A stretch of 64,000 nt of DNA from Flavicella marina. Lineage in GTDB: Bacteria > Bacteroidota > Bacteroidia > Flavobacteriales > Flavobacteriaceae. Within the stretch, counting starts at the first letter, position 1; every line of letters starts with the position of its first letter. The stretch spans positions 124,001-188,000 of the forward strand of contig NZ_VYVA01000005.1 of NCBI RefSeq assembly GCF_009193215.1, read 5' to 3'. The position numbers were made by a program, and so were the translations under genes. The notes under the pieces are model-generated. The model did not search any database and was not told where the DNA came from. It saw only the letters and a list, made by a program, of their open reading frames with translations. Shown here piece after piece: positions 1 through 64,000 of this stretch.

Positions 1-409
1 AAAGTGTCCAGAATAAAATTAACGGAACGTCAGGTGTTGAGTTGAAGCTTAAAATTGAGATAAATACTGTAGTACTCATGAGTACTAGTGCATTGTTCAG
101 TTTAGGTTTCGATAAAAAATAAGAACCTAATTTGAAGAAGCTGAACACAGAGATTGAGGTGACTATAAAATCGGCCATTTTCACTACAAATACGGTTTTG
201 CCAAATATTGAAGTGAAAAGACGTAAGATATAACCAATCATTCCAGGATGATCGAAATAAGAGAGGGAAAGGTTCTCTCCATAAAAATGATAGTATGCAT
301 CTTGAGGCATTAGTCCCATAAACGGCAATAAGAACAATCGGAATAATTGGAAACCGATAACAATACTAAGTGCGGGATACGTTTTTAAAAAAAGCTGAAC
401 TCTATTCAT
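1..409 (-). CDS. Glycosyltransferase family 39/ArnT-like membrane protein, partial
   Basis: The gene runs off the left edge; only the first 136 codons are visible. They start at an ATG (407-409) overlapping the last 8 bases of trmD. The translation begins [12 protein letters not shown] and contains a hydrophobic first helix, then [20 protein letters not shown]. This is the first periplasmic loop signature of PMT_2/ArnT-type polyprenol-phosphate sugar transferases: an acidic residue followed by YY, then SYFDHP. More hydrophobic segments follow. Such integral membrane enzymes move a sugar from a polyprenyl-phosphate donor onto lipid or protein. The acceptor cannot be read from this fragment. 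I translated it by hand from the complementary strand; the family call is firm, the substrate unknown. Confidence 0.75.
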
Positions 410-1079
410 CTAGCAATTCGGGTTTGATTTGTTTGGTTCTTTCATAAGCTTGTTCTGATCTCCATTCGTCGATTTTTGGAAAATTACCTGAGAGCAATAT
501 TTCTGGAACATCAGCTCCTTTGTATGAGGCTGGTCGAGTGTAGACAGGTGGTGATAGTAAATCGTCTTGAAAAGAATCTGTCAATGCAGAAGTTTCATCT
601 CCAAGAACACCCGGAATCAACCTGATCACGCTATCACATAAAACTGCAGCACCTAACTCACCACCACTCAGTACATAATCACCAATTGAAATTTCTTTGG
701 TAATGAATAAATCACGAACTCTTTGATCGACACCTTTATAATGACCACACAACACAATGATATTTTCTTTTAAAGAAAGCGTATTGGCTGTTGATTGGTT
801 TAGTATGGGAGCATCAGGAGTCATATATATAATCTCGTCGTAATCTCTTTCAGATTTTAGTTTAGAGATGCATTTGTCGATAGGTTCGATCATCAATACC
901 ATTCCGGCACCCCCACCAAATTGATAGTCGTCAATCTTATTGTATTTATTGAGAGCGTAGTCTCTTAAATTGTGAAAATGAACTTCAGCTAAGCCTTTGT
1001 CTTGTGCTCTTTTTAATATTGAGTATTCAAAAGGACTTTTGATTAATTCTGGGGATACGGTAATAATATCAATTCTCAT
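402..1079 (-). CDS. trmD: tRNA (guanine37-N1)-methyltransferase TrmD
   Basis: TrmD methylates N1 of G37 next to the anticodon using S-adenosylmethionine, which prevents +1 frameshifting. The 225-residue protein is slightly shorter than most TrmD proteins but has the family landmarks: [12 protein letters not shown] at the start, [12 protein letters not shown] near residue 55, [10 protein letters not shown] near 112, and the trefoil-knot SAM site [15 protein letters not shown]. The start ATG lies only 4 bases after a TATCTTTG promoter element, so the mRNA probably has no leader. The downstream glycosyltransferase gene overlaps its stop codon and is likely co-transcribed. Confidence 0.96.
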
Positions 1080-1083
1080 TTTG

Positions 1084-1091
1084 CAAAGATA
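1084..1091 (-). promoter_or_regulatory. Bacteroidota -7 promoter element (TATCTTTG) of trmD
   Basis: On the minus strand the 8-mer TATCTTTG matches TAnnTTTG exactly. Only 4 bases separate it from the trmD ATG, so transcription should start at or within a few bases of the start codon. A -33 TTG at the usual spacing is not evident. Confidence 0.6.
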
Positions 1092-1132
1092 CTTATTTCA
1101 GTCAACTGACTATTTAATTTTTTAAGAGTAGT

Positions 1133-1978
1133 TTATTTTTGGGATAAGATCATTCTGTCGTTTCCGAAAATATCTTTTTTTAATTTGTTTTTTTTGAATC
1201 CCTTCTCTCTTAACATATCAAGAGTTTGTTGACCGAGATATTGATTGATTTCAAAAAACAATTTTCCGTTCTCTGTTAAATGTGTAAAGGCTAAATCAGC
1301 TATTTTCTTGTAAAATACAAGTGCGTTGTTGTCATCGACAAATAATGCTGTGTGTGGTTCGTACTCTAAAACGTTTTTTTTGATTTCTTCTTTTTCTAGC
1401 TCTCTGACATATGGCGGGTTGCTAACAATAATGTCAAAATTTTCTATGAATTTTTCTGTGGATAAAATATCTTGTTTCGTAAACTTAATAGTAACGTGGT
1501 TGTGCTTGGCGTTTTTTTCTGCTACCATCAATGCAAGTTCTGAAACATCAATCGCTATTACTTGCGCACTGGGTAAATTCTTAGCGAGAGAGATAGCAAT
1601 GCAACCACTCCCTGTTCCAATGTCTAATATTTTTAAGGGAGTACTTTTGTTTGAAGATTGAATGATCCAGTCCACCAATTCTTCGGTTTCTGGACGTGGA
1701 ATGAGTACGTTTTCGTTTACCTCAAATGGTAGGCTGTAGAATTCAGTTTCTTTTGTGATGTACTGAACTGGAGTTTCTTTTTTTAATAACTCAATTGCCC
1801 TTGTAAAATACGTTTTTTCTTGTTCTGTTATCGATTTGGTAGGATTCAAAGCCTTGTCTATTCGAGACATTTTTAGTTTGAATTCGGTAAGTATATGATA
1901 AAACGATTCGATTTCTGAGTCAGGATACATTCCTGATAATTCTTCATGAAAAAACGATTTTAATGTAGAGATATTCAT
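1133..1978 (-). CDS. prmC: Release factor glutamine methyltransferase PrmC (HemK)
   Basis: PrmC methylates the glutamine of the GGQ motif in peptide-chain release factors 1 and 2. The 281-residue protein has an N-terminal helical domain (about 1-90), the linker LIPRPETEEL (102-111), the SAM-binding motif ILDIGTGSGC (117-126), and the catalytic NPPY motif (187-190) that holds the target amide. The length is normal for the family. It is divergent from ribD, and a TACTTTTG element sits 5 bases before its ATG, again predicting a leaderless transcript. Confidence 0.95.
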   Translation of the reverse strand: MNISTLKSFFHEELSGMYPDSEIESFYHILTEFKLKMSRIDKALNPTKSITEQEKTYFTRAIELLKKETPVQYITKETEFYSLPFEVNENVLIPRPETEELVDWIIQSSNKSTPLKILDIGTGSGCIAISLAKNLPSAQVIAIDVSELALMVAEKNAKHNHVTIKFTKQDILSTEKFIENFDIIVSNPPYVRELEKEEIKKNVLEYEPHTALFVDDNNALVFYKKIADLAFTHLTENGKLFFEINQYLGQQTLDMLREKGFKKNKLKKDIFGNDRMILSQK

Positions 1979-1983
1979 GGAGG

Positions 1984-1991
1984 CAAAAGTA
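1984..1991 (-). promoter_or_regulatory. Promoter element (TACTTTTG) of prmC
   Basis: TACTTTTG on the minus strand, with a TTG at 2013-2015 separated by 21 bases, fits the Bacteroidota -33/-7 promoter. Five bases separate it from the prmC ATG at 1978. Confidence 0.65.
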
Positions 1992-2078
1992 CATTAAATA
2001 TCGAATAGTATTCAAAGGAAACATAATTGTGTTGTCTTATTTTGACTTGAATAGATTGTTGCTCTCGTATAGATGCCC

Positions 2079-2086
2079 TACTTTTG
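2079..2086 (+). promoter_or_regulatory. Promoter element (TACTTTTG) of ribD
   Basis: TACTTTTG with a TTG at 2056-2058 (20-base spacer) is a full Bacteroidota promoter. It lies downstream of an in-frame ATG at 2073 and 4 bases before the ATG at 2091. This excludes 2073 as the start for this promoter and makes 2091 the start of a leaderless or near-leaderless mRNA. Confidence 0.7.
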
Positions 2087-2090
2087 TTGT

Positions 2091-3149
2091 ATGAAGGTAG
2101 AGGAACAATTTATGGCACGTTGTATTGAGTTGGCTCAAAACGGAATTGGTACTGCAAGACCTAACCCGTCTGTAGGATGTGTCGTGGTTTATGAAAATAA
2201 AATTATTGGAGAAGGGTTTACAAGTCCTTATGGTGGTAGTCATGCTGAAGTAAATGCGATAGCATCTGTAAGAGATAAAACATTATTATCGAAATCTACT
2301 TTGTATGTGACGCTTGAACCCTGTGCCCATTTTGGTAAAACACCTCCGTGTGCAGATTTGATCGTTAAGCATAAAATTCCCAATGTCGTTATTGGTTGTA
2401 TAGATACACATTCAGTAGTCGCAGGGAAAGGTGTAGAGCGCTTGATAGAAAATGGATGCCATGTGAAAGTGGGTGTTTTAGAAAATGAATGTTTAGAGCA
2501 GCACAAACGTTTTTTTACCGTTCAAAATAAAAAGAGACCTTATGTGATTCTTAAGTGGGCACAAACTAAAAATGGTTTTATAGCGCCTGATCAAAAAGAG
2601 GTCAATAGACCTGTTTGGATTAGCAATGTATATGCACAACAATTGGTGCATAAATGGAGAAGTGAAGAGCATGCAATTTTGGTAGGTACCAATACTGCGA
2701 TTGCTGATAATCCAAAGTTAAACGTTAGGAGTTGGGGAGGGGTGCCACCAGTAAGAGTAGTCTTAGATAGAACATTACGAATTTCGAAAGAGAATTCTTT
2801 GTATGACTTGAGTCAAAAAACGATATTTGTTGTTGATGTCAATACTGAGTTTGAAGCTTCAGCGGAAAAACAATTGTTTTTTGAGTCTATTGATTTTTCT
2901 GGAAATGTTGTAGAGCAAATTTGTGAAGTGTTGATGCGACATCATATACAATCAATCATTATTGAAGGAGGTACACAGACCTTGAATGCTTTTATCAATT
3001 CGGGTATTTGGGATGAAGCTCGAGTTTTTGTTGGTGATGTTTCTTTTGTAAATGGAGTAGAAGCACCTGTGATTTCTAAAGAGGTTTTTAAAAAGGATGC
3101 GGTTAAGAATACGGATTTGTTCTGGTATGTTAATAGAACTGAAATATAA
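2091..3149 (+). CDS. ribD: Riboflavin biosynthesis bifunctional deaminase/reductase RibD
   Basis: RibD carries out two consecutive steps of riboflavin synthesis: zinc-dependent deamination of the pyrimidine intermediate, then NADPH-dependent reduction of its ribosyl side chain. The deaminase domain shows HAEVNA (51-56) and PCAHFGKTPPC (77-87), whose His and two Cys bind zinc. The C-terminal reductase domain starts near residue 150 (KRPYVILKWAQT) and includes IIIEGGTQTLNAF. I start at 2091 (MKVEEQF, 352 residues) instead of the in-frame ATG at 2073, because the promoter lies between the two and family members begin at this point. The next gene starts directly after its stop. Confidence 0.94.
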   Translation: MKVEEQFMARCIELAQNGIGTARPNPSVGCVVVYENKIIGEGFTSPYGGSHAEVNAIASVRDKTLLSKSTLYVTLEPCAHFGKTPPCADLIVKHKIPNVVIGCIDTHSVVAGKGVERLIENGCHVKVGVLENECLEQHKRFFTVQNKKRPYVILKWAQTKNGFIAPDQKEVNRPVWISNVYAQQLVHKWRSEEHAILVGTNTAIADNPKLNVRSWGGVPPVRVVLDRTLRISKENSLYDLSQKTIFVVDVNTEFEASAEKQLFFESIDFSGNVVEQICEVLMRHHIQSIIIEGGTQTLNAFINSGIWDEARVFVGDVSFVNGVEAPVISKEVFKKDAVKNTDLFWYVNRTEI

Positions 3150-3758
3150 ATGTCGGATTTAGATCTGTATAAAACATTAGATAAACCTTCAGAGGTTACG
3201 CTCTTCAAAGAAAAGGGTAGTAAATTTTTTGGCTACGTATTTCCTGTGTCTTCTGAAGATGAAGTGAAAGAAATTATAGCTCAAATTAAAAAAGAACATC
3301 ATTCTGCACGTCATTGGTGTTATGCATGGAAGATAGGTGTGGAGACGGTTCGTTTTCGTGTGAATGATGATGGAGAACCTAGTAATTCTGCAGGACAACC
3401 GATTTATGGTCAAATACTTTCTTTTGATGTCACAAATGTACTTGTAGTAGTTGTTCGGTATTTTGGCGGAGTGAAATTAGGTGTCGGTGGTTTGATTCGT
3501 GCGTACAAAACTTCTGCGCAATTAAGTTTAGAGAATTCTTCGATCGTAGAAAAAACAATCGAAGAAAAATTAAAATTGGTGTTTGCTTATCAATTTATGA
3601 ATAATGTAATGCGAGTTATCAAGCAAAAACGAATTTTGATAGATTCTCAGAATTTAACATCAAATTGTGAGATAATAATAGCTGTAAAAAAATCAGAATT
3701 TGAGGCAGTAAAAAAACACTTCGAAAAGTTGCATTTTTTGACGCTCAAAAATGTCTAA
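3150..3758 (+). CDS. IMPACT/YigZ family protein
   Basis: This 202-residue protein belongs to the IMPACT/YigZ (UPF0029) family. The signature is RYFGGVKLGVGGLIRAYKTS around residues 108-127, preceded by HWCYAWKIG and DDGEPSNSAGQPI. The bacterial function is unsettled; relatives are linked to translation control in eukaryotes, and the C-terminal half resembles an EF-G domain IV-like fold. The ATG directly abuts the ribD stop codon with no gap, so translation is probably coupled within one operon. No catalytic assignment is justified. Confidence 0.88.
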   Translation: MSDLDLYKTLDKPSEVTLFKEKGSKFFGYVFPVSSEDEVKEIIAQIKKEHHSARHWCYAWKIGVETVRFRVNDDGEPSNSAGQPIYGQILSFDVTNVLVVVVRYFGGVKLGVGGLIRAYKTSAQLSLENSSIVEKTIEEKLKLVFAYQFMNNVMRVIKQKRILIDSQNLTSNCEIIIAVKKSEFEAVKKHFEKLHFLTLKNV

Positions 3759-3795
3759 AAAAATACAATTTATATCAAATTTAAATTAACTAATT

Positions 3796-4200
3796 TTAAA
3801 AGTGAGAAATCATTTTTGTAAGAAGTGTGTCCGGAATTTTTATAGGCCTATTTTTTTGTGTGTCAACAAAAACTAACGTGGTATCTCCAGTAGTTATTTT
3901 TTCATTATCAGCATTGTAGATTTCGTATTCAAATGTAATTCTAGCAGTCGGTAATTCTCTTAAGATTGTTTTCAGTGTTAAAGAGTCATCGAATTTGGCA
4001 GGTTTGATAAACCTAGTGTTTATCGAGTATACAGGAAGTATTATTCCTTCTTCTTCCATTTTTTTGTAAGAAATTCCCAGATCGTGTAAAAGTTCTAATC
4101 TGCCAATTTCAAAATATTGTGCATAGTTCCCGTGATGTGCGTAACCCATCTGGTCAGTTTCACTGTAACGTATTTTTAAGGGAGTTTTATTTTCTATCAT
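3796..4200 (-). CDS. YbgC/4-hydroxybenzoyl-CoA thioesterase family acyl-CoA thioesterase
   Basis: A 134-residue hot-dog-fold thioesterase. The N-terminal signature YSETDQMGYAHHGNYAQYFE (about 13-32) contains the Asp-x-x-Gly-x-x-x-His/Asn pattern of the 4HBT/YbgC class, followed by the long central helix EIGRLELLHDLG. Enzymes of this class hydrolyse acyl-CoA thioesters in the cytoplasm; chain-length preference cannot be read from sequence. It stands alone, converging with the ribD operon and divergent from dnaA. I see no exact TAnnTTTG in front of it. Confidence 0.88.
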   Translation of the reverse strand: MIENKTPLKIRYSETDQMGYAHHGNYAQYFEIGRLELLHDLGISYKKMEEEGIILPVYSINTRFIKPAKFDDSLTLKTILRELPTARITFEYEIYNADNEKITTGDTTLVFVDTQKNRPIKIPDTLLTKMISHF

Positions 4201-4278
4201 TTTTTATTTTTAATGCTGCTTATTTTACGCAAAAAATAATTAAGAACCTATACTGATTTCATTTTTTTATACTAAAAT

Positions 4279-4287
4279 TTATTCACA
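4279..4287 (+). promoter_or_regulatory. Single DnaA-box-like 9-mer (TTATTCACA) upstream of dnaA
   Basis: TTATTCACA fits the TTATNCACA DnaA-box consensus and lies 80 bases before the dnaA ATG in an AT-rich gap. A lone box here suggests dnaA autoregulation and is not enough to call an origin. Confidence 0.4.
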
Positions 4288-4366
4288 CTTTTGTATAACC
4301 AAAATGAACGGTGGGAACGTCTCAATTTTGACTAATTACAAACTATAAATTTACTCTATTAAAACA

Positions 4367-5794
4367 ATGACTAAAATAGCCACGACGGTTTGGGAGGAAT
4401 GCCTGTCTTTTATAAAAGACAACATCAAGCCGCAAGCATATAAAACTTGGTTCGAGCCTATAAAACCAATGAAGGTTTCTGGTGAGGTATTAACAGTGCA
4501 AGTGCCTAGTAAGTTTTTTTATGAATGGTTAGAAGAACATTACATTAAGTTATTGAGAGTTGCTTTGGTTAGAGAACTTGGTAAAGATGCTAAGTTGGTC
4601 TATGAAGTTAAAATGGAAAATGCGTATAGTAGCAACAGTCCTCAGATTGTGAAAATCCCAAGTTCAAATCGTGCGCCTTTAAAATCTCAAAATGTATCGG
4701 TTCCTTTAGAATTGAAAAAAAGAGAATTGAGAAATCCTTTTGTGATTCCGGGTTTACAAAAAGTAAAAATTGAATCTCAATTAAATCCTAATTATAATTT
4801 CCAAAGTTTTGTTGAAGGTGATTCAAACCGATTGGCTAGGTCTGCTGGTATGGCGGTAGCAAATAAACCAGGTGGAACATCTTTCAATCCATTATTGATT
4901 TATGGAGGAGTAGGTTTAGGAAAAACCCATTTGGCTCATGCAATTGGGGTGCAAATAAAAGATAAATATGCCGATAAAACGGTTTTGTATATTTCTTCGG
5001 AAAAATTCACACAACAATATATTGATTCTGTAAAAGGGAATACTAGAAATGATTTTATTCATTTTTATCAAATGATTGATGTATTAATCATTGATGATGT
5101 GCAGTTTTTATCTGGTAAAAAAGGAACGCAAGATGTTTTCTTCCATATTTTCAATCATTTACATCAAAATGGTAAACAGGTGATTTTAACTTCAGATAAG
5201 GCACCTGTTGATATGCAAGATATTGAACAGCGTTTGTTGTCTCGTTTCAAATGGGGATTGTCTGCAGAGTTGCAAACACCTGATTTTGAAACACGAATTT
5301 CAATTCTTCAAAACAAATTGTTCAGAGATGGGGTAGAGATGCCTGAAGAGATTGTGGAATATGTTGCAAAAAACATCAAATCGAATGTTCGTGAATTAGA
5401 AGGAGTATTGATTTCACTTATTGCGCAAGCTTCTTTTAATAAAAAAGAATTTACGATGACCTTGGTGAAGCAAATCGTTGATAAATTTGTTAAAAACACC
5501 AAAAGAGAGGTTTCTATTGATTACATTCAAAAAGTGGTCTCTAAATATTTTGATATGGATGTTGCGACATTACAATCAAAAACTAGAAAACGTCATATTG
5601 TGCAGGCACGTCAGTTAGCTATGTACTTTGCGAAAAGAATGACGAAGTCATCTTTAGCAAGTATAGGTTCTCAAATTGGAAAACGTGATCATGCAACTGT
5701 TTTGCATGCATGTAAGACCGTAGATAACTTGACAGAAACAGACAAGCAATTTAAAAAATACGTAGAAGACTTGACCAATAAATTAACTTTCTAA
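4367..5794 (+). CDS. dnaA: Chromosomal replication initiator protein DnaA
   Basis: DnaA binds DnaA boxes at oriC, oligomerises with ATP and melts the origin. The 475-residue protein has all four domains. Domain I is WEECLSFIKDNIKPQAYKTW at residues 6-25. A variable linker follows, then the AAA+ core with Walker A YGGVGLGKTHL (near 180) and Walker B LIIDDVQFLSG. The C-terminal DNA-binding domain carries the signature RDHATVLHACKTV. The tyrosine-phosphatase gene begins 3 bases after its stop, so dnaA heads a three-gene operon. Confidence 0.98.
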   Translation: MTKIATTVWEECLSFIKDNIKPQAYKTWFEPIKPMKVSGEVLTVQVPSKFFYEWLEEHYIKLLRVALVRELGKDAKLVYEVKMENAYSSNSPQIVKIPSSNRAPLKSQNVSVPLELKKRELRNPFVIPGLQKVKIESQLNPNYNFQSFVEGDSNRLARSAGMAVANKPGGTSFNPLLIYGGVGLGKTHLAHAIGVQIKDKYADKTVLYISSEKFTQQYIDSVKGNTRNDFIHFYQMIDVLIIDDVQFLSGKKGTQDVFFHIFNHLHQNGKQVILTSDKAPVDMQDIEQRLLSRFKWGLSAELQTPDFETRISILQNKLFRDGVEMPEEIVEYVAKNIKSNVRELEGVLISLIAQASFNKKEFTMTLVKQIVDKFVKNTKREVSIDYIQKVVSKYFDMDVATLQSKTRKRHIVQARQLAMYFAKRMTKSSLASIGSQIGKRDHATVLHACKTVDNLTETDKQFKKYVEDLTNKLTF

Positions 5795-5797
5795 AAG

Positions 5798-6253
5798 ATG
5801 GTTAAAGTATTGATGGTTTGCTTGGGTAATATATGCCGGTCACCTTTGGCTGAAGGCATTTTAAAGTCCAAAGTAAATTCAGAATTGGTTACCGTTGATT
5901 CTGCTGGTACTTCTGGTTGGCACATAGGTAATTTACCTGACCCAAGATCTGTTGAGGTTGCAAAATTACATGGTATTGATATTACTGATCAAAAAGCTCG
6001 AGCGTTTACTCAAGAAGATTTCGATAGGTTTGATTTTATTTATGCTATGGATCATTCGAATTATTTGAATATTTTGAAATTGGCTAGAAATAAGCACGAT
6101 CGCACAAAAGTAAAAATGATTTTGAATGAATTAGAGGCTGGTTCAGACGAAGAAGTTCCTGATCCATATTATGGAGGTGAACAAGGTTTTGAAAACGTGT
6201 TTCAAATGTTAGATGCAAGTTGTGCTATTATTGCAAAGAAAATAACAAATTAA
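5798..6253 (+). CDS. Low-molecular-weight protein-tyrosine phosphatase
   Basis: A 151-residue cytoplasmic phosphatase of the LMW-PTP family. The P-loop VCLGNICRS holds the catalytic Cys8 and Arg14 (C-x5-R), and DPYYGG near residue 127 supplies the general-acid aspartate. Such enzymes dephosphorylate tyrosine residues of protein kinases or sugar-metabolism proteins; in dedicated exopolysaccharide loci they pair with a Wzc kinase, but no kinase is present here. The gene is 3 bases after dnaA and 10 bases before the methylase, so expression with dnaA is likely. Its substrate is unknown. Confidence 0.93.
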   Translation: MVKVLMVCLGNICRSPLAEGILKSKVNSELVTVDSAGTSGWHIGNLPDPRSVEVAKLHGIDITDQKARAFTQEDFDRFDFIYAMDHSNYLNILKLARNKHDRTKVKMILNELEAGSDEEVPDPYYGGEQGFENVFQMLDASCAIIAKKITN

Positions 6254-6263
6254 TTTTTTGAGT

Positions 6264-6971
6264 ATGGGCTTAGGTAAGTTGTATTTGATTCCAACAACAT
6301 TAGGAGAGAATGAACCTTTAGAGGTGATGCCTATTTCTGTGAAAAAAGTTGTAGAAGAAATTGATCACTTTATTGTGGAGAATGAAAAATCTGCACGAAG
6401 ATTTATCAAGAAATTAACGCCTAAAAAGTCACAACCTGATTTAACAATTATGTTGTTGGATAAATATGCTAGTGCATTGGAGGTACAACATTATTTAGAT
6501 ATTTGTCAAGAGGGAGTTTCTGTAGGATTGTTATCTGAAGCAGGGGTTCCTGCAATTGCTGATCCAGGAGCTGATGTTGTGAAGTTAGCGCATGAAAAAG
6601 GAGTACAAGTAATTCCGTTGGTAGGACCTTCTTCTATCTTAATGGCAATGATGGGCTCTGGAATGAATGGGCAAAATTTTGCTTTTAATGGGTATTTACC
6701 TATTGATAAAGGAGAGCGTAAAAGAGAAATAAAAGCACTAGAGAAAATATCTAAAGATAGAAATCAATCACAAATTTTTATTGAGACACCTTATCGAAAT
6801 GAAAAAATGTTTGATGATTTAAAAGCTACATTACATCCTACGACACGTTTGTGTATCGCTGCAGATATTTCGTTGAGTTCTGAGTATATCAAAACTTATA
6901 GTATGAAAGAGTGGTCTAGAGTGAAGCCCGATTTACACAAAAGACCTGCTATCTTTATTGTTCATAAATAA
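6264..6971 (+). CDS. RsmI-like SAM-dependent methyltransferase (tetrapyrrole methylase fold)
   Basis: A 235-residue tetrapyrrole-methylase-fold protein related to RsmI, which 2'-O-methylates C1402 of 16S rRNA. Seen motifs are GKLYLIPTTLGE at the start, LLSEAGVPAIADPGADVV near residue 90, and VGPSSILMAMMGSGMNG near 120. The N-terminus matches family members from the ATG at 6264; a TTG two codons upstream is an unlikely alternative. It differs from classical RsmI in lacking the C-terminal extension. Bacteroidota often carry such a paralog besides a true RsmI, so I leave the gene name blank. Last gene of the dnaA operon. Confidence 0.82.
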   Translation: MGLGKLYLIPTTLGENEPLEVMPISVKKVVEEIDHFIVENEKSARRFIKKLTPKKSQPDLTIMLLDKYASALEVQHYLDICQEGVSVGLLSEAGVPAIADPGADVVKLAHEKGVQVIPLVGPSSILMAMMGSGMNGQNFAFNGYLPIDKGERKREIKALEKISKDRNQSQIFIETPYRNEKMFDDLKATLHPTTRLCIAADISLSSEYIKTYSMKEWSRVKPDLHKRPAIFIVHK

Positions 6972-6974
6972 AAA

Positions 6975-7595
6975 TTAGCTTACTTCGGGCATTCTGTTTT
7001 TTATTATGTTAGATGTGTCGTAGCCTCTAAATGTATATAGATATTCTTCTATGCTAGTTCCATAACCATCTTCGAAATGAAAATCACCATTAGATCTTAA
7101 AAACTTTTTTACGTTTCCAGCACCAGCCAAATGAGCAGCTGCTAAGATACCTGATTCCGTGATTACAATTCCGTTTATTTTTCTGCCGACAGAACGACGG
7201 ATGTCTTTTCTAAGTATCCACTTGTTTACTTGGCACAGTGCAATAAAAGCTTTTTCTTGCAGTTCAGGATTTTGTAAGAAATCTTGTGTGTTGTAGATGT
7301 CAAATCGTTCAAGTGTCCCACTTCCGAATTGGTATTTTCCTAGATAACCAAAAGAATTTATAGCTTTGTAATTACCTCCAGACTCTTTAAAAGCAAGAGC
7401 TTCTTTAAAATGAAAAAAATCGTTTTTATTATAGGGACCTGTGAATGTGCTTTTTGCTGTTTTTTTTGTAGGTAGTGATAAAAACGTGGCTTGGTCGAGT
7501 TTAGATCCTTTGACAAAAGGTTCATTGGCTCCTACAGAATATAAAAGGATTGTAAATACAATACTTAAAAAAAACTTCTTTTTGATAGATTTCAT
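6975..7595 (-). CDS. Exported lysozyme-fold (SLT-like) putative lytic transglycosylase
   Basis: A 206-residue protein with an N-terminal hydrophobic signal segment (KKKFFLSIVFTILLYSVGA). The mature part contains FKESGGNYKAINSFGYLGKYQF near residues 68-89, which looks like the catalytic-Glu region of SLT-type lytic transglycosylases (ES followed by G-x-Y-GxYQF). HLAGAGNVKKFL near 155 fits the helical lysozyme fold. Likely role: cleaving peptidoglycan glycan strands in the periplasm. It converges with the dnaA operon 3 bases away. Moderate certainty on enzymatic activity, because the family call rests on motif resemblance. Confidence 0.68.
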   Translation of the reverse strand: MKSIKKKFFLSIVFTILLYSVGANEPFVKGSKLDQATFLSLPTKKTAKSTFTGPYNKNDFFHFKEALAFKESGGNYKAINSFGYLGKYQFGSGTLERFDIYNTQDFLQNPELQEKAFIALCQVNKWILRKDIRRSVGRKINGIVITESGILAAAHLAGAGNVKKFLRSNGDFHFEDGYGTSIEEYLYTFRGYDTSNIIKNRMPEVS

Positions 7596-7635
7596 ACGAA
7601 TATTTGTTTCTGTCTCAATTTGTTTTTTGCAGCGG

Positions 7636-7643
7636 CAAATATA
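7636..7643 (-). promoter_or_regulatory. Promoter element (TATATTTG) of the SLT-like gene
   Basis: TATATTTG on the minus strand matches TAnnTTTG, 40 bases before the start codon at 7595. It would give a short leader. Confidence 0.5.
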
Positions 7644-7687
7644 CGTCTTTTTATTTGTTGGTAAGTAAAGTTTAAATTATCAAGAAG

Positions 7688-8596
7688 TTAATAGTAAATC
7701 CAGTGTCCGATAATTTTACCATTGCTAGTAAATTCAATAGCTGGAGCTGGTATTTTTATAAAATTTAAAGTGTTGAATAATCCTTTTAAGAAGGGGGAAT
7801 TTGTTTTTATTTTCGTCAAATCTATGTCGAAAGATGCGTAAAACTGTCTGTATCGAGGTGAAACTTCCAATTCATGACCGGGTTGTTTCGATAACATTCC
7901 TTCAGCACCATACCCAAAAGCAATGTTCAACCATTTCGGAAACTTACTTTCTTTGGCAAATGACCAAACATTTGCAGATAGCCAATAGGTCTGTCCATTG
8001 TAATCTTTCAGCATTTGCTCTGTTAAATTTTTTCCAAGTACATCCGGATTTAGAGTAGCGTAATCAGTTCTATGAAAAGAATATTTAAACGATATACGTT
8101 GTTCTTTCCAGCCCAATTCTTGACCTATCAAAAACGCAGTTCCTGCCGCATTTGCTATAATGTCACCAGTAGACGCTCCCCATTCTGCAGAAAACCCATC
8201 CATAACCTCTACGGCTGTCAAAAACACAAAACCTAATGGTGCTCCGTAAAGTAGTTGGTCTCTTTTAGAAGCTCCTGCCCAATCCATTGCCGACATACTC
8301 AATCGTCCCAATTGGTAAGCTGAGAAAGCATGTCCGACTTTATCCATTTGCAACCAATCTGAGTTGTCATTGATAAAATGAAACTTTGATTTTTCATAGT
8401 TTGCATACCAAAGTTGGTTGAGTCCGATCAAGGTTACAGAAGCTATGGCAGCTTCAGATAAATAGACACCTCTCAATCGAGACTTGTTTAAGGTGTCTGA
8501 CTTTGTGAAAAATGAGCTTTTCGTCTGTGCATTTCCTAACGAAACGAATAGTATAAAGAAGAGAACAACAAACAGTTTTAAGTTTTTCACAAACAT
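7688..8596 (-). CDS. DUF2279 (YfiM-like) exported protein
   Basis: A 302-residue protein with a signal peptide (KNLKLFVVLFFILFVSLGNAQ). The conserved DUF2279 core lies around residues 40-160, with DKVGHAFSAYQLGRLS and EWGASTGDIIANAAGTAFLIGQELGW. These are probable short membrane or re-entrant segments of an envelope protein. The C-terminal part is rich in aromatic residues and resembles an outer-membrane strand region. Function is unknown. It is the last gene of the dapF-acetyltransferase-mltG operon, 27 bases after mltG, which suggests an envelope role. Confidence 0.8.
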   Translation of the reverse strand: MFVKNLKLFVVLFFILFVSLGNAQTKSSFFTKSDTLNKSRLRGVYLSEAAIASVTLIGLNQLWYANYEKSKFHFINDNSDWLQMDKVGHAFSAYQLGRLSMSAMDWAGASKRDQLLYGAPLGFVFLTAVEVMDGFSAEWGASTGDIIANAAGTAFLIGQELGWKEQRISFKYSFHRTDYATLNPDVLGKNLTEQMLKDYNGQTYWLSANVWSFAKESKFPKWLNIAFGYGAEGMLSKQPGHELEVSPRYRQFYASFDIDLTKIKTNSPFLKGLFNTLNFIKIPAPAIEFTSNGKIIGHWIYY

Positions 8597-8623
8597 GCTT
8601 TTTAGTAAAAATAAGAAAATATC

Positions 8624-9658
8624 TTATCTATTGATACCTTGTTGAGATAACCAACGTTGATATTTTCTTGCGTTTTTGTTGTGCTCACTAAGGTTTTTCG
8701 CGAATGCATGTTTGCCAAAGTCTTCAACACTAGCGCACATGTAAAAATAATTATGTTTATGTGGGTTTAACACCGCATCGATAGAAGATATGTCAGGCAT
8801 CGCAATCGGTCCTGGTGGAATCCCTCTATACTTATATGTATTGTAAGGTGAATCTATGTGTAAATCTTTGTTTAACACTCTTTTTACTTCAAAATCTTGA
8901 CCGTGCTTTTGTTTCAAAGCAAAAATAACTGTTGGGTCAGATTGTAGAGGCCATTTTTTATGGTACCTGTTTAAATACAAACCGGCAACTGTTGGTCGTT
9001 CAGAAACATGGGCAGTCTCTTTTTGTACGATTGCCGCCAAAGATATTACTTGAATTGGTGATAAGTTTTGTCTTTTAGCTTTACTCGTTCTCGTTAGGCT
9101 CCAAAACGAATTATATTCTCTTAACATTTTGTCTCGAAAATTTTCAGCACTACTATTCCAATAGATTTGGTAACTATTCGGTATATACATTGCTAAGGCA
9201 GTAGCTATATTAAACCCATTCTTTGTTAGGAACACTTCATCGGTAAATGCTTTTATTAGTTCGATAGAATCGGCTTCGATTTGAGTTGCTATTCTTCCTG
9301 CTAATGCTTCTAAGTTATGTTGATTGTTGAAACTTAGGTTGACTGGGGTTTGTTTTCCGCTCCTTAATAAATTGACCAACTCATTGTTGTTCATTCCCTC
9401 AGAGATCGTGTATTTTCCTGCTTTGATGCGGTGACTGTATTTTTTTTTGTCTAGTACCCATGCTAAAGAACTAGTATCTTTAACATACGGGGTTATCAAT
9501 TTTAAAAAATCAACTTTAGTGCTGCTACTTGGGATATAAATAGTATCGCTGCTTTTTACATTTTCACTATAAATATCTGAGTAATAGTTATATCCAATAA
9601 TCAATATAAGGATCGAAATTGTGGCAATAATTCCTAAAATTCTCTTTTTATTGTTCAT
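8624..9658 (-). CDS. mltG: Endolytic murein transglycosylase MltG
   Basis: MltG cleaves nascent glycan strands at the inner membrane and sets their length. The 344-residue protein has one N-terminal transmembrane helix (about 5-25), a LysM-like part with RIKAGKYTISEGMN, and the YceG catalytic domain. That domain includes QKETAHVSERPTVAGLYLNR, whose Glu in the QKET segment is the expected catalytic residue, and SPYNTYKYRGIPPGPI. The start overlaps the end of the acetyltransferase gene by 11 bases, indicating translational coupling in the dapF operon. Confidence 0.94.
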   Translation of the reverse strand: MNNKKRILGIIATISILILIIGYNYYSDIYSENVKSSDTIYIPSSSTKVDFLKLITPYVKDTSSLAWVLDKKKYSHRIKAGKYTISEGMNNNELVNLLRSGKQTPVNLSFNNQHNLEALAGRIATQIEADSIELIKAFTDEVFLTKNGFNIATALAMYIPNSYQIYWNSSAENFRDKMLREYNSFWSLTRTSKAKRQNLSPIQVISLAAIVQKETAHVSERPTVAGLYLNRYHKKWPLQSDPTVIFALKQKHGQDFEVKRVLNKDLHIDSPYNTYKYRGIPPGPIAMPDISSIDAVLNPHKHNYFYMCASVEDFGKHAFAKNLSEHNKNARKYQRWLSQQGINR

Positions 9659-10187
9659 TTTTTGTGGTTAAAATACGTTGGTAAACTGCTTCGTCAAAAT
9701 AAGACCCATTGTATAAGATCCAATCTTTTTTAATACCTGTTTTTGTGAAATTGTGTTTCTCAAAAAGATGGATACTCGTTTGGTTGTCAAGTCCGATATT
9801 GGCAAAAACTTGGTGCAAACCAAGGTAATGATGTGCATACGAAACCAACATAGAAATGCTTTCTGAGGCGAAACCTTGGTTTTGGTATTCTGAAAGAATC
9901 AACAGACCTATGCCTGCTCTTTTGTGTTGAGGTTCAAAATCAAACAAATCTATCATACCAACAGGAGTTCTTGAGTCAGAGGTTTCAATAATCAGTCTGA
10001 GCTGTTTCGCTTCGTAAATATCTTGATGTGAGTTTTCGATGTAATTTTTTAAGAGGTATTTAGAAAAAGGAGTTTGTGTTCCACTTACCTTCCAATAATT
10101 TCCGTCGTTTTCAGCGTTGTATAAAAACTCTAAATCTTCTGGCTCTAAGGGTCGTAAGTTTATTTTTTTTCCTTTTAATAACTCCAT
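9648..10187 (-). CDS. GNAT-family N-acetyltransferase (RimJ/RimL type)
   Basis: A 179-residue GNAT protein. It begins with INLRPLEPEDLEFLYNAEND, the usual start of RimJ/RimL/SpeG-like acetyltransferases. The acetyl-CoA binding region is RAGIGLLILSEYQNQGFASES (about 91-111), and the C-terminal HLFEKHNFTKTGIKKDW is typical. It would acetylate an amine of a protein or small molecule; the substrate is not deducible. It sits 3 bases after dapF and overlaps mltG. Confidence 0.88.
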   Translation of the reverse strand: MELLKGKKINLRPLEPEDLEFLYNAENDGNYWKVSGTQTPFSKYLLKNYIENSHQDIYEAKQLRLIIETSDSRTPVGMIDLFDFEPQHKRAGIGLLILSEYQNQGFASESISMLVSYAHHYLGLHQVFANIGLDNQTSIHLFEKHNFTKTGIKKDWILYNGSYFDEAVYQRILTTKNEQ

Positions 10188-10190
10188 TTC

Positions 10191-10982
10191 TTAAGCAGCT
10201 TTAAATGATCCTTCAAAAACAAATTTCGCAGGACCTTTTAAAAATACGTTTTTGTATCCGTTATTTTCTTTTTCGAAAGAAACTTCTAATTCTCCTCCTT
10301 CAACCAATAACTTTATTTGCTTGCTTGAAGTGATGTTTTGTTCGAACATTGCAATTGCAACAGCCGTAACTCCGGTTCCGCAGGCAAGAGTTTCATCTTC
10401 AACACCTCTTTCGTAGGTTCTTACTCGAAAAGTGTTGTTATCAATAGCTTCAGCAAAATTAACGTTGGTTCCTTCTTCAAAGTATGGCGCTCCATTTCGT
10501 ATGCTTTTTCCATTGTTAAAAACATCGTATGCTCCAATATTCTCTACGACTTGTACGTGATGTGGAGATCCAGTATCTAAAAATGCATGCGTATCTTCTA
10601 TGGAAATTTGGTTTACATCAATCATCTGAAGATTCACCAAACCATTTTCGATAGTTGCATGGTGTAACCCGTCTACAGCATCAAATGTGGTTTTGTTTTT
10701 TATGACACCTAGATCATGGGCAAAGGCAACAAGACATCTTCCTCCGTTTCCGCACATAGTACTTTCATTACCATCGGCGTTGTAATATACCATGGTGAAA
10801 TCGTACTCCTCAGAAGGATTTAATAAGATCAAACCATCTGCTCCAATCCCGAATCGACGATCACACATACGGTTTATTAACTCAGTATCATCTTGTTGAA
10901 AATGTAAATCACGATTGTCAATCATTACAAAATCGTTTCCTGTTCCTTGGTATTTGTAAAAAGGTAAATTCATGTTGCTCAT
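10191..10982 (-). CDS. dapF: Diaminopimelate epimerase DapF
   Basis: DapF interconverts LL- and meso-diaminopimelate, the precursor of lysine and of the peptidoglycan cross-link. The 263-residue protein shows YQGTGNDFVMID near the start and both catalytic cysteines: Cys77 in MCGNGGRC and Cys201 in ACGTGVTAV. The length is normal. It heads an operon with the acetyltransferase, mltG and the DUF2279 gene, linking precursor supply with murein processing. A TAACTTTG element is 10 bases before the ATG, giving a very short leader. A second ATG three codons in is an equally plausible start. Confidence 0.96.
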   Translation of the reverse strand: MSNMNLPFYKYQGTGNDFVMIDNRDLHFQQDDTELINRMCDRRFGIGADGLILLNPSEEYDFTMVYYNADGNESTMCGNGGRCLVAFAHDLGVIKNKTTFDAVDGLHHATIENGLVNLQMIDVNQISIEDTHAFLDTGSPHHVQVVENIGAYDVFNNGKSIRNGAPYFEEGTNVNFAEAIDNNTFRVRTYERGVEDETLACGTGVTAVAIAMFEQNITSSKQIKLLVEGGELEVSFEKENNGYKNVFLKGPAKFVFEGSFKAA

Positions 10983-10992
10983 TTTTGCTCTG

Positions 10993-11000
10993 CAAAGTTA
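10993..11000 (-). promoter_or_regulatory. Promoter element (TAACTTTG) of the dapF operon
   Basis: TAACTTTG on the minus strand, 10 bases before the dapF ATG, matches TAnnTTTG. Confidence 0.55.
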
Positions 11001-11052
11001 AGCAAATATCTAAAAAAGCTTGAAAATCCTGATGAATTAAACAAGAAAGTAG

Positions 11053-12615
11053 TTAACTGTTTGATATGCTGATTTTACATTGCTCTGCACATTTTTCACC
11101 ATCTATAGCGGCAGAAATAATACCACCGGCGTAACCAGCACCTTCACCACAAGGATACAAACCTTTTATTTGAGGGTGTTCTAGTGTATCGGCGTTTCTT
11201 GGAATTCTTACTGGGGATGAAGTTCGAGATTCCGGAGCATGAACCACGGCTTCATTTGTTAAATAACCACGCATCGACTTATCGAATTGTTTGAAACCAT
11301 CTTGCAACGTTTTATATATAAAATTCGGAAATACTTCAGCTAATTCAGTAGATGTCGTTCCCGGTTGGTAAGATGTTTTAGGAATATCGTTAGATAACTT
11401 TCCTCGTGTAAAATCCGTCAAGCGTTGCGCTGGTACTTTTTGGGTTTCACCACCTAGTCTCCACGCTTTTTGTTCGATGTTTTTTTGAAATTCCATGGCT
11501 GCTAAAGGCCCAAATTTTTGATATTCTTTAAAGTCTTCGATGCGAAGCTCTACTGCAATACCCGAGTTGGAGGTAGGTTGATCCCTTTTTGAAGGAGACC
11601 ATCCGTTCGTTACTACTTCACCAGGACTTGTAGCACAAGGAGCAATGATTCCGCCAGGACACATACAAAATGAGTACACACCTCTGTTTTTTATTTGTTT
11701 TACAATGCTGTATGGAGCAGGAGGTAAATACTCACTTCTTATATCACATTTGTATTGGATGCTATCAATTAGACTTTGAGGGTGTTCGACACGTACTCCT
11801 AAAGCAAATGGTTTTGCTTCTATTAAGATTTCTTTTTGATGTAGTAATTCAAAAATATCTCGCGCAGAATGACCTGTTGCTAAAATCATTTTATTTGCAT
11901 CTATCTTTGTGTTGTTTTGCAACGTAACACCGACAACAGCATTGTTTTTTATTCGAATATCAGTCACTCTTGATTCGAATAATACTTCGCCACCATGTGC
12001 GATAATTGTCTCACGCATGGCAGCAATAATTTTCGGAAGTTTGTTTGTTCCTATATGTGGATGTGCATCGATCAAAATATTTTTAGTAGCTCCGAATGCT
12101 ACCAATAACTCAAGTATTGCGTTTACATCTCCACGTTTTTTTGAACGGGTGTATAATTTTCCATCAGAATAAGTTCCAGCTCCTCCTTCACCGAAACAAT
12201 AGTTTGAGTCTTCATCTACAATGTGTAATTTGTTGATAGCTGCTAAGTCACGTCTTCTTGCACGAACATCTTTACCACGTTCAAGAACGATTGGTTTTAA
12301 ACCTTTTTCTATCAGTTTTAAGGCTGCAAATAAGCCTGCGGGTCCAGCGCCAACAACCAAAACCTCTTCGTTAGCACTTACATTTGGATAAATGGGAAGT
12401 TGAGGAAGTTGTTCTTTGAATTCTTCGTGTATAAATACCGCTACTTTTAAATTGATTTTGATAGCTTTTTGTCTTGCATCAATAGAGCGTTTTAAAATTT
12501 CTACATGTGAAATATCATCACTTGAAACTTTTAATTTGTAGGCAACTTCTTTTTTTAATAACCATTCAGTAGCCGCAACTTTTGGTTTTACTTGGAGTTG
12601 AATTTCTTGAGGCAT
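11053..12615 (-). CDS. FAD-dependent oxidoreductase (COG2509-type NAD(FAD)-utilising dehydrogenase)
   Basis: A 520-residue cytoplasmic flavoprotein. After an N-terminal alpha/beta extension (about 1-80), a dinucleotide-binding motif VVGAGPAGLFAALKL occurs at 87-101. The middle has CFGEGGAGTYSDGKL, and the C-terminus YPCGEGAGYAGGI closes the FAD site. This arrangement is typical of the large COG2509 family, found across bacteria but without a well-established reaction. It probably stands as a single gene between dapF and the porin; nothing nearby reveals its substrate. Confidence 0.88.
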   Translation of the reverse strand: MPQEIQLQVKPKVAATEWLLKKEVAYKLKVSSDDISHVEILKRSIDARQKAIKINLKVAVFIHEEFKEQLPQLPIYPNVSANEEVLVVGAGPAGLFAALKLIEKGLKPIVLERGKDVRARRRDLAAINKLHIVDEDSNYCFGEGGAGTYSDGKLYTRSKKRGDVNAILELLVAFGATKNILIDAHPHIGTNKLPKIIAAMRETIIAHGGEVLFESRVTDIRIKNNAVVGVTLQNNTKIDANKMILATGHSARDIFELLHQKEILIEAKPFALGVRVEHPQSLIDSIQYKCDIRSEYLPPAPYSIVKQIKNRGVYSFCMCPGGIIAPCATSPGEVVTNGWSPSKRDQPTSNSGIAVELRIEDFKEYQKFGPLAAMEFQKNIEQKAWRLGGETQKVPAQRLTDFTRGKLSNDIPKTSYQPGTTSTELAEVFPNFIYKTLQDGFKQFDKSMRGYLTNEAVVHAPESRTSSPVRIPRNADTLEHPQIKGLYPCGEGAGYAGGIISAAIDGEKCAEQCKISISNS

Positions 12616-12639
12616 AAAATTGAGGTTATAATTTAAGTA

Positions 12640-14622
12640 CTATTTAAAGAAGTTCCATACAAACCCAAATTTGATTTTAAAATCGGTGTAGGGTTTGTTC
12701 GGTGTAGAGTAATAATAATTTTTGCCAGTCAATTGCATTAAGTTTTCGAATGTAAAATACAATCGTGTTCTTCTTATTTGTGCATTTATAAAGGCATCAA
12801 AGATCGGTTTGCCACCAATAAAATCTGTTTGTTGTAGTGTAAACTCCCCCAAAACAGGGTTGTAATTGTTAGCTTGATAAGAAGTGAAGTATTTACCAAT
12901 AATTCCGGTTTGTAAATACAAAGATTTTTTTTCGAAAAAGACCTTAGAAAAATAAAAAGTACTTCTTAAAATAGCATCAGGTACTTTGTAAACATTTGCG
13001 CCACTCGCTACATTTTGATAAATGAAATCAGTATCTAATGCGAAGTACCCAACTTTGATTTCGTTGTGCGCACGAAGTTTAAAGTAATTGATAGTTTCAT
13101 TGTGTTGCGTTGGTTTTGCTTGAGCATCTTCATTGAAATACACAAAGTCTTCTATTTGTGTTAAAGAAGCTGTAGCCTGAATCCATTTTGTAGCCAAATT
13201 GAAATTCAAGTTTCTGGTATTGATGTTTTTAAAATTATTTGACCAATTGTATTCTATAAAGTTGCTTTGAAAGAATTGATAATTGACATTTGGTGCTTTC
13301 GAATTTAGCTGTAATGAAGCAGATATATTTACTTTTTTACTGTTTTTAAAAGCAGCTTCTACAAATAAATTGTTACCGTTTATACTTCCAGCGATAATCG
13401 TCGAAGCACTTGCATTAAGATGTATAGTTTTTATTGCCGCCTTCCAATTAGCACCAATAGAAACGGCATCATTTTTAATTTGATTTGGTATGGTCCCATT
13501 TCCAGTATTAACTACATTTCGATAACCTTGGTAGTAATAATGATAGCCCGCAATTGCTCTAAATTTTCCTAAAAGATATGGAGAGGTAAAGTCCATATAG
13601 GCTTTATTGTCCATCGACTTATAAGATGTCATGTCATTTGTTTCAGCAGAGAAATAATTTCCAAAATAATCCGTACTGGTGGGCTTTAAAAAGTTGAACT
13701 GTTTTGTTTCGTAATTGAAAATATGTCCAAGCTTTATATTTGATATTTTTTTCGGGATGGTGTCTTTTGTAGTGAAAAGTTTAAAGTTATGATCGACATA
13801 ATACCTTTTTCCATTCAATACAGATGATGCATCTTCTAGATTCACATCAAGTCTACCTCGATCACTATATTCAGAGTCGTTGGCTTCGAAGAAACCCTGT
13901 GCAATTTCTGTTAAGCCACCATTTTCTTGATTTTCAATTCTTTGATTCGTGTTGTGGAATCGAAGTCTGTATCGATCGTTTTTTGATTGGTAAGAAAAGG
14001 TACCAACAAAATTTTTGAAGCTAGATAAAGAACTACGATAGGCACCTAAAGATCTCAGTCCTGTGTAACCCAATGAAAAGTTCATAGTTTCGCTAACATT
14101 GATAGCGATTTTTGAATCTAATACTTGTCCCTGTTCTATACCATTTCGGTACATGATTTCAGTTGTAGGTGTTGGTACTTTGTAATACGCAACATCTTCA
14201 ATTTCATTATACGTTTCATGACGAGGGGTTTGTCCCATCCTCGGCAATATTTCTTGGTCGTTGTAATCGTAGGTTAATTGCGTTAAAACCTGACCTTGAT
14301 TTTGAAATGCGTGTTTACCAAATAAATCTTTTCTTAAATAATTGATTTCGTATTGGCTTTGAATAGACAACGTAGTGTCGACTAAAACGGTATCTTTTTC
14401 GTGGGTGATAATTTTATAAAGTTTGTAATCAGTTTTTCCAGATTCAGGATCTACTTTTACACCATCATCTTTTTCATTACTCCTAGCTGCAAGGGGCTGT
14501 CCTTTTTTGGGAGCTAGCGCATCTAGATTATAAATTTCTGGTTCTTGAATACTATCTTTTTCTTGAGCATAACTGCTTAAAGAAAATAAGATAACGTATA
14601 AAGTAAATAAAAACTTCTTCAT
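12640..14622 (-). CDS. Putative outer-membrane porin (Porin_10 family)
   Basis: A 660-residue exported protein. It has a clear signal peptide (KKFLFTLYVILFSLSSYAQ) and a charged linker. A long series of alternating amphipathic strands rich in Tyr, Phe and Asn ends with FKIKFGFVWNFFK, a C-terminal aromatic residue typical of outer-membrane beta-barrels. This matches the Bacteroidota putative porin family (Porin_10). It would form a beta-barrel; the transported solute is unknown. The gene is 24 bases upstream of the FAD oxidoreductase on the same strand, so they may be co-transcribed. Confidence 0.85.
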   Translation of the reverse strand: MKKFLFTLYVILFSLSSYAQEKDSIQEPEIYNLDALAPKKGQPLAARSNEKDDGVKVDPESGKTDYKLYKIITHEKDTVLVDTTLSIQSQYEINYLRKDLFGKHAFQNQGQVLTQLTYDYNDQEILPRMGQTPRHETYNEIEDVAYYKVPTPTTEIMYRNGIEQGQVLDSKIAINVSETMNFSLGYTGLRSLGAYRSSLSSFKNFVGTFSYQSKNDRYRLRFHNTNQRIENQENGGLTEIAQGFFEANDSEYSDRGRLDVNLEDASSVLNGKRYYVDHNFKLFTTKDTIPKKISNIKLGHIFNYETKQFNFLKPTSTDYFGNYFSAETNDMTSYKSMDNKAYMDFTSPYLLGKFRAIAGYHYYYQGYRNVVNTGNGTIPNQIKNDAVSIGANWKAAIKTIHLNASASTIIAGSINGNNLFVEAAFKNSKKVNISASLQLNSKAPNVNYQFFQSNFIEYNWSNNFKNINTRNLNFNLATKWIQATASLTQIEDFVYFNEDAQAKPTQHNETINYFKLRAHNEIKVGYFALDTDFIYQNVASGANVYKVPDAILRSTFYFSKVFFEKKSLYLQTGIIGKYFTSYQANNYNPVLGEFTLQQTDFIGGKPIFDAFINAQIRRTRLYFTFENLMQLTGKNYYYSTPNKPYTDFKIKFGFVWNFFK

Positions 14623-14701
14623 AAATAGTGTTCAAGATTTTATAGTTGCCAGTTTTCTTTTGTTTATTGTGTTGAAAATAAGCGCTTATAAATATCAGTC
14701 G

Positions 14702-14709
14702 CAAAGGTA
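14702..14709 (-). promoter_or_regulatory. Promoter element (TACCTTTG) of the porin gene
   Basis: TACCTTTG on the minus strand matches TAnnTTTG and would give a leader of roughly 75 bases to the porin ATG at 14622. Confidence 0.45.
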
Positions 14710-14836
14710 AATTTTTTATTGAGAATCTACGACTTTTGTAATGTTGAAAATTAGCCTTTTTTATGGATAATATCCAGTCATAATTTTCATTAGTATCTTT
14801 TCAGAAAATAGTATTTTTACAGCGTTTATTTAGCTT

Positions 14837-15427
14837 ATGTCTTTAAAATTAAAATATTCAAAATTTTCATTAGAGGCTGGTACGGATGAAGCCGGAAGGG
14901 GATGTTTGTCGGGTCCAGTAGTAGCAGCGGCGGTTATATTGCCTAAAAATTTTAAACACCCGTTGTTAAATGATTCTAAAAAACTTTCTGAAAAACAACG
15001 GCGAGAATTACGTCCTTATATTGAAAAGCATGCACTTAGTTTCGGCGTAGGTATTGTTGATGAAAAAACTATCGATAAAATAAATATCTTACAAGCATCT
15101 CTTTTGGCGATGCACAAGTCTATAGATAGGTTAGAACAGTTACCTGAGTTTATTGTTGTCGATGGAAATAAATTTAATTCTTATAGAGATATACCGCATG
15201 AAACAATTGTAAAAGGAGATGGGAAATATTTAAATATTGCCGCTGCATCGGTATTGGCAAAAACTTATCGGGATGAAATCATGGAAAAGCTGGATGAAGA
15301 ATTTCCATGTTATAACTGGAAACAAAACAAAGGATATCCAACAAAAGCACATCGAAAAGCAATTGCCGAAAATGGCAGTTGTAAATACCATCGCAAGACC
15401 TTCAGATTACTTTCTGAAGAACAATAA
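14837..15427 (+). CDS. rnhB: Ribonuclease HII
   Basis: RNase HII cuts the RNA strand of RNA/DNA hybrids and starts removal of single ribonucleotides from DNA. The 196-residue protein has the N-terminal active-site motif [18 protein letters not shown], with Asp17 and Glu18. Further conserved parts are [12 protein letters not shown], the DG of VVDGNKF, and [13 protein letters not shown]. The length is typical. It is transcribed divergently from the porin and stands alone, followed by about 200 bases without an ORF. Confidence 0.96.
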
Positions 15428-15605
15428 ATAAAGTATAACTTTTTTTTTGTTGCGGTTTATTGGACATATGTTTTATTTTAAATTCCATTGGTCCAATACA
15501 TTTGTCACATGTTTAATTTTTTTGATTACGAGTAATTGATTTTATTTTAAATCAGCATGCTTAAATACAATTTGGAGAGATTGTATAAAGTAAATCAATA
15601 AATTG

Positions 15606-15631
15606 GCCCAGCGAAAGTTGGGCTTTTTTTT
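15606..15631 (+). terminator. Rho-independent terminator
   Basis: GCCCA (15606-15610), an 8-base loop, TGGGC (15619-15623) and then eight T residues. It lies 179 bases after the rnhB stop and directly before the folP stop. It could end rnhB or a separate short transcript. Confidence 0.75.
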
Positions 15632-15636
15632 GAGGT

Positions 15637-16461
15637 TTATTTTAATAGCTCAGTGATTTCTATTGCTTCTTTAGCTTCTTTTACATCATGAACCCTTAAA
15701 ATTTGACTTCCTTTTTGCAAGGCTATAGTGTTAGCAACAGTGGTGGCATTTAATGCATTTATAGGAGATGTGTTTAGGGGTTTGTACAACATCGATTTTC
15801 TAGAAATACCTGTTAAAATAGGAGTGTTTAATGCATGAAACAAATCGAGATTTTTTAACAATTCGTAATTATGCTCAATTGTTTTTCCGAAACCAAAACC
15901 TACATCTACAATCAAATCATTTAACCCCATTTCTTTTAATGTAGCAGCTTTTTTTGCAAAATCAGTTAAAATTTCTTGTGTGATATTCGAATAGCTTGGG
16001 TTTTCTTGCATGTTTCGAGGAGTGCCTTGCATGTGCATCATAATATAAGGTACTTGCAATTCGACAACGGTTTCAAACATTTTTGTATCGGCATTTCCTC
16101 CAGAAATATCGTTAATGATTGCTGCACCAGCTTCAATACATTTTCGAGCGATGTTACTTCTAAATGTATCTATTGAAAGTACGATTTCCGGAAAGTTCTC
16201 AGTTAAATATTCAACTATTGGTACAATTCTCTGAAACTCATCACCTTCAGATATGTGTGTAGCACCAGGTCTTGATGAGTAGGCTCCAACATCTATAAAA
16301 GTAGCTCCTTCCTTGAGCATTTTTGAGACCTGTTTATTAACACTTGTCAAATCGTTGTATTTACCTCCGTCAAAAAATGAATCAGGAGTAATATTTAAAA
16401 TTCCCATTATTCTGGGTTTTGACAAATCGATGAGTTTTCCTTTGCAGTTGATTGTATACAT
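15637..16461 (-). CDS. folP: Dihydropteroate synthase
   Basis: FolP condenses p-aminobenzoate with dihydropterin pyrophosphate in folate synthesis and is the sulfonamide target. The 274-residue TIM-barrel protein shows IMGILNITPDSFFDGGKY (18-35), DVGAYSSRPGA, IINDISGGNAD, DVGFGFGKT and TGISRKSML, the usual pterin, pyrophosphate and pABA sites. The start is the ATG at 16461, and the upstream -7 element predicts a leader of about 115 bases. It is divergent from the DUF1599 gene. Confidence 0.96.
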   Translation of the reverse strand: MYTINCKGKLIDLSKPRIMGILNITPDSFFDGGKYNDLTSVNKQVSKMLKEGATFIDVGAYSSRPGATHISEGDEFQRIVPIVEYLTENFPEIVLSIDTFRSNIARKCIEAGAAIINDISGGNADTKMFETVVELQVPYIMMHMQGTPRNMQENPSYSNITQEILTDFAKKAATLKEMGLNDLIVDVGFGFGKTIEHNYELLKNLDLFHALNTPILTGISRKSMLYKPLNTSPINALNATTVANTIALQKGSQILRVHDVKEAKEAIEITELLK

Positions 16462-16579
16462 GTCGTTAGGATTCCTAGAGAATCAGCTTTCGTTTTAGTA
16501 GTGTAACAATTCCATAATAAAATGAGGTAATTGATAAACTTTTTTTTAATTTCGTTTGCAATTATTTCGCTATTAAATG

Positions 16580-16587
16580 CAAAGATA
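16580..16587 (-). promoter_or_regulatory. Promoter element (TATCTTTG) of folP
   Basis: TATCTTTG on the minus strand matches TAnnTTTG. The resulting folP leader (about 115 bases) is long compared with other genes here and contains no complete small ORF that I could find. Confidence 0.45.
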
Positions 16588-16626
16588 TTTTGGGCGAAAT
16601 TTACAATAATATTTTGAATCTTATTT

Positions 16627-17172
16627 ATGCAAAACACTGCTCAACAATACGATGCTATTATAGCTACTTGTAGTACTTTATTCGAAAACAAAATGACTGA
16701 TTATGGAAGTGCATGGCGAATTTTACGTCTTACATCTCTAACAGATCAGATTTTTATAAAAGCACAAAGAATACGTCAGTTGCAAGAAAACGAAGTACGA
16801 AAAGTTGATGAAGGTGAAGTTTCTGAATTTATTGGGATTATCAATTATTCAATCATGGCTCTAATACAGTTAGAAAAAGGTATTGCTGAGCAACCTGATC
16901 TAAATACAAAAGAGGCGGTTGCATTGTACAAAAAACATATCGATATCACCAAGACATTAATGGAGAATAAAAACCATGATTATGGAGAAGCTTGGAGAGA
17001 TATGCGTGTGAGTTCTTTAACAGATTTGATATTGCAAAAATTATTGCGCGTGAAACAGATTGAAGATAATAAAGGTAAAACAATCGTTTCTGAAGGGTTG
17101 GATGCAAATTACCAAGACATGATAAATTATGCGGTTTTTGCGATGATTCATTTAGGACAAGCAACATCTTAA
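16627..17172 (+). CDS. DUF1599 protein with two tandem copies of the domain
   Basis: A 181-residue cytoplasmic protein made of two similar halves. Residues 18-49 (KMTDYGSAWRILRLTSLTDQ...KAQRIRQLQ) repeat as residues 116-147 (KNHDYGEAWRDMRVSSLTDL...KLLRVKQIE). Each half ends with a stretch like INYSIMALIQL or INYAVFAMIHL. DUF1599 has been proposed in comparative studies to be a nucleotide-modification-associated domain; no activity is established that I know of. It starts 10 bases before the BT_3928-like gene, and linkage to folP and this membrane protein recurs in Flavobacteriaceae. Confidence 0.85.
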   Translation: MQNTAQQYDAIIATCSTLFENKMTDYGSAWRILRLTSLTDQIFIKAQRIRQLQENEVRKVDEGEVSEFIGIINYSIMALIQLEKGIAEQPDLNTKEAVALYKKHIDITKTLMENKNHDYGEAWRDMRVSSLTDLILQKLLRVKQIEDNKGKTIVSEGLDANYQDMINYAVFAMIHLGQATS

Positions 17173-17182
17173 TTAAAAAGAC

Positions 17183-18166
17183 ATGAAGGGAATTATTGTG
17201 TTCATAGCTAGACTACTTGTGTCAGTTACATTTTTGTATTCTGGTTTTGTGAAACTTGTTGATCCCTTAGGTTCTTCTTATAAATTTGAAGAATATTTTG
17301 GTGCTGATGTATTGAATCTAGAATTTTTGATTCCTGTTGCATTGCCATTTTCAATTTTACTTATTTTAGTAGAGATTATGTTGGGTATAACCTTGCTTTT
17401 AGGTTATAAACCAAAACTTACTGTTCTCTCATTGTTTGTAATAAATTTGTTGTTTCTGTTTCTAACATGGTATTCTGCTTATTATGATAAAGTTACAGAT
17501 TGCGGTTGTTTTGGTGATGCTTTAAAATTGAGTCCTTGGGATACTTTTTATAAGAATGTTATTTTGTTGGTGCTTTTAGTACCATTAATGCTGAATATTT
17601 CATCGATTACTACAGTGTTGAGTGATAAGATATTGCGTACTATTTCGATTGGTTTTTTTGTTCTATTTATATATGTCACCTATTATGTTTTGGTGCACTT
17701 GCCTATTATTGATTTTAGAGCTTATGCCATCGGAAACAATATTCAACAAGGAATGGAGTATGTTGATGATAGTGATGAATTACCTCCAGTGCACGATTTC
17801 TTTTTAGAGTCAGAAACCGAAGATTTGACAGAAGTTATTTTGAGTGCAGATAAGGTATTGCTATTGATTAGTTATGAGATCGAAAATGCATCTCTTACAG
17901 GTTTTGTTGGAATGAAAGAACTTGCTTTACAAGCAGAAAAAAAAGGGTATATGGTGTATGGTGTTTCGGCTTCTTCTACTGAGACAACGATTGCTATTCA
18001 GAAAGAGTTTGATTTGCCATTTGATTTTTTGTTTTGTGACGGGACAACGTTAAAAACAATCATTCGATCTAACCCTGGAATTGTAACTTTGAATAAAGGT
18101 ACAGTGGTTGGTAAATGGAATTGGCGTGATGTTGATGAAGTAATATTTTTGGATCAATCTTTTTGA
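17183..18166 (+). CDS. BT_3928-like membrane protein: DoxX/MauE-type domain plus redoxin-like tail
   Basis: A 327-residue protein. Four transmembrane helices (roughly 5-150) carry the DoxX/MauE-type features FLYSGFVKLVDP and TDCGCFGDALKLS. A fifth helix (about 152-175) leads to an extracytoplasmic part of about 150 residues resembling a thioredoxin/redoxin fold (VLLLISYEIEN, GYMVYGVSASS, PFDFLFCDGTTLKTIIRSNPG). That part lacks a CxxC pair; only one Cys is seen, in FLFCDG. The role may be in envelope redox or quinone-linked chemistry, but this is inference. Its 3' end overlaps the convergent DUF1684 gene by 13 bases. Confidence 0.75.
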   Translation: MKGIIVFIARLLVSVTFLYSGFVKLVDPLGSSYKFEEYFGADVLNLEFLIPVALPFSILLILVEIMLGITLLLGYKPKLTVLSLFVINLLFLFLTWYSAYYDKVTDCGCFGDALKLSPWDTFYKNVILLVLLVPLMLNISSITTVLSDKILRTISIGFFVLFIYVTYYVLVHLPIIDFRAYAIGNNIQQGMEYVDDSDELPPVHDFFLESETEDLTEVILSADKVLLLISYEIENASLTGFVGMKELALQAEKKGYMVYGVSASSTETTIAIQKEFDLPFDFLFCDGTTLKTIIRSNPGIVTLNKGTVVGKWNWRDVDEVIFLDQSF

Positions 18167-18762
18167 ATAAATCCCTTTTTTACTCCAGCTTCAATTTTTG
18201 TGTTTAAATGATTTTCTACGGGCGGTATCGGACAAGAGTAATTGTGGTTGTATGCACAATATGGATTGTAAGCTCGGTTGAAATCTAACAAAATTTCACC
18301 ATTGATAATATTGCTAATAAATACGTCTAAGTAACGACCTCCTTCATAGGTTTCTTCACCATTGGTTAGATCTTTAAATGGCAGAAAAAGATAGTCTTTA
18401 TAGTCAAAACTGAATTTAGAATCTTGACTTTGATAAATTTTTAAAGTTTGCTTTTGTCCATTCAGCAAAAAAGTAGCAACAGCATATTGCTGGTATAAAG
18501 GGTTTCTATTTGTTGTGGTTTCCATTTTAAACAAAGGTGCGTCTGGAGTAAGTCGTACAGAAGCTATTACAACATAGGCTTTGTTCCATTCAAAAAATGG
18601 AAGTGCTTGAAATTGTTTTCGATCTTTGTTTTTTAAAGGAGAAGTATCGTCGTTCGCAAAGCGTGCGTTTAATTCGTTTTGAAAGTTCAAACTCTGTTGT
18701 TTAGTTTGGGCAATGGAATGGAAACTTAGGCAAGTAAAAAATAGGATAAATAGATGTTTCAT
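18154..18762 (-). CDS. DUF1684 exported protein
   Basis: A 202-residue protein with a signal peptide (KHLFILFFTCLSFHSIAQ). The diagnostic DUF1684 segment is near the C-terminus: DFNRAYNPYCAYNHNYSCP followed by PPVENHLNTKIEAG, with two cysteines. Family members occur widely in bacteria but have no established function that I know of. The gene is 1 base after the methyltransferase gene and shares its operon; its end overlaps the convergent BT_3928-like gene. Confidence 0.85.
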   Translation of the reverse strand: MKHLFILFFTCLSFHSIAQTKQQSLNFQNELNARFANDDTSPLKNKDRKQFQALPFFEWNKAYVVIASVRLTPDAPLFKMETTTNRNPLYQQYAVATFLLNGQKQTLKIYQSQDSKFSFDYKDYLFLPFKDLTNGEETYEGGRYLDVFISNIINGEILLDFNRAYNPYCAYNHNYSCPIPPVENHLNTKIEAGVKKGFIQKD

Positions 18763-18763
18763 A

Positions 18764-19471
18764 TTATAATAAGGTAAGTTTTGCTAAATAATCGTAATGG
18801 GCTCCTTCTAAAATCAATTCGCATTTGAAGCCGTTGTAAATAGCGCAGCGTTGCAAAGTGTTGTAATCAACATAGAGCCATGGGAATGTGTCACTCACTT
18901 CGTTTTTATACTGCATTTTAAAGTCAACTTCTCCGTAATAATTTAGATTGCTTGGAATCCAATGCTCACCTTGCTCGTCTTCATACATATAAATCAAATC
19001 AGAAGAATCGATAAGAATCTGACCTTTAGGGTTAAGAAGCGATTTTAGGTGTACTAAAAATGGTGCAAGTTTTTCTAATTTTCCACAGATTCCAGTTCCA
19101 TTCATCAAAGCGAGGATCGTATCAAATTTCTGATTTTGAAACTCCCAAATGTTTTTTAAAAGGGTGTTTTTAATACCTCTGTTTTTACAAACTTCTATGG
19201 CACCCTCAGAAATATCAAGAGCTAAAACATCTTTGTTTTTAGTTTGAAGATAAAGTGAATGACTTCCAGATCCCGCACCAAGGTCTAAAATTTTTCCAGT
19301 ACAAAGATGTAATGCGTTTTGTTCTAGTTGTGGCATTTGGTCAAAAGAGCGAAATAAGTAGGCGAGAGGCATAATATCTTCACCAGCGATAGAAGAGTAG
19401 GTAACTAATTCTTCCGTGGTCTGCTGATTTTGATAATCTATCAATGCGTTTCCGTAAACGTCTTTTGACAT
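18764..19471 (-). CDS. Class I SAM-dependent methyltransferase
   Basis: A 235-residue Rossmann-fold methyltransferase. Motif I is ILDLGAGSGSHSLYL near residue 60, followed by DVLALDISEGAIEVCKNRG and FDTILALMNGTGICG. I use the ATG at 19471 (MSKDVYGNALIDYQ); a longer reading from a TTG at 19495 would run through the promoter element at 19484-19491. The substrate is not evident. It is followed 1 base later by the DUF1684 gene and lies 58 bases downstream of the sigma-factor gene with its own promoter. Confidence 0.85.
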   Translation of the reverse strand: MSKDVYGNALIDYQNQQTTEELVTYSSIAGEDIMPLAYLFRSFDQMPQLEQNALHLCTGKILDLGAGSGSHSLYLQTKNKDVLALDISEGAIEVCKNRGIKNTLLKNIWEFQNQKFDTILALMNGTGICGKLEKLAPFLVHLKSLLNPKGQILIDSSDLIYMYEDEQGEHWIPSNLNYYGEVDFKMQYKNEVSDTFPWLYVDYNTLQRCAIYNGFKCELILEGAHYDYLAKLTLL

Positions 19472-19483
19472 GTTTTTTTTGTG

Positions 19484-19491
19484 CAAATTTA
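19484..19491 (-). promoter_or_regulatory. Promoter element (TAAATTTG) of the methyltransferase gene
   Basis: TAAATTTG on the minus strand matches TAnnTTTG, 12 bases before the ATG at 19471. It supports that start and separate transcription from the sigma-factor gene. Confidence 0.5.
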
Positions 19492-19529
19492 GCAAAATAG
19501 CTAAGTAATAGAAATATAATTATGTACTT

Positions 19530-20075
19530 CTATGAATTGCAAACCTTGCAATCTTCTTTGTTCTTATGTGCCCCTTTTAAAAATCCATTTTCATCCAACT
19601 TGTAATCACAGCAATCCATAAATCCTTGTTTGAGTAATTCTCTACCTCGTTGTATTCTAGACTTCGCTGCTGGTAAGCTGATGTTGAGTTGATCAGCGGC
19701 ATATTTTTGTTTGAATCCTTTAACTTCGGTTAAAATAAGTATGTCTTTATATTTTTTCGGAAGTTTTAAAATTAAGGGCACTAAACAATCTGTAGCATCA
19801 TGATGATCTTTTTCAGGATTTTCTAGTCTGATGTTTTTATCAGAATCAGGAAGCACAAGCTCTCTTTTTCTAAAATAATCGAGAATGGTATTGTTGGCTA
19901 TTTGAAAAAGCCATGATTTTAATTTATCTTTTTGTTGCAGTTCGTTTTTATGCAGATGGATTTTAATAAATACTTCTTGTAAAATATCATCAGCGATGGT
20001 TTCATTCTTTACTTTGCTTAGAATAAATTTTTTCAAAGCTGCTGAAAAATCTGAATATATTTTTTCTGTTTGCAT
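19530..20075 (-). CDS. SigZ-like ECF-type RNA polymerase sigma factor with Cys-rich tail
   Basis: A 181-residue group 4 sigma factor. Region 2 contains DDILQEVFIKIH and LKSWLFQIANNTILDYFRKRE (about 29-72). Region 4 contains KLPKKYKDILILTEVKGFKQ and an HTH IAAD-type segment ending LPAAKSRIQRGRELLK (about 104-149). A C-terminal tail (150-181) carries Cys155, Cys156, Cys176 and Cys179, the last two as CKVC; a single Cys97 and two His (91, 92) lie in the linker. The layout resembles SigZ-type factors. No anti-sigma gene is adjacent; instead a Cys-rich mini-ORF precedes it by 51 bases. Metal or redox sensing by the tail is my inference. Confidence 0.85.
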   Translation of the reverse strand: MQTEKIYSDFSAALKKFILSKVKNETIADDILQEVFIKIHLHKNELQQKDKLKSWLFQIANNTILDYFRKRELVLPDSDKNIRLENPEKDHHDATDCLVPLILKLPKKYKDILILTEVKGFKQKYAADQLNISLPAAKSRIQRGRELLKQGFMDCCDYKLDENGFLKGAHKNKEDCKVCNS

Positions 20076-20088
20076 TACTTGAAATTAA

Positions 20089-20120
20089 TTCCTTCTCCAT
20101 AATTGACTACAGAGAAGGAA
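20089..20120 (-). other. Intergenic hairpin between the Cys-rich ORF and the sigma-factor gene
   Basis: A perfect 9-bp inverted repeat (GAGAAGGAA at 20112-20120 against TTCCTTCTC at 20089-20097) with a 14-base loop. No T-run follows in the direction of transcription, so it looks like an RNA stabiliser or partial attenuator, not a full terminator. Confidence 0.5.
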
Positions 20121-20126
20121 AGTTGA

Positions 20127-20228
20127 TTAACAATTGCAATTTGTGCAGGTACAAGATTCACAAGTACAGTTTGCACATTGTCCGTTTTTACATGCGTCAC
20201 AATTGCATGTACAGTTTGTATTTTTCAT
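20127..20228 (-). CDS. Metallothionein-like cysteine-rich mini-protein (33 aa)
   Basis: A hand-translated ORF of 33 codons plus TAA, starting at an ATG (20226-20228). Eleven of 33 residues are cysteine (positions 6, 8, 10, 13, 18, 21, 23, 26, 28, 31, 33). They are arranged as repeated CxC and CxxC units such as CTCNC, CTCESC and CTCTNCNC, separated by Asn, Thr, Asp, Glu and Lys. There are no aromatic residues and no signal peptide. This composition is what metallothioneins show, so cytoplasmic binding of Zn, Cu or Cd is plausible, but I cannot assign a known family. A promoter-like pair (TTG, 20 bases, TAACTTTA) precedes it. It is co-oriented with the sigma-factor gene 51 bases downstream. 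Confidence 0.65.
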   Translation of the reverse strand: MKNTNCTCNCDACKNGQCANCTCESCTCTNCNC

Positions 20229-20247
20229 AATTGCATTATTTAATAGT

Positions 20248-20255
20248 TAAAGTTA
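20248..20255 (-). promoter_or_regulatory. Probable promoter (TAACTTTA) of the Cys-rich ORF / sigma operon
   Basis: TAACTTTA on the minus strand matches 7 of the 8 positions of TAnnTTTG. A TTG at 20276-20278 lies 20 bases upstream. The start codon of the Cys-rich ORF is 19 bases downstream. Confidence 0.45.
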
Positions 20256-20338
20256 CTCATAAGACGCAGTAAAGTCAAAAAAGATGCAAAATTCATTGAA
20301 ATATTTTCTAAAATATTCTTTTGAAGCTCTAGAAGCAC

Positions 20339-20346
20339 TACTTTTG
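20339..20346 (+). promoter_or_regulatory. Promoter element (TACTTTTG) of the DUF5522 gene
   Basis: TACTTTTG matches TAnnTTTG exactly and lies 20 bases before the ATG at 20367. Confidence 0.55.
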
Positions 20347-20366
20347 CTTTGCTTAAGAAAAATAAG

Positions 20367-20525
20367 ATGAATTTACCAACACTTGAAGAAGGAGATTTTT
20401 ATTGGAATGAAGAAGGTTATAGAGTATTTACAGAGCAGTATCACCTAAAAAGAGGGTATTGTTGTAAAAGTGGTTGTAAACATTGCCCTTATAACTATGA
20501 TAAAAAAACAGATTCGTTTAAATAA
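20367..20525 (+). CDS. DUF5522 small Cys-motif protein (52 aa)
   Basis: A 52-residue ORF read by hand. It starts MNLPTLEEGDFYWNEEGYRV and carries HLKRGYCCKSGCKHCPY, with cysteines 32, 33, 37 and 40 in a CC-x3-C-x2-C pattern followed by Pro-Tyr. This matches the short DUF5522 family common in Bacteroidota, whose function is unknown; the Cys cluster suggests metal binding. An exact promoter element precedes it and the ATG is the only sensible start. It is divergent from the metallothionein-like ORF, sharing a 138-base intergenic region with it. Confidence 0.8.
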   Translation: MNLPTLEEGDFYWNEEGYRVFTEQYHLKRGYCCKSGCKHCPYNYDKKTDSFK

Positions 20526-20559
20526 ATTATTGTTTTCTTTAATTGATGAAGTTTGAATT

Positions 20560-20693
20560 GAGACTTCGACAAGCTCAGTCTCCAAACTAAACTTTTGTTG
20601 TTTTGATTGGTAAAATGAGTTCTCTTTTTTTATAGCGGAATGCGACTCTGACAAGCTCAGTCTCCAATCTGAACCCTGAGCCTGTCGAAGGGT
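20560..20693. repeat. Cluster of REP-like GACAAGCTCAG elements
   Basis: The 18-mer GACAAGCTCAGTCTCCAA occurs exactly at 20568-20585 and again at 20650-20667. A third, inverted copy CCTGAGCCTGTCGAAGGG is at 20675-20692. The first copy is embedded in an inverted repeat (GAGACT 20560-20565, AGTCTC 20577-20582). Related intergenic elements with a TTCGACA-GCTCAG core recur in many Bacteroidota genomes. No coding capacity. Confidence 0.75.
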
Positions 20694-20711
20694 GAATACT
20701 TTAATGAGTTT

Positions 20712-21611
20712 TTACAGGTTTTGGGTATAGCTCCAGGCTAAAATCCTACTGATTTTTGTTCCTTGTCCCATTGGAATCACTTTTATACTTTTCGCCTCTA
20801 GTTTTTTCAATAGTACTTTTAAAGGACGTACATTTTCTTTTTTTGAGACCAATGTTGTAAACCAAGTAATGTTTTTACTGAAGTGCTTACTTTGTCGGCA
20901 CATATTCTTTAAAAAAGCAATTTCCCCTCCATCACACCATAACTCATTCTGTTGACCTCCGAAGTTTAGAATGTCTTTGTTTTTTAATTGTAAGTTTTTT
21001 GCTTTTCGTCGTGAAGCAGCAGCTGCCAGATCTTTAGAAGCATGAAAAGGAGGATTACAGATGCTAACATCAAAAAAATCGTTCTCTTGTATAATTCCTC
21101 TAAAAATATCTTTCGTGTTTTCCTGAAAGCGTAGTGATATATGATTCTCTAAATTGTTAGTATTGACTATATGATTAGCAGCACTCAATGATTTTTTTTC
21201 AATATCCACTCCTACAAAAGACCAACCATATTCTTGATGCCCGAGTATTGGATAAATACAATTAGCTCCGACACCGATGTCTAAACAGGAAACCTCAGTT
21301 CCTGTAGGGATAATTTCATTGTTGTTTTCAGCAAGCAAATCAGCTAGATAGTGAATATAATCTACTCGACCTGGTATTGGCGCACATAAAAAGCCTTCAG
21401 GTATATCCCATTCTTTGATATTGTAATATTTAAATAGCAAGGCCTTATTTAGCATTTTTACTGCAGTTGGGTCAGAGAAATCAATAGAAAGATCACCGTG
21501 CTTGTTTTGTTTTATAAATGGTTTTAAATTCGGGAAACTTTCAGACAAAGCAATAAGGTTGTAACGACTTTTGTGTTTGTTTCTTGGGTGCAATAGGTTT
21601 TTTTCTGACAT
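20712..21611 (-). CDS. rlmF: 23S rRNA (adenine1618-N6)-methyltransferase RlmF
   Basis: RlmF methylates N6 of A1618 in 23S rRNA. The 299-residue protein starts with HPRNKHKSRYNLIAL, as family members do. It has the SAM motif CLDIGVGANCIYPILG (109-124) and the N6-adenine methylase catalytic motif NPPFHAS (186-192). The length is close to the E. coli enzyme. It is a single gene; REP-like repeats lie just past its stop codon. Confidence 0.94.
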   Translation of the reverse strand: MSEKNLLHPRNKHKSRYNLIALSESFPNLKPFIKQNKHGDLSIDFSDPTAVKMLNKALLFKYYNIKEWDIPEGFLCAPIPGRVDYIHYLADLLAENNNEIIPTGTEVSCLDIGVGANCIYPILGHQEYGWSFVGVDIEKKSLSAANHIVNTNNLENHISLRFQENTKDIFRGIIQENDFFDVSICNPPFHASKDLAAAASRRKAKNLQLKNKDILNFGGQQNELWCDGGEIAFLKNMCRQSKHFSKNITWFTTLVSKKENVRPLKVLLKKLEAKSIKVIPMGQGTKISRILAWSYTQNL

Positions 21612-21659
21612 GTGTACAGCTTTTATTGATCTTCATACTAGCGCAGATTTCAAAAAAAC

Positions 21660-22622
21660 TTATTGAAACCCTTTGAATTCTTTATTGGCTAAAATTTCTT
21701 TTACTGCGACTTGGTAATTATTGATGTTTTTGGCTTTTTTAATTTTTTTGAAAACCTTTTGTGGGTTGTCAAAAGATTGAGAGAAATACTCCCAGAAACC
21801 TAACATTTTCATTCTAATAGGAGTGGGGCCGGAAAGAAATTCATCGTATTGTTGATATATAGTGTCATGAAAAGTTCTGAAAGTATCGATAGCATTTTCA
21901 GGATACTTTGTAGTGTTTTCTTTAATCATTTTTGGCAAAAAAGGGTCGGCTATCAAACCTCTTCCTATCATCCAATGGTCAATGCTCGGAAATCTTTCTT
22001 GTAGTTTTTGAAATGAAGCAACACTGGTAATGTCACCATTGTAATAGAGTTTGTGTTTGGTGTTGTCAATGCATTTTTGGAAGGAATCTAAATCTACTCC
22101 GCCTTTGTATAGTTGTTTCCCAATACGCGCATGTATCGCAATGTTTTTCAAAGGGTATTTGTCAAGTATCGGAAAAACATCTTGAATTTCATCAGGATTG
22201 TCGTATCCCATGCGCATTTTCATAGAAACTGTGATGTCTGTTTCGTTATGAACTCTTTTTAAGATATGGTCGATTTTCTGGGGTTGACAGATGAGACCCG
22301 AGCCCATTCCTTTTTTTGTTACCATGGGGTAAGGACAACCTAAATTCCAATTCAACTCTTTGTATCCTAATTCTTGAATATATTTTACCACAAAAAGAAA
22401 TTCTTCATCAGAATTGGTCATTATTTGTGGAATGACTTCTAAGGTGTCATTATTTGCTAATTCGAGATCTCTTTTATAAGAATTTTTAATCACGATTTTT
22501 CCATTCATGCGAATATATGGTGCATAAAAAGTGTCGATTCCTCCAAAATATTTATGAAAGGCATTTCGAAATCTAAAATCTGTAAACCCTTGTAAAGGTG
22601 AGGAAAGTAATGTTAGGCTCAT
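21660..22622 (-). CDS. tRNA-dihydrouridine synthase (DusC-like)
   Basis: A 320-residue FMN-dependent enzyme that reduces specific uridines of tRNA to dihydrouridine. It begins LLSSPLQGFTDFRFRNAF (FMN-binding start of the TIM barrel). The catalytic region NLGCPYPMVTKKGMGSGL has Cys96, and HARIGKQLYKGGVDLDSF, YYNGDITS and IGRGLIADPF follow. The sequence resembles the DusC branch more than DusB, but I leave the symbol blank. A TATCTTTG element lies 17 bases before the ATG. Confidence 0.9.
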   Translation of the reverse strand: MSLTLLSSPLQGFTDFRFRNAFHKYFGGIDTFYAPYIRMNGKIVIKNSYKRDLELANNDTLEVIPQIMTNSDEEFLFVVKYIQELGYKELNWNLGCPYPMVTKKGMGSGLICQPQKIDHILKRVHNETDITVSMKMRMGYDNPDEIQDVFPILDKYPLKNIAIHARIGKQLYKGGVDLDSFQKCIDNTKHKLYYNGDITSVASFQKLQERFPSIDHWMIGRGLIADPFLPKMIKENTTKYPENAIDTFRTFHDTIYQQYDEFLSGPTPIRMKMLGFWEYFSQSFDNPQKVFKKIKKAKNINNYQVAVKEILANKEFKGFQ

Positions 22623-22639
22623 GCTTTTTCTCTAGGCTG

Positions 22640-22647
22640 CAAAGATA
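22640..22647 (-). promoter_or_regulatory. Promoter element (TATCTTTG) of the dus gene
   Basis: TATCTTTG on the minus strand matches TAnnTTTG; the ATG follows 17 bases later. Confidence 0.5.
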
Positions 22648-22704
22648 CACTAATATTTAGATCGAGTAGCTTTTTGAAAACAAGAGTAAGAAGTTATTGA
22701 AAGA

Positions 22705-22735
22705 AAAAAGCCCTTAATTTAATTAAGGGCTTTTT
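22705..22735. terminator. Terminator of the metal-uptake operon
   Basis: A long palindrome (AAAAAGCCCTTAATT against AATTAAGGGCTTTTT) flanked by A- and T-runs, so it can act in either direction. It follows the trinucleotide array after the Glu/His-rich lipoprotein gene and separates that operon from dus. Confidence 0.8.
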
Positions 22736-22736
22736 C

Positions 22737-23485
<749 letters not shown>

Positions 23486-23525
23486 TTTTTTATTATTGAT
23501 TTTAAATAGATTATTTTATTTGTGT

Positions 23526-25934
23526 TTAAGATTTTGACTTGAATGAATATCTAAGTGTGAATAAAAAGTTTCTTCCAGGTTCATCTGCGAAATATCTCAT
23601 TTCGTTTAGGTAATCTCTATATGCAGTATTGAATACATTTTGTACCGTGATACTTGCATTCACATTTTTTATTTGAATTCTCCAAGCTACATCCATCAAA
23701 AAGTAACCTTCAGGAGCAGCTTTGAAATCAAAAATTTCTGATTCTGGAGTGATGATAACCGAGCCGTCGATCAAATCTTCTGGAGGAATCGTTCTCGGAG
23801 CTTGGTACTGTTGAAACGTATAACTGGGTCTTATAGAAATAGTTGAAGTATCAAACTTCCAAACGTTCTTTTTCGTCCAAGTTACTTGATAATTTGTGGT
23901 AACCGGAGGCTGATTGATCAACGGTTCGTTTTTTTCTATGTTTTTCGACCACAAATAACTAAACCCGAACAAACCAGCTATTTGCTTCGACCATTGTTTT
24001 TTCCAACTAAAATCAGTTCCTAAAAACACCGCGTTCGATTGATCGTATATAAAAGCAGGCATAGGCCCTCTAATTGTCCCGAGTACAGCCAATGGTCTGT
24101 TGTAGATGAAATTTTCTATATAATGACCATAAACAGTTGCTTTAACCGTATTATCTTTATTTTGATGTTGCCATTCATTGATGAATTTGTACCCTTTTTC
24201 AGGTTTTACAGAACTGTCTTCCATTTTAATAACTTTGTCAGTCTTTAATTCACCATCACTATTTACATAGTATCTCAATAATCCATAAGTAGTTTTAAAT
24301 CCATGTTGTCCAAAACCATAAAGTTCGATCATATTTGGAGTTCTCCATGCAGCACCGAGATTCGATCTGAATGTTGTTTTTTCAGAAACTTCTCTAACAA
24401 CCCCTAAGCTAAATGTAATATTGTTGAATTGATATTGGTCTCTATAGATGTTTTGATTTGTTTCTCTTCCTCTTACATCGTTGCTTACAAAATCGATTCG
24501 GCTACCAAACTCAAAAGTGTTTTTGTCGAATGTTTTACTTTCTACAATAAATGCGCTAAAACTGTGTGTATTGTAATTAGGAATCAAAGGTGTTGTTCCG
24601 GTTCCTGGGTTGTTGTCGTTATCTTGATTGAAAAACTGCACTCCGATCAATCCATCAAGTTTATACCAATCAGGATGATTCCATTCTAGTTGATAATCCT
24701 GCGTAATTAAATCTAGATCAATAATCGGTTTGTCTGAATTTCGTCTTACATCGAATTCTTGCCTTTTGTTGAGTTGTGTTCCTGATTTAAAAGTGATTTT
24801 TCCGTTATCGGCATACCACCAATCCATCTTCAATTTTAAAAAATGATGATCTGTTTTTTGGTTAGGCGCATTTATGTCGTATGAAAAAGGAGTAATGAAT
24901 AATGGTTTGTCAGAATTGATTGCATTTACAAAGGCGTTTCCACTGTCTGCAATAGACGACCTTAGCAAAGCTAAATTTTGATTGACATAGCTATAATGTG
25001 CTTTTACATCGATGCTTTTATGTTGGTACCTGGTACCGAATCCGAAATATTTTTCTTCTTTACCAGTATTTGTCAAACTGTAATCAGGACTATGTAAATC
25101 TCCAATCTTGGTGAAATTTCCATTGATGAAATAACTCCATTTTTCAAAACCAATACCCGATTCGATATTCGTAAAGATACCCTTTCCGTTGGTTTGATAT
25201 CCTGTTTCTACACTTGCGTATAAAGGTTCGTTAAGGTACAAAGGATTTGGCTCTACGATGATGGTACCGGCTAAAGCTTCTGGTCCGTATCTTACTCCCG
25301 AGGCACCTTTTATAATAGTGATATTGTGTGCCGAACTCAATGAAATTTCTGGAGCATGATCTGTACCCCAATTCTGAAAACCATGTTTAATTTCGTTGTT
25401 TAAAACAAGGATTCTATTTCCATACAATCCGTGGATGATTGGCAATTGATTGTTCGAACCTGTTGAAACGAAGGAAATACCTTCTGTTTGAGATAGTAAA
25501 GATGCCAATGTTTGGGTTGGGTTGTTCTTTATTTCTTCTAGTTCTATAGTGCTTTTAGAAACTGTTTTTACACCTTCTTCAATTCTTTTTTTTGCGTGTA
25601 TTGTTACATCTTTCAGTTCCAACACGTCTTGCTTCAAATAAATATGTGGTGATTTTCCATGTTGATGGTAATCTTCACAGACAGAGTCGCAATACCCAAA
25701 GCACGAAGCAATAATTGTGTTATTGTTTGTGCACAAACCATTAATGATAAAGTTACCATTCAAATCAGTCGTGGTGTATTTCTCTGAACCCATAATTTTA
25801 ATCGTAACATAGGGTATTGGTTCTTTTGTTTCGATGTCGAGTATTGTTCCTGAAACAGAGTGCTCACATGAGTCTGACTGAGCCCAAGTAACACAGTTAA
25901 AAAATAAGATTAAAAGTATAGATAAAAACCTCAT
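23526..25934 (-). CDS. TonB-dependent receptor with Cys/His-rich N-terminal domain (putative metal receptor)
   Basis: An 802-residue outer-membrane receptor. A signal peptide ends at WAQ (19). A CarboxypepD_reg-like beta-sandwich follows (about 27-100; GTILDIETKEPIPYVTI, TTDLNGNFIINGL), then a plug with LLSQTEGISFVSTGSN, IHGLYGNRILVLNN and GASGVRYGPEALAGTI. The barrel ends in a Phe-rich strand (NFLFTLRYSF). The N-terminal domain carries unusual ligands: Cys23, His25, Cys68, Cys78, Cys82, Cys86, His90, His92, His97. With the MerC and Fur-family neighbours this suggests zinc or another transition metal as substrate. The ATG overlaps the MerC stop by 4 bases. Confidence 0.85.
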   Translation of the reverse strand: MRFLSILLILFFNCVTWAQSDSCEHSVSGTILDIETKEPIPYVTIKIMGSEKYTTTDLNGNFIINGLCTNNNTIIASCFGYCDSVCEDYHQHGKSPHIYLKQDVLELKDVTIHAKKRIEEGVKTVSKSTIELEEIKNNPTQTLASLLSQTEGISFVSTGSNNQLPIIHGLYGNRILVLNNEIKHGFQNWGTDHAPEISLSSAHNITIIKGASGVRYGPEALAGTIIVEPNPLYLNEPLYASVETGYQTNGKGIFTNIESGIGFEKWSYFINGNFTKIGDLHSPDYSLTNTGKEEKYFGFGTRYQHKSIDVKAHYSYVNQNLALLRSSIADSGNAFVNAINSDKPLFITPFSYDINAPNQKTDHHFLKLKMDWWYADNGKITFKSGTQLNKRQEFDVRRNSDKPIIDLDLITQDYQLEWNHPDWYKLDGLIGVQFFNQDNDNNPGTGTTPLIPNYNTHSFSAFIVESKTFDKNTFEFGSRIDFVSNDVRGRETNQNIYRDQYQFNNITFSLGVVREVSEKTTFRSNLGAAWRTPNMIELYGFGQHGFKTTYGLLRYYVNSDGELKTDKVIKMEDSSVKPEKGYKFINEWQHQNKDNTVKATVYGHYIENFIYNRPLAVLGTIRGPMPAFIYDQSNAVFLGTDFSWKKQWSKQIAGLFGFSYLWSKNIEKNEPLINQPPVTTNYQVTWTKKNVWKFDTSTISIRPSYTFQQYQAPRTIPPEDLIDGSVIITPESEIFDFKAAPEGYFLMDVAWRIQIKNVNASITVQNVFNTAYRDYLNEMRYFADEPGRNFLFTLRYSFKSKS

Positions 25935-26344
25935 TGGATCGAATGTTTGATGGAAGATTGAGAGGGTTTTACCTGTAAAGGTTGTAATAGATTATAACTG
26001 TGTAATATAATAATTGAAATTGTCGGAAGATAAATTAGAGATTCTGAAAGCTCTAAAACAGTAAGTTTTTCATTTATCAATAGGGTTAATAGAAAGAACC
26101 AACTGGACCAAAATCCTATTTTTAACCAATTTTTTCTTGTCCTTGTGGCTGTTTTATATATTGCGAAGAAAGAAACAATCAAAAATAGATAGTCCAATAA
26201 ATGCCACAAACTATGACTCTCTTCCATTTGTAACGATGTAGAAGTCCATGTCATAAATAGTATAGGAGTTATTGAGCAGTGTATCAAGCACAATATACTT
26301 GTAACACATCCGATGGTATCTGATTTGATAAAAATTTTTAACAT
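25931..26344 (-). CDS. MerC-domain membrane protein
   Basis: A 137-residue inner-membrane protein with about four helices. The first helix holds Cys13, Cys19 and Cys23 in GCVTSILCLIHCSITPI; the CLIHC segment with following Pro is the MerC-domain signature. The family was named for mercuric-ion transport. In Bacteroidota, MerC-domain genes next to Fur-family regulators and TonB receptors more plausibly serve zinc or similar metals, which is inference. I use the ATG at 26344; a TTG at 26374 would place the start inside the operator and promoter. First gene of the operon. Confidence 0.85.
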   Translation of the reverse strand: MLKIFIKSDTIGCVTSILCLIHCSITPILFMTWTSTSLQMEESHSLWHLLDYLFLIVSFFAIYKTATRTRKNWLKIGFWSSWFFLLTLLINEKLTVLELSESLIYLPTISIIILHSYNLLQPLQVKPSQSSIKHSIQ

Positions 26345-26356
26345 GTTTGTTTCTTT

Positions 26357-26375
26357 AACGCAACTCGGTTGCAAA
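26357..26375. promoter_or_regulatory. Operator 1 of the Fur-family regulator (AACGCAA-N5-TTGCAAA)
   Basis: An inverted repeat with inner arms CGCAA/TTGC around a 5-base spacer; the core GCAACTCGGTTGC (26360-26372) has perfect 5-bp arms. It covers the predicted transcription start of the MerC operon, directly after its -7 element, where a bound repressor would block initiation. Confidence 0.75.
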
Positions 26376-26379
26376 TATA
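26372..26379 (-). promoter_or_regulatory. Promoter (TTG-N19-TATATTTG) of the MerC-TonB-lipoprotein operon
   Basis: TATATTTG on the minus strand with TTG at 26399-26401, exactly 19 bases apart: an ideal Bacteroidota promoter. The -33 lies inside operator 2 and the start site inside operator 1. Confidence 0.75.
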
Positions 26380-26394
26380 AAGGTTTTTTGTGTT

Positions 26395-26413
26395 AACGCA
26401 ACTAAATTGCGTT
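26395..26413. promoter_or_regulatory. Operator 2 of the Fur-family regulator (AACGCAA-N5-TTGCGTT)
   Basis: A perfect 7-1-free inverted repeat: arms AACGCAA (26395-26401) and TTGCGTT (26407-26413) around CTAAA. It begins exactly 38 bases after operator 1 and shares the first nine bases AACGCAACT with it. It overlaps the -33 of the MerC operon and lies just upstream of the regulator's own -7 element. Confidence 0.8.
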
Positions 26414-26421
26414 TTAAATAT

Positions 26422-26429
26422 TATATTTG
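26422..26429 (+). promoter_or_regulatory. Promoter element (TATATTTG) of the Fur-family gene
   Basis: TATATTTG matches TAnnTTTG, 25 bases before the ATG at 26455 and 8 bases after operator 2, so the regulator probably controls itself. Confidence 0.55.
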
Positions 26430-26454
26430 TTTTCGAAATTAAAAAAATGGTAGA

Positions 26455-26871
26455 ATGACAGATTTGGACTTGGTGTTGAAAGAACACGGATTGAGAAAAA
26501 CAACTTTTAGAAAGGAGTTGTTGTCTTTGTTTTATGATTCGAATTCGTCTTTAACAGCCGAAGAGGTTAAAAATATATTAGGACATACTACCGATAAGGT
26601 AACTATATATAGAGCTTTAGATGCATTTGAAAAAACTGGACTCATACACAGAGTCCCTGATAAAAGTAATTTAACACGTTATGCTATTTGTCATTCAGAA
26701 TGCAGTTCTATCAAGCATGTGCATAATCATGCGCATTTTATTTGTAATTCTTGTAATGAAACCTTTTGTATCAATGACATAAAAATTCCTCATATAGAAG
26801 GAGCGAAAGGTTTTTTAATAAAAAATGCAAAACTAACATTAGAAGGGGATTGTCCTCAATGTCAATCATAG
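26455..26871 (+). CDS. Fur-family metalloregulator, probably Zur-like
   Basis: A 138-residue repressor. The N-terminal winged helix includes HGLRKTTFRKELLSLF and the recognition region DKVTIYRALDAFEKTGLIHR (48-66). The C-terminal dimerisation/metal domain has HVHNHAHF (His 88, 90, 92, 94), CNSC (97-100) and CPQC (133-136), the two CxxC pairs of the structural zinc. The cluster of His with divergent uptake-type genes and the GC-containing palindromic operators points to a zinc-type regulator (Zur) over an iron-type Fur; this subtype call is inference. The start at 26455 is firm because an upstream ATG is closed by a stop after two codons. Confidence 0.85.
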   Translation: MTDLDLVLKEHGLRKTTFRKELLSLFYDSNSSLTAEEVKNILGHTTDKVTIYRALDAFEKTGLIHRVPDKSNLTRYAICHSECSSIKHVHNHAHFICNSCNETFCINDIKIPHIEGAKGFLIKNAKLTLEGDCPQCQS

Positions 26872-26935
26872 AAGTTTTTAAAGTGATGTTTCCAATCTTT
26901 CTTGTTTTTAATGATGAGTTATTTGTAAAATTTAT

Positions 26936-27523
26936 TTGAGTTTGAAAGACAATATTTATGATTTTCTAAATAACATAAGTAGTATATCAGAGGATACTTG
27001 GTTATTGCTTTCTGCTAATATGGTTGAGATTGAGCTAAAAAAAGGGGCGTACTTTGTTAAAGAAGGTGAAATATCTAAGGAAATAGGGTTTTTGACGAAA
27101 GGGATTGTGCGTTCTTTTTATGCAACTGAAGCTGGAAAGGAATACAACAAAACATTGTTCAAAGCTCCAAATATTGTAGGTTCTTATGTCTCATTAATTA
27201 CTGGTCAACCTAATCGTTTACCGCAACAAGCTTTGACAGAATGCATTATTACGAAAATCCCTTTGGTTGCAATTGAAAAACTATCTAAAAACTCCGTTGA
27301 GATTGAAAGATTAAGGAGAAAAATTGCAGAATACTTTTTTGTGTTGAAAGAAAAAAAGGAATTGGAAATGGCTCTGTTGCAAGCAGAAGATCGTTATTTG
27401 ATTTTTAGAAAAGAATATCCTGGTGTAGAACAGTTGATTCCGCAGTACCATATAGCATCTTATCTAGGTGTTAGTGCTACTCAGTTAAGTAGAATACGAA
27501 ATAAAATGAGTACAGAAATCTAG
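26936..27523 (+). CDS. Crp/Fnr-family transcriptional regulator
   Basis: A 195-residue regulator. A cyclic-nucleotide-binding-like beta-roll (about 20-120; KKGAYFVKEGEISKEIGFLTKGIVR) is followed by a long helix and a C-terminal helix-turn-helix (IASYLGVSATQLSRIRNKM). No Cys cluster is present, so it is not an Fe-S FNR. The start is a TTG at 26936 (or the TTG two codons later); the nearby upstream ATG pair is closed by a stop. It likely controls the following membrane and START-domain genes, as regulator-target pairs of this type usually lie together; that is inference. Confidence 0.85.
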   Translation: MSLKDNIYDFLNNISSISEDTWLLLSANMVEIELKKGAYFVKEGEISKEIGFLTKGIVRSFYATEAGKEYNKTLFKAPNIVGSYVSLITGQPNRLPQQALTECIITKIPLVAIEKLSKNSVEIERLRRKIAEYFFVLKEKKELEMALLQAEDRYLIFRKEYPGVEQLIPQYHIASYLGVSATQLSRIRNKMSTEI

Positions 27524-27562
27524 TTCTTTACCTATGTAAATAAAACGCTTACTTTTCCAGGT

Positions 27563-27570
27563 TACTTTTG
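27563..27570 (+). promoter_or_regulatory. Promoter element (TACTTTTG) of the membrane/START-domain gene pair
   Basis: TACTTTTG matches TAnnTTTG and lies 27 bases before the ATG at 27598. The absence of a -33 TTG at the right spacing would fit dependence on an activator such as the adjacent Crp/Fnr protein. Confidence 0.5.
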
Positions 27571-27597
27571 CGGCTTATAACTTTTAATTTTCGTTTT

Positions 27598-28002
27598 ATG
27601 AGAAATAAAGAATATCCGCTTTTTACAGTGTTATTTGTTTTTGCTGCTCTATGGAATCTTTTAGGAGCTTTTTTTGGTTATTTTAATACCGCCTATACTT
27701 TTCAAAACTTATTTGATAGAGAACTTTCAGATCCTTTGTTTCAGGAAATCTACAAAGGCGCTTGGGGGACTACTTTGTTGTTTTTCATGGGGTATTTGTT
27801 GGTTGCGTACAACCCTGTTAAGTATCATGGGATAGCATTGATTGGTGGAGTAGGTAAATTTGCGTTTGCACTTGCCGAATTGCAATTATACAAACATGGT
27901 TTGGCAAATTCACTAATTCTTATCATCGTTGTTGGAGATTTTATTTTTACCGTCTTTTTCGTGTATTATTTTGTGAAACTATATCGTGATCAAAAATTAT
28001 GA
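27598..28002 (+). CDS. Small integral membrane protein of unknown function
   Basis: A 134-residue protein with four predicted transmembrane helices (LFTVLFVFAALWNLLGAFFG, TLLFFMGYLLVAYN, IALIGGVGKFAFALAELQL, LILIIVVGDFIFTVFFVYYFV). I start at the ATG at 27598, because an upstream in-frame start at 27568 lies inside the promoter element. I recognise no named family. Its stop overlaps the start of the START-domain gene (ATGA), so the two are co-translated, and both probably respond to the preceding Crp/Fnr regulator. Confidence 0.75.
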   Translation: MRNKEYPLFTVLFVFAALWNLLGAFFGYFNTAYTFQNLFDRELSDPLFQEIYKGAWGTTLLFFMGYLLVAYNPVKYHGIALIGGVGKFAFALAELQLYKHGLANSLILIIVVGDFIFTVFFVYYFVKLYRDQKL

Positions 28003-28604
28003 AAAATCGAGTTGGTGTAATAAATTTAATCATGTTTTTATTACTTCAAGTTGTAATTCAGAATGAGGTTCATGCACAAGAAGCATGGAGACTTGTGAAA
28101 GATAAAAACGGGATACAAGTTTATGTTGCTAGTGTTCGGGGAAGTAAGTATGTAGCTTTTAAAGCTATTATGTCAGTTCAAGCCTCCCAAGCGACCGTGA
28201 TTAAACTATTGAAAGATGTAGAAAATTATCCGAATTGGTTTGCCTTTACAGCATCTGCAAAATTGATCGATCTTGAGGCGAATGAATTGACTTTTTTTAT
28301 GGAAACTGATTATCCTTGGCCTTATGCAAATGAAGGTATGAATTACCAGATGAAATTTGAAGAAAAAAGAATAGGTAATCTAAAAATTCGGATAACTGGA
28401 TCCAATAGAAACATGTTCATTAAAAACATGTTGAAAATGGCAAGGGGTTATATATTATTAGAGAATTTCGGTGAATCTATTTTAATTACGTACATGTTTC
28501 ATTGCGAACCTTCACAAAAAATTCCAGCTTGGCTTGTCAACGCGTCGATAGACGAAATGCCCTATAAAACTTTTAGTGCTATGAGAAATATACTTTCAAA
28601 ATAA
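27999..28604 (+). CDS. Exported START-domain-like protein
   Basis: A 201-residue protein. An N-terminal signal (VINLIMFLLLQVVIQNEVHAQ) is followed by a START/SRPBCC-type helix-grip domain: WRLVKDKNGIQVYVASVRGSKYVAFKA, then VIKLLKDVENYPNWF and a C-terminal long helix region PAWLVNASIDEMPYKTFSAM. Such periplasmic START proteins bind a hydrophobic ligand such as a lipid; the ligand is unknown. It overlaps the upstream membrane-protein gene by 4 bases. Confidence 0.82.
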   Translation: MKNRVGVINLIMFLLLQVVIQNEVHAQEAWRLVKDKNGIQVYVASVRGSKYVAFKAIMSVQASQATVIKLLKDVENYPNWFAFTASAKLIDLEANELTFFMETDYPWPYANEGMNYQMKFEEKRIGNLKIRITGSNRNMFIKNMLKMARGYILLENFGESILITYMFHCEPSQKIPAWLVNASIDEMPYKTFSAMRNILSK

Positions 28605-28701
28605 TTACTCAATTTTTCGATGAAGAAAGGCTTTTAGATGTAGTCTTAAATTTTTAATACCAAAGCTTTTCCTTATTTTCGCTGTTCTTAAAAAATGACA
28701 A

Positions 28702-30333
28702 ATGATTTCAATAGATGCTTTAGCGGTTGAGTTTAGTGGAGAAACACTTTTTAGTGATGTTTCTTTTGTAATTAATGAAAATGATAAAATTGCCCTAATG
28801 GGTAAAAATGGAGCCGGAAAATCTACGATGATGAAAATTATTGCTGGGGTTCAAAAAGCTACTAGAGGGAATGTTCGTTGTCCAAAAGAAGCTGTGATTG
28901 CTTATTTACCACAGCATTTGTTGACAGAGGATAATTGTACTGTTTTTGAAGAAGCTGAAAAAGCATTCGCGCATGTTTTTGAAATGCGTGATGAAATGGA
29001 TCGTCTGAACAAAGAGTTAGAAACTCGTACGGATTATGACTCTGATGATTATATGAAAATCATTGAAAAAGTATCTGATTTAGGTGAAAAATACTATGCA
29101 CTTGAAGATGTAAATTATGATGCTGAGGTTGAAAAAGCATTAGGGGGCTTAGGTTTCAAACGTGAAGATTTTACTCGTCAGACTAGTGAGTTTAGTGGAG
29201 GTTGGCGTATGCGTATCGAGTTGGCAAAAATATTATTGCAGAAACCCGATTTGATATTATTAGATGAACCTACTAATCACGTTGATATAGAATCTGTGAT
29301 TTGGTTGGAAGATTTTTTATTGAATAAAGCAAAGGCAGTTGTGGTTATTTCTCATGACAAGGCATTTATTGATACGATTACGAATAGAACCATAGAAGTT
29401 ACTATGGGAAGAATTTACGATTACAAAGCAAATTATTCTCATTACCTTACTTTAAGAGAAGAGCGAAGAGAGCATCAAATAAAAGCCTATAAAGAACAGC
29501 AAAAATTTATTGCCGATACTAAGGCTTTTATCGATAAATTTAAAGGAACATTCTCTAAAACGAATCAAGTAAGAGATAGAGAACGTATGTTAGAAAAGTT
29601 GCAAATTATTGAAGTAGATGAGGTAGATAATTCAGCTTTAGCTCTAAAATTCCCTCCAGCACCAAGATCTGGAGATTATCCGGTTCAGGCAGAAAGCTTG
29701 TCCAAGTCGTACGGAGAACATGTCGTTTTTAATGATGCAAATATGTCTATTTCTAGAGGAGAAAAAGTTTCTTTTGTAGGAAGGAATGGTGAAGGTAAAT
29801 CTACCATGATCAAGGCTATTATGGGTGAGATTGAGTTTGAAGGGACTTGCGAACTAGGTCACAATGCCAAAGTGGGGTATTTTGCACAAAATCAAGCTGC
29901 TTTATTGGACGAACAATTAACGGTGTTTCAAACAGTAGATCAGGTTGCTAAGGGAGATATTAGAACTCAGATAAAAAATATTTTAGGACGTTTTATGTTT
30001 TCTGGTGATGCCATAGATAAAAAAGTAGGTATGCTTTCTGGAGGTGAGAAAACTCGATTGGCGATGGTCAAGCTGTTATTAGAACCCGTAAACGTTTTGA
30101 TATTAGATGAGCCTACAAATCATTTAGACATCAAATCAAAAGACGTGTTAAAAGAGGCGTTATTGAATTTTGACGGAACGTTAATCTTAGTTTCACATGA
30201 TCGTGATTTTTTAACAGGTCTTTCTCAAAAAGTGTTTGAATTTAAAGACAAACGTGTAATTGAGCATTTTGAAACCATAGATGCTTTCTTAGAACGTAAT
30301 AAAATTGAAACATTGAAGCAAATAGATTTATAG
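28702..30333 (+). CDS. ABC-F family ATPase (ribosome-associated type)
   Basis: A 543-residue protein with two fused ABC domains and no membrane part. The first Walker A is GKNGAGKST (near 34) with signature SGGWRMRIELA; the second is GRNGEGKST with signature LSGGEKTRLAM. The interdomain linker (about 250-310) is rich in Lys and Arg. ABC-F proteins act on ribosomes at the E site; this one resembles the YbiT/Uup-like branch common in Bacteroidota, not EttA, which is encoded separately in this window at 53.2 kb. The exact role is open. Confidence 0.88.
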   Translation: MISIDALAVEFSGETLFSDVSFVINENDKIALMGKNGAGKSTMMKIIAGVQKATRGNVRCPKEAVIAYLPQHLLTEDNCTVFEEAEKAFAHVFEMRDEMDRLNKELETRTDYDSDDYMKIIEKVSDLGEKYYALEDVNYDAEVEKALGGLGFKREDFTRQTSEFSGGWRMRIELAKILLQKPDLILLDEPTNHVDIESVIWLEDFLLNKAKAVVVISHDKAFIDTITNRTIEVTMGRIYDYKANYSHYLTLREERREHQIKAYKEQQKFIADTKAFIDKFKGTFSKTNQVRDRERMLEKLQIIEVDEVDNSALALKFPPAPRSGDYPVQAESLSKSYGEHVVFNDANMSISRGEKVSFVGRNGEGKSTMIKAIMGEIEFEGTCELGHNAKVGYFAQNQAALLDEQLTVFQTVDQVAKGDIRTQIKNILGRFMFSGDAIDKKVGMLSGGEKTRLAMVKLLLEPVNVLILDEPTNHLDIKSKDVLKEALLNFDGTLILVSHDRDFLTGLSQKVFEFKDKRVIEHFETIDAFLERNKIETLKQIDL

Positions 30334-30633
30334 TCAAAAACAAGTCTTCCTCAAACTCAGACTTTGATTTCGACTTTTATTTTGATTAGTGACCTTCTGT
30401 ATCCTAAACTCGTCGAAGGGTAATTCTTATGTCCATTTTAAAAAATAGCAAACATTGATATATGGATTCAATAGTTTAAATTGTTATTTCAACGGTAAAC
30501 CCAGTTCTTTTAGTGCTTAGTTCATCTGCTTGACTCTAATCAAAATAAAAATATTAAGGAGATGTTTTTCCTTTGGTGTACCAAACAAAGTCTATAGTTT
30601 TTTTATATTTATAGACTATATAAAACAAACATT
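30334..30633. other. 300-base intergenic region with palindromes, no gene
   Basis: I find no convincing ORF or RNA gene. Near 30405-30422 is a degenerate REP-like piece (CTCGTCGAAGGGTAA). Close to the DUF1254 gene are two inverted repeats: TTTGG-TGTA-CCAAA (30572-30585) and AGTCTATA (30589-30596) paired with TATAGACT (30610-30617). These may be operators for the downstream gene. Confidence 0.5.
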
Positions 30634-31794
30634 ATGAAAAATAGTAAACTAGTATGGATTGCATTGCTTATTGTAGGAATTGTAAGTTCTTGTAAAGAAG
30701 CTCAAAAAACAGAAACTAACGAAACAACTACTGCGGCTATCATCGAGTCTAAAATTATTGATAGCGCCATTGCCTATCAAAAAGCAGGCGGTAAGGCGGA
30801 GTTCATGGATGGGGAAGTTCTTCAGATTACAGATGAAAATTACGCACATGCAGAAACAGCTAAGAATTATCGCAATTGGATGGCTAAAGGAGCAAATGAG
30901 GGGTTGGTTCATTTACGTATCATGGCTCCAAGAGGAGCGAAAGCACCAACTGTACAAATGAATCACGATTGTTTGTATTCAGTTGCGATTACCAAAGTAG
31001 TGAATGGTAAAATATCTTTTGAAATTCCAGAAGATGTTTTGGTGTACACTTCTGTTCAAGTAGTAGATCAGTATGGTCATGGTCAGCATTATATTGTAAC
31101 GAAAGGAAAACATACACTTAATTTAGATACTGCCGATGGTACTACACATGCTTTTTTAATTTTTAGAAGTGGTTTAGAAAAAGGGATAGAAGTTGCGAAA
31201 GAAAATCAAAATAAATTAACTACATGGGGATTGGTGTCGGGAGACTTTAAAGTTCCGAATTACGATTTTGCTGCAGTAGATGCGAAAACAGATGCATTGA
31301 GAAGCGAGGTTGTAGGAAAAGCATTTTATTACACGTTTCCAAGAAATGAAAAAGATGTTACAGATCGTCACCAATGGAATTTAGAATGTGCCTTGGGTTG
31401 GGGTGGAGCCTCACCGATTGTGAATGAATCTAATCTGTATAGCAACTCTAAAATGTACGATGGTAAAAAAAGTTATAGCACTACATTTATGAATCCTGAA
31501 TCGGTATATTTTACATCGATTACGGTATATGATGCGCAACGTTATTTATTCGAAGATGAAGATGTGAAAAATATCAATAGCAATACTTGGGAAGTGAACA
31601 GTGATAACACAGTTACCATTTCATTCAATTGTGGTGAGGGTGCAAAAAACAATATCGATACCAAAGGACAAGACTTTACTTTTACTTTGAGGTATTACGG
31701 CGTTACAGATCAAGTACTACGTGCTAATAATAAAGATGCTGTTCCGAATAGATTGAATCCAGTGTTTATGATGAAAGAGGTTACTAGACAATAG
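30634..31794 (+). CDS. DUF1254/DUF1214 lipoprotein
   Basis: A 386-residue exported lipoprotein; the signal ends in the lipobox IVSSC (Cys20). The N-terminal half (about 60-190; NHDCLYSVAITKVVNGKISF, VQVVDQYGHGQHY) fits DUF1254. The C-terminal half fits DUF1214, with NPESVYFTSITVYDAQRYLF and a terminal RYYGVTDQVL. This two-domain architecture is widespread in Proteobacteria and Bacteroidota with no established biochemical role. The promoter region carries two palindromes, suggesting regulation. A bidirectional terminator separates it from convergent pyrF. Confidence 0.82.
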   Translation: MKNSKLVWIALLIVGIVSSCKEAQKTETNETTTAAIIESKIIDSAIAYQKAGGKAEFMDGEVLQITDENYAHAETAKNYRNWMAKGANEGLVHLRIMAPRGAKAPTVQMNHDCLYSVAITKVVNGKISFEIPEDVLVYTSVQVVDQYGHGQHYIVTKGKHTLNLDTADGTTHAFLIFRSGLEKGIEVAKENQNKLTTWGLVSGDFKVPNYDFAAVDAKTDALRSEVVGKAFYYTFPRNEKDVTDRHQWNLECALGWGGASPIVNESNLYSNSKMYDGKKSYSTTFMNPESVYFTSITVYDAQRYLFEDEDVKNINSNTWEVNSDNTVTISFNCGEGAKNNIDTKGQDFTFTLRYYGVTDQVLRANNKDAVPNRLNPVFMMKEVTRQ

Positions 31795-31815
31795 CCCTTG
31801 TCAGAATTTATAATA

Positions 31816-31846
31816 AAAAAAAGCGACACCATGTGTCGCTTTTTTG
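31816..31846. terminator. Bidirectional terminator between the DUF1254 gene and pyrF
   Basis: GCGACAC (31823-31829) and GTGTCGC (31833-31839) with a 3-base loop, flanked by A-run and T-run. It serves both convergent genes. Confidence 0.85.
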
Positions 31847-31879
31847 TTTTTACTTAAATTTGATGAAATCGAATGTATT

Positions 31880-32701
31880 TTACATTTCGTTTAAAATTGT
31901 TTCCATTTCGATTTGAAGTTCTTTTGCTTTTTCTTGAGCGATGGTGGCAAAATCTTCTCCTTGACCGGCATAAATAATTCCTCTAGAAGAGTTGATTAAT
32001 AAACCACAATCTTTGTTTAATCCATATTTACAAACGTCTTGTAGGTTTCCTCCTTGAGCTCCAACGCCTGGAACTAATAAAAAGTGGTTTGGCACAATTT
32101 CTCTGATCCCTTTAAAATATTCTGCTTTTGTAGCACCTACAACATACATCAATTGTTCGTTGTTATTCCAAGTCAATGACTGTTTTAGTATATTTTGGTA
32201 TAATTTTTCATCTTGAGCAACCTGTTGTGCTTGGAAATCCAAACCTCCCTTGTTTGATGTCAAAGCGAGCATTATGGTAAACTTATCTTTGAAAGCTAGA
32301 AAAGGCTCTACAGAATCACTACCCATGTAAGGGGCAACGGTAACAGAATCAAAATCTAAATTTTCGAAAAATGCTTTGGCATACATCGTTGAAGTGTTAC
32401 CAATATCCCCACGTTTCGCATCGGCGATTGTAAATATTTCAGGATGCTTTTCGTTGATATAAGCAATCGTTTTCTCTAAAGACTTCCATCCTTCCAAACC
32501 ATAACACTCGTAAAATGCTGTGTTTGGTTTATAAGCAACAGCTAAATGATGTGTAGCGTCAATAATTTGTTTGTTGAATTCAAAAATTGGGTCTTCTGTT
32601 TCCAGCAAATGTTTCGGTATCTTGTTGATGTCTACATCCAAACCAATACATAAAAACGATTTTTTTAGTTTGATTTGCTCGATTAATTCTTGTTTTGTCA
32701 T
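31880..32701 (-). CDS. pyrF: Orotidine 5'-phosphate decarboxylase (type 2)
   Basis: PyrF decarboxylates OMP to UMP, the last step of pyrimidine synthesis. The 273-residue protein belongs to the longer subfamily 2. It has [12 protein letters not shown] near residue 18, the catalytic [19 protein letters not shown] (Asp-x-Lys-Arg-x-Asp) near 90, and [10 protein letters not shown] and SSRGIIYAG at the phosphate site. I use the ATG at 32701 ([11 protein letters not shown]), consistent with the promoter element 18 bases upstream; a longer reading from 32764 would run through that element. Confidence 0.95.
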
Positions 32702-32719
32702 TGCTAAGATTTTGAATGG

Positions 32720-32727
32720 CAAAAATA
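32720..32727 (-). promoter_or_regulatory. Promoter element (TATTTTTG) of pyrF
   Basis: TATTTTTG on the minus strand matches TAnnTTTG and ends 18 bases before the ATG at 32701. Confidence 0.5.
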
Positions 32728-32862
32728 TACTTTTCAAAGTTTTTGTGAAAGTTTTTATAAGCAAAGCTTCTTGTTGTTTTTTTTAAAGAGGAAACCAATG
32801 GATTCATTGAAATATTTCAATGCTTTTGCTATCTTGCATAAAAATTATTCGAATAAAGAGTT

Positions 32863-33090
32863 ATGAATTGGATTCACCAGATAAGACACTATTTTGAGAG
32901 GCATGGCTTTGATGTCTCTACGCGTTTTTCTGAACGTTTAGGAATAGGCGTAAAAAATATTCGTCTCCTATTTATTTACTTGTCGTTCGTTACTTTTGGA
33001 GTCTCTTTTGGATTGTATCTTATGCTAGCATTTTTGCTTAAGTTGAAAGATATGGTATACACCAAAAGAACTTCTGTTTTTGATTTGTAA
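32863..33090 (+). CDS. Small PspC-domain-like membrane protein
   Basis: A 75-residue protein. The pattern FERHGFDVSTRFSERLGIGVKNIRLLFIYLSFVTFG, followed by a hydrophobic helix ending LMLAFLLKL, resembles the PspC domain: a short helical start and one or two transmembrane segments. PspC proteins act in envelope-stress signalling, but isolated short members have no defined role. It lies 18 bases upstream of the ion-channel gene and is probably co-expressed with it. Confidence 0.72.
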   Translation: MNWIHQIRHYFERHGFDVSTRFSERLGIGVKNIRLLFIYLSFVTFGVSFGLYLMLAFLLKLKDMVYTKRTSVFDL

Positions 33091-33108
33091 TTTAAAAAAA
33101 TTAATCAT

Positions 33109-34098
33109 TTGTCATCTAAAATTTACAAGGCTGCAGTCCTTTTTTTAGGAGCAATTATTCTAGGGGTAATTGGTTATTCATCCCTGTTCGACTTTTCGTT
33201 TATAGATGGTCTTTATATGACCATAATTACGATTACAACAGTTGGGTTTAGTGAAGTAAATCCATTGAGTGATGGAGCAAAATTGTTTACAGTTTTTTTA
33301 ATTCTAACTAGCATTAGTATCTATGGTTATTTAGTTGCTGTGGTGTCAGAATTTTTCTCGAATAGTAATTTAATGGAAGAACTTAAAAAAAATAAAATGG
33401 TAAAAAAGATTCAGCAGTTAGAAGGCCATACCATTGTTTGTGGCTATGGTAGAAATGGTAGACAAGCAGTTTCTAAATTACAAAACTTTAAAAAATCTTG
33501 TGTTATTATAGAAAAATCTCCTGAACTATTGAAAGAGATTGAAGAAGAAGGTTTCTTTTATATTGAAGGTGATGCGACAGATGATGATTCGTTGTTAGAA
33601 GCAGGGGTTAAAAATGCTGAAAACTTGATTACGGCACTTCCATCAGATGCAGATAATTTATATGTTGTGTTATCTGCTAGGCAGTTGAATTCTAAAATGA
33701 ATATTGTGAGTAGGGCCAACAATGAGTCGTCTCAGAAAAAATTAAAGATTGCTGGGGCTGATAATGTGATAATGCCTGATAAATTAGGTGGAGACCATAT
33801 GGCATCTTTAGTCGTAACTCCAGATTTGGTTGAATTTGTAAATAGGATCTCGTTAGATGGTGAAAGCTACGCGAATTTGGAAGAGATTTCTGTAGAAGAT
33901 TTGCCAAGTAAATATCTGAACAAGTCGATTCGAGAATTAGATTTAAGAAGAACGACCGGGTGCAGTGTTATTGGTTTTATTACAGGGAATGGAGAGTACA
34001 TTATTAATCCATCTTCGGATATGATTTTGGAACCAAAATCAAACCTGATCCTTTTAGGAAGACCTGATCAAATAGCAAAAATCAAAACATTGTTTTAA
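33109..34098 (+). CDS. Two-TM ion channel with RCK (TrkA-N/TrkA-C) domains
   Basis: A 329-residue channel subunit. Two transmembrane helices flank a pore loop with TIITITTVGFSEVNPL, a selectivity filter TVGF instead of the canonical TVGYG. A TrkA-N/RCK Rossmann domain follows (about 115-235, VCGYGRNGRQAVSKL), then a TrkA-C domain (about 250-329). The architecture is that of MthK-type potassium channels gated by a cytoplasmic ligand. The altered filter may change ion selectivity. The start is a TTG (33109); I find no in-frame ATG nearby. Confidence 0.85.
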   Translation: MSSKIYKAAVLFLGAIILGVIGYSSLFDFSFIDGLYMTIITITTVGFSEVNPLSDGAKLFTVFLILTSISIYGYLVAVVSEFFSNSNLMEELKKNKMVKKIQQLEGHTIVCGYGRNGRQAVSKLQNFKKSCVIIEKSPELLKEIEEEGFFYIEGDATDDDSLLEAGVKNAENLITALPSDADNLYVVLSARQLNSKMNIVSRANNESSQKKLKIAGADNVIMPDKLGGDHMASLVVTPDLVEFVNRISLDGESYANLEEISVEDLPSKYLNKSIRELDLRRTTGCSVIGFITGNGEYIINPSSDMILEPKSNLILLGRPDQIAKIKTLF

Positions 34099-34199
34099 AA
34101 GAAACTCTTGTGTATACAGTATAGTTTTTCAAATGAAAAATTAAATATCATGAGAAGTTCCTATATTGCATTCAATATTAAATTAAGAACCAGAATTTT

Positions 34200-35798
34200 A
34201 TGAAGCCTAACTTACTAACGAGCCTTGCTGTAATGATAATGCCATTTTTTGGATTTGCGAAGGAGCTATCGATTGATGAAAAAATAGAAAAAGAATTCAA
34301 GCCTTTTGCAGATTGGATAGGTTCTATCGTGTTTTATCCGGTATCAATTGTTGGGATTTCTGTACCGATTGTGTTAATAGTTTTGTTGTTAGGTGCACTT
34401 TTTTTTACGATGTATTTTAAGTTCGCGAATGTTAGATTGTTAGGAGTGGCTTTTAATGCAGCCAAAGGAAAGTATGATGCCGTAGATCATCATAGTGTTG
34501 ATACTGTAGCAGGGGACCCTACTCCAGGTGGTGATGTTTTTGAAAGCCCGCAGCACGAAGGTGTTGTTGGTGAGGTAACCCATTTCCAGGCTTTAACAGC
34601 TGCGCTATCCGCAACCGTTGGTTTAGGGAATATTGCTGGGGTTGCTGTAGCAATTGCAATCGGTGGGCCAGGAGCGACCTTATGGATGATTCTAGCTGGT
34701 TTTCTTGGTATGTCGACCAAATTAGTAGAGGCAACTTTGGGTGTAAAATATCGTGAAGTTGGAACAGATGGTAAAATTTATGGAGGTCCAATGTATTATT
34801 TGAAACAAGGATTAAAAGAAAAAAACATGATGGGCCTCGGAAAAGTATTGGCCGCAATTTATGCAGTTTTTGTTGTAGGTGGTTCTTTTGGAGGAGGTAA
34901 TATGTTTCAGTCAAATCAAGCTGCAAGCCAATTAAAAGTTTTGTTCGACGTAAAAGATGGGTTTTGGTTTGGTGTGATAATGGCAATTTTGGTTGGAGCC
35001 GTGATTATAGGGGGAATAAAACGTATTGGTCAGGTTACGGAAAAGATAGTTCCATTTATGGGGATTCTTTATGTAGGTGCCGCTTTTGTCATAATTTTTA
35101 TGAATGTTGATGTAGTACCTGAAGGGTTAGGACAGATATGGTCAAGTGCTTTTGGGAATAAAGCAGTTGTAGGTGGTGTTATCGGAGTTATGATTCAAGG
35201 TTTTAGAAGAGCAGCATTCTCAAATGAAGCAGGTGTTGGTTCTGCGTCAATTGCTCACGCAGCGGTAAAAACACGCTTCCCGGCAAGTGAAGGTATTGTG
35301 GCATCTATAGGTCCGTTTGTTGATACTGTTGTAATATGTACAATGACTGCTTTAGTGATTGTGATTACGAATATCAAAAGTAATTTATTTATTTATGGAA
35401 ATTTAGATGGTAGTAGTGTGGTTCTTAATAGTTCTGGTAAAAGTGTTGGAGGAGTAGATTTAACTTCTGTTGCGTTTGATTCAGCGATTCCAAATTTCTC
35501 ATTAATTTTGACAATTGCTGTAATATTATTTGCGTTCTCTACGATGTTGTCTTGGTCTTACTATGGAATTCAGGGATGGAAATATTTATTTGGTAAGGGA
35601 AGAGTTTCTGATTTAACCTATAAAGGATTATTTTTATTGGTAGTAATAATAGGGGCCTCTTCAAGTTTAAATTCAGTAGTAGAGTTTTCGGATTCTATGA
35701 TTTTTGCAATGGTTTTTCCAAATGTTTTAGGGTTGTTGATTTTAGCTCCTAAAGTGAAAGATGAATTAAAAAGATATTTAAAGGCTATCAAAGAATAA
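34200..35798 (+). CDS. Sodium:alanine symporter (AgcS family)
   Basis: A 532-residue inner-membrane transporter with about eleven helices. AgcS landmarks are LSATVGLGNIAGVAVAIAIGGPGA (near 135), KYREVGTDGKIYGGPMYYLKQG, and FRRAAFSNEAGVGSASIAHAA (near 340). An N-terminal signal-like helix and a cytosolic acidic stretch precede the core. It couples sodium influx to uptake of alanine, glycine or related amino acids. The start codon is the ATG at 34200. The next gene begins 6 bases after its stop. Confidence 0.93.
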   Translation: MKPNLLTSLAVMIMPFFGFAKELSIDEKIEKEFKPFADWIGSIVFYPVSIVGISVPIVLIVLLLGALFFTMYFKFANVRLLGVAFNAAKGKYDAVDHHSVDTVAGDPTPGGDVFESPQHEGVVGEVTHFQALTAALSATVGLGNIAGVAVAIAIGGPGATLWMILAGFLGMSTKLVEATLGVKYREVGTDGKIYGGPMYYLKQGLKEKNMMGLGKVLAAIYAVFVVGGSFGGGNMFQSNQAASQLKVLFDVKDGFWFGVIMAILVGAVIIGGIKRIGQVTEKIVPFMGILYVGAAFVIIFMNVDVVPEGLGQIWSSAFGNKAVVGGVIGVMIQGFRRAAFSNEAGVGSASIAHAAVKTRFPASEGIVASIGPFVDTVVICTMTALVIVITNIKSNLFIYGNLDGSSVVLNSSGKSVGGVDLTSVAFDSAIPNFSLILTIAVILFAFSTMLSWSYYGIQGWKYLFGKGRVSDLTYKGLFLLVVIIGASSSLNSVVEFSDSMIFAMVFPNVLGLLILAPKVKDELKRYLKAIKE

Positions 35799-35804
35799 TT
35801 TACT

Positions 35805-36650
35805 ATGAAAAAATTAAGACCCCATTTCGTTTATAACAAAAGACAACGGAATGGGGTTTTTTATTTCTTGAGTTTTTTGGTGCTATTGCAAATAGTGTAT
35901 TTTTTTTATGCTAGCCATGATAAATTTGTTGAAGAAAACGAGAGTGAAATACTTGCTTTGAATTCGAGGATTGATTCATTAAAGAATGTTGTTAGAGAGC
36001 AAAAAAAGGAATTTTTGATCAATCCTAACTTTATAACAGATGCACAAGGGTATGAATTAGGGATGTCTATCTGGGAAATTGATAGATTATTGGTCTTTCG
36101 TAAAAATGGGAAATGGTGCACTAGTGTTGAAGAGTTTCAACGGATCACTAAAGTTTCAGATTCGCTACTTGTAGTATTGACAAAAAGGTTCAAATTTCCA
36201 AAACACAAAAAACGAACAGTTCAGAATACGAAGAAAGTCGCACCAGTGAAATTTAAGGACTTGAATAAAGCAAACACAAGTGATTTTAAAGAGATTTACG
36301 GTGTTGGGGAGGTTTTGTCGGAGCGTATTGTAAAGTATAGAAGTAAATTAGGTGGGTTCACCTTAATGAGTCAGCTTGAAGAGGTGTGGGGTTTAGATGC
36401 TGATGTAATAAACAAAATAAAAGCAAATTATAAAATTTATCAGAAGCCAAAATTGGTAAAATTAAATATCAATAAGGCAAGTTTTAAAGAAGTTTTATCT
36501 ATCGTTTATTTAGATTATGAAGCAACCAAGTTGATCTTTCAGTACAGAGATTCTGTGAAAATAATCAAGGATATTTCTGAAATAAAAAAAATACCACAAT
36601 TTCCAATTGATAAATACGATAGAATAGTTTTATATTTGCGAGCTGAATAA
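35805..36650 (+). CDS. ComEA-like helix-hairpin-helix protein
   Basis: A 281-residue protein with an N-terminal transmembrane helix (FYFLSFLVLLQIVYFFYA) and a coiled linker. Helix-hairpin-helix motifs follow: NKANTSDFKEIYGVGEVLSERIVKYR with GGFTLMSQLEEVWGLD (about 150-195), then a more degenerate copy (NINKASFKEVLSI). ComEA-type HhH proteins bind DNA non-specifically at the cell surface in natural transformation; competence has not been shown here. It follows agcS by 6 bases. Confidence 0.85.
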   Translation: MKKLRPHFVYNKRQRNGVFYFLSFLVLLQIVYFFYASHDKFVEENESEILALNSRIDSLKNVVREQKKEFLINPNFITDAQGYELGMSIWEIDRLLVFRKNGKWCTSVEEFQRITKVSDSLLVVLTKRFKFPKHKKRTVQNTKKVAPVKFKDLNKANTSDFKEIYGVGEVLSERIVKYRSKLGGFTLMSQLEEVWGLDADVINKIKANYKIYQKPKLVKLNINKASFKEVLSIVYLDYEATKLIFQYRDSVKIIKDISEIKKIPQFPIDKYDRIVLYLRAE

Positions 36651-36705
36651 TTAGGTCGTATTTTTGTTTAGTATTTTAAACAAAAGATTAAACAAAATAT
36701 TCTTC

Positions 36706-37848
36706 ATGAATTTCGAGTATACAGAAACACAAACAATGATTGCAGCATCTGTTAAAGATTTTGCACAACAATTCATCAAGCCACACATAATGGAGTGGGA
36801 TGAAAAACAGATATTCCCTGTCGAGCTTTTCCGAAAAATAGGCGAAATGGGGTTTATGGGTATTTTGGTACCTGAAGAATATGGTGGATCGGGCTTAGGA
36901 TATCACGAATACATTAGTATACTTGAAGAAATCTCTAAAGTTGATGGGTCTATCGGACTTTCGGTTGCCGCGCATAATTCATTATGTACGGGACATATCT
37001 TGCAATTTGGAAATGAAACGCAAAAAAACAAATGGTTGCCAAAATTAGCTACTGGTCAATCTATTGGTGCTTGGGGTTTGACGGAGCACAATACAGGTTC
37101 CGATGCCGGTGGGATGAGTACTACTGCTGTTGAAGACGGAGATTTTTATGTGTTGAATGGAGCAAAAAACTTTATAACTCATGCGATTAGTGGAGATATA
37201 GCTGTGGTGATTGCTCGAACAGGAGAAAAAGGTGACTCACATGGAATGACGGCTTTTGTTATTGAAAAAGGTACTCCAGGTTTTTCTTCTGGGAAAAAGG
37301 AGGACAAATTAGGGATGCGTGCTTCCGAAACTGCTGAGTTGATTTTTGATAATTGTCGTGTTCCTAAAGAGAATATATTAGGTGAAAAAGGAGAAGGATT
37401 TATACAGTCCATGAAGATATTAGATGGTGGTCGAATTTCTATCGGAGCTTTGTCTTTAGGAATCGCTAAAGGAGCTTATGAAGCGGCGCTAAAATATTCG
37501 AAAGAACGTGTGCAGTTCGGTAAACCAATTTCTTCGTTTCAAGGAATCTCTTTTAAATTAGCTGATATGGCTACGGAAATTGAAGCTTCTGAGTTATTAG
37601 TTCACAAAGCAGCGGCTTTAAAAAACGCCAAAAAACCAATGACCAAAATTGGAGCAATGGCAAAAATGTATGCATCTGAAACTTGTGTTAAGGTTGCCAA
37701 TGAAGCAGTTCAAGTGCATGGAGGATATGGTTATACCAAAGATTTTCCAGTAGAAAAATTTTACCGTGATTCTAAATTATGCACAATAGGTGAGGGAACT
37801 ACAGAAATTCAAAAGGTGGTCATCTCAAGAAATATATTAAAAGAATAA
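36706..37848 (+). CDS. Acyl-CoA dehydrogenase
   Basis: A 380-residue FAD enzyme that introduces an alpha-beta double bond into an acyl-CoA, the first step of beta-oxidation. Typical motifs are the helical start FEYTETQTMIAASVKDF, the FAD-binding stretch WGLTEHNTGSDAGGMSTTA (near 125), and VQVHGGYGYTKDFPVEKFYRD with IGEGTTEIQKVVISRNIL at the end. The likely catalytic base is the Glu of GEGTTE. I start at the ATG at 36706 (MNFEYTET); an earlier in-frame ATG at 36664 adds an unconserved extension. The chain-length class is not clear. Confidence 0.92.
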   Translation: MNFEYTETQTMIAASVKDFAQQFIKPHIMEWDEKQIFPVELFRKIGEMGFMGILVPEEYGGSGLGYHEYISILEEISKVDGSIGLSVAAHNSLCTGHILQFGNETQKNKWLPKLATGQSIGAWGLTEHNTGSDAGGMSTTAVEDGDFYVLNGAKNFITHAISGDIAVVIARTGEKGDSHGMTAFVIEKGTPGFSSGKKEDKLGMRASETAELIFDNCRVPKENILGEKGEGFIQSMKILDGGRISIGALSLGIAKGAYEAALKYSKERVQFGKPISSFQGISFKLADMATEIEASELLVHKAAALKNAKKPMTKIGAMAKMYASETCVKVANEAVQVHGGYGYTKDFPVEKFYRDSKLCTIGEGTTEIQKVVISRNILKE

Positions 37849-37876
37849 AAAAAGATTGCCAATTCAAAATAAGTTG

Positions 37877-37884
37877 TATTTTTG
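37877..37884 (+). promoter_or_regulatory. Promoter (TTG-N18-TATTTTTG) of rpsU
   Basis: TATTTTTG with TTG at 37856-37858 (18-base spacer) fits the Bacteroidota promoter. It yields a leader of about 85 bases that contains the SD. Confidence 0.7.
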
Positions 37885-37957
37885 CAATCCGAAAAGAAAG
37901 ACGAATCATTGAAATACAATTATTTCAATTCAAACATATTAAAGAGAGTACGATGAG

Positions 37958-37967
37958 AGGAGGTGAT
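37958..37967 (+). promoter_or_regulatory. Extended Shine-Dalgarno of rpsU (AGGAGGTGAT)
   Basis: Ten bases fully complementary to the 3' end of 16S rRNA (ATCACCTCCT), placed 5 bases before the rpsU ATG. I find no comparable SD before the other genes I inspected. Flavobacterial ribosomes bury their anti-SD with bS21, so this site can sense ribosomes lacking bS21. Confidence 0.85.
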
Positions 37968-37972
37968 ACACA

Positions 37973-38170
37973 ATGTTAATTATACCTATTAAAGAAGGAG
38001 AAAATATCGATAGAGCGTTAAAACGTTTTAAGAGAAAGTTTGATCGCACAAAAACGATGAGACAATTACGTGATCGTCAGCAGTTTAATAAGCCGTCAGT
38101 CGTGAATCGTAAGCAAAAAATCAAAGCGAAATACATCCAAAGATTAAGAACAAACGAAGAGTTGAGTTAA
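37973..38170 (+). CDS. rpsU: 30S ribosomal protein bS21
   Basis: A 65-residue basic protein, MLIIPIKEGENIDRALKRFK at the start and KYIQRLRTNEELS at the end, the standard bS21 pattern with Bacteroidota length. In Flavobacteriia bS21 helps cover the 16S anti-Shine-Dalgarno, and its own mRNA carries an extended SD. That setup, reported in Flavobacterium johnsoniae, allows autogenous feedback: ribosomes without bS21 expose the anti-SD and translate rpsU well. The sequence here has the same elements. A strong terminator follows, so rpsU is monocistronic. Confidence 0.95.
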   Translation: MLIIPIKEGENIDRALKRFKRKFDRTKTMRQLRDRQQFNKPSVVNRKQKIKAKYIQRLRTNEELS

Positions 38171-38187
38171 TTTTTGAGTTTTCAAAA

Positions 38188-38225
38188 TAAAAAGCCTGTT
38201 TCAATTTATTGAAACAGGCTTTTTT
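38188..38225 (+). terminator. Terminator of rpsU
   Basis: A stem of AAAGCCTGTTTCAAT and ATTGAAACAGGCTTT with a short loop, followed by a T-run. Its end overlaps an upstream in-frame ATG of the recombinase gene, supporting the later start there. Confidence 0.9.
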
Positions 38226-38242
38226 ATGCATTCATATTTCTT

Positions 38243-38250
38243 TAGTTTTG
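38243..38250 (+). promoter_or_regulatory. Promoter element (TAGTTTTG) of the recombinase-hpf operon
   Basis: TAGTTTTG matches TAnnTTTG and lies 23 bases before the ATG at 38274. It sits inside a longer reading from 38226, which it argues against. Confidence 0.5.
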
Positions 38251-38273
38251 TTAGAGGTCAATTTTACGATAAA

Positions 38274-39155
38274 ATGATAACACATTTTTTAAATTATATT
38301 TCATTTGAAAAAAAATATTCAAAACATACGGTAACAGCTTACCAAAATGATTTGAAGAGTTTTTTGGAGTTTTCCATAAAAGAATATGGAAACAAGAAGA
38401 TTGAATCGGCATCGTATGGTGAGATCAGGGCGTGGATTGTAGCGCTGGTATCATCAGGTGTTTCAAATAGAAGTGTAAACCGAAAAGTGAGTTCTCTTAA
38501 TAGTTTTTATAAATATCTACAACGGATTGAAGAGGTATCTGTGAATCCATTAGCGAGTCACAAGGCTTTGAAGACTGCAAAGCGAGTGAATGTGCCCTTC
38601 TCTGAAAACGAAATCATAGAAGTGATAGAAATGATAGATGCGACCACCTTTGAGGCGGCTCGAGACAAACTACTTGTTGAGCTATTGTATTCTACAGGTA
38701 TGAGAAGAGAAGAGTTGATAACGCTTACTGAAGATGCTGTAGATCTGCATAGCAATACTTTAAAGGTGTTAGGCAAGAGAAATAAAGAAAGATATATTCC
38801 TTTGCTTTCTTCTGTTCGAAAAACTATGAAAAATTATTTAAAATTAAAAGAAGAGCAGTTTGGATCTACAGATCATCTATTGGTGTCAAATAAAGGAAAT
38901 AAATTGTACGGAACGCTTGTTTATAGAATAATTAAATCCTATTTTAGTAGGGTATCTACCAAGGTAAAACAAAGTCCTCATGTTATCAGGCATTCGTTCG
39001 CGACACACCTGTTAAACGAAGGAGCAGATTTGAATTCGGTTAAGGAATTACTAGGGCATTCCAGTTTGGCCGCGACACAAGTCTACACACATACCAGTCT
39101 AGATCATTTAAAAGAAGTGTATAACCAAGCTCACCCTAGGAGTGATAAAAAATAG
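38274..39155 (+). CDS. XerC/XerD-type tyrosine recombinase
   Basis: A 293-residue site-specific recombinase. The N-terminal SAM-like core-binding domain (FLNYISFEKKYSKHTVTAYQND) is followed by the catalytic domain with the tetrad: Arg in LLYSTGMRREEL, His-x-x-Arg in SPHVIRHSFATHLL, His in ELLGHSSLAATQVY, and the nucleophile Tyr in the latter (VYTHTS). Chromosomal Xer recombinases resolve dimers at dif; this protein resembles XerC/XerD of Flavobacteriaceae, which sits just upstream of hpf. I start at 38274, because 38226 overlaps the rpsU terminator and precedes the promoter. Confidence 0.92.
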   Translation: MITHFLNYISFEKKYSKHTVTAYQNDLKSFLEFSIKEYGNKKIESASYGEIRAWIVALVSSGVSNRSVNRKVSSLNSFYKYLQRIEEVSVNPLASHKALKTAKRVNVPFSENEIIEVIEMIDATTFEAARDKLLVELLYSTGMRREELITLTEDAVDLHSNTLKVLGKRNKERYIPLLSSVRKTMKNYLKLKEEQFGSTDHLLVSNKGNKLYGTLVYRIIKSYFSRVSTKVKQSPHVIRHSFATHLLNEGADLNSVKELLGHSSLAATQVYTHTSLDHLKEVYNQAHPRSDKK

Positions 39156-39161
39156 TATTAC

Positions 39162-39467
39162 ATGAATGTATTTGTACAATCTGTGAATTTCAACGCAGAT
39201 AAAAAGTTAGTTGATTTTGTTGAAAAGAAGGTAATGGGACTTGAAAAGTTTCACGATAAGATTATTGATATTGAGGTGTTTTTGAAAGTTCAAAAAACAA
39301 GTGAAAAAGAGAATAAGATTACCGAGATTAAAATTAACATTCCGGGAAGTGAATTAATTGTTAAAAAAGAAACAAAGACCTTTGAAGAGGGTGCTTCAGC
39401 AGCAACTGATTCAATGAAGCGTCAGTTGAAAAAATCAAAAGAAAAAGAAAGGGAATTACAACACTAA
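39162..39467 (+). CDS. hpf: Short ribosome hibernation-promoting factor (HPF/YfiA family)
   Basis: A 101-residue protein of the short HPF type. It has MNVFVQSVNFNADKKLVDFVEKK at the start, then DIEVFLKVQKTSEKENKITEIKINIPG, with a Lys-rich end. It binds the 30S decoding region during stationary phase or stress and inactivates ribosomes. No C-terminal dimerisation domain of long HPF is present. It follows the recombinase gene by 6 bases in one operon and lies just before the tRNA cluster. Confidence 0.9.
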   Translation: MNVFVQSVNFNADKKLVDFVEKKVMGLEKFHDKIIDIEVFLKVQKTSEKENKITEIKINIPGSELIVKKETKTFEEGASAATDSMKRQLKKSKEKERELQH

Positions 39468-39516
39468 AAAAAAAGAAAAATAATTATAAAAAGTTTGTTT
39501 AATAAAATAAACTTTA

Positions 39517-39524
39517 TACATTTG
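39517..39524 (+). promoter_or_regulatory. Promoter (TTG-N19-TACATTTG) of the tRNA-tuf operon
   Basis: TACATTTG with TTG at 39495-39497 (19-base spacer) is an ideal Bacteroidota promoter, about 40 bases before the first tRNA. Confidence 0.8.
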
Positions 39525-39565
39525 CAGTCCGTTAGAAATAATGGACTGTTTTTTTGTGCAGCTTC

Positions 39566-39639
39566 GCCGATATAGCTCAGCTGGCTAGAGCAGCTGATTT
39601 GTAATCAGCAGGTCGTGGGTTCGAGTCCCTCTATCGGCT
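39566..39639 (+). tRNA. tRNA-Thr (TGT)
   Basis: Acceptor GCCGATA pairs with TATCGGC; anticodon loop in GCTGATTTGTAATCAGC with TGT; T arm GTGGGTTCGAGTCCC. 74 bases. CCA is not encoded. First gene of the Thr-Tyr-Gly-Thr cluster. Confidence 0.95.
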
Positions 39640-39729
39640 CAAAACAACTGAAAAGTTGTTAGAAAAGTACAAAAAGACAAATTGGAGTTTTTAGATTGAA
39701 AATGATAAAAACTTTGTTCTTTGAATAAT

Positions 39730-39810
<81 letters not shown>

Positions 39811-39859
39811 CAATGCTTTTCGATAGAAATGTCGGAAAGGGAATTTGACTAAATAAAAA

Positions 39860-39932
39860 GCGAAAGTAGCTCAGTTGGTAGAGCGTCAGCCTTCCAAGCT
39901 GAATGTCGCCGGTTCGAACCCGGTCTTTCGCT
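39860..39932 (+). tRNA. tRNA-Gly (TCC)
   Basis: Acceptor GCGAAAG with CTTTCGC; anticodon loop CTTCCAA with TCC; T arm GCCGGTTCGAACCCGG. 73 bases. Confidence 0.95.
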
Positions 39933-39945
39933 CTAAGTCAAATTG

Positions 39946-40017
39946 GCCGGTGTAGCTCAGAGGTAGAGCGTTTCCTTGGTAAGGAAGAGGTCACGGGTTC
40001 AATTCCCGTCATTGGCT
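39946..40017 (+). tRNA. tRNA-Thr (GGT)
   Basis: Acceptor GCCGGTG pairs with CATTGGC (two G-U pairs); anticodon loop TTGGTAA with GGT; T arm ACGGGTTCAATTCCCGT. 72 bases. Immediately upstream of tuf, as in many bacteria. Confidence 0.92.
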
Positions 40018-40081
40018 CAAAGAAATAAATGAAAGAGTATAAATAAAAAGTATAATAAACTAAGAATTAAAATTAATAATC

Positions 40082-41266
40082 ATGGCTAAAGGAACTTTTG
40101 ATCGTTCGAAACCACACTTAAACATTGGTACAATCGGGCACGTAGATCACGGTAAAACAACATTAACTGCTGCTATTACTACTGTATTAGCTGCTGCAGG
40201 GCTTTCAGAAGTGAAAGACTTTGATCAAATTGATAATGCTCCAGAAGAAAAAGAAAGAGGTATTACAATTAACACTTCTCACGTAGAGTATCAAACTGCA
40301 AATCGTCACTACGCTCACGTTGACTGTCCAGGTCACGCGGATTACGTAAAGAACATGGTAACAGGTGCTGCTCAAATGGATGGTGCTATTTTAGTAGTTG
40401 CTGCTACTGATGGACCAATGCCTCAGACTAGAGAGCATATCTTATTAGGGAAACAAGTAGGAATTCCTAGAATTGTTGTTTTCATGAACAAGGTAGATTT
40501 AGTTGATGATGAAGAGTTGTTAGAATTAGTTGAGATGGAAGTAAGAGACTTGCTTTCTTTCTATGACTATGATGGTGATAATGGACCAGTAATCGCTGGA
40601 TCTGCATTAGGTGGATTGAATGGTGATGCTAAATGGTCTGAGAAGATTTTAGAATTAATGGAAGCTTGTGATACTTGGATCGAGGAGCCATTAAGAGAAG
40701 TGGATAAAGATTTCTTAATGCCAATCGAGGATGTATTCTCTATTACAGGTCGTGGTACAGTAGCAACTGGACGTATCGAAACTGGAGTAGCTAATACTGG
40801 AGATGCTGTTGATATCATTGGTATGGGTGCTGAAAAATTAGCTTCTACTATTACAGGAATCGAGATGTTCCGTCAAATCTTAGATAGAGGTGAGGCTGGA
40901 GATAACGCAGGTATCTTGTTAAGAGGTATTAATAAAGAAGATATCAAGAGAGGAATGGTAATCTGTAAGCCAGGTTCTGTAACTCCACATGCTAAATTCA
41001 AAGCTGAGGTATACGTATTGAAAAAAGAAGAAGGTGGACGTCATACTCCATTCCATAACAACTACCGTCCACAGTTCTACGTACGTACAACTGATGTAAC
41101 AGGAACAATTAACTTGCCTGATGGAGTTGAAATGGTAATGCCAGGAGATAACTTGACAATTACTGTTGATTTACACCAACCAATCGCAATGAATGTTGGT
41201 TTACGTTTTGCAATCCGTGAAGGAGGTAGAACTGTAGGTGCAGGTCAGGTAACTGAAATCTTGTAA
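40082..41266 (+). CDS. tuf: Elongation factor Tu
   Basis: EF-Tu delivers aminoacyl-tRNA to the ribosomal A site as a GTP complex. The 394-residue protein has the P-loop [10 protein letters not shown] (18-27), switch [17 protein letters not shown] for guanine recognition, and the beta-barrel domains 2 and 3 ending [14 protein letters not shown]. It is embedded in the classical tRNA-Thr-Tyr-Gly-Thr-tuf arrangement. A terminator hairpin follows, partly shared with the tRNA-Trp leader. Codon use looks strongly biased towards highly expressed patterns compared with nearby genes. Confidence 0.99.
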
Positions 41267-41287
41267 GAATACAAAATAAGTTAAGTT

Positions 41288-41324
41288 CGGAGTGTTTTAC
41301 TTTTATGTAGAACACTCCGTTTTT
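41288..41324 (+). terminator. Terminator-like hairpin after tuf
   Basis: CGGAGTGTT (41288-41296) pairs with AACACTCCG (41311-41319), then TTTTT directly abutting tRNA-Trp. It may partly stop transcription of tuf or act as a processing site. Confidence 0.8.
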
Positions 41325-41397
41325 ACGGGCGTAGCTCAGTTGGTAGAGCACTGGTCTCCAAAACCAGGTGTCGTGAGTTCGAGTCTCTCCGCCCGTG
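41325..41397 (+). tRNA. tRNA-Trp (CCA)
   Basis: Acceptor ACGGGCG with CGCCCGT; anticodon loop CTCCAAA with CCA; T arm GTGAGTTCGAGTCTC. 73 bases. It sits between tuf and secE as in many bacterial genomes. Confidence 0.95.
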
Positions 41398-41416
41398 CAT
41401 AAAAAAATAGAATAGA

Positions 41417-41608
41417 ATGAGTGTTATAAAATATATCAAAGAATCATTTGAAGAGTTGAATACCAATATGACTTGGTTGCCAAAAGCTGAAGCTCAAAAA
41501 TCAACAGTGGTTGTAGCAGTGTTTACAGTGTTATTTGCATTGGCAGTTTTTGCTGTAGATTCAGTGTTTCAAAATGGTTTGGATAAGTTTTTTAACATGT
41601 TTAATTAA
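41417..41608 (+). CDS. secE: Preprotein translocase subunit SecE
   Basis: A 63-residue single-helix SecE of the short type. The amphipathic start IKYIKESFEELNTNMTWLPKAEA includes the conserved region before the transmembrane helix (STVVVAVFTVLFALAVFAVDS). SecE stabilises SecY in the inner-membrane SecYEG channel. It begins 19 bases after tRNA-Trp and ends 5 bases before nusG, the usual order. Confidence 0.95.
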   Translation: MSVIKYIKESFEELNTNMTWLPKAEAQKSTVVVAVFTVLFALAVFAVDSVFQNGLDKFFNMFN

Positions 41609-41613
41609 GACAA

Positions 41614-42165
41614 ATGGCTGATTCTGTAAAAAAATGGTACGTAGTTAGAGCTATCGGTGGCCAAGAAAATAAAGTTAAGTCTTATATAGAAACGGAAATT
41701 TCTAGACTTGGATTGTCTGATTATGTAGACCAGGTATTGGTTCCTACGGAAAAGGTAATTCAAATTCGTAATGGTAAGAAAATAAATAAAGAAAGAATTT
41801 ATTTTCCAGGTTACATAATGGTAGAAGCAAATCTTACTGGAGAGGTTCCTCATGTAATTAAATCGGTAACTGGAGTTATTGGTTTTTTAGGGGAAACTAA
41901 AGGAGGTGAACCTGTGCCATTAAGAAAAAGTGAAATCAATAGAATGTTAGGTAAAGTTGATGAATTAGCTATTCAAAACGATAACGTAGCAATTCCTTAT
42001 ACAGTTGGAGAAACTGTAAAAGTTGTTGATGGACCTTTCAACGGTTTTGATGGTATTATCGAAAACGTGAATGAAGAAAAGAGAAAATTAGAAGTAATGG
42101 TGAAAATATTTGGAAGAAAAACACCATTAGAGCTAAGTTATATGCAAGTTGATAAAATATCATAA
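41614..42165 (+). CDS. nusG: Transcription termination/antitermination protein NusG
   Basis: A 183-residue NusG. The NGN domain (KKWYVVRAIGGQENKVKSY, then KERIYFPGYIMVEANL) is followed by a C-terminal KOW domain (VGETVKVVDGPFNGFDGIIENV and KVMV-type strand to YMQVDKIS). It binds RNA polymerase, suppresses pausing and links transcription with Rho or the ribosome. The length is standard and the gene is 5 bases after secE. Confidence 0.97.
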   Translation: MADSVKKWYVVRAIGGQENKVKSYIETEISRLGLSDYVDQVLVPTEKVIQIRNGKKINKERIYFPGYIMVEANLTGEVPHVIKSVTGVIGFLGETKGGEPVPLRKSEINRMLGKVDELAIQNDNVAIPYTVGETVKVVDGPFNGFDGIIENVNEEKRKLEVMVKIFGRKTPLELSYMQVDKIS

Positions 42166-42229
42166 TTGCAGTAAAAAGAATATTATCTGTTACAAATAGC
42201 TTCCACTATAGTTAATAAATAATTAGAAA

Positions 42230-42667
42230 ATGGCAAAAGAAGTAAGTAAAGTAGTAAAATTACAAGTACGAGGAGGAGCCGCTAACCCGTCTCCACCAGT
42301 AGGTCCTGCTTTAGGTGCTGCCGGAGTTAACATTATGGAGTTCTGTAAGCAATTTAATGCTAGAACTCAAGACAAACAAGGGAAAGTCTTACCAGTAGCA
42401 ATTACTGTATACAAAGACAAATCTTTTGATTTTGTAATCAAAACTCCTCCAGCAGCTGTTCAAATTTTAGAAGCAGCAAAGATCAAGAAAGGTTCAGGAG
42501 AACCAAACCGTAACAAGGTAGCAAGTATCACTTGGGACCAAGCAAAAGCAATCGCAGAAGACAAAATGGCAGATTTAAATGCATTTACTGTTGAGTCAGC
42601 TATGAGAATGGTTGCTGGTACTGCTCGTTCTATGGGGATTACTATGAAAGGAGATGCTCCACAATAA
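42230..42667 (+). CDS. rplK: 50S ribosomal protein uL11
   Basis: A 145-residue uL11. The N-terminal domain is [36 protein letters not shown] and the rRNA-binding C-terminal domain ends [14 protein letters not shown]. It forms the stalk base at the GTPase centre together with 23S rRNA. It starts 64 bases after nusG, a gap that could hold regulatory RNA, and leads the rplKAJL run. Confidence 0.98.
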
Positions 42668-42677
42668 ACTTTAAGAA

Positions 42678-43367
42678 ATGGCAAAATTAACAAAAAAGCA
42701 AAAAGAAGCTCAAGCTAAGGTAGACAGTTCTAAAGTATATTCTTTATCAGAAGCATCTGTATTAGTAAAAGAGATTTCAAATGTAAACTTTGACGCATCA
42801 GTAGATTTAGCAGTTCGTTTAGGAGTAGATCCTAGAAAAGCTAATCAAATGGTTCGTGGAGTTGTAACTTTACCACACGGAACAGGTAAAGATGTAAAAG
42901 TATTAGCATTGGTAACTCCAGATAAAGAGGCAGAGGCTAAAGAAGCTGGTGCGGATTATGTTGGATTAGATGAGTACTTACAAAAGATTAAAGGTGGTTG
43001 GACAGATGTTGATGTGATCATCACTATGCCAAGTGTAATGGGTAAATTAGGACCATTAGGACGTGTTTTAGGACCTAGAGGTTTGATGCCTAACCCAAAA
43101 ACTGGTACAGTTACTATGGATGTAGCTAAAGCAGTTTCTGAGGTGAAAGCTGGTAAAATTGACTTTAAAGTTGATAAAACTGGAATCGTACACGCTGCAA
43201 TTGGAAAAGTATCTTTTGATGCTGAGAAGATTGCTGATAACGCAAATGAATTAATTCAGACACTTATTAAGATGAAACCAGTTGCTGCTAAAGGAACTTA
43301 TATCAAAAGTACTTACATTTCAAGTACTATGAGTCCTAGTTTAGCTGTAGATGTAAAATCAAATTAA
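42678..43367 (+). CDS. rplA: 50S ribosomal protein uL1
   Basis: A 229-residue uL1. It begins [20 protein letters not shown], has the conserved [12 protein letters not shown] segment, and [20 protein letters not shown] (near residue 120-140). uL1 forms the mobile L1 stalk at the exit site and, in other bacteria, represses its own operon by binding mRNA. It starts 10 bases after rplK. Confidence 0.98.
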
Positions 43368-43388
43368 TAGGAAGTTAAATCGTAAATT

Positions 43389-43904
43389 ATGACAAGAGAA
43401 GAAAAATCGCAAGTAATAGATGCTTTAACTGCCCAATTAAGTGATAACAGTGTCATCTATGTGGCTGATATTTCAGGTTTAAACGCTGAAGCTACTTCTA
43501 ACTTAAGAAGAGCTTGTTTTAAAGCTGACGTAAAATTAGCTGTAGTTAAAAATACATTGCTTTCAAAAGCAATGGAAAACTCTACAAAAGAGTTCGGAGA
43601 ATTACCTGCAACATTGAAAGGGAATTCATCAATTTTATTATCAGAAACAGGAAACGCTCCTGCTAAGATAATTAAAGAATTTAGAAAAAAATCTGACAAA
43701 CCAGTTTTAAAAGGAGCTTATATCGAAGAGGCTGTTTATGTAGGAGACGATCAATTAGAAAGTCTAGTAAACATCAAGTCGAAAGAAGAGTTACTTGGAG
43801 AAATCGTTGGATTGTTACAATCGCCTGCTAAGAATGTTATTTCAGCATTACAATCAGGAGGTCAGACGCTTTCAGGTATCGTTAAAACGTTATCAGAGAG
43901 ATAA
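43389..43904 (+). CDS. rplJ: 50S ribosomal protein uL10
   Basis: A 171-residue uL10. It begins REEKSQVIDALTAQLSDNSV, contains LRRACFKADVKLAVVKNTLL, and ends with the helical bL12-binding tail. It anchors bL12 dimers to the stalk. Only 21 bases separate it from rplA, too short for the long rplJ leader used for autoregulation in Escherichia coli. Confidence 0.97.
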   Translation: MTREEKSQVIDALTAQLSDNSVIYVADISGLNAEATSNLRRACFKADVKLAVVKNTLLSKAMENSTKEFGELPATLKGNSSILLSETGNAPAKIIKEFRKKSDKPVLKGAYIEEAVYVGDDQLESLVNIKSKEELLGEIVGLLQSPAKNVISALQSGGQTLSGIVKTLSER

Positions 43905-43951
43905 AATTAGCGCACAAATAAATTATTATATTACAATTAAAAAAAATCAAA

Positions 43952-44326
43952 ATGGCAGAATTAAAAGATTTCGCAGAACAGTTAGTTAACTTAACAGTAA
44001 AAGAAGTAAACGAGTTAGCTACTATATTAAAAGATGAGTATGGTATCGAGCCAGCTGCAGCAGCAGTAGCAGTAGCAGGACCAGCAGCAGGAGGAGCAGA
44101 CGCAGCAGAAGAAAAAACTGAGTTTGACGTAATCTTAAAAGCAGCAGGAGCTTCTAAATTAGCAGTTGTAAAATTAGTTAAAGAATTAACTGGTTTAGGA
44201 TTGAAAGAAGCTAAAGGTATCGTTGATAGTGCACCAGCACCAATCAAAGAAGGAATCGCTAAAGATGAGGCAGAAGGTCTTGTAAAATCTTTAGAAGAAG
44301 CTGGAGCTGAGGTAGAGCTTAAATAA
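43952..44326 (+). CDS. rplL: 50S ribosomal protein bL12 (L7/L12)
   Basis: A 124-residue bL12. The N-terminal dimerisation domain ([23 protein letters not shown]), an Ala/Gly-rich hinge ([15 protein letters not shown]) and the C-terminal domain ([21 protein letters not shown], ending [10 protein letters not shown]) are all present. It recruits translation factors to the ribosome. A strong hairpin/T-run follows before rpoB. Confidence 0.98.
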
Positions 44327-44351
44327 GCATCTTACCCAACAACTAAATTAA

Positions 44352-44395
44352 GGTTTAGGTCAGAAGGAGTATCCTTTTGACCTAGACCATTTTTT
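44352..44395 (+). terminator. Attenuator hairpin between rplL and rpoB
   Basis: Seventeen-base stem (GGTTTAGGTCAGAAGGA with TCCTTTTGACCTAGACC, two G-U pairs) around GTA, followed by ATTTTTTG. It has the make-up of a partial terminator that lets ribosomal protein genes be transcribed more than rpoBC. Confidence 0.8.
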
Positions 44396-44450
44396 GCATT
44401 TATATTTATTCTTTATTTAACACAGAATTTTAACTAAAATTTTTTCTCCT

Positions 44451-47400
44451 TTGGCAACGAAAAATAGTACTGAAAGAATAAACTTTGCATCGGCTAAATT
44501 AGCTACAGACTATCCAGATTTCTTGGATATTCAGATCAAATCTTTTCAAGATTTTTTCCAGTTAAAAACAAAAGCAGATTCGCGAAGTGATGAAGGGTTA
44601 TACAAAACCTTCATGGACAATTTCCCAATTACAGATACAAGAAATAATTTTGTATTAGAGTTTCTAGACTACTTTGTAGATCCGCCTAGATATTCTATTC
44701 AAGAATGTATCGAAAGAGGTTTAACGCATAGTGTTCCTCTAAAAGCACGTTTGAAATTATACTGTACAGATCCTGAACACGAGGATTTTGAAACAATTGT
44801 ACAAGATGTTTATTTAGGAACGATTCCTTATATGACAGATTCAGGTACTTTTGTTATTAATGGTGCAGAACGTGTGGTTGTTTCTCAGTTACACCGTTCA
44901 CCTGGTGTTTTCTTTGGACAATCATTTCATGCAAATGGTACCAAGTTATACTCAGCAAGAGTTATTCCTTTCAAAGGATCTTGGATCGAATTTGCAACTG
45001 ATATCAATCAAGTAATGTATGCTTATATTGATAGAAAGAAAAAATTACCAGTTACTACGTTATTCCGTGCGATCGGATTTGAAAGAGATAAAGATATTTT
45101 AGAAATTTTTGACCTTGCTGAAGAAGTAAAGGTTTCTAAAAGTGGTTTAAAGAAAATATTAGGACGAAAGTTAGCTGCTCGTGTATTGAAATCATGGCAT
45201 GAAGACTTCGTTGATGAAGATACTGGTGAAGTAGTATCTATCGAAAGAAATGAGATTGTTTTAGATCGTGATATTATTCTTGAAAAAGAGCATATCGAAG
45301 AGATTATTGATTCTGGTGCTAAAACCGTTTTATTACACAAAGAGGATAATGAAATGGCAGATTATGCTATTATTCATAATACTTTACAAAAAGATCCAAC
45401 CAATTCTGAAAAAGAAGCTGTTGAGCATATTTACCGTCAATTGCGTAATGCTGAACCGCCTGATGAGGAAACGGCACGTGGAATTATTGACAAATTGTTC
45501 TTCTCTGAGCAACGTTATAATTTGGGTGAAGTTGGTCGTTATAGAATGAACAAAAAGTTACAACTTGATGAATCTTTAGATGAAAAAGTTTTAACTAAGA
45601 ATGATATTATTACCATCGTTAAATATTTGATTGAATTGATCAACTCGAAAGCAGAAGTTGATGATATTGATCACTTATCTAATAGACGTGTAAGAACTGT
45701 TGGTGAGCAATTGGCTAGTCAGTTTGGAGTAGGTTTATCAAGAATGGCTCGTACGATTCGTGAAAGAATGAACGTTCGTGACAATGAGGTGTTTACACCT
45801 ATTGATTTGATCAATGCGAAGACTTTATCTTCAGTGATCAATTCGTTCTTTGGTACCAACCAATTATCTCAGTTTATGGATCAAACAAATCCATTAGCAG
45901 AGATTACACATAAGCGTAGATTATCAGCTTTAGGACCTGGTGGACTTTCGAGAGAAAGAGCAGGATTTGAGGTTCGTGATGTACACTATACGCACTATGG
46001 TCGTTTGTGTCCGATTGAAACACCAGAGGGACCAAATATTGGTTTGATTTCGTCTTTAGCAGTATACGCAAAAGTGAATCACCTTGGATTTATCGAAACT
46101 GCTTATAGAAAGGTGAATGATGGTGTTGTTAACATCAATGATGAACCTATTTATTTAAGTGCTGAAGAGGAAGAAGGACATAAGTTTGCTCAGTCTAACT
46201 TGCCGTTAGATGAAAGTGGAAATTTTGTTGCTGATAAAATTATTTCTAGAGAAGAAGCGGATTATCCAGTAGTATCTCCAACAGAAGTAAGTTATATGGA
46301 TGTATCTCCAAACCAGATTGCATCTATTTCAGCTTCTTTGATTCCTTTCTTAGAGCATGATGATGCCAACCGTGCATTGATGGGATCTAACATGATGCGT
46401 CAAGCAGTGCCATTATTGCGTCCTGAATCTCCTATTGTAGGAACAGGTTTAGAACGTAGAGTTGCAAAAGATTCTAGAATCTTGATCAACTCAGAAGGAG
46501 CAGGTGTGGTAGAGTATGTTGATGCAAACAAAATTACTATCAAGTACGATAGAACAGATGATGAGAGACTTGTAAGTTTTGATTCTGATGAGAAGTCTTA
46601 CGACTTGATTAAATTTAGAAAAACCAACCAAGGAACAAATATTAACTTGAAGCCTATCGTTAGAAAAGGTGATAGAGTTGAAGAAGGAGAAGTTCTTTGT
46701 GAAGGATATGCAACTCAAAAAGGTGAATTGGCCTTGGGTAGAAATATGAAAGTAGCCTTTATGCCTTGGAAAGGGTATAACTTTGAGGATGCGATTGTAA
46801 TTTCTGAAAGAGTTGTAAGAGAAGATATATTTACTTCGATTCATATTGATGAATATTCTTTAGATGTTAGGGATACAAAACTTGGAAACGAAGAGTTGAC
46901 AAATGATATCCCAAATGTTTCTGAAGAAGCAACAAAAGATTTGGATGAAAATGGTATGATCCGAATTGGAGCTGAAGTAAAACCTGGAGATATATTAATT
47001 GGTAAAATTACACCAAAAGGTGAATCTGATCCAACTCCAGAAGAAAAATTATTACGTGCAATTTTTGGTGATAAAGCTGGTGATGTAAAAGATGCTTCGT
47101 TGAAAGCTTCACCTTCTTTAAGAGGAGTTGTAATTGATAAAAAGTTATTCCAAAGAGCAGTAAAAGATAAATCTAAACGTACTCGTGATAAAGAAGAAAT
47201 CGCGAAATTAGAGACTGATTTTGCTGTAAAATTTGAAGCTTTAAAAGATACATTGATTGAAAAATTATTCAATCTTGTAACTGGAAAAACTTCTCAAGGT
47301 GTACAAAATGATTTGGGTGAAGATGTTTTCCCTAAAGGAAAGAAGTATACATTGAAGATGTTAAATTCTGTGAATGATTACACGCATTTAACTAAAGGTT

Positions 47401-48266
47401 CTTGGACTACTGATGAAGCCCTTAATGATATGATTAGTGAATTGATTCACAATTATAAAATTAAAGTGAGTGATTTACAAGGTACATTGCGTCGTAACAA
47501 ATTTACGATTAGTGTAGGGGATGAGTTACCAGCTGGAATATTAAAACTAGCTAAGATTTATGTTGCTAAAAAACGTAAGTTAAAAGTGGGTGATAAGATG
47601 GCAGGACGTCACGGGAATAAAGGTATTGTTGCTCGAATTGTAAGAGCAGAAGATATGCCTTTCTTAGAAGACGGAACACCAGTAGATATTGTATTGAATC
47701 CACTAGGGGTACCTTCTCGTATGAATATTGGACAAATCTATGAAACTGTATTAGGATGGGCTGGTCAAAAACTAGGTCAGAAATATGCAACTCCAATTTT
47801 TGATGGAGCTTCATTAGACGAAATCAATGCACATACAGATGAGGCAGGTGTGCCAAGATTTGGACATACTTACTTATATGATGGTGGAACTGGACAACGT
47901 TTTGATCAACCAGCAACGGTGGGTGTTATTTATATGATCAAATTAGGTCATATGATTGAAGATAAGATGCATGCTCGTTCAATCGGACCTTACTCATTAA
48001 TTACGCAACAACCACTTGGAGGTAAAGCTCAATTTGGAGGTCAACGTTTTGGAGAGATGGAAGTTTGGGCATTAGAGGCATATGGTGCTTCTAGTATCTT
48101 GAGAGAAATCTTAACAGTTAAATCTGATGATGTAATGGGAAGAGCTAAAACTTACGAAGCAATCGTAAAAGGAGAGCAAATGCCAGAGCCAGGTTTACCT
48201 GAATCATTTAACGTATTAATGCACGAACTGAAAGGTTTAGGATTAGACGTTAGATTAGAAGACTAA
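44451..48266 (+). CDS. rpoB: RNA polymerase beta subunit
   Basis: A 1271-residue beta subunit, catalytic RNA polymerase core. Among the conserved parts are the rifampicin region [43 protein letters not shown] in pieces, [14 protein letters not shown], and [15 protein letters not shown] near the active site. It starts with a TTG at 44451 (encoding Met before ATKNST); I see no ATG in frame upstream. The stop is followed by a hairpin and rpoC after 94 bases. Confidence 0.99.
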
Positions 48267-48274
48267 ATATACAA

Positions 48275-48302
48275 GGGTAGTATTAAGTAATTGATACTAC
48301 CC
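48275..48302 (+). other. Intergenic hairpin between rpoB and rpoC
   Basis: GGGTAGTAT (48275-48283) pairs with ATACTACCC (48294-48302) across a 10-base loop with no T-run, so it looks like an mRNA processing or stabilising structure. Confidence 0.6.
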
Positions 48303-48360
48303 ATTATATAAAGTCAGACAGGAAAATAATATTTACATTTTAAATTCGAATCCATTTACC

Positions 48361-51300
48361 ATGGCAAGAAAAGAAGATAAATACACTGTAAAAAAATTCA
48401 GTAAAATATCAATTGGTTTAGCCTCTCCAGAATCTATTTTAGATGTTTCTAAAGGAGAAGTTTTAAAACCAGAAACTATAAACTACCGTACACACAAGCC
48501 AGAAAGAGATGGTTTGTTCTGTGAGCGTATTTTTGGTCCTATCAAGGATTTTGAATGTGCCTGTGGAAAATACAAAAGAATCCGTTATAAAGGAATCGTT
48601 TGTGACCGTTGTGGTGTAGAAGTAACAGAGAAGAAAGTACGTAGAGACAGAGTAGGTCATATCAATTTGGTTGTGCCTATTGCTCATATTTGGTACTTTA
48701 GATCATTGCCTAATAAAATGGGATACCTTTTGGGATTACCATCTAAAAAATTAGACATGATTATTTACTACGAGCGTTACGTAGTAATTCAACCAGGTAT
48801 TGCATCTAATTTAGACGGTACACCATTGCAAAAAATGGACTTCTTAACTGAAGAAGAGTATCTTGATATTTTGGAAACAATTCCAATGGAAAACAGATAT
48901 TTAGACGATTCAGATCCAAATAAATTCATTGCGAAGATGGGAGCTGAGTGTTTGATTGATTTGTTAGATCGTATTGATTTGGATGCATTGTCTTATGAAT
49001 TGCGTCATAAAGCAAATACAGAAACATCTAAACAACGTAAAACAGAAGCGTTGAAACGTTTGAATGTTGTTGAGGCGTTTAGAGAATCTGCTAAAAACAG
49101 AGAGAACAATCCAGCTTGGATGATTATGAAGGCGATTCCTGTAATACCGCCAGAATTACGTCCGTTGGTGCCATTAGATGGTGGTCGTTTTGCTACTTCT
49201 GATTTGAATGATTTATACCGTAGAGTAATTATTCGTAACAACCGTTTGAAGCGTTTGATGGAAATTCAAGCACCAGAGGTGATTTTACGTAATGAAAAAC
49301 GTATGTTGCAAGAATCTGTTGATTCATTATTTGATAACACGCGTAAAGCTTCTGCTGTAAAAACTGAATCTAACAGACCTTTGAAATCTTTATCAGATTC
49401 ATTAAAAGGTAAGCAAGGTCGTTTCCGTCAAAATTTATTAGGGAAACGTGTTGATTATTCTGCACGTTCTGTAATTGTTGTTGGACCAGAAATGAAATTG
49501 TCTGAATGTGGATTGCCAAAAGACATGGCAGCTGAACTATACAAACCTTTTATCATCCGTAAGTTGATCGAAAGAGGAATTGTAAAAACAGTAAAGTCTG
49601 CTAAGAAAATTATAGATAAAAAAGAGCCAGTGGTTTGGGATATCTTGGAGAATGTTTTAAAAGGACATCCAGTATTGCTAAACCGTGCGCCTACGCTTCA
49701 CCGATTAGGTATTCAAGCATTCCAACCAAAATTGATCGAAGGAAAAGCGATTCAATTACACCCATTGGTATGTACAGCATTTAATGCCGATTTTGATGGG
49801 GATCAAATGGCGGTGCATTTACCATTAGGACCTGAAGCTATTTTGGAAGCGCAAATGTTATTATTGGCTTCTCATAATATTTTGAATCCAGCGAATGGTG
49901 CACCAGTAACAGTACCATCTCAAGATATGGTACTTGGATTGTACTATATGACAAAAGAGAGAATCTCTACTCCTGAAGTGCCGATTAAAGGTGAAGGATT
50001 GACATTCTACTCTCCGGAAGAGGTGAATATTGCTTACAACGAAGGAGCAGTTGACTTGAATGCTGGAATCAGTGTTAGAACACAAGATATCGATGAAAAC
50101 GGTGAGCAAGTAACTAAAATTATCAAAACTACTGTTGGTAGAGTATTGATTAATGAAGTTGTTCCTGCTGCTGCTGGATATATCAATGAAGTATTGACTA
50201 AGAAAAACTTAAGAGGAATTATTGGTGGTGTATTAAAAGCAACTGATATTCCTACTACTGGTAAATTCTTGGATGATATTAAAACAATGGGATTCAAATT
50301 TGCATTCCAAGGTGGATTGTCGTTTAGTTTAGGAGATATCATTATCCCAGCTGAAAAACAGCAAATGATTGATGATGCGAACTCAGAGGTTGATGTAATC
50401 ATGGCTAACTATAACATGGGTATGTTAACAAACAAAGAACGTTACAACCAAGTTATTGATATTTGGGGATCTACAAACAACCGTTTGACGGAATTGTCTA
50501 TGAAACGTTTGCGTGAAGATCAACAAGGATTTAACTCAGTATACATGATGTTGGATTCTGGAGCCCGTGGATCGAAAGAGCAAATTCGTCAGTTGACTGG
50601 TATGCGTGGATTGATGGCGAAGCCTAAAAAATCTACTGCTTCTGGAGGAGAAATTATTGAGAATCCAATTCTTTCTAACTTTAAGGAAGGATTATCAATT
50701 TTGGAATACTTTATCTCAACTCACGGTGCGCGTAAAGGACTTGCCGATACTGCCTTGAAAACGGCAGATGCTGGTTACTTAACACGTCGTTTGGTTGATG
50801 TATCACAAGATGTAATTATCAATGAAGATGATTGTGGTACATTGAGAGGTCTAGAAGTTGCTCCATTGAAGAAAAATGATGAAATCGTTGAGTCATTGAG
50901 CGAAAGAATTGTTGGACGTTTTACTTTACATGATGTATTACATCCAGTAACAAAAGAAGTTATCGTTGAAGCTACAACATTGATTTCTGATGAATTGGCG
51001 AAAGCTATTGAAGATTCTGGAATTGATTCTATTGAAGTACGTTCTCCATTAACTTGTGAGGCTACTACAGGAATATGTGCTAGTTGTTACGGACAAAGTA
51101 TGTCTACAAGAACAATGGTTCAAAGAGGTGAATCTGTTGGAGTTATTGCTGCACAGTCAATTGGAGAGCCTGGTACACAGTTAACACTTAGAACGTTCCA
51201 CGTTGGAGGGGTTGCTGGTAACATTTCTGAAGACAATAAATTGATTGCTAAATTCAGCGGAAGTATCGAAATCGAAGATTTAAATACTGTTGAAGGAGAA

Positions 51301-52644
51301 GACGGTCAAGGTAATAAAGTTGATATCGTAATCTCTAGAACATCTGAAATTAAAGTAATTGATGATGTAACTGGATTGGTATTAAGTTCAAATAACATTC
51401 CTTATGGTTCTCATGTTTTCGTAAAAGGAAAGAAGAAAATCAAAAAAGGAGATGTAATTTGTCAGTGGGATGCATTTAACGGTGTTATCGTTTCTGAATT
51501 TGGTGGTAAAATCGTCTTTGACAATGTTGAAAGAGGAGTGAACTACACGGTAGAAATAGATGAGCAAACTGGTTTCCAAGAAAAAGTAATTACAGAATCT
51601 AAGAATAAGAAAATTATTCCTGCTTTGATTATCGAAGGAGAAGATGGTGAAGCATTACGTTCTTACAGTTTACCATTAGGTTCTCACTTGATGATTGAAG
51701 ATGGAGATGTAATTGAGCCAGGTAAAGTATTGGTGAAGATTCCTCGTAAGTCAGGTAAAGCAGGAGATATTACAGGAGGTTTACCTCGTGTAACAGAATT
51801 ATTTGAAGCTCGTAATCCTTCGAACCCGGCAGTTGTTGCTGAGACAGATGGTGTTGTTTCTTTCGGAAAAATCAAACGTGGTAACCGTGAGATCATCGTT
51901 GAATCTAAATTAGGAGATGTTAAGAAATACTTAGTAAAGCTTTCTAATCAAATCTTAGTTCAAGAAAATGACTTTATCAAAGCAGGTATGCCATTATCTG
52001 ATGGAGCAACTACTCCAAATGATATTTTGAAAATTCAAGGACCGGCAAAAGTACAAGAGTACTTGGTGAATGAAATTCAAGAGGTTTACCGTTTACAAGG
52101 GGTAAAAATTAACGACAAACACTTTGAGGTTGTAGTACGTCAAATGATGCGTAAAGTTAGAATTATTGATTCTGGAGATACATTATTCTTAGAGAATTCA
52201 TTAATTCATAAAAATGACTTTATCGAGCAAAATGATGCTATCTACGGTATGAAAGTAGTTGAAGAAGTTGGAGGCTCAGAAGAATTGAAAGCAGGACAAA
52301 TTATTTCTGCTCGTAAATTGAGAGACGAGAATTCTTTATTACGTCGTGAAGATAAAGATTTAGTAGTAGCAAGAGATGCGAGACCAGCAACCGCTGAGCA
52401 AGTATTGCAAGGTATTACTAGAGCTTCATTACAGACAAAATCATTTATTTCTGCAGCTTCTTTCCAAGAAACTACAAAAGTATTGAATGAGGCAGCTGTA
52501 AGTGGAAAAGTAGATAACTTAGAAGGATTGAAAGAGAATGTTATTGTTGGTAAGAGAATTCCAGCTGGTACAGGTATGCGTTCTTACAATAACTTAATCG
52601 TTGGTCCAAAAGAGGAAATCGAAGAGAGTTTAAACTTAGACTAA
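48361..52644 (+). CDS. rpoC: RNA polymerase beta' subunit
   Basis: A 1427-residue beta' subunit. The first zinc site is [13 protein letters not shown] followed by CDRCGVEVT near residue 65. The catalytic [12 protein letters not shown] is near 470, with its three Asp binding Mg. The second zinc site is [14 protein letters not shown] trigger-loop region and insertions typical of Bacteroidota follow. It starts with ATG at 48361 and ends before a strong terminator. Confidence 0.99.
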
Positions 52645-52667
52645 CCTAGTTAGTGTAATTGAATAAT

Positions 52668-52709
52668 AAGATTGGTTCACGAGAAATTGTGGACCAATCT
52701 TTTTTTTAA
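52668..52709 (+). terminator. Terminator after rpoC
   Basis: AAGATTGGTTCAC (52668-52680) pairs with GTGGACCAATCTT (52689-52701; one G-U pair), followed by a long T-run. Confidence 0.9.
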
Positions 52710-52735
52710 AACACATTATACATATCTTTATCATT

Positions 52736-53050
52736 ATGAATGAAGAACAAAAACAAAAAGAAGGTCAATTAAATATTGAACTGGATGAGAAGATAGCAGA
52801 AGGAACATACTCTAACCTGGCAATTATCAATCATTCTGTGTCAGAGTTTATAGTAGATTTTATTAATGTAATGCCCGGAACACCTAAGGCAAAAGTAAAA
52901 TCTAGAATTATTTTAACTCCTGAACATGCAAAAAGATTGACGAAAGCATTAGCGGATAATATAAAAAGATTTGAAGCAGCTAATGGAAAAATCAACGAGC
53001 CTGAGGAAACACCAATACCCATGAATTTTGGTCCTACAGGGCAAGCATAA
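52736..53050 (+). CDS. DUF3467 protein
   Basis: A 104-residue protein with the DUF3467 pattern QLNIELDEKIAEGTYSNLAIINHSVSEFIVDF, then MPGTPKAKVKSRIILTPEHAKRL and the tail PIPMNFGPTGQA. The family is conserved in Bacteroidota and typically adjacent to rpoC, as here. No function is established to my knowledge. Its own terminator follows. Confidence 0.9.
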   Translation: MNEEQKQKEGQLNIELDEKIAEGTYSNLAIINHSVSEFIVDFINVMPGTPKAKVKSRIILTPEHAKRLTKALADNIKRFEAANGKINEPEETPIPMNFGPTGQA

Positions 53051-53069
53051 AGAATTAGAACAAATAAAG

Positions 53070-53104
53070 AGCCTAACAACTGTTGTATTGTTAGGCTTTT
53101 TTTA
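53070..53104 (+). terminator. Terminator after the DUF3467 gene
   Basis: AGCCTAACAA (53070-53079) pairs with TTGTTAGGCT (53088-53097), then a T-run. Confidence 0.88.
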
Positions 53105-53150
53105 TGAATCATTAGAAACAGTTTTGAATCAATTTTACGATATTTGTACG

Positions 53151-53178
53151 TTCTCATGAAGTAATATTTCCATGAGAA
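53151..53178 (+). other. Hairpin in the ettA 5' leader
   Basis: TTCTCATG (53151-53158) and CATGAGAA (53171-53178) are a perfect 8-bp inverted repeat with a 12-base loop. It follows a near-consensus GATATTTG at 53140-53147, so it would sit at the very 5' end of the mRNA. Confidence 0.45.
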
Positions 53179-53211
53179 ATACATCAAATAAAAACTAAAA
53201 ATATTAGATAT

Positions 53212-54903
53212 ATGTCAGACGATAAAAAAGTCATTTTTTCCATGTCAGGTTTGAGTAAAACTTACCAAAGTACGGGAAAACAAGTATTAAAAAACATTCA
53301 TTTAAGTTTCTTTTATGGAGCTAAAATTGGGATCTTAGGACTGAATGGTTCGGGTAAATCATCTTTGCTTAAGATTATTGCTGGCGTTGATAAAAACTAT
53401 CAAGGTGATATCACGTTTTTACCTGGATATTCAGTTGGGTTTTTAGAGCAAGAACCTGAATTAGATGAATCGAAAACGGTTTTAGAAATTGTAAAGGAAG
53501 GTGTTGCTGATACTGTTGCTGTATTAGATGAGTATAATAAAATCAACGATCAATTTGGTCTGGAAGAAGTGTACTCTGATGCTGATAAAATGGAGCAACT
53601 GATGAATCGTCAAGCGGAATTACAAGATAAAATAGATGCTTTAGACGCTTGGGAGTTGGATACAAAACTTGAAATAGCAATGGATGCGTTGCGCACACCT
53701 GAGCCAGATAAATCTATTTCTGTATTGTCTGGAGGAGAGAAACGTAGAGTTGCTTTGTGTAGATTGTTGTTGCAACAACCGGATGTGTTGTTATTGGATG
53801 AGCCTACCAACCATTTAGATGCTGAATCTGTTCATTGGTTAGAGCATCATTTAGCGCAATACAAAGGAACAGTAATTGCTGTAACGCATGATAGATATTT
53901 CTTGGACAATATTGCAGGGTGGATTTTAGAATTGGATAGAGGAGAAGGAATCCCTTGGAAAGGAAATTACTCTTCTTGGTTAGATCAGAAGTCACAACGT
54001 ATGGCTCAGGAAGATAAAACAGCCTCGAAGCGTCAAAAAACACTTGAAAGAGAATTAGAATGGGTTCGTCAAGGGGCAAAAGGTCGTCAATCAAAATCGA
54101 AAGCACGTTTAGCGAACTATGACAAATTGATGAATCAAGATCAAAAGGCAAAAGAGGAGAAATTAGAAATCTATATACCAAACGGACCTCGTTTGGGATC
54201 AAATGTGATTGATGCCAAAGGTGTTTCAAAAGCTTTTGGTGAGAAATTGTTGTATGATAATCTAGAATTTACGTTACCTCCTAATGGTATCGTAGGGATT
54301 ATTGGACCAAACGGTGCTGGAAAATCTACCATATTTAGAATGATTATGGGAGAGGAGAATCCTGATGCTGGTGAGTTCGTGGTTGGTGAAACTGCAAAAA
54401 TAGCTTATGTAGATCAATCACATGCAGATATTGATCCTGAGCGTTCTATATGGGCGAATTTCGCTGATGAGCAGGACCAAATTATGATGGGAGGTAAAAT
54501 GGTAAACTCTCGTGCATATTTAAGCCGTTTCAATTTTAGTGGATCAGAACAAAACAAAAAAGTAAATACATTATCTGGAGGTGAGCGAAATAGATTGCAT
54601 TTGGCGATGACTCTAAAAGAAGAAGGGAATGTATTGTTGTTAGATGAGCCTACCAATGACTTAGATGTAAATACTTTAAGAGCACTTGAAGAAGGTTTGG
54701 AAAACTTCGCAGGATGTGCGGTTGTTATTTCGCATGATAGATGGTTCTTAGATAGAATATGTACACATATTTTGGCGTTTGAAGGGGAGTCTCAAGTATA
54801 TTTCTTTGAAGGTAGTTTTTCTGAATACGAAGAAAATAAGAAGAAACGATTGGGTGGTGATTTGATGCCGAAGCGTATCAAATACAAAAAGCTTATTCGA
54901 TAA
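53212..54903 (+). CDS. ettA: Energy-dependent translational throttle protein EttA
   Basis: A 563-residue ABC-F protein. Walker A sites are GLNGSGKSS (near 44) and GPNGAGKST (near 366); signatures are LSGGEKRRVAL and LSGGERNRLHL. The arginine-rich linker (ERELEWVRQGAKGRQSKSKARL) and the C-terminal FFEGSFSEYEENKKKRLG are typical of EttA. It binds the E site of ribosomes and gates the first elongation step by energy state. It is the second ABC-F protein in the window and clearly the EttA member. A strong terminator follows. Confidence 0.94.
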   Translation: MSDDKKVIFSMSGLSKTYQSTGKQVLKNIHLSFFYGAKIGILGLNGSGKSSLLKIIAGVDKNYQGDITFLPGYSVGFLEQEPELDESKTVLEIVKEGVADTVAVLDEYNKINDQFGLEEVYSDADKMEQLMNRQAELQDKIDALDAWELDTKLEIAMDALRTPEPDKSISVLSGGEKRRVALCRLLLQQPDVLLLDEPTNHLDAESVHWLEHHLAQYKGTVIAVTHDRYFLDNIAGWILELDRGEGIPWKGNYSSWLDQKSQRMAQEDKTASKRQKTLERELEWVRQGAKGRQSKSKARLANYDKLMNQDQKAKEEKLEIYIPNGPRLGSNVIDAKGVSKAFGEKLLYDNLEFTLPPNGIVGIIGPNGAGKSTIFRMIMGEENPDAGEFVVGETAKIAYVDQSHADIDPERSIWANFADEQDQIMMGGKMVNSRAYLSRFNFSGSEQNKKVNTLSGGERNRLHLAMTLKEEGNVLLLDEPTNDLDVNTLRALEEGLENFAGCAVVISHDRWFLDRICTHILAFEGESQVYFFEGSFSEYEENKKKRLGGDLMPKRIKYKKLIR

Positions 54904-54910
54904 GTATTAA

Positions 54911-54943
54911 AAAAGCCGTTACAAATTGTAACGGCTTTTTTTT
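54911..54943. terminator. Bidirectional terminator between ettA and the Crp/Fnr gene
   Basis: AAAGCCGTTACA and TGTAACGGCTTT around AAT, flanked by A- and T-runs; it serves the convergent neighbours. Confidence 0.9.
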
Positions 54944-55517
54944 ATTTACTATATAATTTTTTTCTAATCCTACTTAACTGAATAGGTGTAATTCCTAGTC
55001 GAGAAGCGATATGATATTGATTGATTAGATTGTCTATGTTTGGAATTCTTTTTTGAAGAATCAAATAACGTTCTGTCGCATTTAGTGTTAACAATTCATC
55101 ATTGGTTTTTTGTAAATGGGCATAGTGTAATTCAACGGTTCTGGTATACCACGCTGCAATTTCTTGGTTTTCTTTACATTTTTGAATTAGTGCTGTATAG
55201 TTGATTTCTAACACCTCACAGTCCGTCAGGCATTGACATGCGATTTTACTCGGTTCTCGTGTTATTAAAGCTTCAGTAGCTGCTAAGATATTATATGTGC
55301 TTATCAATGATCGAATGTATTCTACACCCTTATCTGTAACACTATAAGAACGTGCAACACCTGTTTTAATAAAGTACAATGATTCAGGGACGGTGCCTAT
55401 CTCAGTAAGAATACTTCCGGCTTTGAAAGTTTTACTTTCACACATGTCCATATAGATTTCATAAGATTCTACAGATAAGGGAGAGATCTTATTCATGAAT
55501 TCATATAACTCGTTCAT
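54942..55517 (-). CDS. Crp/Fnr-family transcriptional regulator
   Basis: A 191-residue regulator starting at the ATG at 55517 (MNELYEFMNK). A cNMP-like beta-roll (about 20-115, MCESKTFKAGSILTEIGTVPESLYFIKTG) is followed by a helix and HTH (LINQYHIASRLGITPIQLSRIRKK). It closely resembles the regulator at 26.9 kb in the C-terminal HTH. It is monocistronic. A 12-bp palindrome 27 bases before the ATG may be its operator. Signal unknown. Confidence 0.87.
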   Translation of the reverse strand: MNELYEFMNKISPLSVESYEIYMDMCESKTFKAGSILTEIGTVPESLYFIKTGVARSYSVTDKGVEYIRSLISTYNILAATEALITREPSKIACQCLTDCEVLEINYTALIQKCKENQEIAAWYTRTVELHYAHLQKTNDELLTLNATERYLILQKRIPNIDNLINQYHIASRLGITPIQLSRIRKKLYSK

Positions 55518-55543
55518 AGTTAGCAATTTGATAGTTGAAAAAA

Positions 55544-55555
55544 TAACATTTGTTA
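55544..55555. promoter_or_regulatory. 12-bp palindrome (TAACA-TT-TGTTA) upstream of the Crp/Fnr gene
   Basis: Perfect inverted repeat 27-38 bases before the ATG at 55517. Its placement suggests an operator, possibly autoregulatory. Confidence 0.35.
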
Positions 55556-55619
55556 ATTTATTAAATATATTAAAAAAATTGCAATACGAATAAAATCTGA
55601 GATTATGTTTTTATAAAAA

Positions 55620-56243
55620 TTAAGAAAGTAAGTTTTTTACTTTTTTAAGATATAAATAAGAAGCAGGACCTTCCATGAATAATAAATCTAAGATGCTTAA
55701 ATTTTGATGAAATCCATGTTTTATGTCAAACATTTGTGGGTATTCAGGTAATTTTAATTCGATTTTCTTTTTAGCATTAACGAGCTGTCTATTGTCAAGA
55801 TGGCTAGTTTCTAATAAAAATTCTGAGGTCTTAGAGTATGTTGATTCTTCTTGCAATGCTTCAGTGATAAATGCGTGTATGTCAAGATTTAAATCAATTA
55901 AAAAAGTATGTTTTTTATCGTATATGGATTTTATATCATCTTCATAATATTCAAAAAAAGGGGATGAACGATAGGCTGCTTGAAACGATTTTAAATGATT
56001 TTGATACCATAATCCAGCATCGTAATCAATTTTCACATCTCTAGAAAGTGATTTTTCTTCGTTTCGATTGTGATGAATTGGAATATTCAATAATTGCTTA
56101 CCATTTGCATTTGCTATATAACATCTGTTTCTATAGGTTTGCTTTTGAAAATTATCTTCAAATTCAAATAGAATTTCCTTTTCACCATAGATTATTGCAT
56201 ATTGTATAATCGGTGAAAAGTATGTTGGATGAACTAAAATCAT
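55620..56243 (-). CDS. WbqC-like family protein
   Basis: A 207-residue protein beginning VHPTYFSPIIQYAIIYG (WbqC signature with a short aromatic start). RNRCYIANANGKQLLNIPI follows near residue 38. The family is linked to surface-polysaccharide loci and possibly glycine-modification of sugars, but no reaction is firmly assigned in Bacteroidota. It lies 18 bases after lepB and is probably part of the lepB operon, an arrangement common in Flavobacteriaceae. Confidence 0.88.
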   Translation of the reverse strand: MILVHPTYFSPIIQYAIIYGEKEILFEFEDNFQKQTYRNRCYIANANGKQLLNIPIHHNRNEEKSLSRDVKIDYDAGLWYQNHLKSFQAAYRSSPFFEYYEDDIKSIYDKKHTFLIDLNLDIHAFITEALQEESTYSKTSEFLLETSHLDNRQLVNAKKKIELKLPEYPQMFDIKHGFHQNLSILDLLFMEGPASYLYLKKVKNLLS

Positions 56244-56261
56244 TCGAAATACAGTGCTTAT

Positions 56262-57902
56262 TTACGATTTTCTTTTTTTGTATTCTTTGTATCCTAAATA
56301 AATTGCTAATATTATTAGAAAGTGATAAAAGTAAGACTTCGTAGGTCCTTCTAAATTAACGGTTGTGAACAATCGATCCCAGCGAACTTTGTTAAGAATC
56401 CCATCTCCATAGGTGTTCCAACTAAACCAAACGAATACAGGCTTTCCTACAACATGATCAAAAGGAACATATCCCCAATATCTTGAGTCTTCAGAGTTGT
56501 GTCTGTTGTCTCCCATCATCCAATAATAATTTTGTTTGAATGTATAAGATGTTGTTTTTACACCATTGATAAATATATCTGTTCCTTCGACTTTTAACGT
56601 ATTGTGTTCGTAGTCTTTGATTATTTTCTTGTAAAAAGGTAGAGAGTTAAGATCGAGCGCTACTGTTTTACCTTCTTCCGGAATATAGATAGGTCCCATA
56701 TTGTCGCGATTCCACTTTAACTCAATTGATGGGAATACAGCTTCTGCTTCTCCTTTTGCAGCTATGTTTCTAGTTACACTTTTAATTTGTTTATTTTTCT
56801 TAAGTTTTGAAGCGTTTTTCTCATCAAGATTCAAAACATATTTTCTGTTTTTTATGTAATCTTTTCCAAATCTATCAAATAATTGTTTTTCATAGAATAA
56901 AGGCAATTCATAGTCTTGATATGCGGTTTTAGCCTCTCCAGGACGCACGTGATAGGTGTTGTAAATCATGTTATCACTCATTGATTTACCATCCGTATCG
57001 ACAGTATAATAGAATTGAGGTTTTGCTCTTTCAGGAAGTATTGATCTTTCACCATTGATATAAATAAATCCATCCTTTATTTCTAAAGAGTCTCCTGCAA
57101 TAGCCACACAACGTTTCACGTAGTTTGATTTTTTGTCAATCGGCTTGGCATATTTTCTATCGTGTTTGAAAAACTGTCTAACAGTATCTGCGGGCCAGTT
57201 AAAAACTACGATTTCATTTCTTTTGATTTTTTGAAAACCAGGTAAACGAAAATAGGGTAATTGAAATTTGTTTAAGAACGAGTTTTTATTTGTAGCATCA
57301 TCGTCATAAACATATGACTTAGTCTTGATAATTGGTAATGTATCATGTACCATCGGTGCAGCAATCACAGAAGTAGGTGTTTTTGCCCCGTAGTGAAACT
57401 TACTCACAAATAAGAAATCTCCAACCAATAAAGATTTCTCTAATGATGAAGTTGGTATGGTATAAGGCTGCATGATGTAGGTATGCACCATCGTAGCAGC
57501 TACAATTGCAAAAAGTATAGAACTTACCCATTCGCCCACTTCTGATTTTGGTTGTAAGCTTCTGTTTTCAATGTAGGAAACATCGGTAGCATAATTGATA
57601 TAATATGCATAGAACCCTAAAGAAAAAATACTTAATGCGGTGTCAAGGCTAGAGTTTTTACCAAAACTTCGAGCAGTTTCTACCCAAATTACAGGTAGCA
57701 TGATTAAGTTGATAACAGGTACAAAAAGCAAAATAACCCACCATTTCGGGCGGTTGATAATTTGCATTAAAACGATTGCATTGTAAACAGGAACAATGGC
57801 TTCCCATGATTTTCTACCTGCTTTTTGGTATAATTTCCAAGTCCCTAAAAAGTGAATTCCTTGAATAACAAGTAAAACCAAGAACCATTCTGTAAGTGTC
57901 AT
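56262..57902 (-). CDS. lepB: Signal peptidase I (large Bacteroidota form)
   Basis: A 546-residue serine protease that removes signal peptides at the inner membrane. An N-terminal hydrophobic region holds several helices (about 5-110, including a DUF5684-like start) before the catalytic part. Ser153 in IPTSSLEKSLLVGDF is the expected nucleophile and Lys263 in YVKRCVAIAGDSLEI the general base. GDNRHNSEDSRYWGYVP closes the fold. A large insertion (about 300-440) lies between the base and the final motif. One transmembrane helix ends the protein. It is far longer than the 300-residue E. coli enzyme but normal for this phylum. Confidence 0.93.
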   Translation of the reverse strand: MTLTEWFLVLLVIQGIHFLGTWKLYQKAGRKSWEAIVPVYNAIVLMQIINRPKWWVILLFVPVINLIMLPVIWVETARSFGKNSSLDTALSIFSLGFYAYYINYATDVSYIENRSLQPKSEVGEWVSSILFAIVAATMVHTYIMQPYTIPTSSLEKSLLVGDFLFVSKFHYGAKTPTSVIAAPMVHDTLPIIKTKSYVYDDDATNKNSFLNKFQLPYFRLPGFQKIKRNEIVVFNWPADTVRQFFKHDRKYAKPIDKKSNYVKRCVAIAGDSLEIKDGFIYINGERSILPERAKPQFYYTVDTDGKSMSDNMIYNTYHVRPGEAKTAYQDYELPLFYEKQLFDRFGKDYIKNRKYVLNLDEKNASKLKKNKQIKSVTRNIAAKGEAEAVFPSIELKWNRDNMGPIYIPEEGKTVALDLNSLPFYKKIIKDYEHNTLKVEGTDIFINGVKTTSYTFKQNYYWMMGDNRHNSEDSRYWGYVPFDHVVGKPVFVWFSWNTYGDGILNKVRWDRLFTTVNLEGPTKSYFYHFLIILAIYLGYKEYKKRKS

Positions 57903-57960
57903 AAACTATTATTTTTTTCAAATATGTTCAAATCTATCAATCAATTGCGTTAGGAGTATG

Positions 57961-58662
57961 TTAAATTCCTAATACGTCTTTCATAGAAAAAACTCCTTTT
58001 TTTCCGATAATCCATTCTGCAGCAACGACCGCACCTAAAGCAAATCCTTGACGGTTGTGTGCAGTATGTTTGATGTCTATTCTATCTACAACTGAATCGT
58101 ATGAAATAGAATGAGTACCAGGAACTTCAGGACTTCTAATAGCAGAAATTGGGATACTATTTTCTTCGGTAGCATTGTCCAATTCCCATTTTGTGTTTTG
58201 CGTGTTCTCGATTATTCCTTCTGCCAATGTGATTGCCGTTCCGCTTGGTTCATCAAGTTTTTGTTTGTGGTGAATTTCTTCCATTGTAACATTGTACTGG
58301 TCTAAATTTCCCATCATTTTTGCAAGCTGTTTGTTCAATTCAAAGAAAATATTGACTCCTAAACTATAATTAGATGAATAAATAAATGCCCCTTCTGTTT
58401 CAGAAGCTAATTGTTTCATTTCTTCAAATTGATCTAGCCACCCTGTAGTTCCTGAAACGATAGGTACATTGTTATTTAAACAATTGCTGATATTTGAAAC
58501 GGCTGAGTTTGGAATACTAAAATCAATAGCAACATCAGCTATTGAGATGTCATATGCTGGACTATCTTTGTCGATTGTTAAAACTATTTCATGTCCTCGG
58601 TCAATAGCAATCTTTTCGATTGTTTGTCCCATTTTTCCGTATCCTAATAATGCTATTTTCAT
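57961..58662 (-). CDS. dapB: 4-hydroxy-tetrahydrodipicolinate reductase
   Basis: DapB reduces dihydrodipicolinate with NAD(P)H in the lysine/diaminopimelate pathway. The 233-residue protein starts MKIALLGYGKMGQTIEKIA (Rossmann motif). VSGTTGWLDQF, YSSNYSLGVNIFFEL and HHKQKLDEPSGTAITLAEG follow, the last with the catalytic His-His and the substrate Lys. I use the ATG at 58662; a long upstream reading to 58779 overlaps DUF5683 coding and lacks conservation. It belongs to the parA-parB-DUF5683-dapB-lepB-wbqC line. Confidence 0.95.
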   Translation of the reverse strand: MKIALLGYGKMGQTIEKIAIDRGHEIVLTIDKDSPAYDISIADVAIDFSIPNSAVSNISNCLNNNVPIVSGTTGWLDQFEEMKQLASETEGAFIYSSNYSLGVNIFFELNKQLAKMMGNLDQYNVTMEEIHHKQKLDEPSGTAITLAEGIIENTQNTKWELDNATEENSIPISAIRSPEVPGTHSISYDSVVDRIDIKHTAHNRQGFALGAVVAAEWIIGKKGVFSMKDVLGI

Positions 58663-58663
58663 T

Positions 58664-59239
58664 TTAAAAATTATAATTAAAGGTAAGCCCAACGAAAGGT
58701 TTGTTATCGTTTGGATCACTAAATATTTGTGGGTCGAATGATATCTTATCATTGACATTAAATTGCAATAGATGCGCACTTACACTGGCATCTACGATTT
58801 GTAAAACATAAAAACCAATAAACAAAAGTAATGAAGTTTCTCGGTTTTGTTTTAATGTTTTTTGAGCACTTACAAGACCTTCTCTAGAAATCAATGTAGT
58901 TCCATCATCCAAGGTAAATTCATCTTGATAACCAGCTTCTCTTAACTTGTATGCGTTTCGATAGCGTTTGTACGAGTCATTGTTTATTGAAAAATAATAC
59001 ATGCTTGTAGCCATTGCTCCATAGACAAACGGTAGTTTCCAAGCTTGTTTGTTATATACTTGTCCCATACCAGGTAAGATAGCTGAGTAAAATGCAGCAG
59101 TAGCTGGACGTAAAGGATCATAACCTTCAGCCTTAATTACATCTTCGCTAGTAATTTGTGGAGTTGTATTCTGACCTTTTACAGAATAAAAACTAAGAAC
59201 TACAAAAGTGATAAAAGTATATGTGAATTTTTTATGCAC
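58664..59239 (-). CDS. DUF5683 exported protein
   Basis: A 191-residue exported protein. After a signal sequence (HKKFTYTFITFVVLSFYSVKG), the DUF5683 core has RPATAAFYSAILPGMGQVYNKQAWKLPFVYGAMATS (about 41-76). A second helical stretch (LLLFIGFYVLQIVDASVSAHL) follows, with a beta-strand ending in FNYNF, resembling an outer-membrane barrel C-terminus. The function is unknown. It starts directly after parB with no gap, as in many Flavobacteriaceae, and precedes dapB by 1 base. Confidence 0.88.
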   Translation of the reverse strand: MHKKFTYTFITFVVLSFYSVKGQNTTPQITSEDVIKAEGYDPLRPATAAFYSAILPGMGQVYNKQAWKLPFVYGAMATSMYYFSINNDSYKRYRNAYKLREAGYQDEFTLDDGTTLISREGLVSAQKTLKQNRETSLLLFIGFYVLQIVDASVSAHLLQFNVNDKISFDPQIFSDPNDNKPFVGLTFNYNF

Positions 59240-60112
59240 TTATTCAAGCAGTTTTTTGATTCTATTAAAATCTTCTTCAGAGTGAAAAGGAATAGAAATT
59301 TTACCTTTTCCTTTAGCATTAACTGATACCGATATTTTGTGTCCGAAAAACTCGCTAATAGTAGGGATTCCGTTTTTTACAAATGAAGGAGTAACACCAG
59401 AAGCTGTTTTTTTTGTTTTGGATGGTGCTTTTATTTCTTTTACCAATTCTTCGGTTTGTCGAACAGATAACTTGTCTTTTAGAATTTTTTCATAAACAAA
59501 CAATTGATCATCAATAGCATCAATATTTATAAGAGCTCGTCCATGTCCCATTGAAATGAATCCATCTCTCATACCTGTTTGAATGATAGGATCTAGTTTT
59601 AGCAAACGCAGGTAATTTGTAACTGTCGATCTTTTTTTTCCAACTCTGGTACTTAACTCTTCTTGAGTCAATTTAATTTCATCAACCAATCTTTGGTAGG
59701 ATAAAGCAACTTCAATAGGATCTAAGTTTTTTCGTTGGATATTTTCTACCAATGCCATTTCAAGCATTTCTTGATCGTTGGCAGTTCTTATATAGGCTGG
59801 TACGGTTTTATTTCCGATTAATTTAGAAGCACGAAAACGTCTTTCACCTGAAACCAATTGAAATGAGTTTTCATTGATTTTTCGCACCGTAATAGGTTGA
59901 ATTACTCCAAGTTCTTTAATCGAATTTGCTAGTTCTGTAAGCGCTTCTTCATTGAAATAACTTCGCGGTTGAAACGGGTTGACCTCTATTTGATCAATAC
60001 TCAATTCGATAATATTTCCTACTGATTTTTTAGATGTATCTTCAGTGGTACTTTCGTTTAATAGCGCAGATAATCCACGACCTAAAGCTTGTTTTTTGGT
60101 TGCTTTTGCCAT
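59240..60112 (-). CDS. parB: Chromosome-partitioning protein ParB (Spo0J)
   Basis: A 290-residue CTP-dependent clamp that loads at parS sites and works with ParA and SMC. It starts AKATKKQALGRGLSALLNES. The ParB/Srx domain has IEVNPFQPRSYF and the GERRFRASKLIG box (near 105-116) that binds CTP. The central HTH includes LTQEELSTRVGKKRSTVTNYLRLLKL, and a C-terminal dimerisation segment ends FNRIKKLLE. It overlaps parA by 1 base. I found no perfect parS site in the window. Confidence 0.97.
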   Translation of the reverse strand: MAKATKKQALGRGLSALLNESTTEDTSKKSVGNIIELSIDQIEVNPFQPRSYFNEEALTELANSIKELGVIQPITVRKINENSFQLVSGERRFRASKLIGNKTVPAYIRTANDQEMLEMALVENIQRKNLDPIEVALSYQRLVDEIKLTQEELSTRVGKKRSTVTNYLRLLKLDPIIQTGMRDGFISMGHGRALINIDAIDDQLFVYEKILKDKLSVRQTEELVKEIKAPSKTKKTASGVTPSFVKNGIPTISEFFGHKISVSVNAKGKGKISIPFHSEEDFNRIKKLLE

Positions 60113-60876
60113 TACGAGTTCTTTTTTAATACTTCATTTGCCAAACTAATATAGTTTTCAGCTCCTTTACTAGTAGCATCATATGCGATAATACTTTCAC
60201 CATAACTAGGTGCTTCTCCTAAACGAGTATTTCTTTGAATTACAGTTTTAAAGACCATTTCGTTAAAATGCTTTCGAACTTCTTCAACCACTTGATTAGA
60301 TAAACGCAAACGCGAATCAAACATGGTTAACAAAAGACCTTCAATATCTAAATCTGTATTGTGTATTTTTTGTACACTTTTTATCGTGTTCAACAGTTTT
60401 CCTAATCCTTCCAATGCAAAATACTCGCATTGAATTGGTATAATTACAGAATCGGCAGCTGTCAACGCATTCAATGTAATCAATCCAAGAGAAGGAGCAC
60501 AGTCAATTAAAATATAATCATAAGCATCTTTTACTTGCTCTAATGATTTTTTTAACATGTATTCTCTATCTTCTTTATCAACTAATTCAATTTCAATGGC
60601 CACAAGATCAATGTGCGCCGGTATGATATCTACATTAGGAGATGTTGTTGATTGGATAGCTTCTTCAGCTGTAATTGTGTGTTCTAAAATTTGATAAGTT
60701 CCAGCGGAAATAGTTTCAATATCAATCCCTAATCCTGAAGATGCGTTTGCTTGAGGATCAGCATCTATCAAAAGGATTTTTTTTTCTAATACCCCAAGAG
60801 AGGCGGCAAGATTCACAGTGGTAGTTGTCTTACCTACTCCACCTTTTTGGTTTGCTATTGCAATAATTTTTCCCAT
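60112..60876 (-). CDS. parA: Chromosome-partitioning ATPase ParA (Soj)
   Basis: A 254-residue deviant Walker ATPase. KGGVGKTTTTVNLAASLG is the P-loop (residues 11-28), DADPQANASSGLG is near 40, and DYILIDCAPSLG is Walker B. ATP-bound ParA covers the nucleoid and drives ParB-parS segregation. It heads a minus-strand operon parA-parB-DUF5683-dapB-lepB-wbqC, mixing segregation with envelope genes. Confidence 0.97.
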   Translation of the reverse strand: MGKIIAIANQKGGVGKTTTTVNLAASLGVLEKKILLIDADPQANASSGLGIDIETISAGTYQILEHTITAEEAIQSTTSPNVDIIPAHIDLVAIEIELVDKEDREYMLKKSLEQVKDAYDYILIDCAPSLGLITLNALTAADSVIIPIQCEYFALEGLGKLLNTIKSVQKIHNTDLDIEGLLLTMFDSRLRLSNQVVEEVRKHFNEMVFKTVIQRNTRLGEAPSYGESIIAYDATSKGAENYISLANEVLKKNS

Positions 60877-60970
60877 TGAAATCTGTAATTATAAAAATCA
60901 AAAATACGATTAATTATGAGTTAATAAAAGGTAAGATGTTAACAAACTTGTAAACTTCTTTGGTATAAAA

Positions 60971-60998
60971 AAAACCGACTGATATCGTCGGTTTTTTA
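60971..60998. terminator. Terminator of the M1 peptidase gene
   Basis: AACCGAC and GTCGGTT around a 7-base loop, flanked by A- and T-runs; it lies between the M1 gene and parA, both on the minus strand. Confidence 0.85.
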
Positions 60999-61013
60999 TA
61001 ATAATTGAAAGAA

Positions 61014-63257
61014 TTATTCGTTTGTGAGTTCTTCCTTTTTCTTGTCGAATTCAGATTTTTCTTCTCTAGGCCAAACATTATTTGAGATGTCTACATCTGC
61101 TGTTTCTTGCTTAGGGTCAATGACAATGCTTTTGATTGCTTTGTTTGATGCAACAACTTTATTTACTTGTTTGTCGTTTTTTCTCCAAATTTGAGCAGGG
61201 TAGGTAATTGATTTTGTCGTATTGTCTTCGTAAGTATACTCAACAATAATCGGCATTACAAGTCCGCCTGGTTTTTCAAATGTTATTTCGTAAAAGTATC
61301 CTGGAATTTCGGCATCTGCTGTATTTTGATAATTGGCATCAATGTAGTTTTTCAAAATTTTAATATCTAATGCAGTTTGTGGTTCGCCTTCTGTTTCTGG
61401 ATCTGTAGATAAATAGATACTTGGACGAATTTGTTCAGCAGTGATACCATATTTTTTAGCCAATTCGATAACGTCTTGCGTAGGTTTGTTTGTTACGCGA
61501 TATTGATTGACGCTTTTAATTCCGATATCTGTGAAATCTGTGGTATAGAACCAACCTCTCCAAAACCAGTCTAAGTCAAAAGCAGAAGCGTCTTCCATAG
61601 TTCTAAAAAAATCTTCGGGAGTTGGGTGTTTGAACATCCATCTTTGTGCATAAGTTTTGAAAGCATAATCGAACAATTCATGTCCCATGATTGTTTCTCT
61701 TAACATGTATAAACCGGCAGCTGGCTTAGTGTATGCATTGGGTCCGAACTGATGAGTATTATCTCCTTGAGTCATGATTGGAGCAATGTTGCTTTGATCA
61801 CCATCCATGTATGGTATGATGTCTTTTGGTAAATTTCCTGTATCAAAATTAGGATCAAACGTGAGTTCAGTTAAAGTTTCGACGAATGAGTTCAAACCTT
61901 CATCCATCCAAGTCCATTGGCGTTCGTCAGAATTTACAATCATTGGGAAAAAATTATGTCCAACTTCATGAGTGATAACTCCAATCATTGCATCCCTAGT
62001 TCTATCATCATAACTACCATCAGGTCTAGGTCTACCATAATTCCAGCAGATTTGAGGATATTCCATTCCTTGGTTTTTAGAATGTACAGAAATTGCTTTG
62101 TGGTAAGGGTAATCAAAAGTATAAGAAGAGTATTCTTTCAAAGTGTGGGCAACAACTTTTGTTGAGTATTCTTCCCATAACGGATTTCCTTCTTTTGGAT
62201 ATAATGAATAGGCCATTACGGTTTTTCCATTGATGTCAACAGCCATACCATCCCAAATAAATTTTCTTGACGATGCAAATGCAAAATCTCGAACGTTTTT
62301 CGCATCAAAAGACCAAGTTTTGGTTTCTTTGCTTTTGTTTTTTTCAGCTTCAATAGCTTCTTCTTGAGAAACTATTATAACAGGCTTGTCGAACGAATTT
62401 TTTGCTTTTTCTAATCGTTCTAACTGTGTTGGTGTTAATACTTTTTTAGGGTTTGTCAATACGCCTGTAGCATTTAAAATATGATCTTTTGGAGTTGTGA
62501 TGTTTACTTTGAAATCACCAAATTCAAGAGCAAATTCACTTCTTCCCCAAAATTGCATGTTTTGCCATCCTTCAACATTGTTATAAACAGCTAGTCTTGG
62601 GTAAAATTGAGCAATTACGTAAAGATTATTACCATCTGCTTTGAAGTGTTCGTAACCAGATCGATCTCTATGAGGAACATGGTCGTTGATGTTGTACCAC
62701 CATTTGATTTGAAAATTGAACTTTTTTCCAGAAGCCAAAGGTTTTGGCAATTCAATACGCATCATGGTTTGATTGATCATGTACGATAGATCATTTCCCT
62801 TTGCATCTTTTACATGAACAATATTAAAACCTCCATCGAATGGTTTGTCGATAAAATCTGCAGCAAATTTTTCGGGAGTGTAAAGAACTTCTGGTCCACC
62901 TCCTTCAATAAGTGGTGATTTAGAGTCTTTTGCTCGTTTGTTTTGGTCTAATTGTACCCAAAGATATTGTAACTCGTCCTTAGAATTGTTGTAGTATACA
63001 ATGGATTCATCTCCGCTTAATTTTTGGTTTTCGTCATCCAAAATAATATCCATTTCATAATCTACTTGTTGCTGTGTGTAATTTACACCTGGAGCACCCG
63101 ATGCTGTGTGTTGACTATTTGGAGTCGCAAATTCATCTTTTAATTGTTTGAATTTGTTGTTGTTTGTATGCCCCGTTTTTGTCTGTGTTTCTTGTGCCGT
63201 TAAAGCAAGAGAAAAGAATACAGCAATTAATGTAGAAGTTCTAAAGATTTTTTTCAT
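61014..63257 (-). CDS. M1-family zinc aminopeptidase, exported
   Basis: A 747-residue exported metallopeptidase. The signal peptide is TLIAVFFSLALTAQ. Zinc ligands come from HEVGHNFFP (HExxH near 450) followed by WMDEGLNSFVE (the third ligand Glu); SKNQGMEYPQICWN is the substrate-binding region equivalent to GxMEN. It probably degrades peptides in the periplasm or outside. I use the ATG at 63257 (MKKIFRTS); a reading from 63332 would pass through the promoter and into the DUF6702 gene. It follows that gene by 40 bases with its own promoter. Confidence 0.93.
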   Translation of the reverse strand: MKKIFRTSTLIAVFFSLALTAQETQTKTGHTNNNKFKQLKDEFATPNSQHTASGAPGVNYTQQQVDYEMDIILDDENQKLSGDESIVYYNNSKDELQYLWVQLDQNKRAKDSKSPLIEGGGPEVLYTPEKFAADFIDKPFDGGFNIVHVKDAKGNDLSYMINQTMMRIELPKPLASGKKFNFQIKWWYNINDHVPHRDRSGYEHFKADGNNLYVIAQFYPRLAVYNNVEGWQNMQFWGRSEFALEFGDFKVNITTPKDHILNATGVLTNPKKVLTPTQLERLEKAKNSFDKPVIIVSQEEAIEAEKNKSKETKTWSFDAKNVRDFAFASSRKFIWDGMAVDINGKTVMAYSLYPKEGNPLWEEYSTKVVAHTLKEYSSYTFDYPYHKAISVHSKNQGMEYPQICWNYGRPRPDGSYDDRTRDAMIGVITHEVGHNFFPMIVNSDERQWTWMDEGLNSFVETLTELTFDPNFDTGNLPKDIIPYMDGDQSNIAPIMTQGDNTHQFGPNAYTKPAAGLYMLRETIMGHELFDYAFKTYAQRWMFKHPTPEDFFRTMEDASAFDLDWFWRGWFYTTDFTDIGIKSVNQYRVTNKPTQDVIELAKKYGITAEQIRPSIYLSTDPETEGEPQTALDIKILKNYIDANYQNTADAEIPGYFYEITFEKPGGLVMPIIVEYTYEDNTTKSITYPAQIWRKNDKQVNKVVASNKAIKSIVIDPKQETADVDISNNVWPREEKSEFDKKKEELTNE

Positions 63258-63278
63258 AATCGTATTTTTGAGAAAGAA

Positions 63279-63286
63279 CAAATGTA
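63279..63286 (-). promoter_or_regulatory. Promoter element (TACATTTG) of the M1 peptidase gene
   Basis: TACATTTG on the minus strand matches TAnnTTTG and ends 21 bases before the ATG at 63257. Confidence 0.5.
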
Positions 63287-63297
63287 TAAATATTTGC

Positions 63298-63801
63298 TCA
63301 ATGTTGATACTCTGTGCGCACTGTTGACTCATATCTATCTAAAATATAAGTCTTATGTTTTTCGTGAATATTTAATTTGATAATGTTTTCTTGATCTGGA
63401 AAGGAACGGCACAAAACACTATTGTCGATTTTAATATTTTGGATCGAAGCAATATTTGTAGCTTCTAAATAAAATATCGCAATGTCTTCTTTATATTCTT
63501 TGCCGATATAGCTATAGTTAATTTTCGAGTCGTTTACAGCTACTTCGAAATGTTTTTTTAGGTACTCATAGTATATGCTATCTGCATTTTTCGGTTCTCT
63601 GTCAGTAGCGAGTTCAATGCGACTATTGTTAATTGTATTTATTTCTAATTGTAAGTCATCGACAAAAATACGAAGTACCATTTGCAATGCCTTTTGCTTT
63701 TTTACATATTCTATATGAGAAATACTCATGTAATATTTATGTACATTAAATGAGCAGAATAGCAATACAATACCGATAGCAAACAGGGTGGTTCTTTTCA
63801 T
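63298..63801 (-). CDS. DUF6702 exported protein
   Basis: A 167-residue protein with a signal/anchor helix (TLFAIGIVLLFCSFNVHKYY). The family pattern follows: HKYYMSISHIEYVKKQKALQ, then MVLRIFVDDLQLEIN and a C-terminal NIHEKHKTYILD. It is predicted to be periplasmic or anchored. The function is unknown, but DUF6702 genes are frequently next to the M1 peptidase in Flavobacteriaceae. It shares a divergent region with pepE. Confidence 0.85.
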   Translation of the reverse strand: MKRTTLFAIGIVLLFCSFNVHKYYMSISHIEYVKKQKALQMVLRIFVDDLQLEINTINNSRIELATDREPKNADSIYYEYLKKHFEVAVNDSKINYSYIGKEYKEDIAIFYLEATNIASIQNIKIDNSVLCRSFPDQENIIKLNIHEKHKTYILDRYESTVRTEYQH

Positions 63802-63892
63802 ATATGACTATAAAAAGTAAAGATGGTTATTTCTGTAAAAAAATAATAGTTAATTTTGATTTTTTTCGAAAAAACTAAACATATGTATAATT

Positions 63893-64000
63893 ATGAAAAA
63901 TCTTATTTTAGCTAGTTCTTCAACGATACATGGTAGTGGGTATTTGGAATATCTTCAGCCACAGCTCAAAACCTTGTTTGAAGGAGTCTCTGAAATTTTA
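63893..64000 (+). CDS. pepE: Dipeptidase E (peptidase S51), partial
   Basis: The first 36 codons are visible before the window ends: MKNLILASSSTIHGSGYLEY, then LQPQLKTLFEGVSEIL. This is the standard N-terminus of PepE, with ASxSTxHGSGYLEYL. PepE is a cytoplasmic serine peptidase that hydrolyses Asp-X dipeptides. The catalytic residues lie beyond the window. Start ATG read by hand. Confidence 0.85.
   Translation, partial: MKNLILASSSTIHGSGYLEYLQPQLKTLFEGVSEIL

Follow-up and report, generated by a model that had tools for sequence, protein, structure and literature searches.

The bacterial metallothioneins treated in the accessible portions of two papers are controlled by repressors, SmtB (PMC7387436) and RicR (PMC10141476), and the ArsR-type repressor AzuR and the activator CadR are further regulators named in the literature excerpts retrieved. 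As to sigma factors, CorE and CorE2 of Myxococcus, which respond to Cu or to Cd/Zn, bear a Cys-rich C-terminal extension and a CxC motif in the linker (PMC8999054, available in part). Regulation of CorE is ascribed, in the same partial text, to the C-terminal Cys extension together with the linker Cys (PMC8999054). Among the literature matches listed, all of them available as partial text only, no metallothionein of Bacteroidota was described, none was placed under a sigma factor (matches for metallothionein plus ECF sigma), and neither a ligand nor a regulon of SigZ was named. No work linking a metallothionein with SigZ was found either, subscription papers and preprints being outside the search.

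The locus described here lies in a window of 64,000 nucleotides, i.e. the whole stretch of DNA that was analysed. We read it as a two-gene metal-detoxification operon, composed of a new metallothionein of 33 amino acids with 11 Cys and of an ECF sigma factor driving it, and we assign to this reading a probability of roughly 0.78, both metal binding by the peptide and metal sensing by the sigma factor being inferred. The features of the locus are collected in Table 1.

Table 1. Features of the peptide-sigma locus and their positions in the window.
Feature	Position	Strand	Remarks
Metallothionein-like peptide gene, type A	20127..20228	(-)	33 aa, pattern CxCxCxxCxxxxCxxCxCxxCxCxxCxC
ECF-type promoter GCATCTTTTTTGACTTTACTGCGTCTTAT	20259..20287	(-)	motif common to sigma-linked loci
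-35-like GCATCTTTTT	20278-20287	(-)	then N11
-10-like CGTCTTAT	20259-20266	(-)	CGTC starts 38 nt before ATG
Stem-loop, 13-bp stem	20089..20120	(-)	between peptide gene and sigma gene
SigZ-type ECF sigma factor, 181 aa	19530..20075	(-)	TIGR02959 match, tree, fold
Cys97 codon, sigma2-sigma4 linker	19785..19787	(-)	conserved
C-terminal Cys tail CC-x19-C-x2-C (Cys155, 156, 176, 179)	19539..19613	(-)	proposed metal sensor
Class I SAM methyltransferase	18764..19471	(-)	after sigZ, local addition

The product of the peptide ORF, MKNTNCTCNCDACKNGQCANCTCESCTCTNCNC followed by a stop, has no aromatic residue and no His, and is almost devoid of hydrophobic residues. It meets the criteria of the metallothionein class, namely short length, about one-third Cys, CxC/CxxC arrays and few or no aromatics (an aromatic residue is present in 8 of 72 relatives). 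No other ATG ORF of 25–60 aa in the whole window reaches 20% Cys, and a single copy of this one exists in the genome (3.16 Mb). In 40 Markov-simulated windows (2.56 Mb) no ORF with 30% Cys or more was encountered, the maximum being 27%. The original prediction had proposed a 33-residue ORF with 11 Cys and no aromatic residue, without giving its strand, preceded by a promoter-like sequence and followed by a hairpin and a sigma factor; each of these elements was recovered, on the minus strand, the promoter being of ECF type and the sigma factor of SigZ type. Two aspects had escaped it, that is the restriction of the promoter to sigma-linked copies of the peptide gene and the conserved Cys of the sigma factor itself.

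The peptide, hereafter termed type A, matches none of the metallothionein models in Pfam and NCBIfam, nor any PDB chain. When 25 type-A members were compared with PF02069 none matched, the sole listed match being M20_dimer (E 0.21, one member); PF02069 gave no match in the own genome, and the control matched in 4 of 14 named genomes, above the cut-off in one. A caveat applies to these profile negatives, as HMMER composition filters can hide Cys-rich matches. As far as Pfam, NCBIfam and PDB reach, the earlier statement that no flavobacterial metallothionein with such a pattern had been described is borne out, and the metallothionein reading is supported by the sequence evidence, with metal binding remaining an inference.

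Of 397 genomes of the family, 70 (among them the own genome) gave a match in a profile search for the type-A peptide, a few of the matches being weak or broken (a 14-residue piece in G265, frameshifts in G126 and G215, a TGA in G353). In a search of 60 relatives it was present in four of five congeners and in one other genus; a weak match from another family (G055, E 0.08) was dismissed, as no Cys-rich ORF is found there. Outside the family sample, positives numbered 3 among 295 genomes of the class and 4 among 148 of the order, every one of them belonging to the same family: type A is confined to Flavobacteriaceae in the samples searched. Plasmids gave no match, with the reservation that the low-complexity filter may hide some.

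The set of 72 loci considered below consists of the profile matches plus two further loci, minus L011, whose sequence is identical to that of L081; the peptide alignment A2 includes 25 of the 72 peptides. The exact Cys spacing is kept in 64 of the 72 loci, and both TGT and TGC occur at all 11 Cys positions (66 peptides with 11 Cys). The gene is under purifying selection, with a median dN/dS of 0.19 in 49 usable out of 136 pairs from 17 loci, usable pairs being those with dS between 0 and 1.5. This Ka/Ks comparison had been suggested by the original prediction, which had also named what would refute it, i.e. the lack of a homologous ORF, or of conserved Cys, upstream of SigZ-like genes in relatives; it passed on these points, since relatives do have the ORF, with conserved Cys, directly upstream of a SigZ-like gene. 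An ORF this short could in principle be a chance or decaying frame, or part of a regulatory RNA, and a few relatives are indeed decayed (L051, L075, L078). Such an explanation can be regarded as practically ruled out by the identical spacing, the free TGT/TGC exchange, the dN/dS value and the absence of any such ORF from the simulated windows, as well as by the lack of Rfam elements at E 1 or better within 19400-20700.

In one of the decayed loci, L051 (genome G115), three Cys of the peptide are replaced by Tyr/Phe, the promoter motif is degraded and the sigma gene is absent; this is a state of decay following the loss of the regulator.

The window sigma factor satisfies the TIGR02959 (SigZ) criterion, with 176.6 bits at a cut-off of 168.65, and remains below the cut-off of NF007215, the PRK09637 SigZ model (190 vs 212). 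Its predicted fold matches ECF sigma factors, the arrangement of the domains being uncertain in the AlphaFold model (pTM 0.49). A sigma gene of this kind is located directly after the peptide gene in 54 of the 72 loci, a weak sigma match at L073 (E 6e-4) being excluded from the counts. At the genome level, the type-A sigma clade was found in 52 of the 397 genomes, in all 52 with the peptide beside it (Fisher p = 4e-50 for co-occurrence). The best-scoring sigmas, from 50 genomes at about E 1e-45 plus G084 and the truncated G074, all adjoin a peptide gene, and in G215 peptide gene and sigma gene are both broken. The 18 other peptide-bearing genomes, in each of which no more than 8 candidates were scored, gave no sigma match at E 1e-25.

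When 107 sigmas were placed in a tree, all 52 peptide-linked sequences fell on one side of a branch with support 98/93, which was recovered in 100% of 200 bootstrap trees. The tree is midpoint-rooted only and includes 52 of the 54 type-A sigmas (L009 is absent, L075 too short); of the sigma places outside the type-A clade 55 of 59 were fetched, G254, G312, G077 and G414, each with an internal stop, being left out. In 30 loci the gene following sigZ runs opposite to it, in 23 it shares its strand and in one it was not seen; thus the conserved unit consists of two genes. The methyltransferase that follows sigZ in the window was rejected as a member of the core unit, because it occurs in only 6 of 73 surveyed loci.

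Divergently from the operon, a small Cys-containing DUF5522 protein is encoded (20349-20525, plus strand), a relative of which recurs by other operons (cluster 17, 7 loci). Elsewhere in the window, the gene at 22811-23485 (minus strand) codes for a protein having a lipoprotein-like N-terminus, a His/Glu-rich stretch, EEHEEEEHGHSHG, and no Pfam match; it adjoins the gene for a TonB-dependent receptor (23526-25934, minus strand), and the two proteins possibly form a metal-uptake pair.

The motif GCATCTTTTT-N11-CGTCT, with at most two changed bases, was found at all 54 sigma-linked peptide genes (0, 1 and 2 changes in 35, 17 and 2 loci, respectively) and at none of the 18 sigma-less ones. The distance from GCATC to CGTC is exactly 21 nt in all 54 sigma-linked loci, and the -10 box begins 30–39 nt ahead of the ATG in 51 of them. 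It should be noted that the pattern was defined after inspection of the loci. A PWM scan covering 53 of the 54 loci (L009 absent) gave the peptide site as top site in 52; in L089 the top site is ahead of a DUF3703 gene, and the pattern search finds the peptide site there too. Sigma-less copies come mostly from small genomes (median 1.9 Mb). A looser TAnnTTT[AG] box precedes 14 of these 18 copies vs 10 of the 54 sigma-linked ones, and the strict TAnnTTTG, the flavobacterial housekeeping box according to the available part of PMC9723704, precedes one sigma-less copy and no sigma-linked copy. The presence of the motif at all sigma-linked copies and its absence from all sigma-less ones indicate that the sigma factor very probably drives its own operon. 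The criterion for an autoregulated ECF factor, a sigma-specific promoter ahead of its own operon, is met by co-occurrence only, there being no mapped start, and use of the promoter by the sigma factor is inferred.

Within the own genome, the pattern GCATCTTTTT-N11-CGTCTNAT has a single zero-mismatch site, the one of the peptide operon, and the other sites carry 2–3 mismatches. A wide regulon is unsupported in this genome, with 19 sites in all vs 17 for the reversed-pattern control. When a longer pattern was searched in the 397 genomes, for which the site of the window itself scores one mismatch, all 29 zero-mismatch sites were found just upstream of a peptide gene (coordinates compared by eye). 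The one-mismatch sites were 26, 18 at a peptide gene and 8 elsewhere, the latter including one at a type-B operon (see below), one before the DUF3703 gene of G336, two before rpiB (by eye) and two without an obvious gene. Two-mismatch sites were not read as a regulon, since many are located elsewhere in the 397 genomes and the reversed pattern yields them too.

In genome G336, the DUF3703 gene (L089:4572-4950) has a SigZ-type promoter of its own and lies directly upstream of the peptide-sigma operon. DUF3703 is a family that occurs in metal-resistance loci.

Between the two genes, the stem-loop of the window has a predicted energy of -16.4 kcal/mol (z -3.85), and none of 200 shuffles was as stable. 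Folding of the 80 nt following the peptide stop gives a mean of -17.0 kcal/mol, where dinucleotide shuffles average -6.4 and control stretches taken upstream -6.2; in 47 of the 54 loci the energy is below that of all 20 dinucleotide shuffles. The stem sequences vary among loci. A clear T run is absent after many of the hairpins (by eye), so that termination is unproven. The hairpin is likely to act as a partial terminator or as a 3' stabiliser, giving more peptide than sigma factor, a role that is inferred.

The window sigma factor (P0003) contains five Cys in all, and each of them is conserved. Of the 53 type-A sigmas, 52 retain Cys97, as do all 23 members of a second clade; Cys155, 156, 176 and 179 are each kept in 51 of 53 and in 22–23 of 23, respectively. 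The type-A exceptions correspond to a contig end (L053) and to a frameshift (L075), and these two sequences are not part of the sigma alignment A4, which includes 51 of 76 sequences. In the AlphaFold model, the last sigma4 helix ends at Cys155/156 and the tail is ordered (mean pLDDT 77–89 by blocks). By analogy with known Cys-bearing sigma factors, a probable role of the window sigma factor is to detect metal and to activate both genes, the response to metal being inferred.

In the mechanism we propose, an excess of thiophilic ions, Cu(I), Cd(II), Zn(II) or As(III), would be bound by Cys97 together with Cys155/156/176/179, turning the sigma factor on. The activated factor would then bring RNA polymerase to GCATCTTTTT-N11-CGTCT ahead of the peptide gene, and the intergenic stem-loop would cause more peptide than sigma factor to be made. 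The peptide may wrap the ions in a metal-thiolate cluster, lowering free metal and switching the loop off. Eleven Cys would suit a cluster of the M4Cys11 type.

In the second sigma clade, 22 of 23 members are preceded by a different peptide of 36–41 aa, here termed type B. All 22 type-B peptides have 14 Cys, with identical spacing in 21, and none is matched by any Pfam or NCBIfam model. In 19 of the 22 loci they are preceded by a promoter related to that of type A, mostly of the form GTATCYTTTT-N11-NGTCT. None of the 22 type-B genomes holds type A as well (hypergeometric p = 0.012), a mutual exclusion that is expected if both do the same job. The type-B profile also retrieved 3 of 295 class genomes, from two other families, and no sigma gene was recognised alongside in these short loci. 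Both types are short enough to escape common gene-length cut-offs.

A 59-aa ORF that resembles neither type A nor type B and encodes 15 Cys was observed in L185 (G060), upstream of a SigZ-like gene with a Cys tail. It is possibly a third kind of peptide; no promoter motif was found for L185.

The tight pairing of the peptide with one sigma clade under a shared promoter could also be expected if the peptide served mainly to regulate rather than to store metal, inhibiting the sigma factor in response to metal or redox state as a soluble substitute for a zinc-binding anti-sigma factor. Consistent with this, 53 of 54 copies with sigma preserve the exact Cys pattern, compared with only 11 of 18 without it, a weaker constraint that points to coupling of the peptide to the sigma factor. 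Nevertheless, the same 11 copies retain the pattern in genomes lacking a sigma match at the threshold given above, thus indicating a function of the peptide's own, and a quite different 14-Cys peptide occupies the same place in the second clade. Moreover, hardly any hydrophobic residues are available in the peptide for gripping a sigma factor, and sigma factors with a Cys extension of their own are regulated by that extension, as described for CorE in the available part of PMC8999054. A mainly regulatory peptide is therefore considered unlikely, and a metal-binding one preferred.

Other SigZ relatives give indications on the metal. Out of 33 other second-tier loci, 18 show a PWM site scoring at least 12 towards the sigma gene's end or beyond it (no background was computed), and the genes behind such sites code for ArsM (L149, L174), ArsI/CadI, PhzF-family isomerases, an FAD oxidoreductase and others. 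Three ArsM proteins encoded after sigma relatives score above the NCBIfam cut-off, as does the ArsI/CadI protein of L151, that of L136 being just below. A similar motif, one base shorter, was seen by eye in L147 (ArsM, above cut-off) and L153. On another branch, an ArsP_1 permease and an ArsE-like thioredoxin (below cut-off) follow the sigma gene, with a weak site in L148 only. On plasmids, arsC and ACR3 lie about 2 kb from SigZ in Hymenobacter, SigZ is followed by a thioredoxin and a permease in Arenibacter, and a MerR-family gene lies about 3 kb from SigZ in Vibrio; no obvious metal gene adjoins SigZ on the Priestia and Vibrio plasmids.

Peptides of 42–46 aa ending in FGAYRRFC or FGAHRRYC occur after a SigZ-type promoter in L139 and L174, in the latter ahead of arsM. 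In L134, L135, L137, L138, L146, L163 and L166, a PhzF-family gene with a SigZ-type promoter is found just after the sigma gene (family models were applied to L134 only). The PhzF-linked sigmas do not have the full Cys tail, most of its Cys being lost, which indicates that the SigZ family is not only about metal.

Sigma relatives are found near thioredoxin-like, PIG-L and PhzF-family genes too, a setting compatible with a thiol/redox stress response in which the peptide would be a thiol buffer and the sigma Cys an oxidation switch instead of a metal site; metallothioneins are also reported to scavenge oxidants in the accessible part of PMC7387436. This interpretation appears very unlikely to us, as other sigma relatives precede arsM, arsI/cadI and arsP-like genes and a DUF3703 gene has the same promoter in one genome. 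In addition, CxC/CxxC spacing is typical of metal-thiolate clusters. For the metal-binding peptide, the arsenic genes near sigma relatives are a hint to As(III) or Cd(II) as candidate metals, the identity of the metal being inferred. A ligand set consisting entirely of thiolates is suited to Cu(I) and Cd(II).

The locus is best read as an operon that senses metal, is autoregulated by its sigma factor and encodes a new family of metallothioneins, with metal binding inferred. A more far-reaching and doubtful proposal, which we advance only tentatively, is that of a closed metal thermostat. The metallothionein would be the off-switch, in that ligand exchange with the Cys tail would let it strip SigZ directly of metal. 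Cys-rich peptides unrelated to each other (type A with 11 Cys, type B with 14, perhaps the 15-Cys one of L185) would have been taken up by SigZ lineages at least twice into one promoter-peptide-hairpin-sigma layout. Small unannotated metallothioneins would then be a general, overlooked output of metal-sensing sigmas in Bacteroidota.

If the operon works as proposed, it would represent a new mode of control, a bacterial metallothionein switched on by its own sigma factor, and this branch of SigZ would be given an output and a promoter, along with a ligand that can be tested. The two new peptide families would fill the metallothionein gap of Bacteroidota. Promoter and Cys signatures can be used by others to find more such peptides, and the peptide-sigma cassette could become a compact metal biosensor.

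Among known metallothioneins, the alpha domain of the animal proteins holds an M4Cys11 cluster, with 11 Cys in about 30 residues arranged in CxC/CxxC arrays. There is no detectable sequence match between this domain and the window peptide, and the shared Cys count may be due to convergence. With SmtA/BmtA (PF02069), the peptide shares the small size, the Cys richness and the CxC/CxxC units, and SmtA is likewise linked to a metal regulator, the divergent repressor SmtB, according to the partial text of PMC7387436. In contrast to them, the window peptide has no PF02069 match, is 33 aa long and adjoins a sigma factor, not a repressor; it also has no His, whereas the Pseudomonas member of PF02069 uses Cys9His clusters (PMC7387436, same portion). 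MymT, the RicR-controlled copper metallothionein of Mycobacterium, is similarly a short, Cys-rich bacterial peptide in a metal regulon, but it belongs to another phylum and depends on a CsoR-type repressor, as far as the available text of PMC10141476 goes, and the window peptide gave no profile match.

On the side of the regulator, the closest system is that of CorE/CorE2 (ECF238, former ECF44), which, in the part of the literature available, combine a Cys-bearing C-terminal extension with Cys in the sigma2-sigma4 linker, as the window sigma factor does. The CorE-like criterion of a Cys-rich C-terminal extension is met by the four conserved tail Cys, in a short tail. The CxC linker ascribed to CorE in the same partial sources is lacking: a single Cys stands there in the type-A sigmas, and CC in those linked to type B. 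CorE activates, moreover, a multicopper oxidase and a copper ATPase gene and not a metallothionein, as stated in the accessible part of PMC10141476. Given a layout like that of CorE and a different linker signature, the window sigma factor is not classed as CorE and is rather regarded as working like it.
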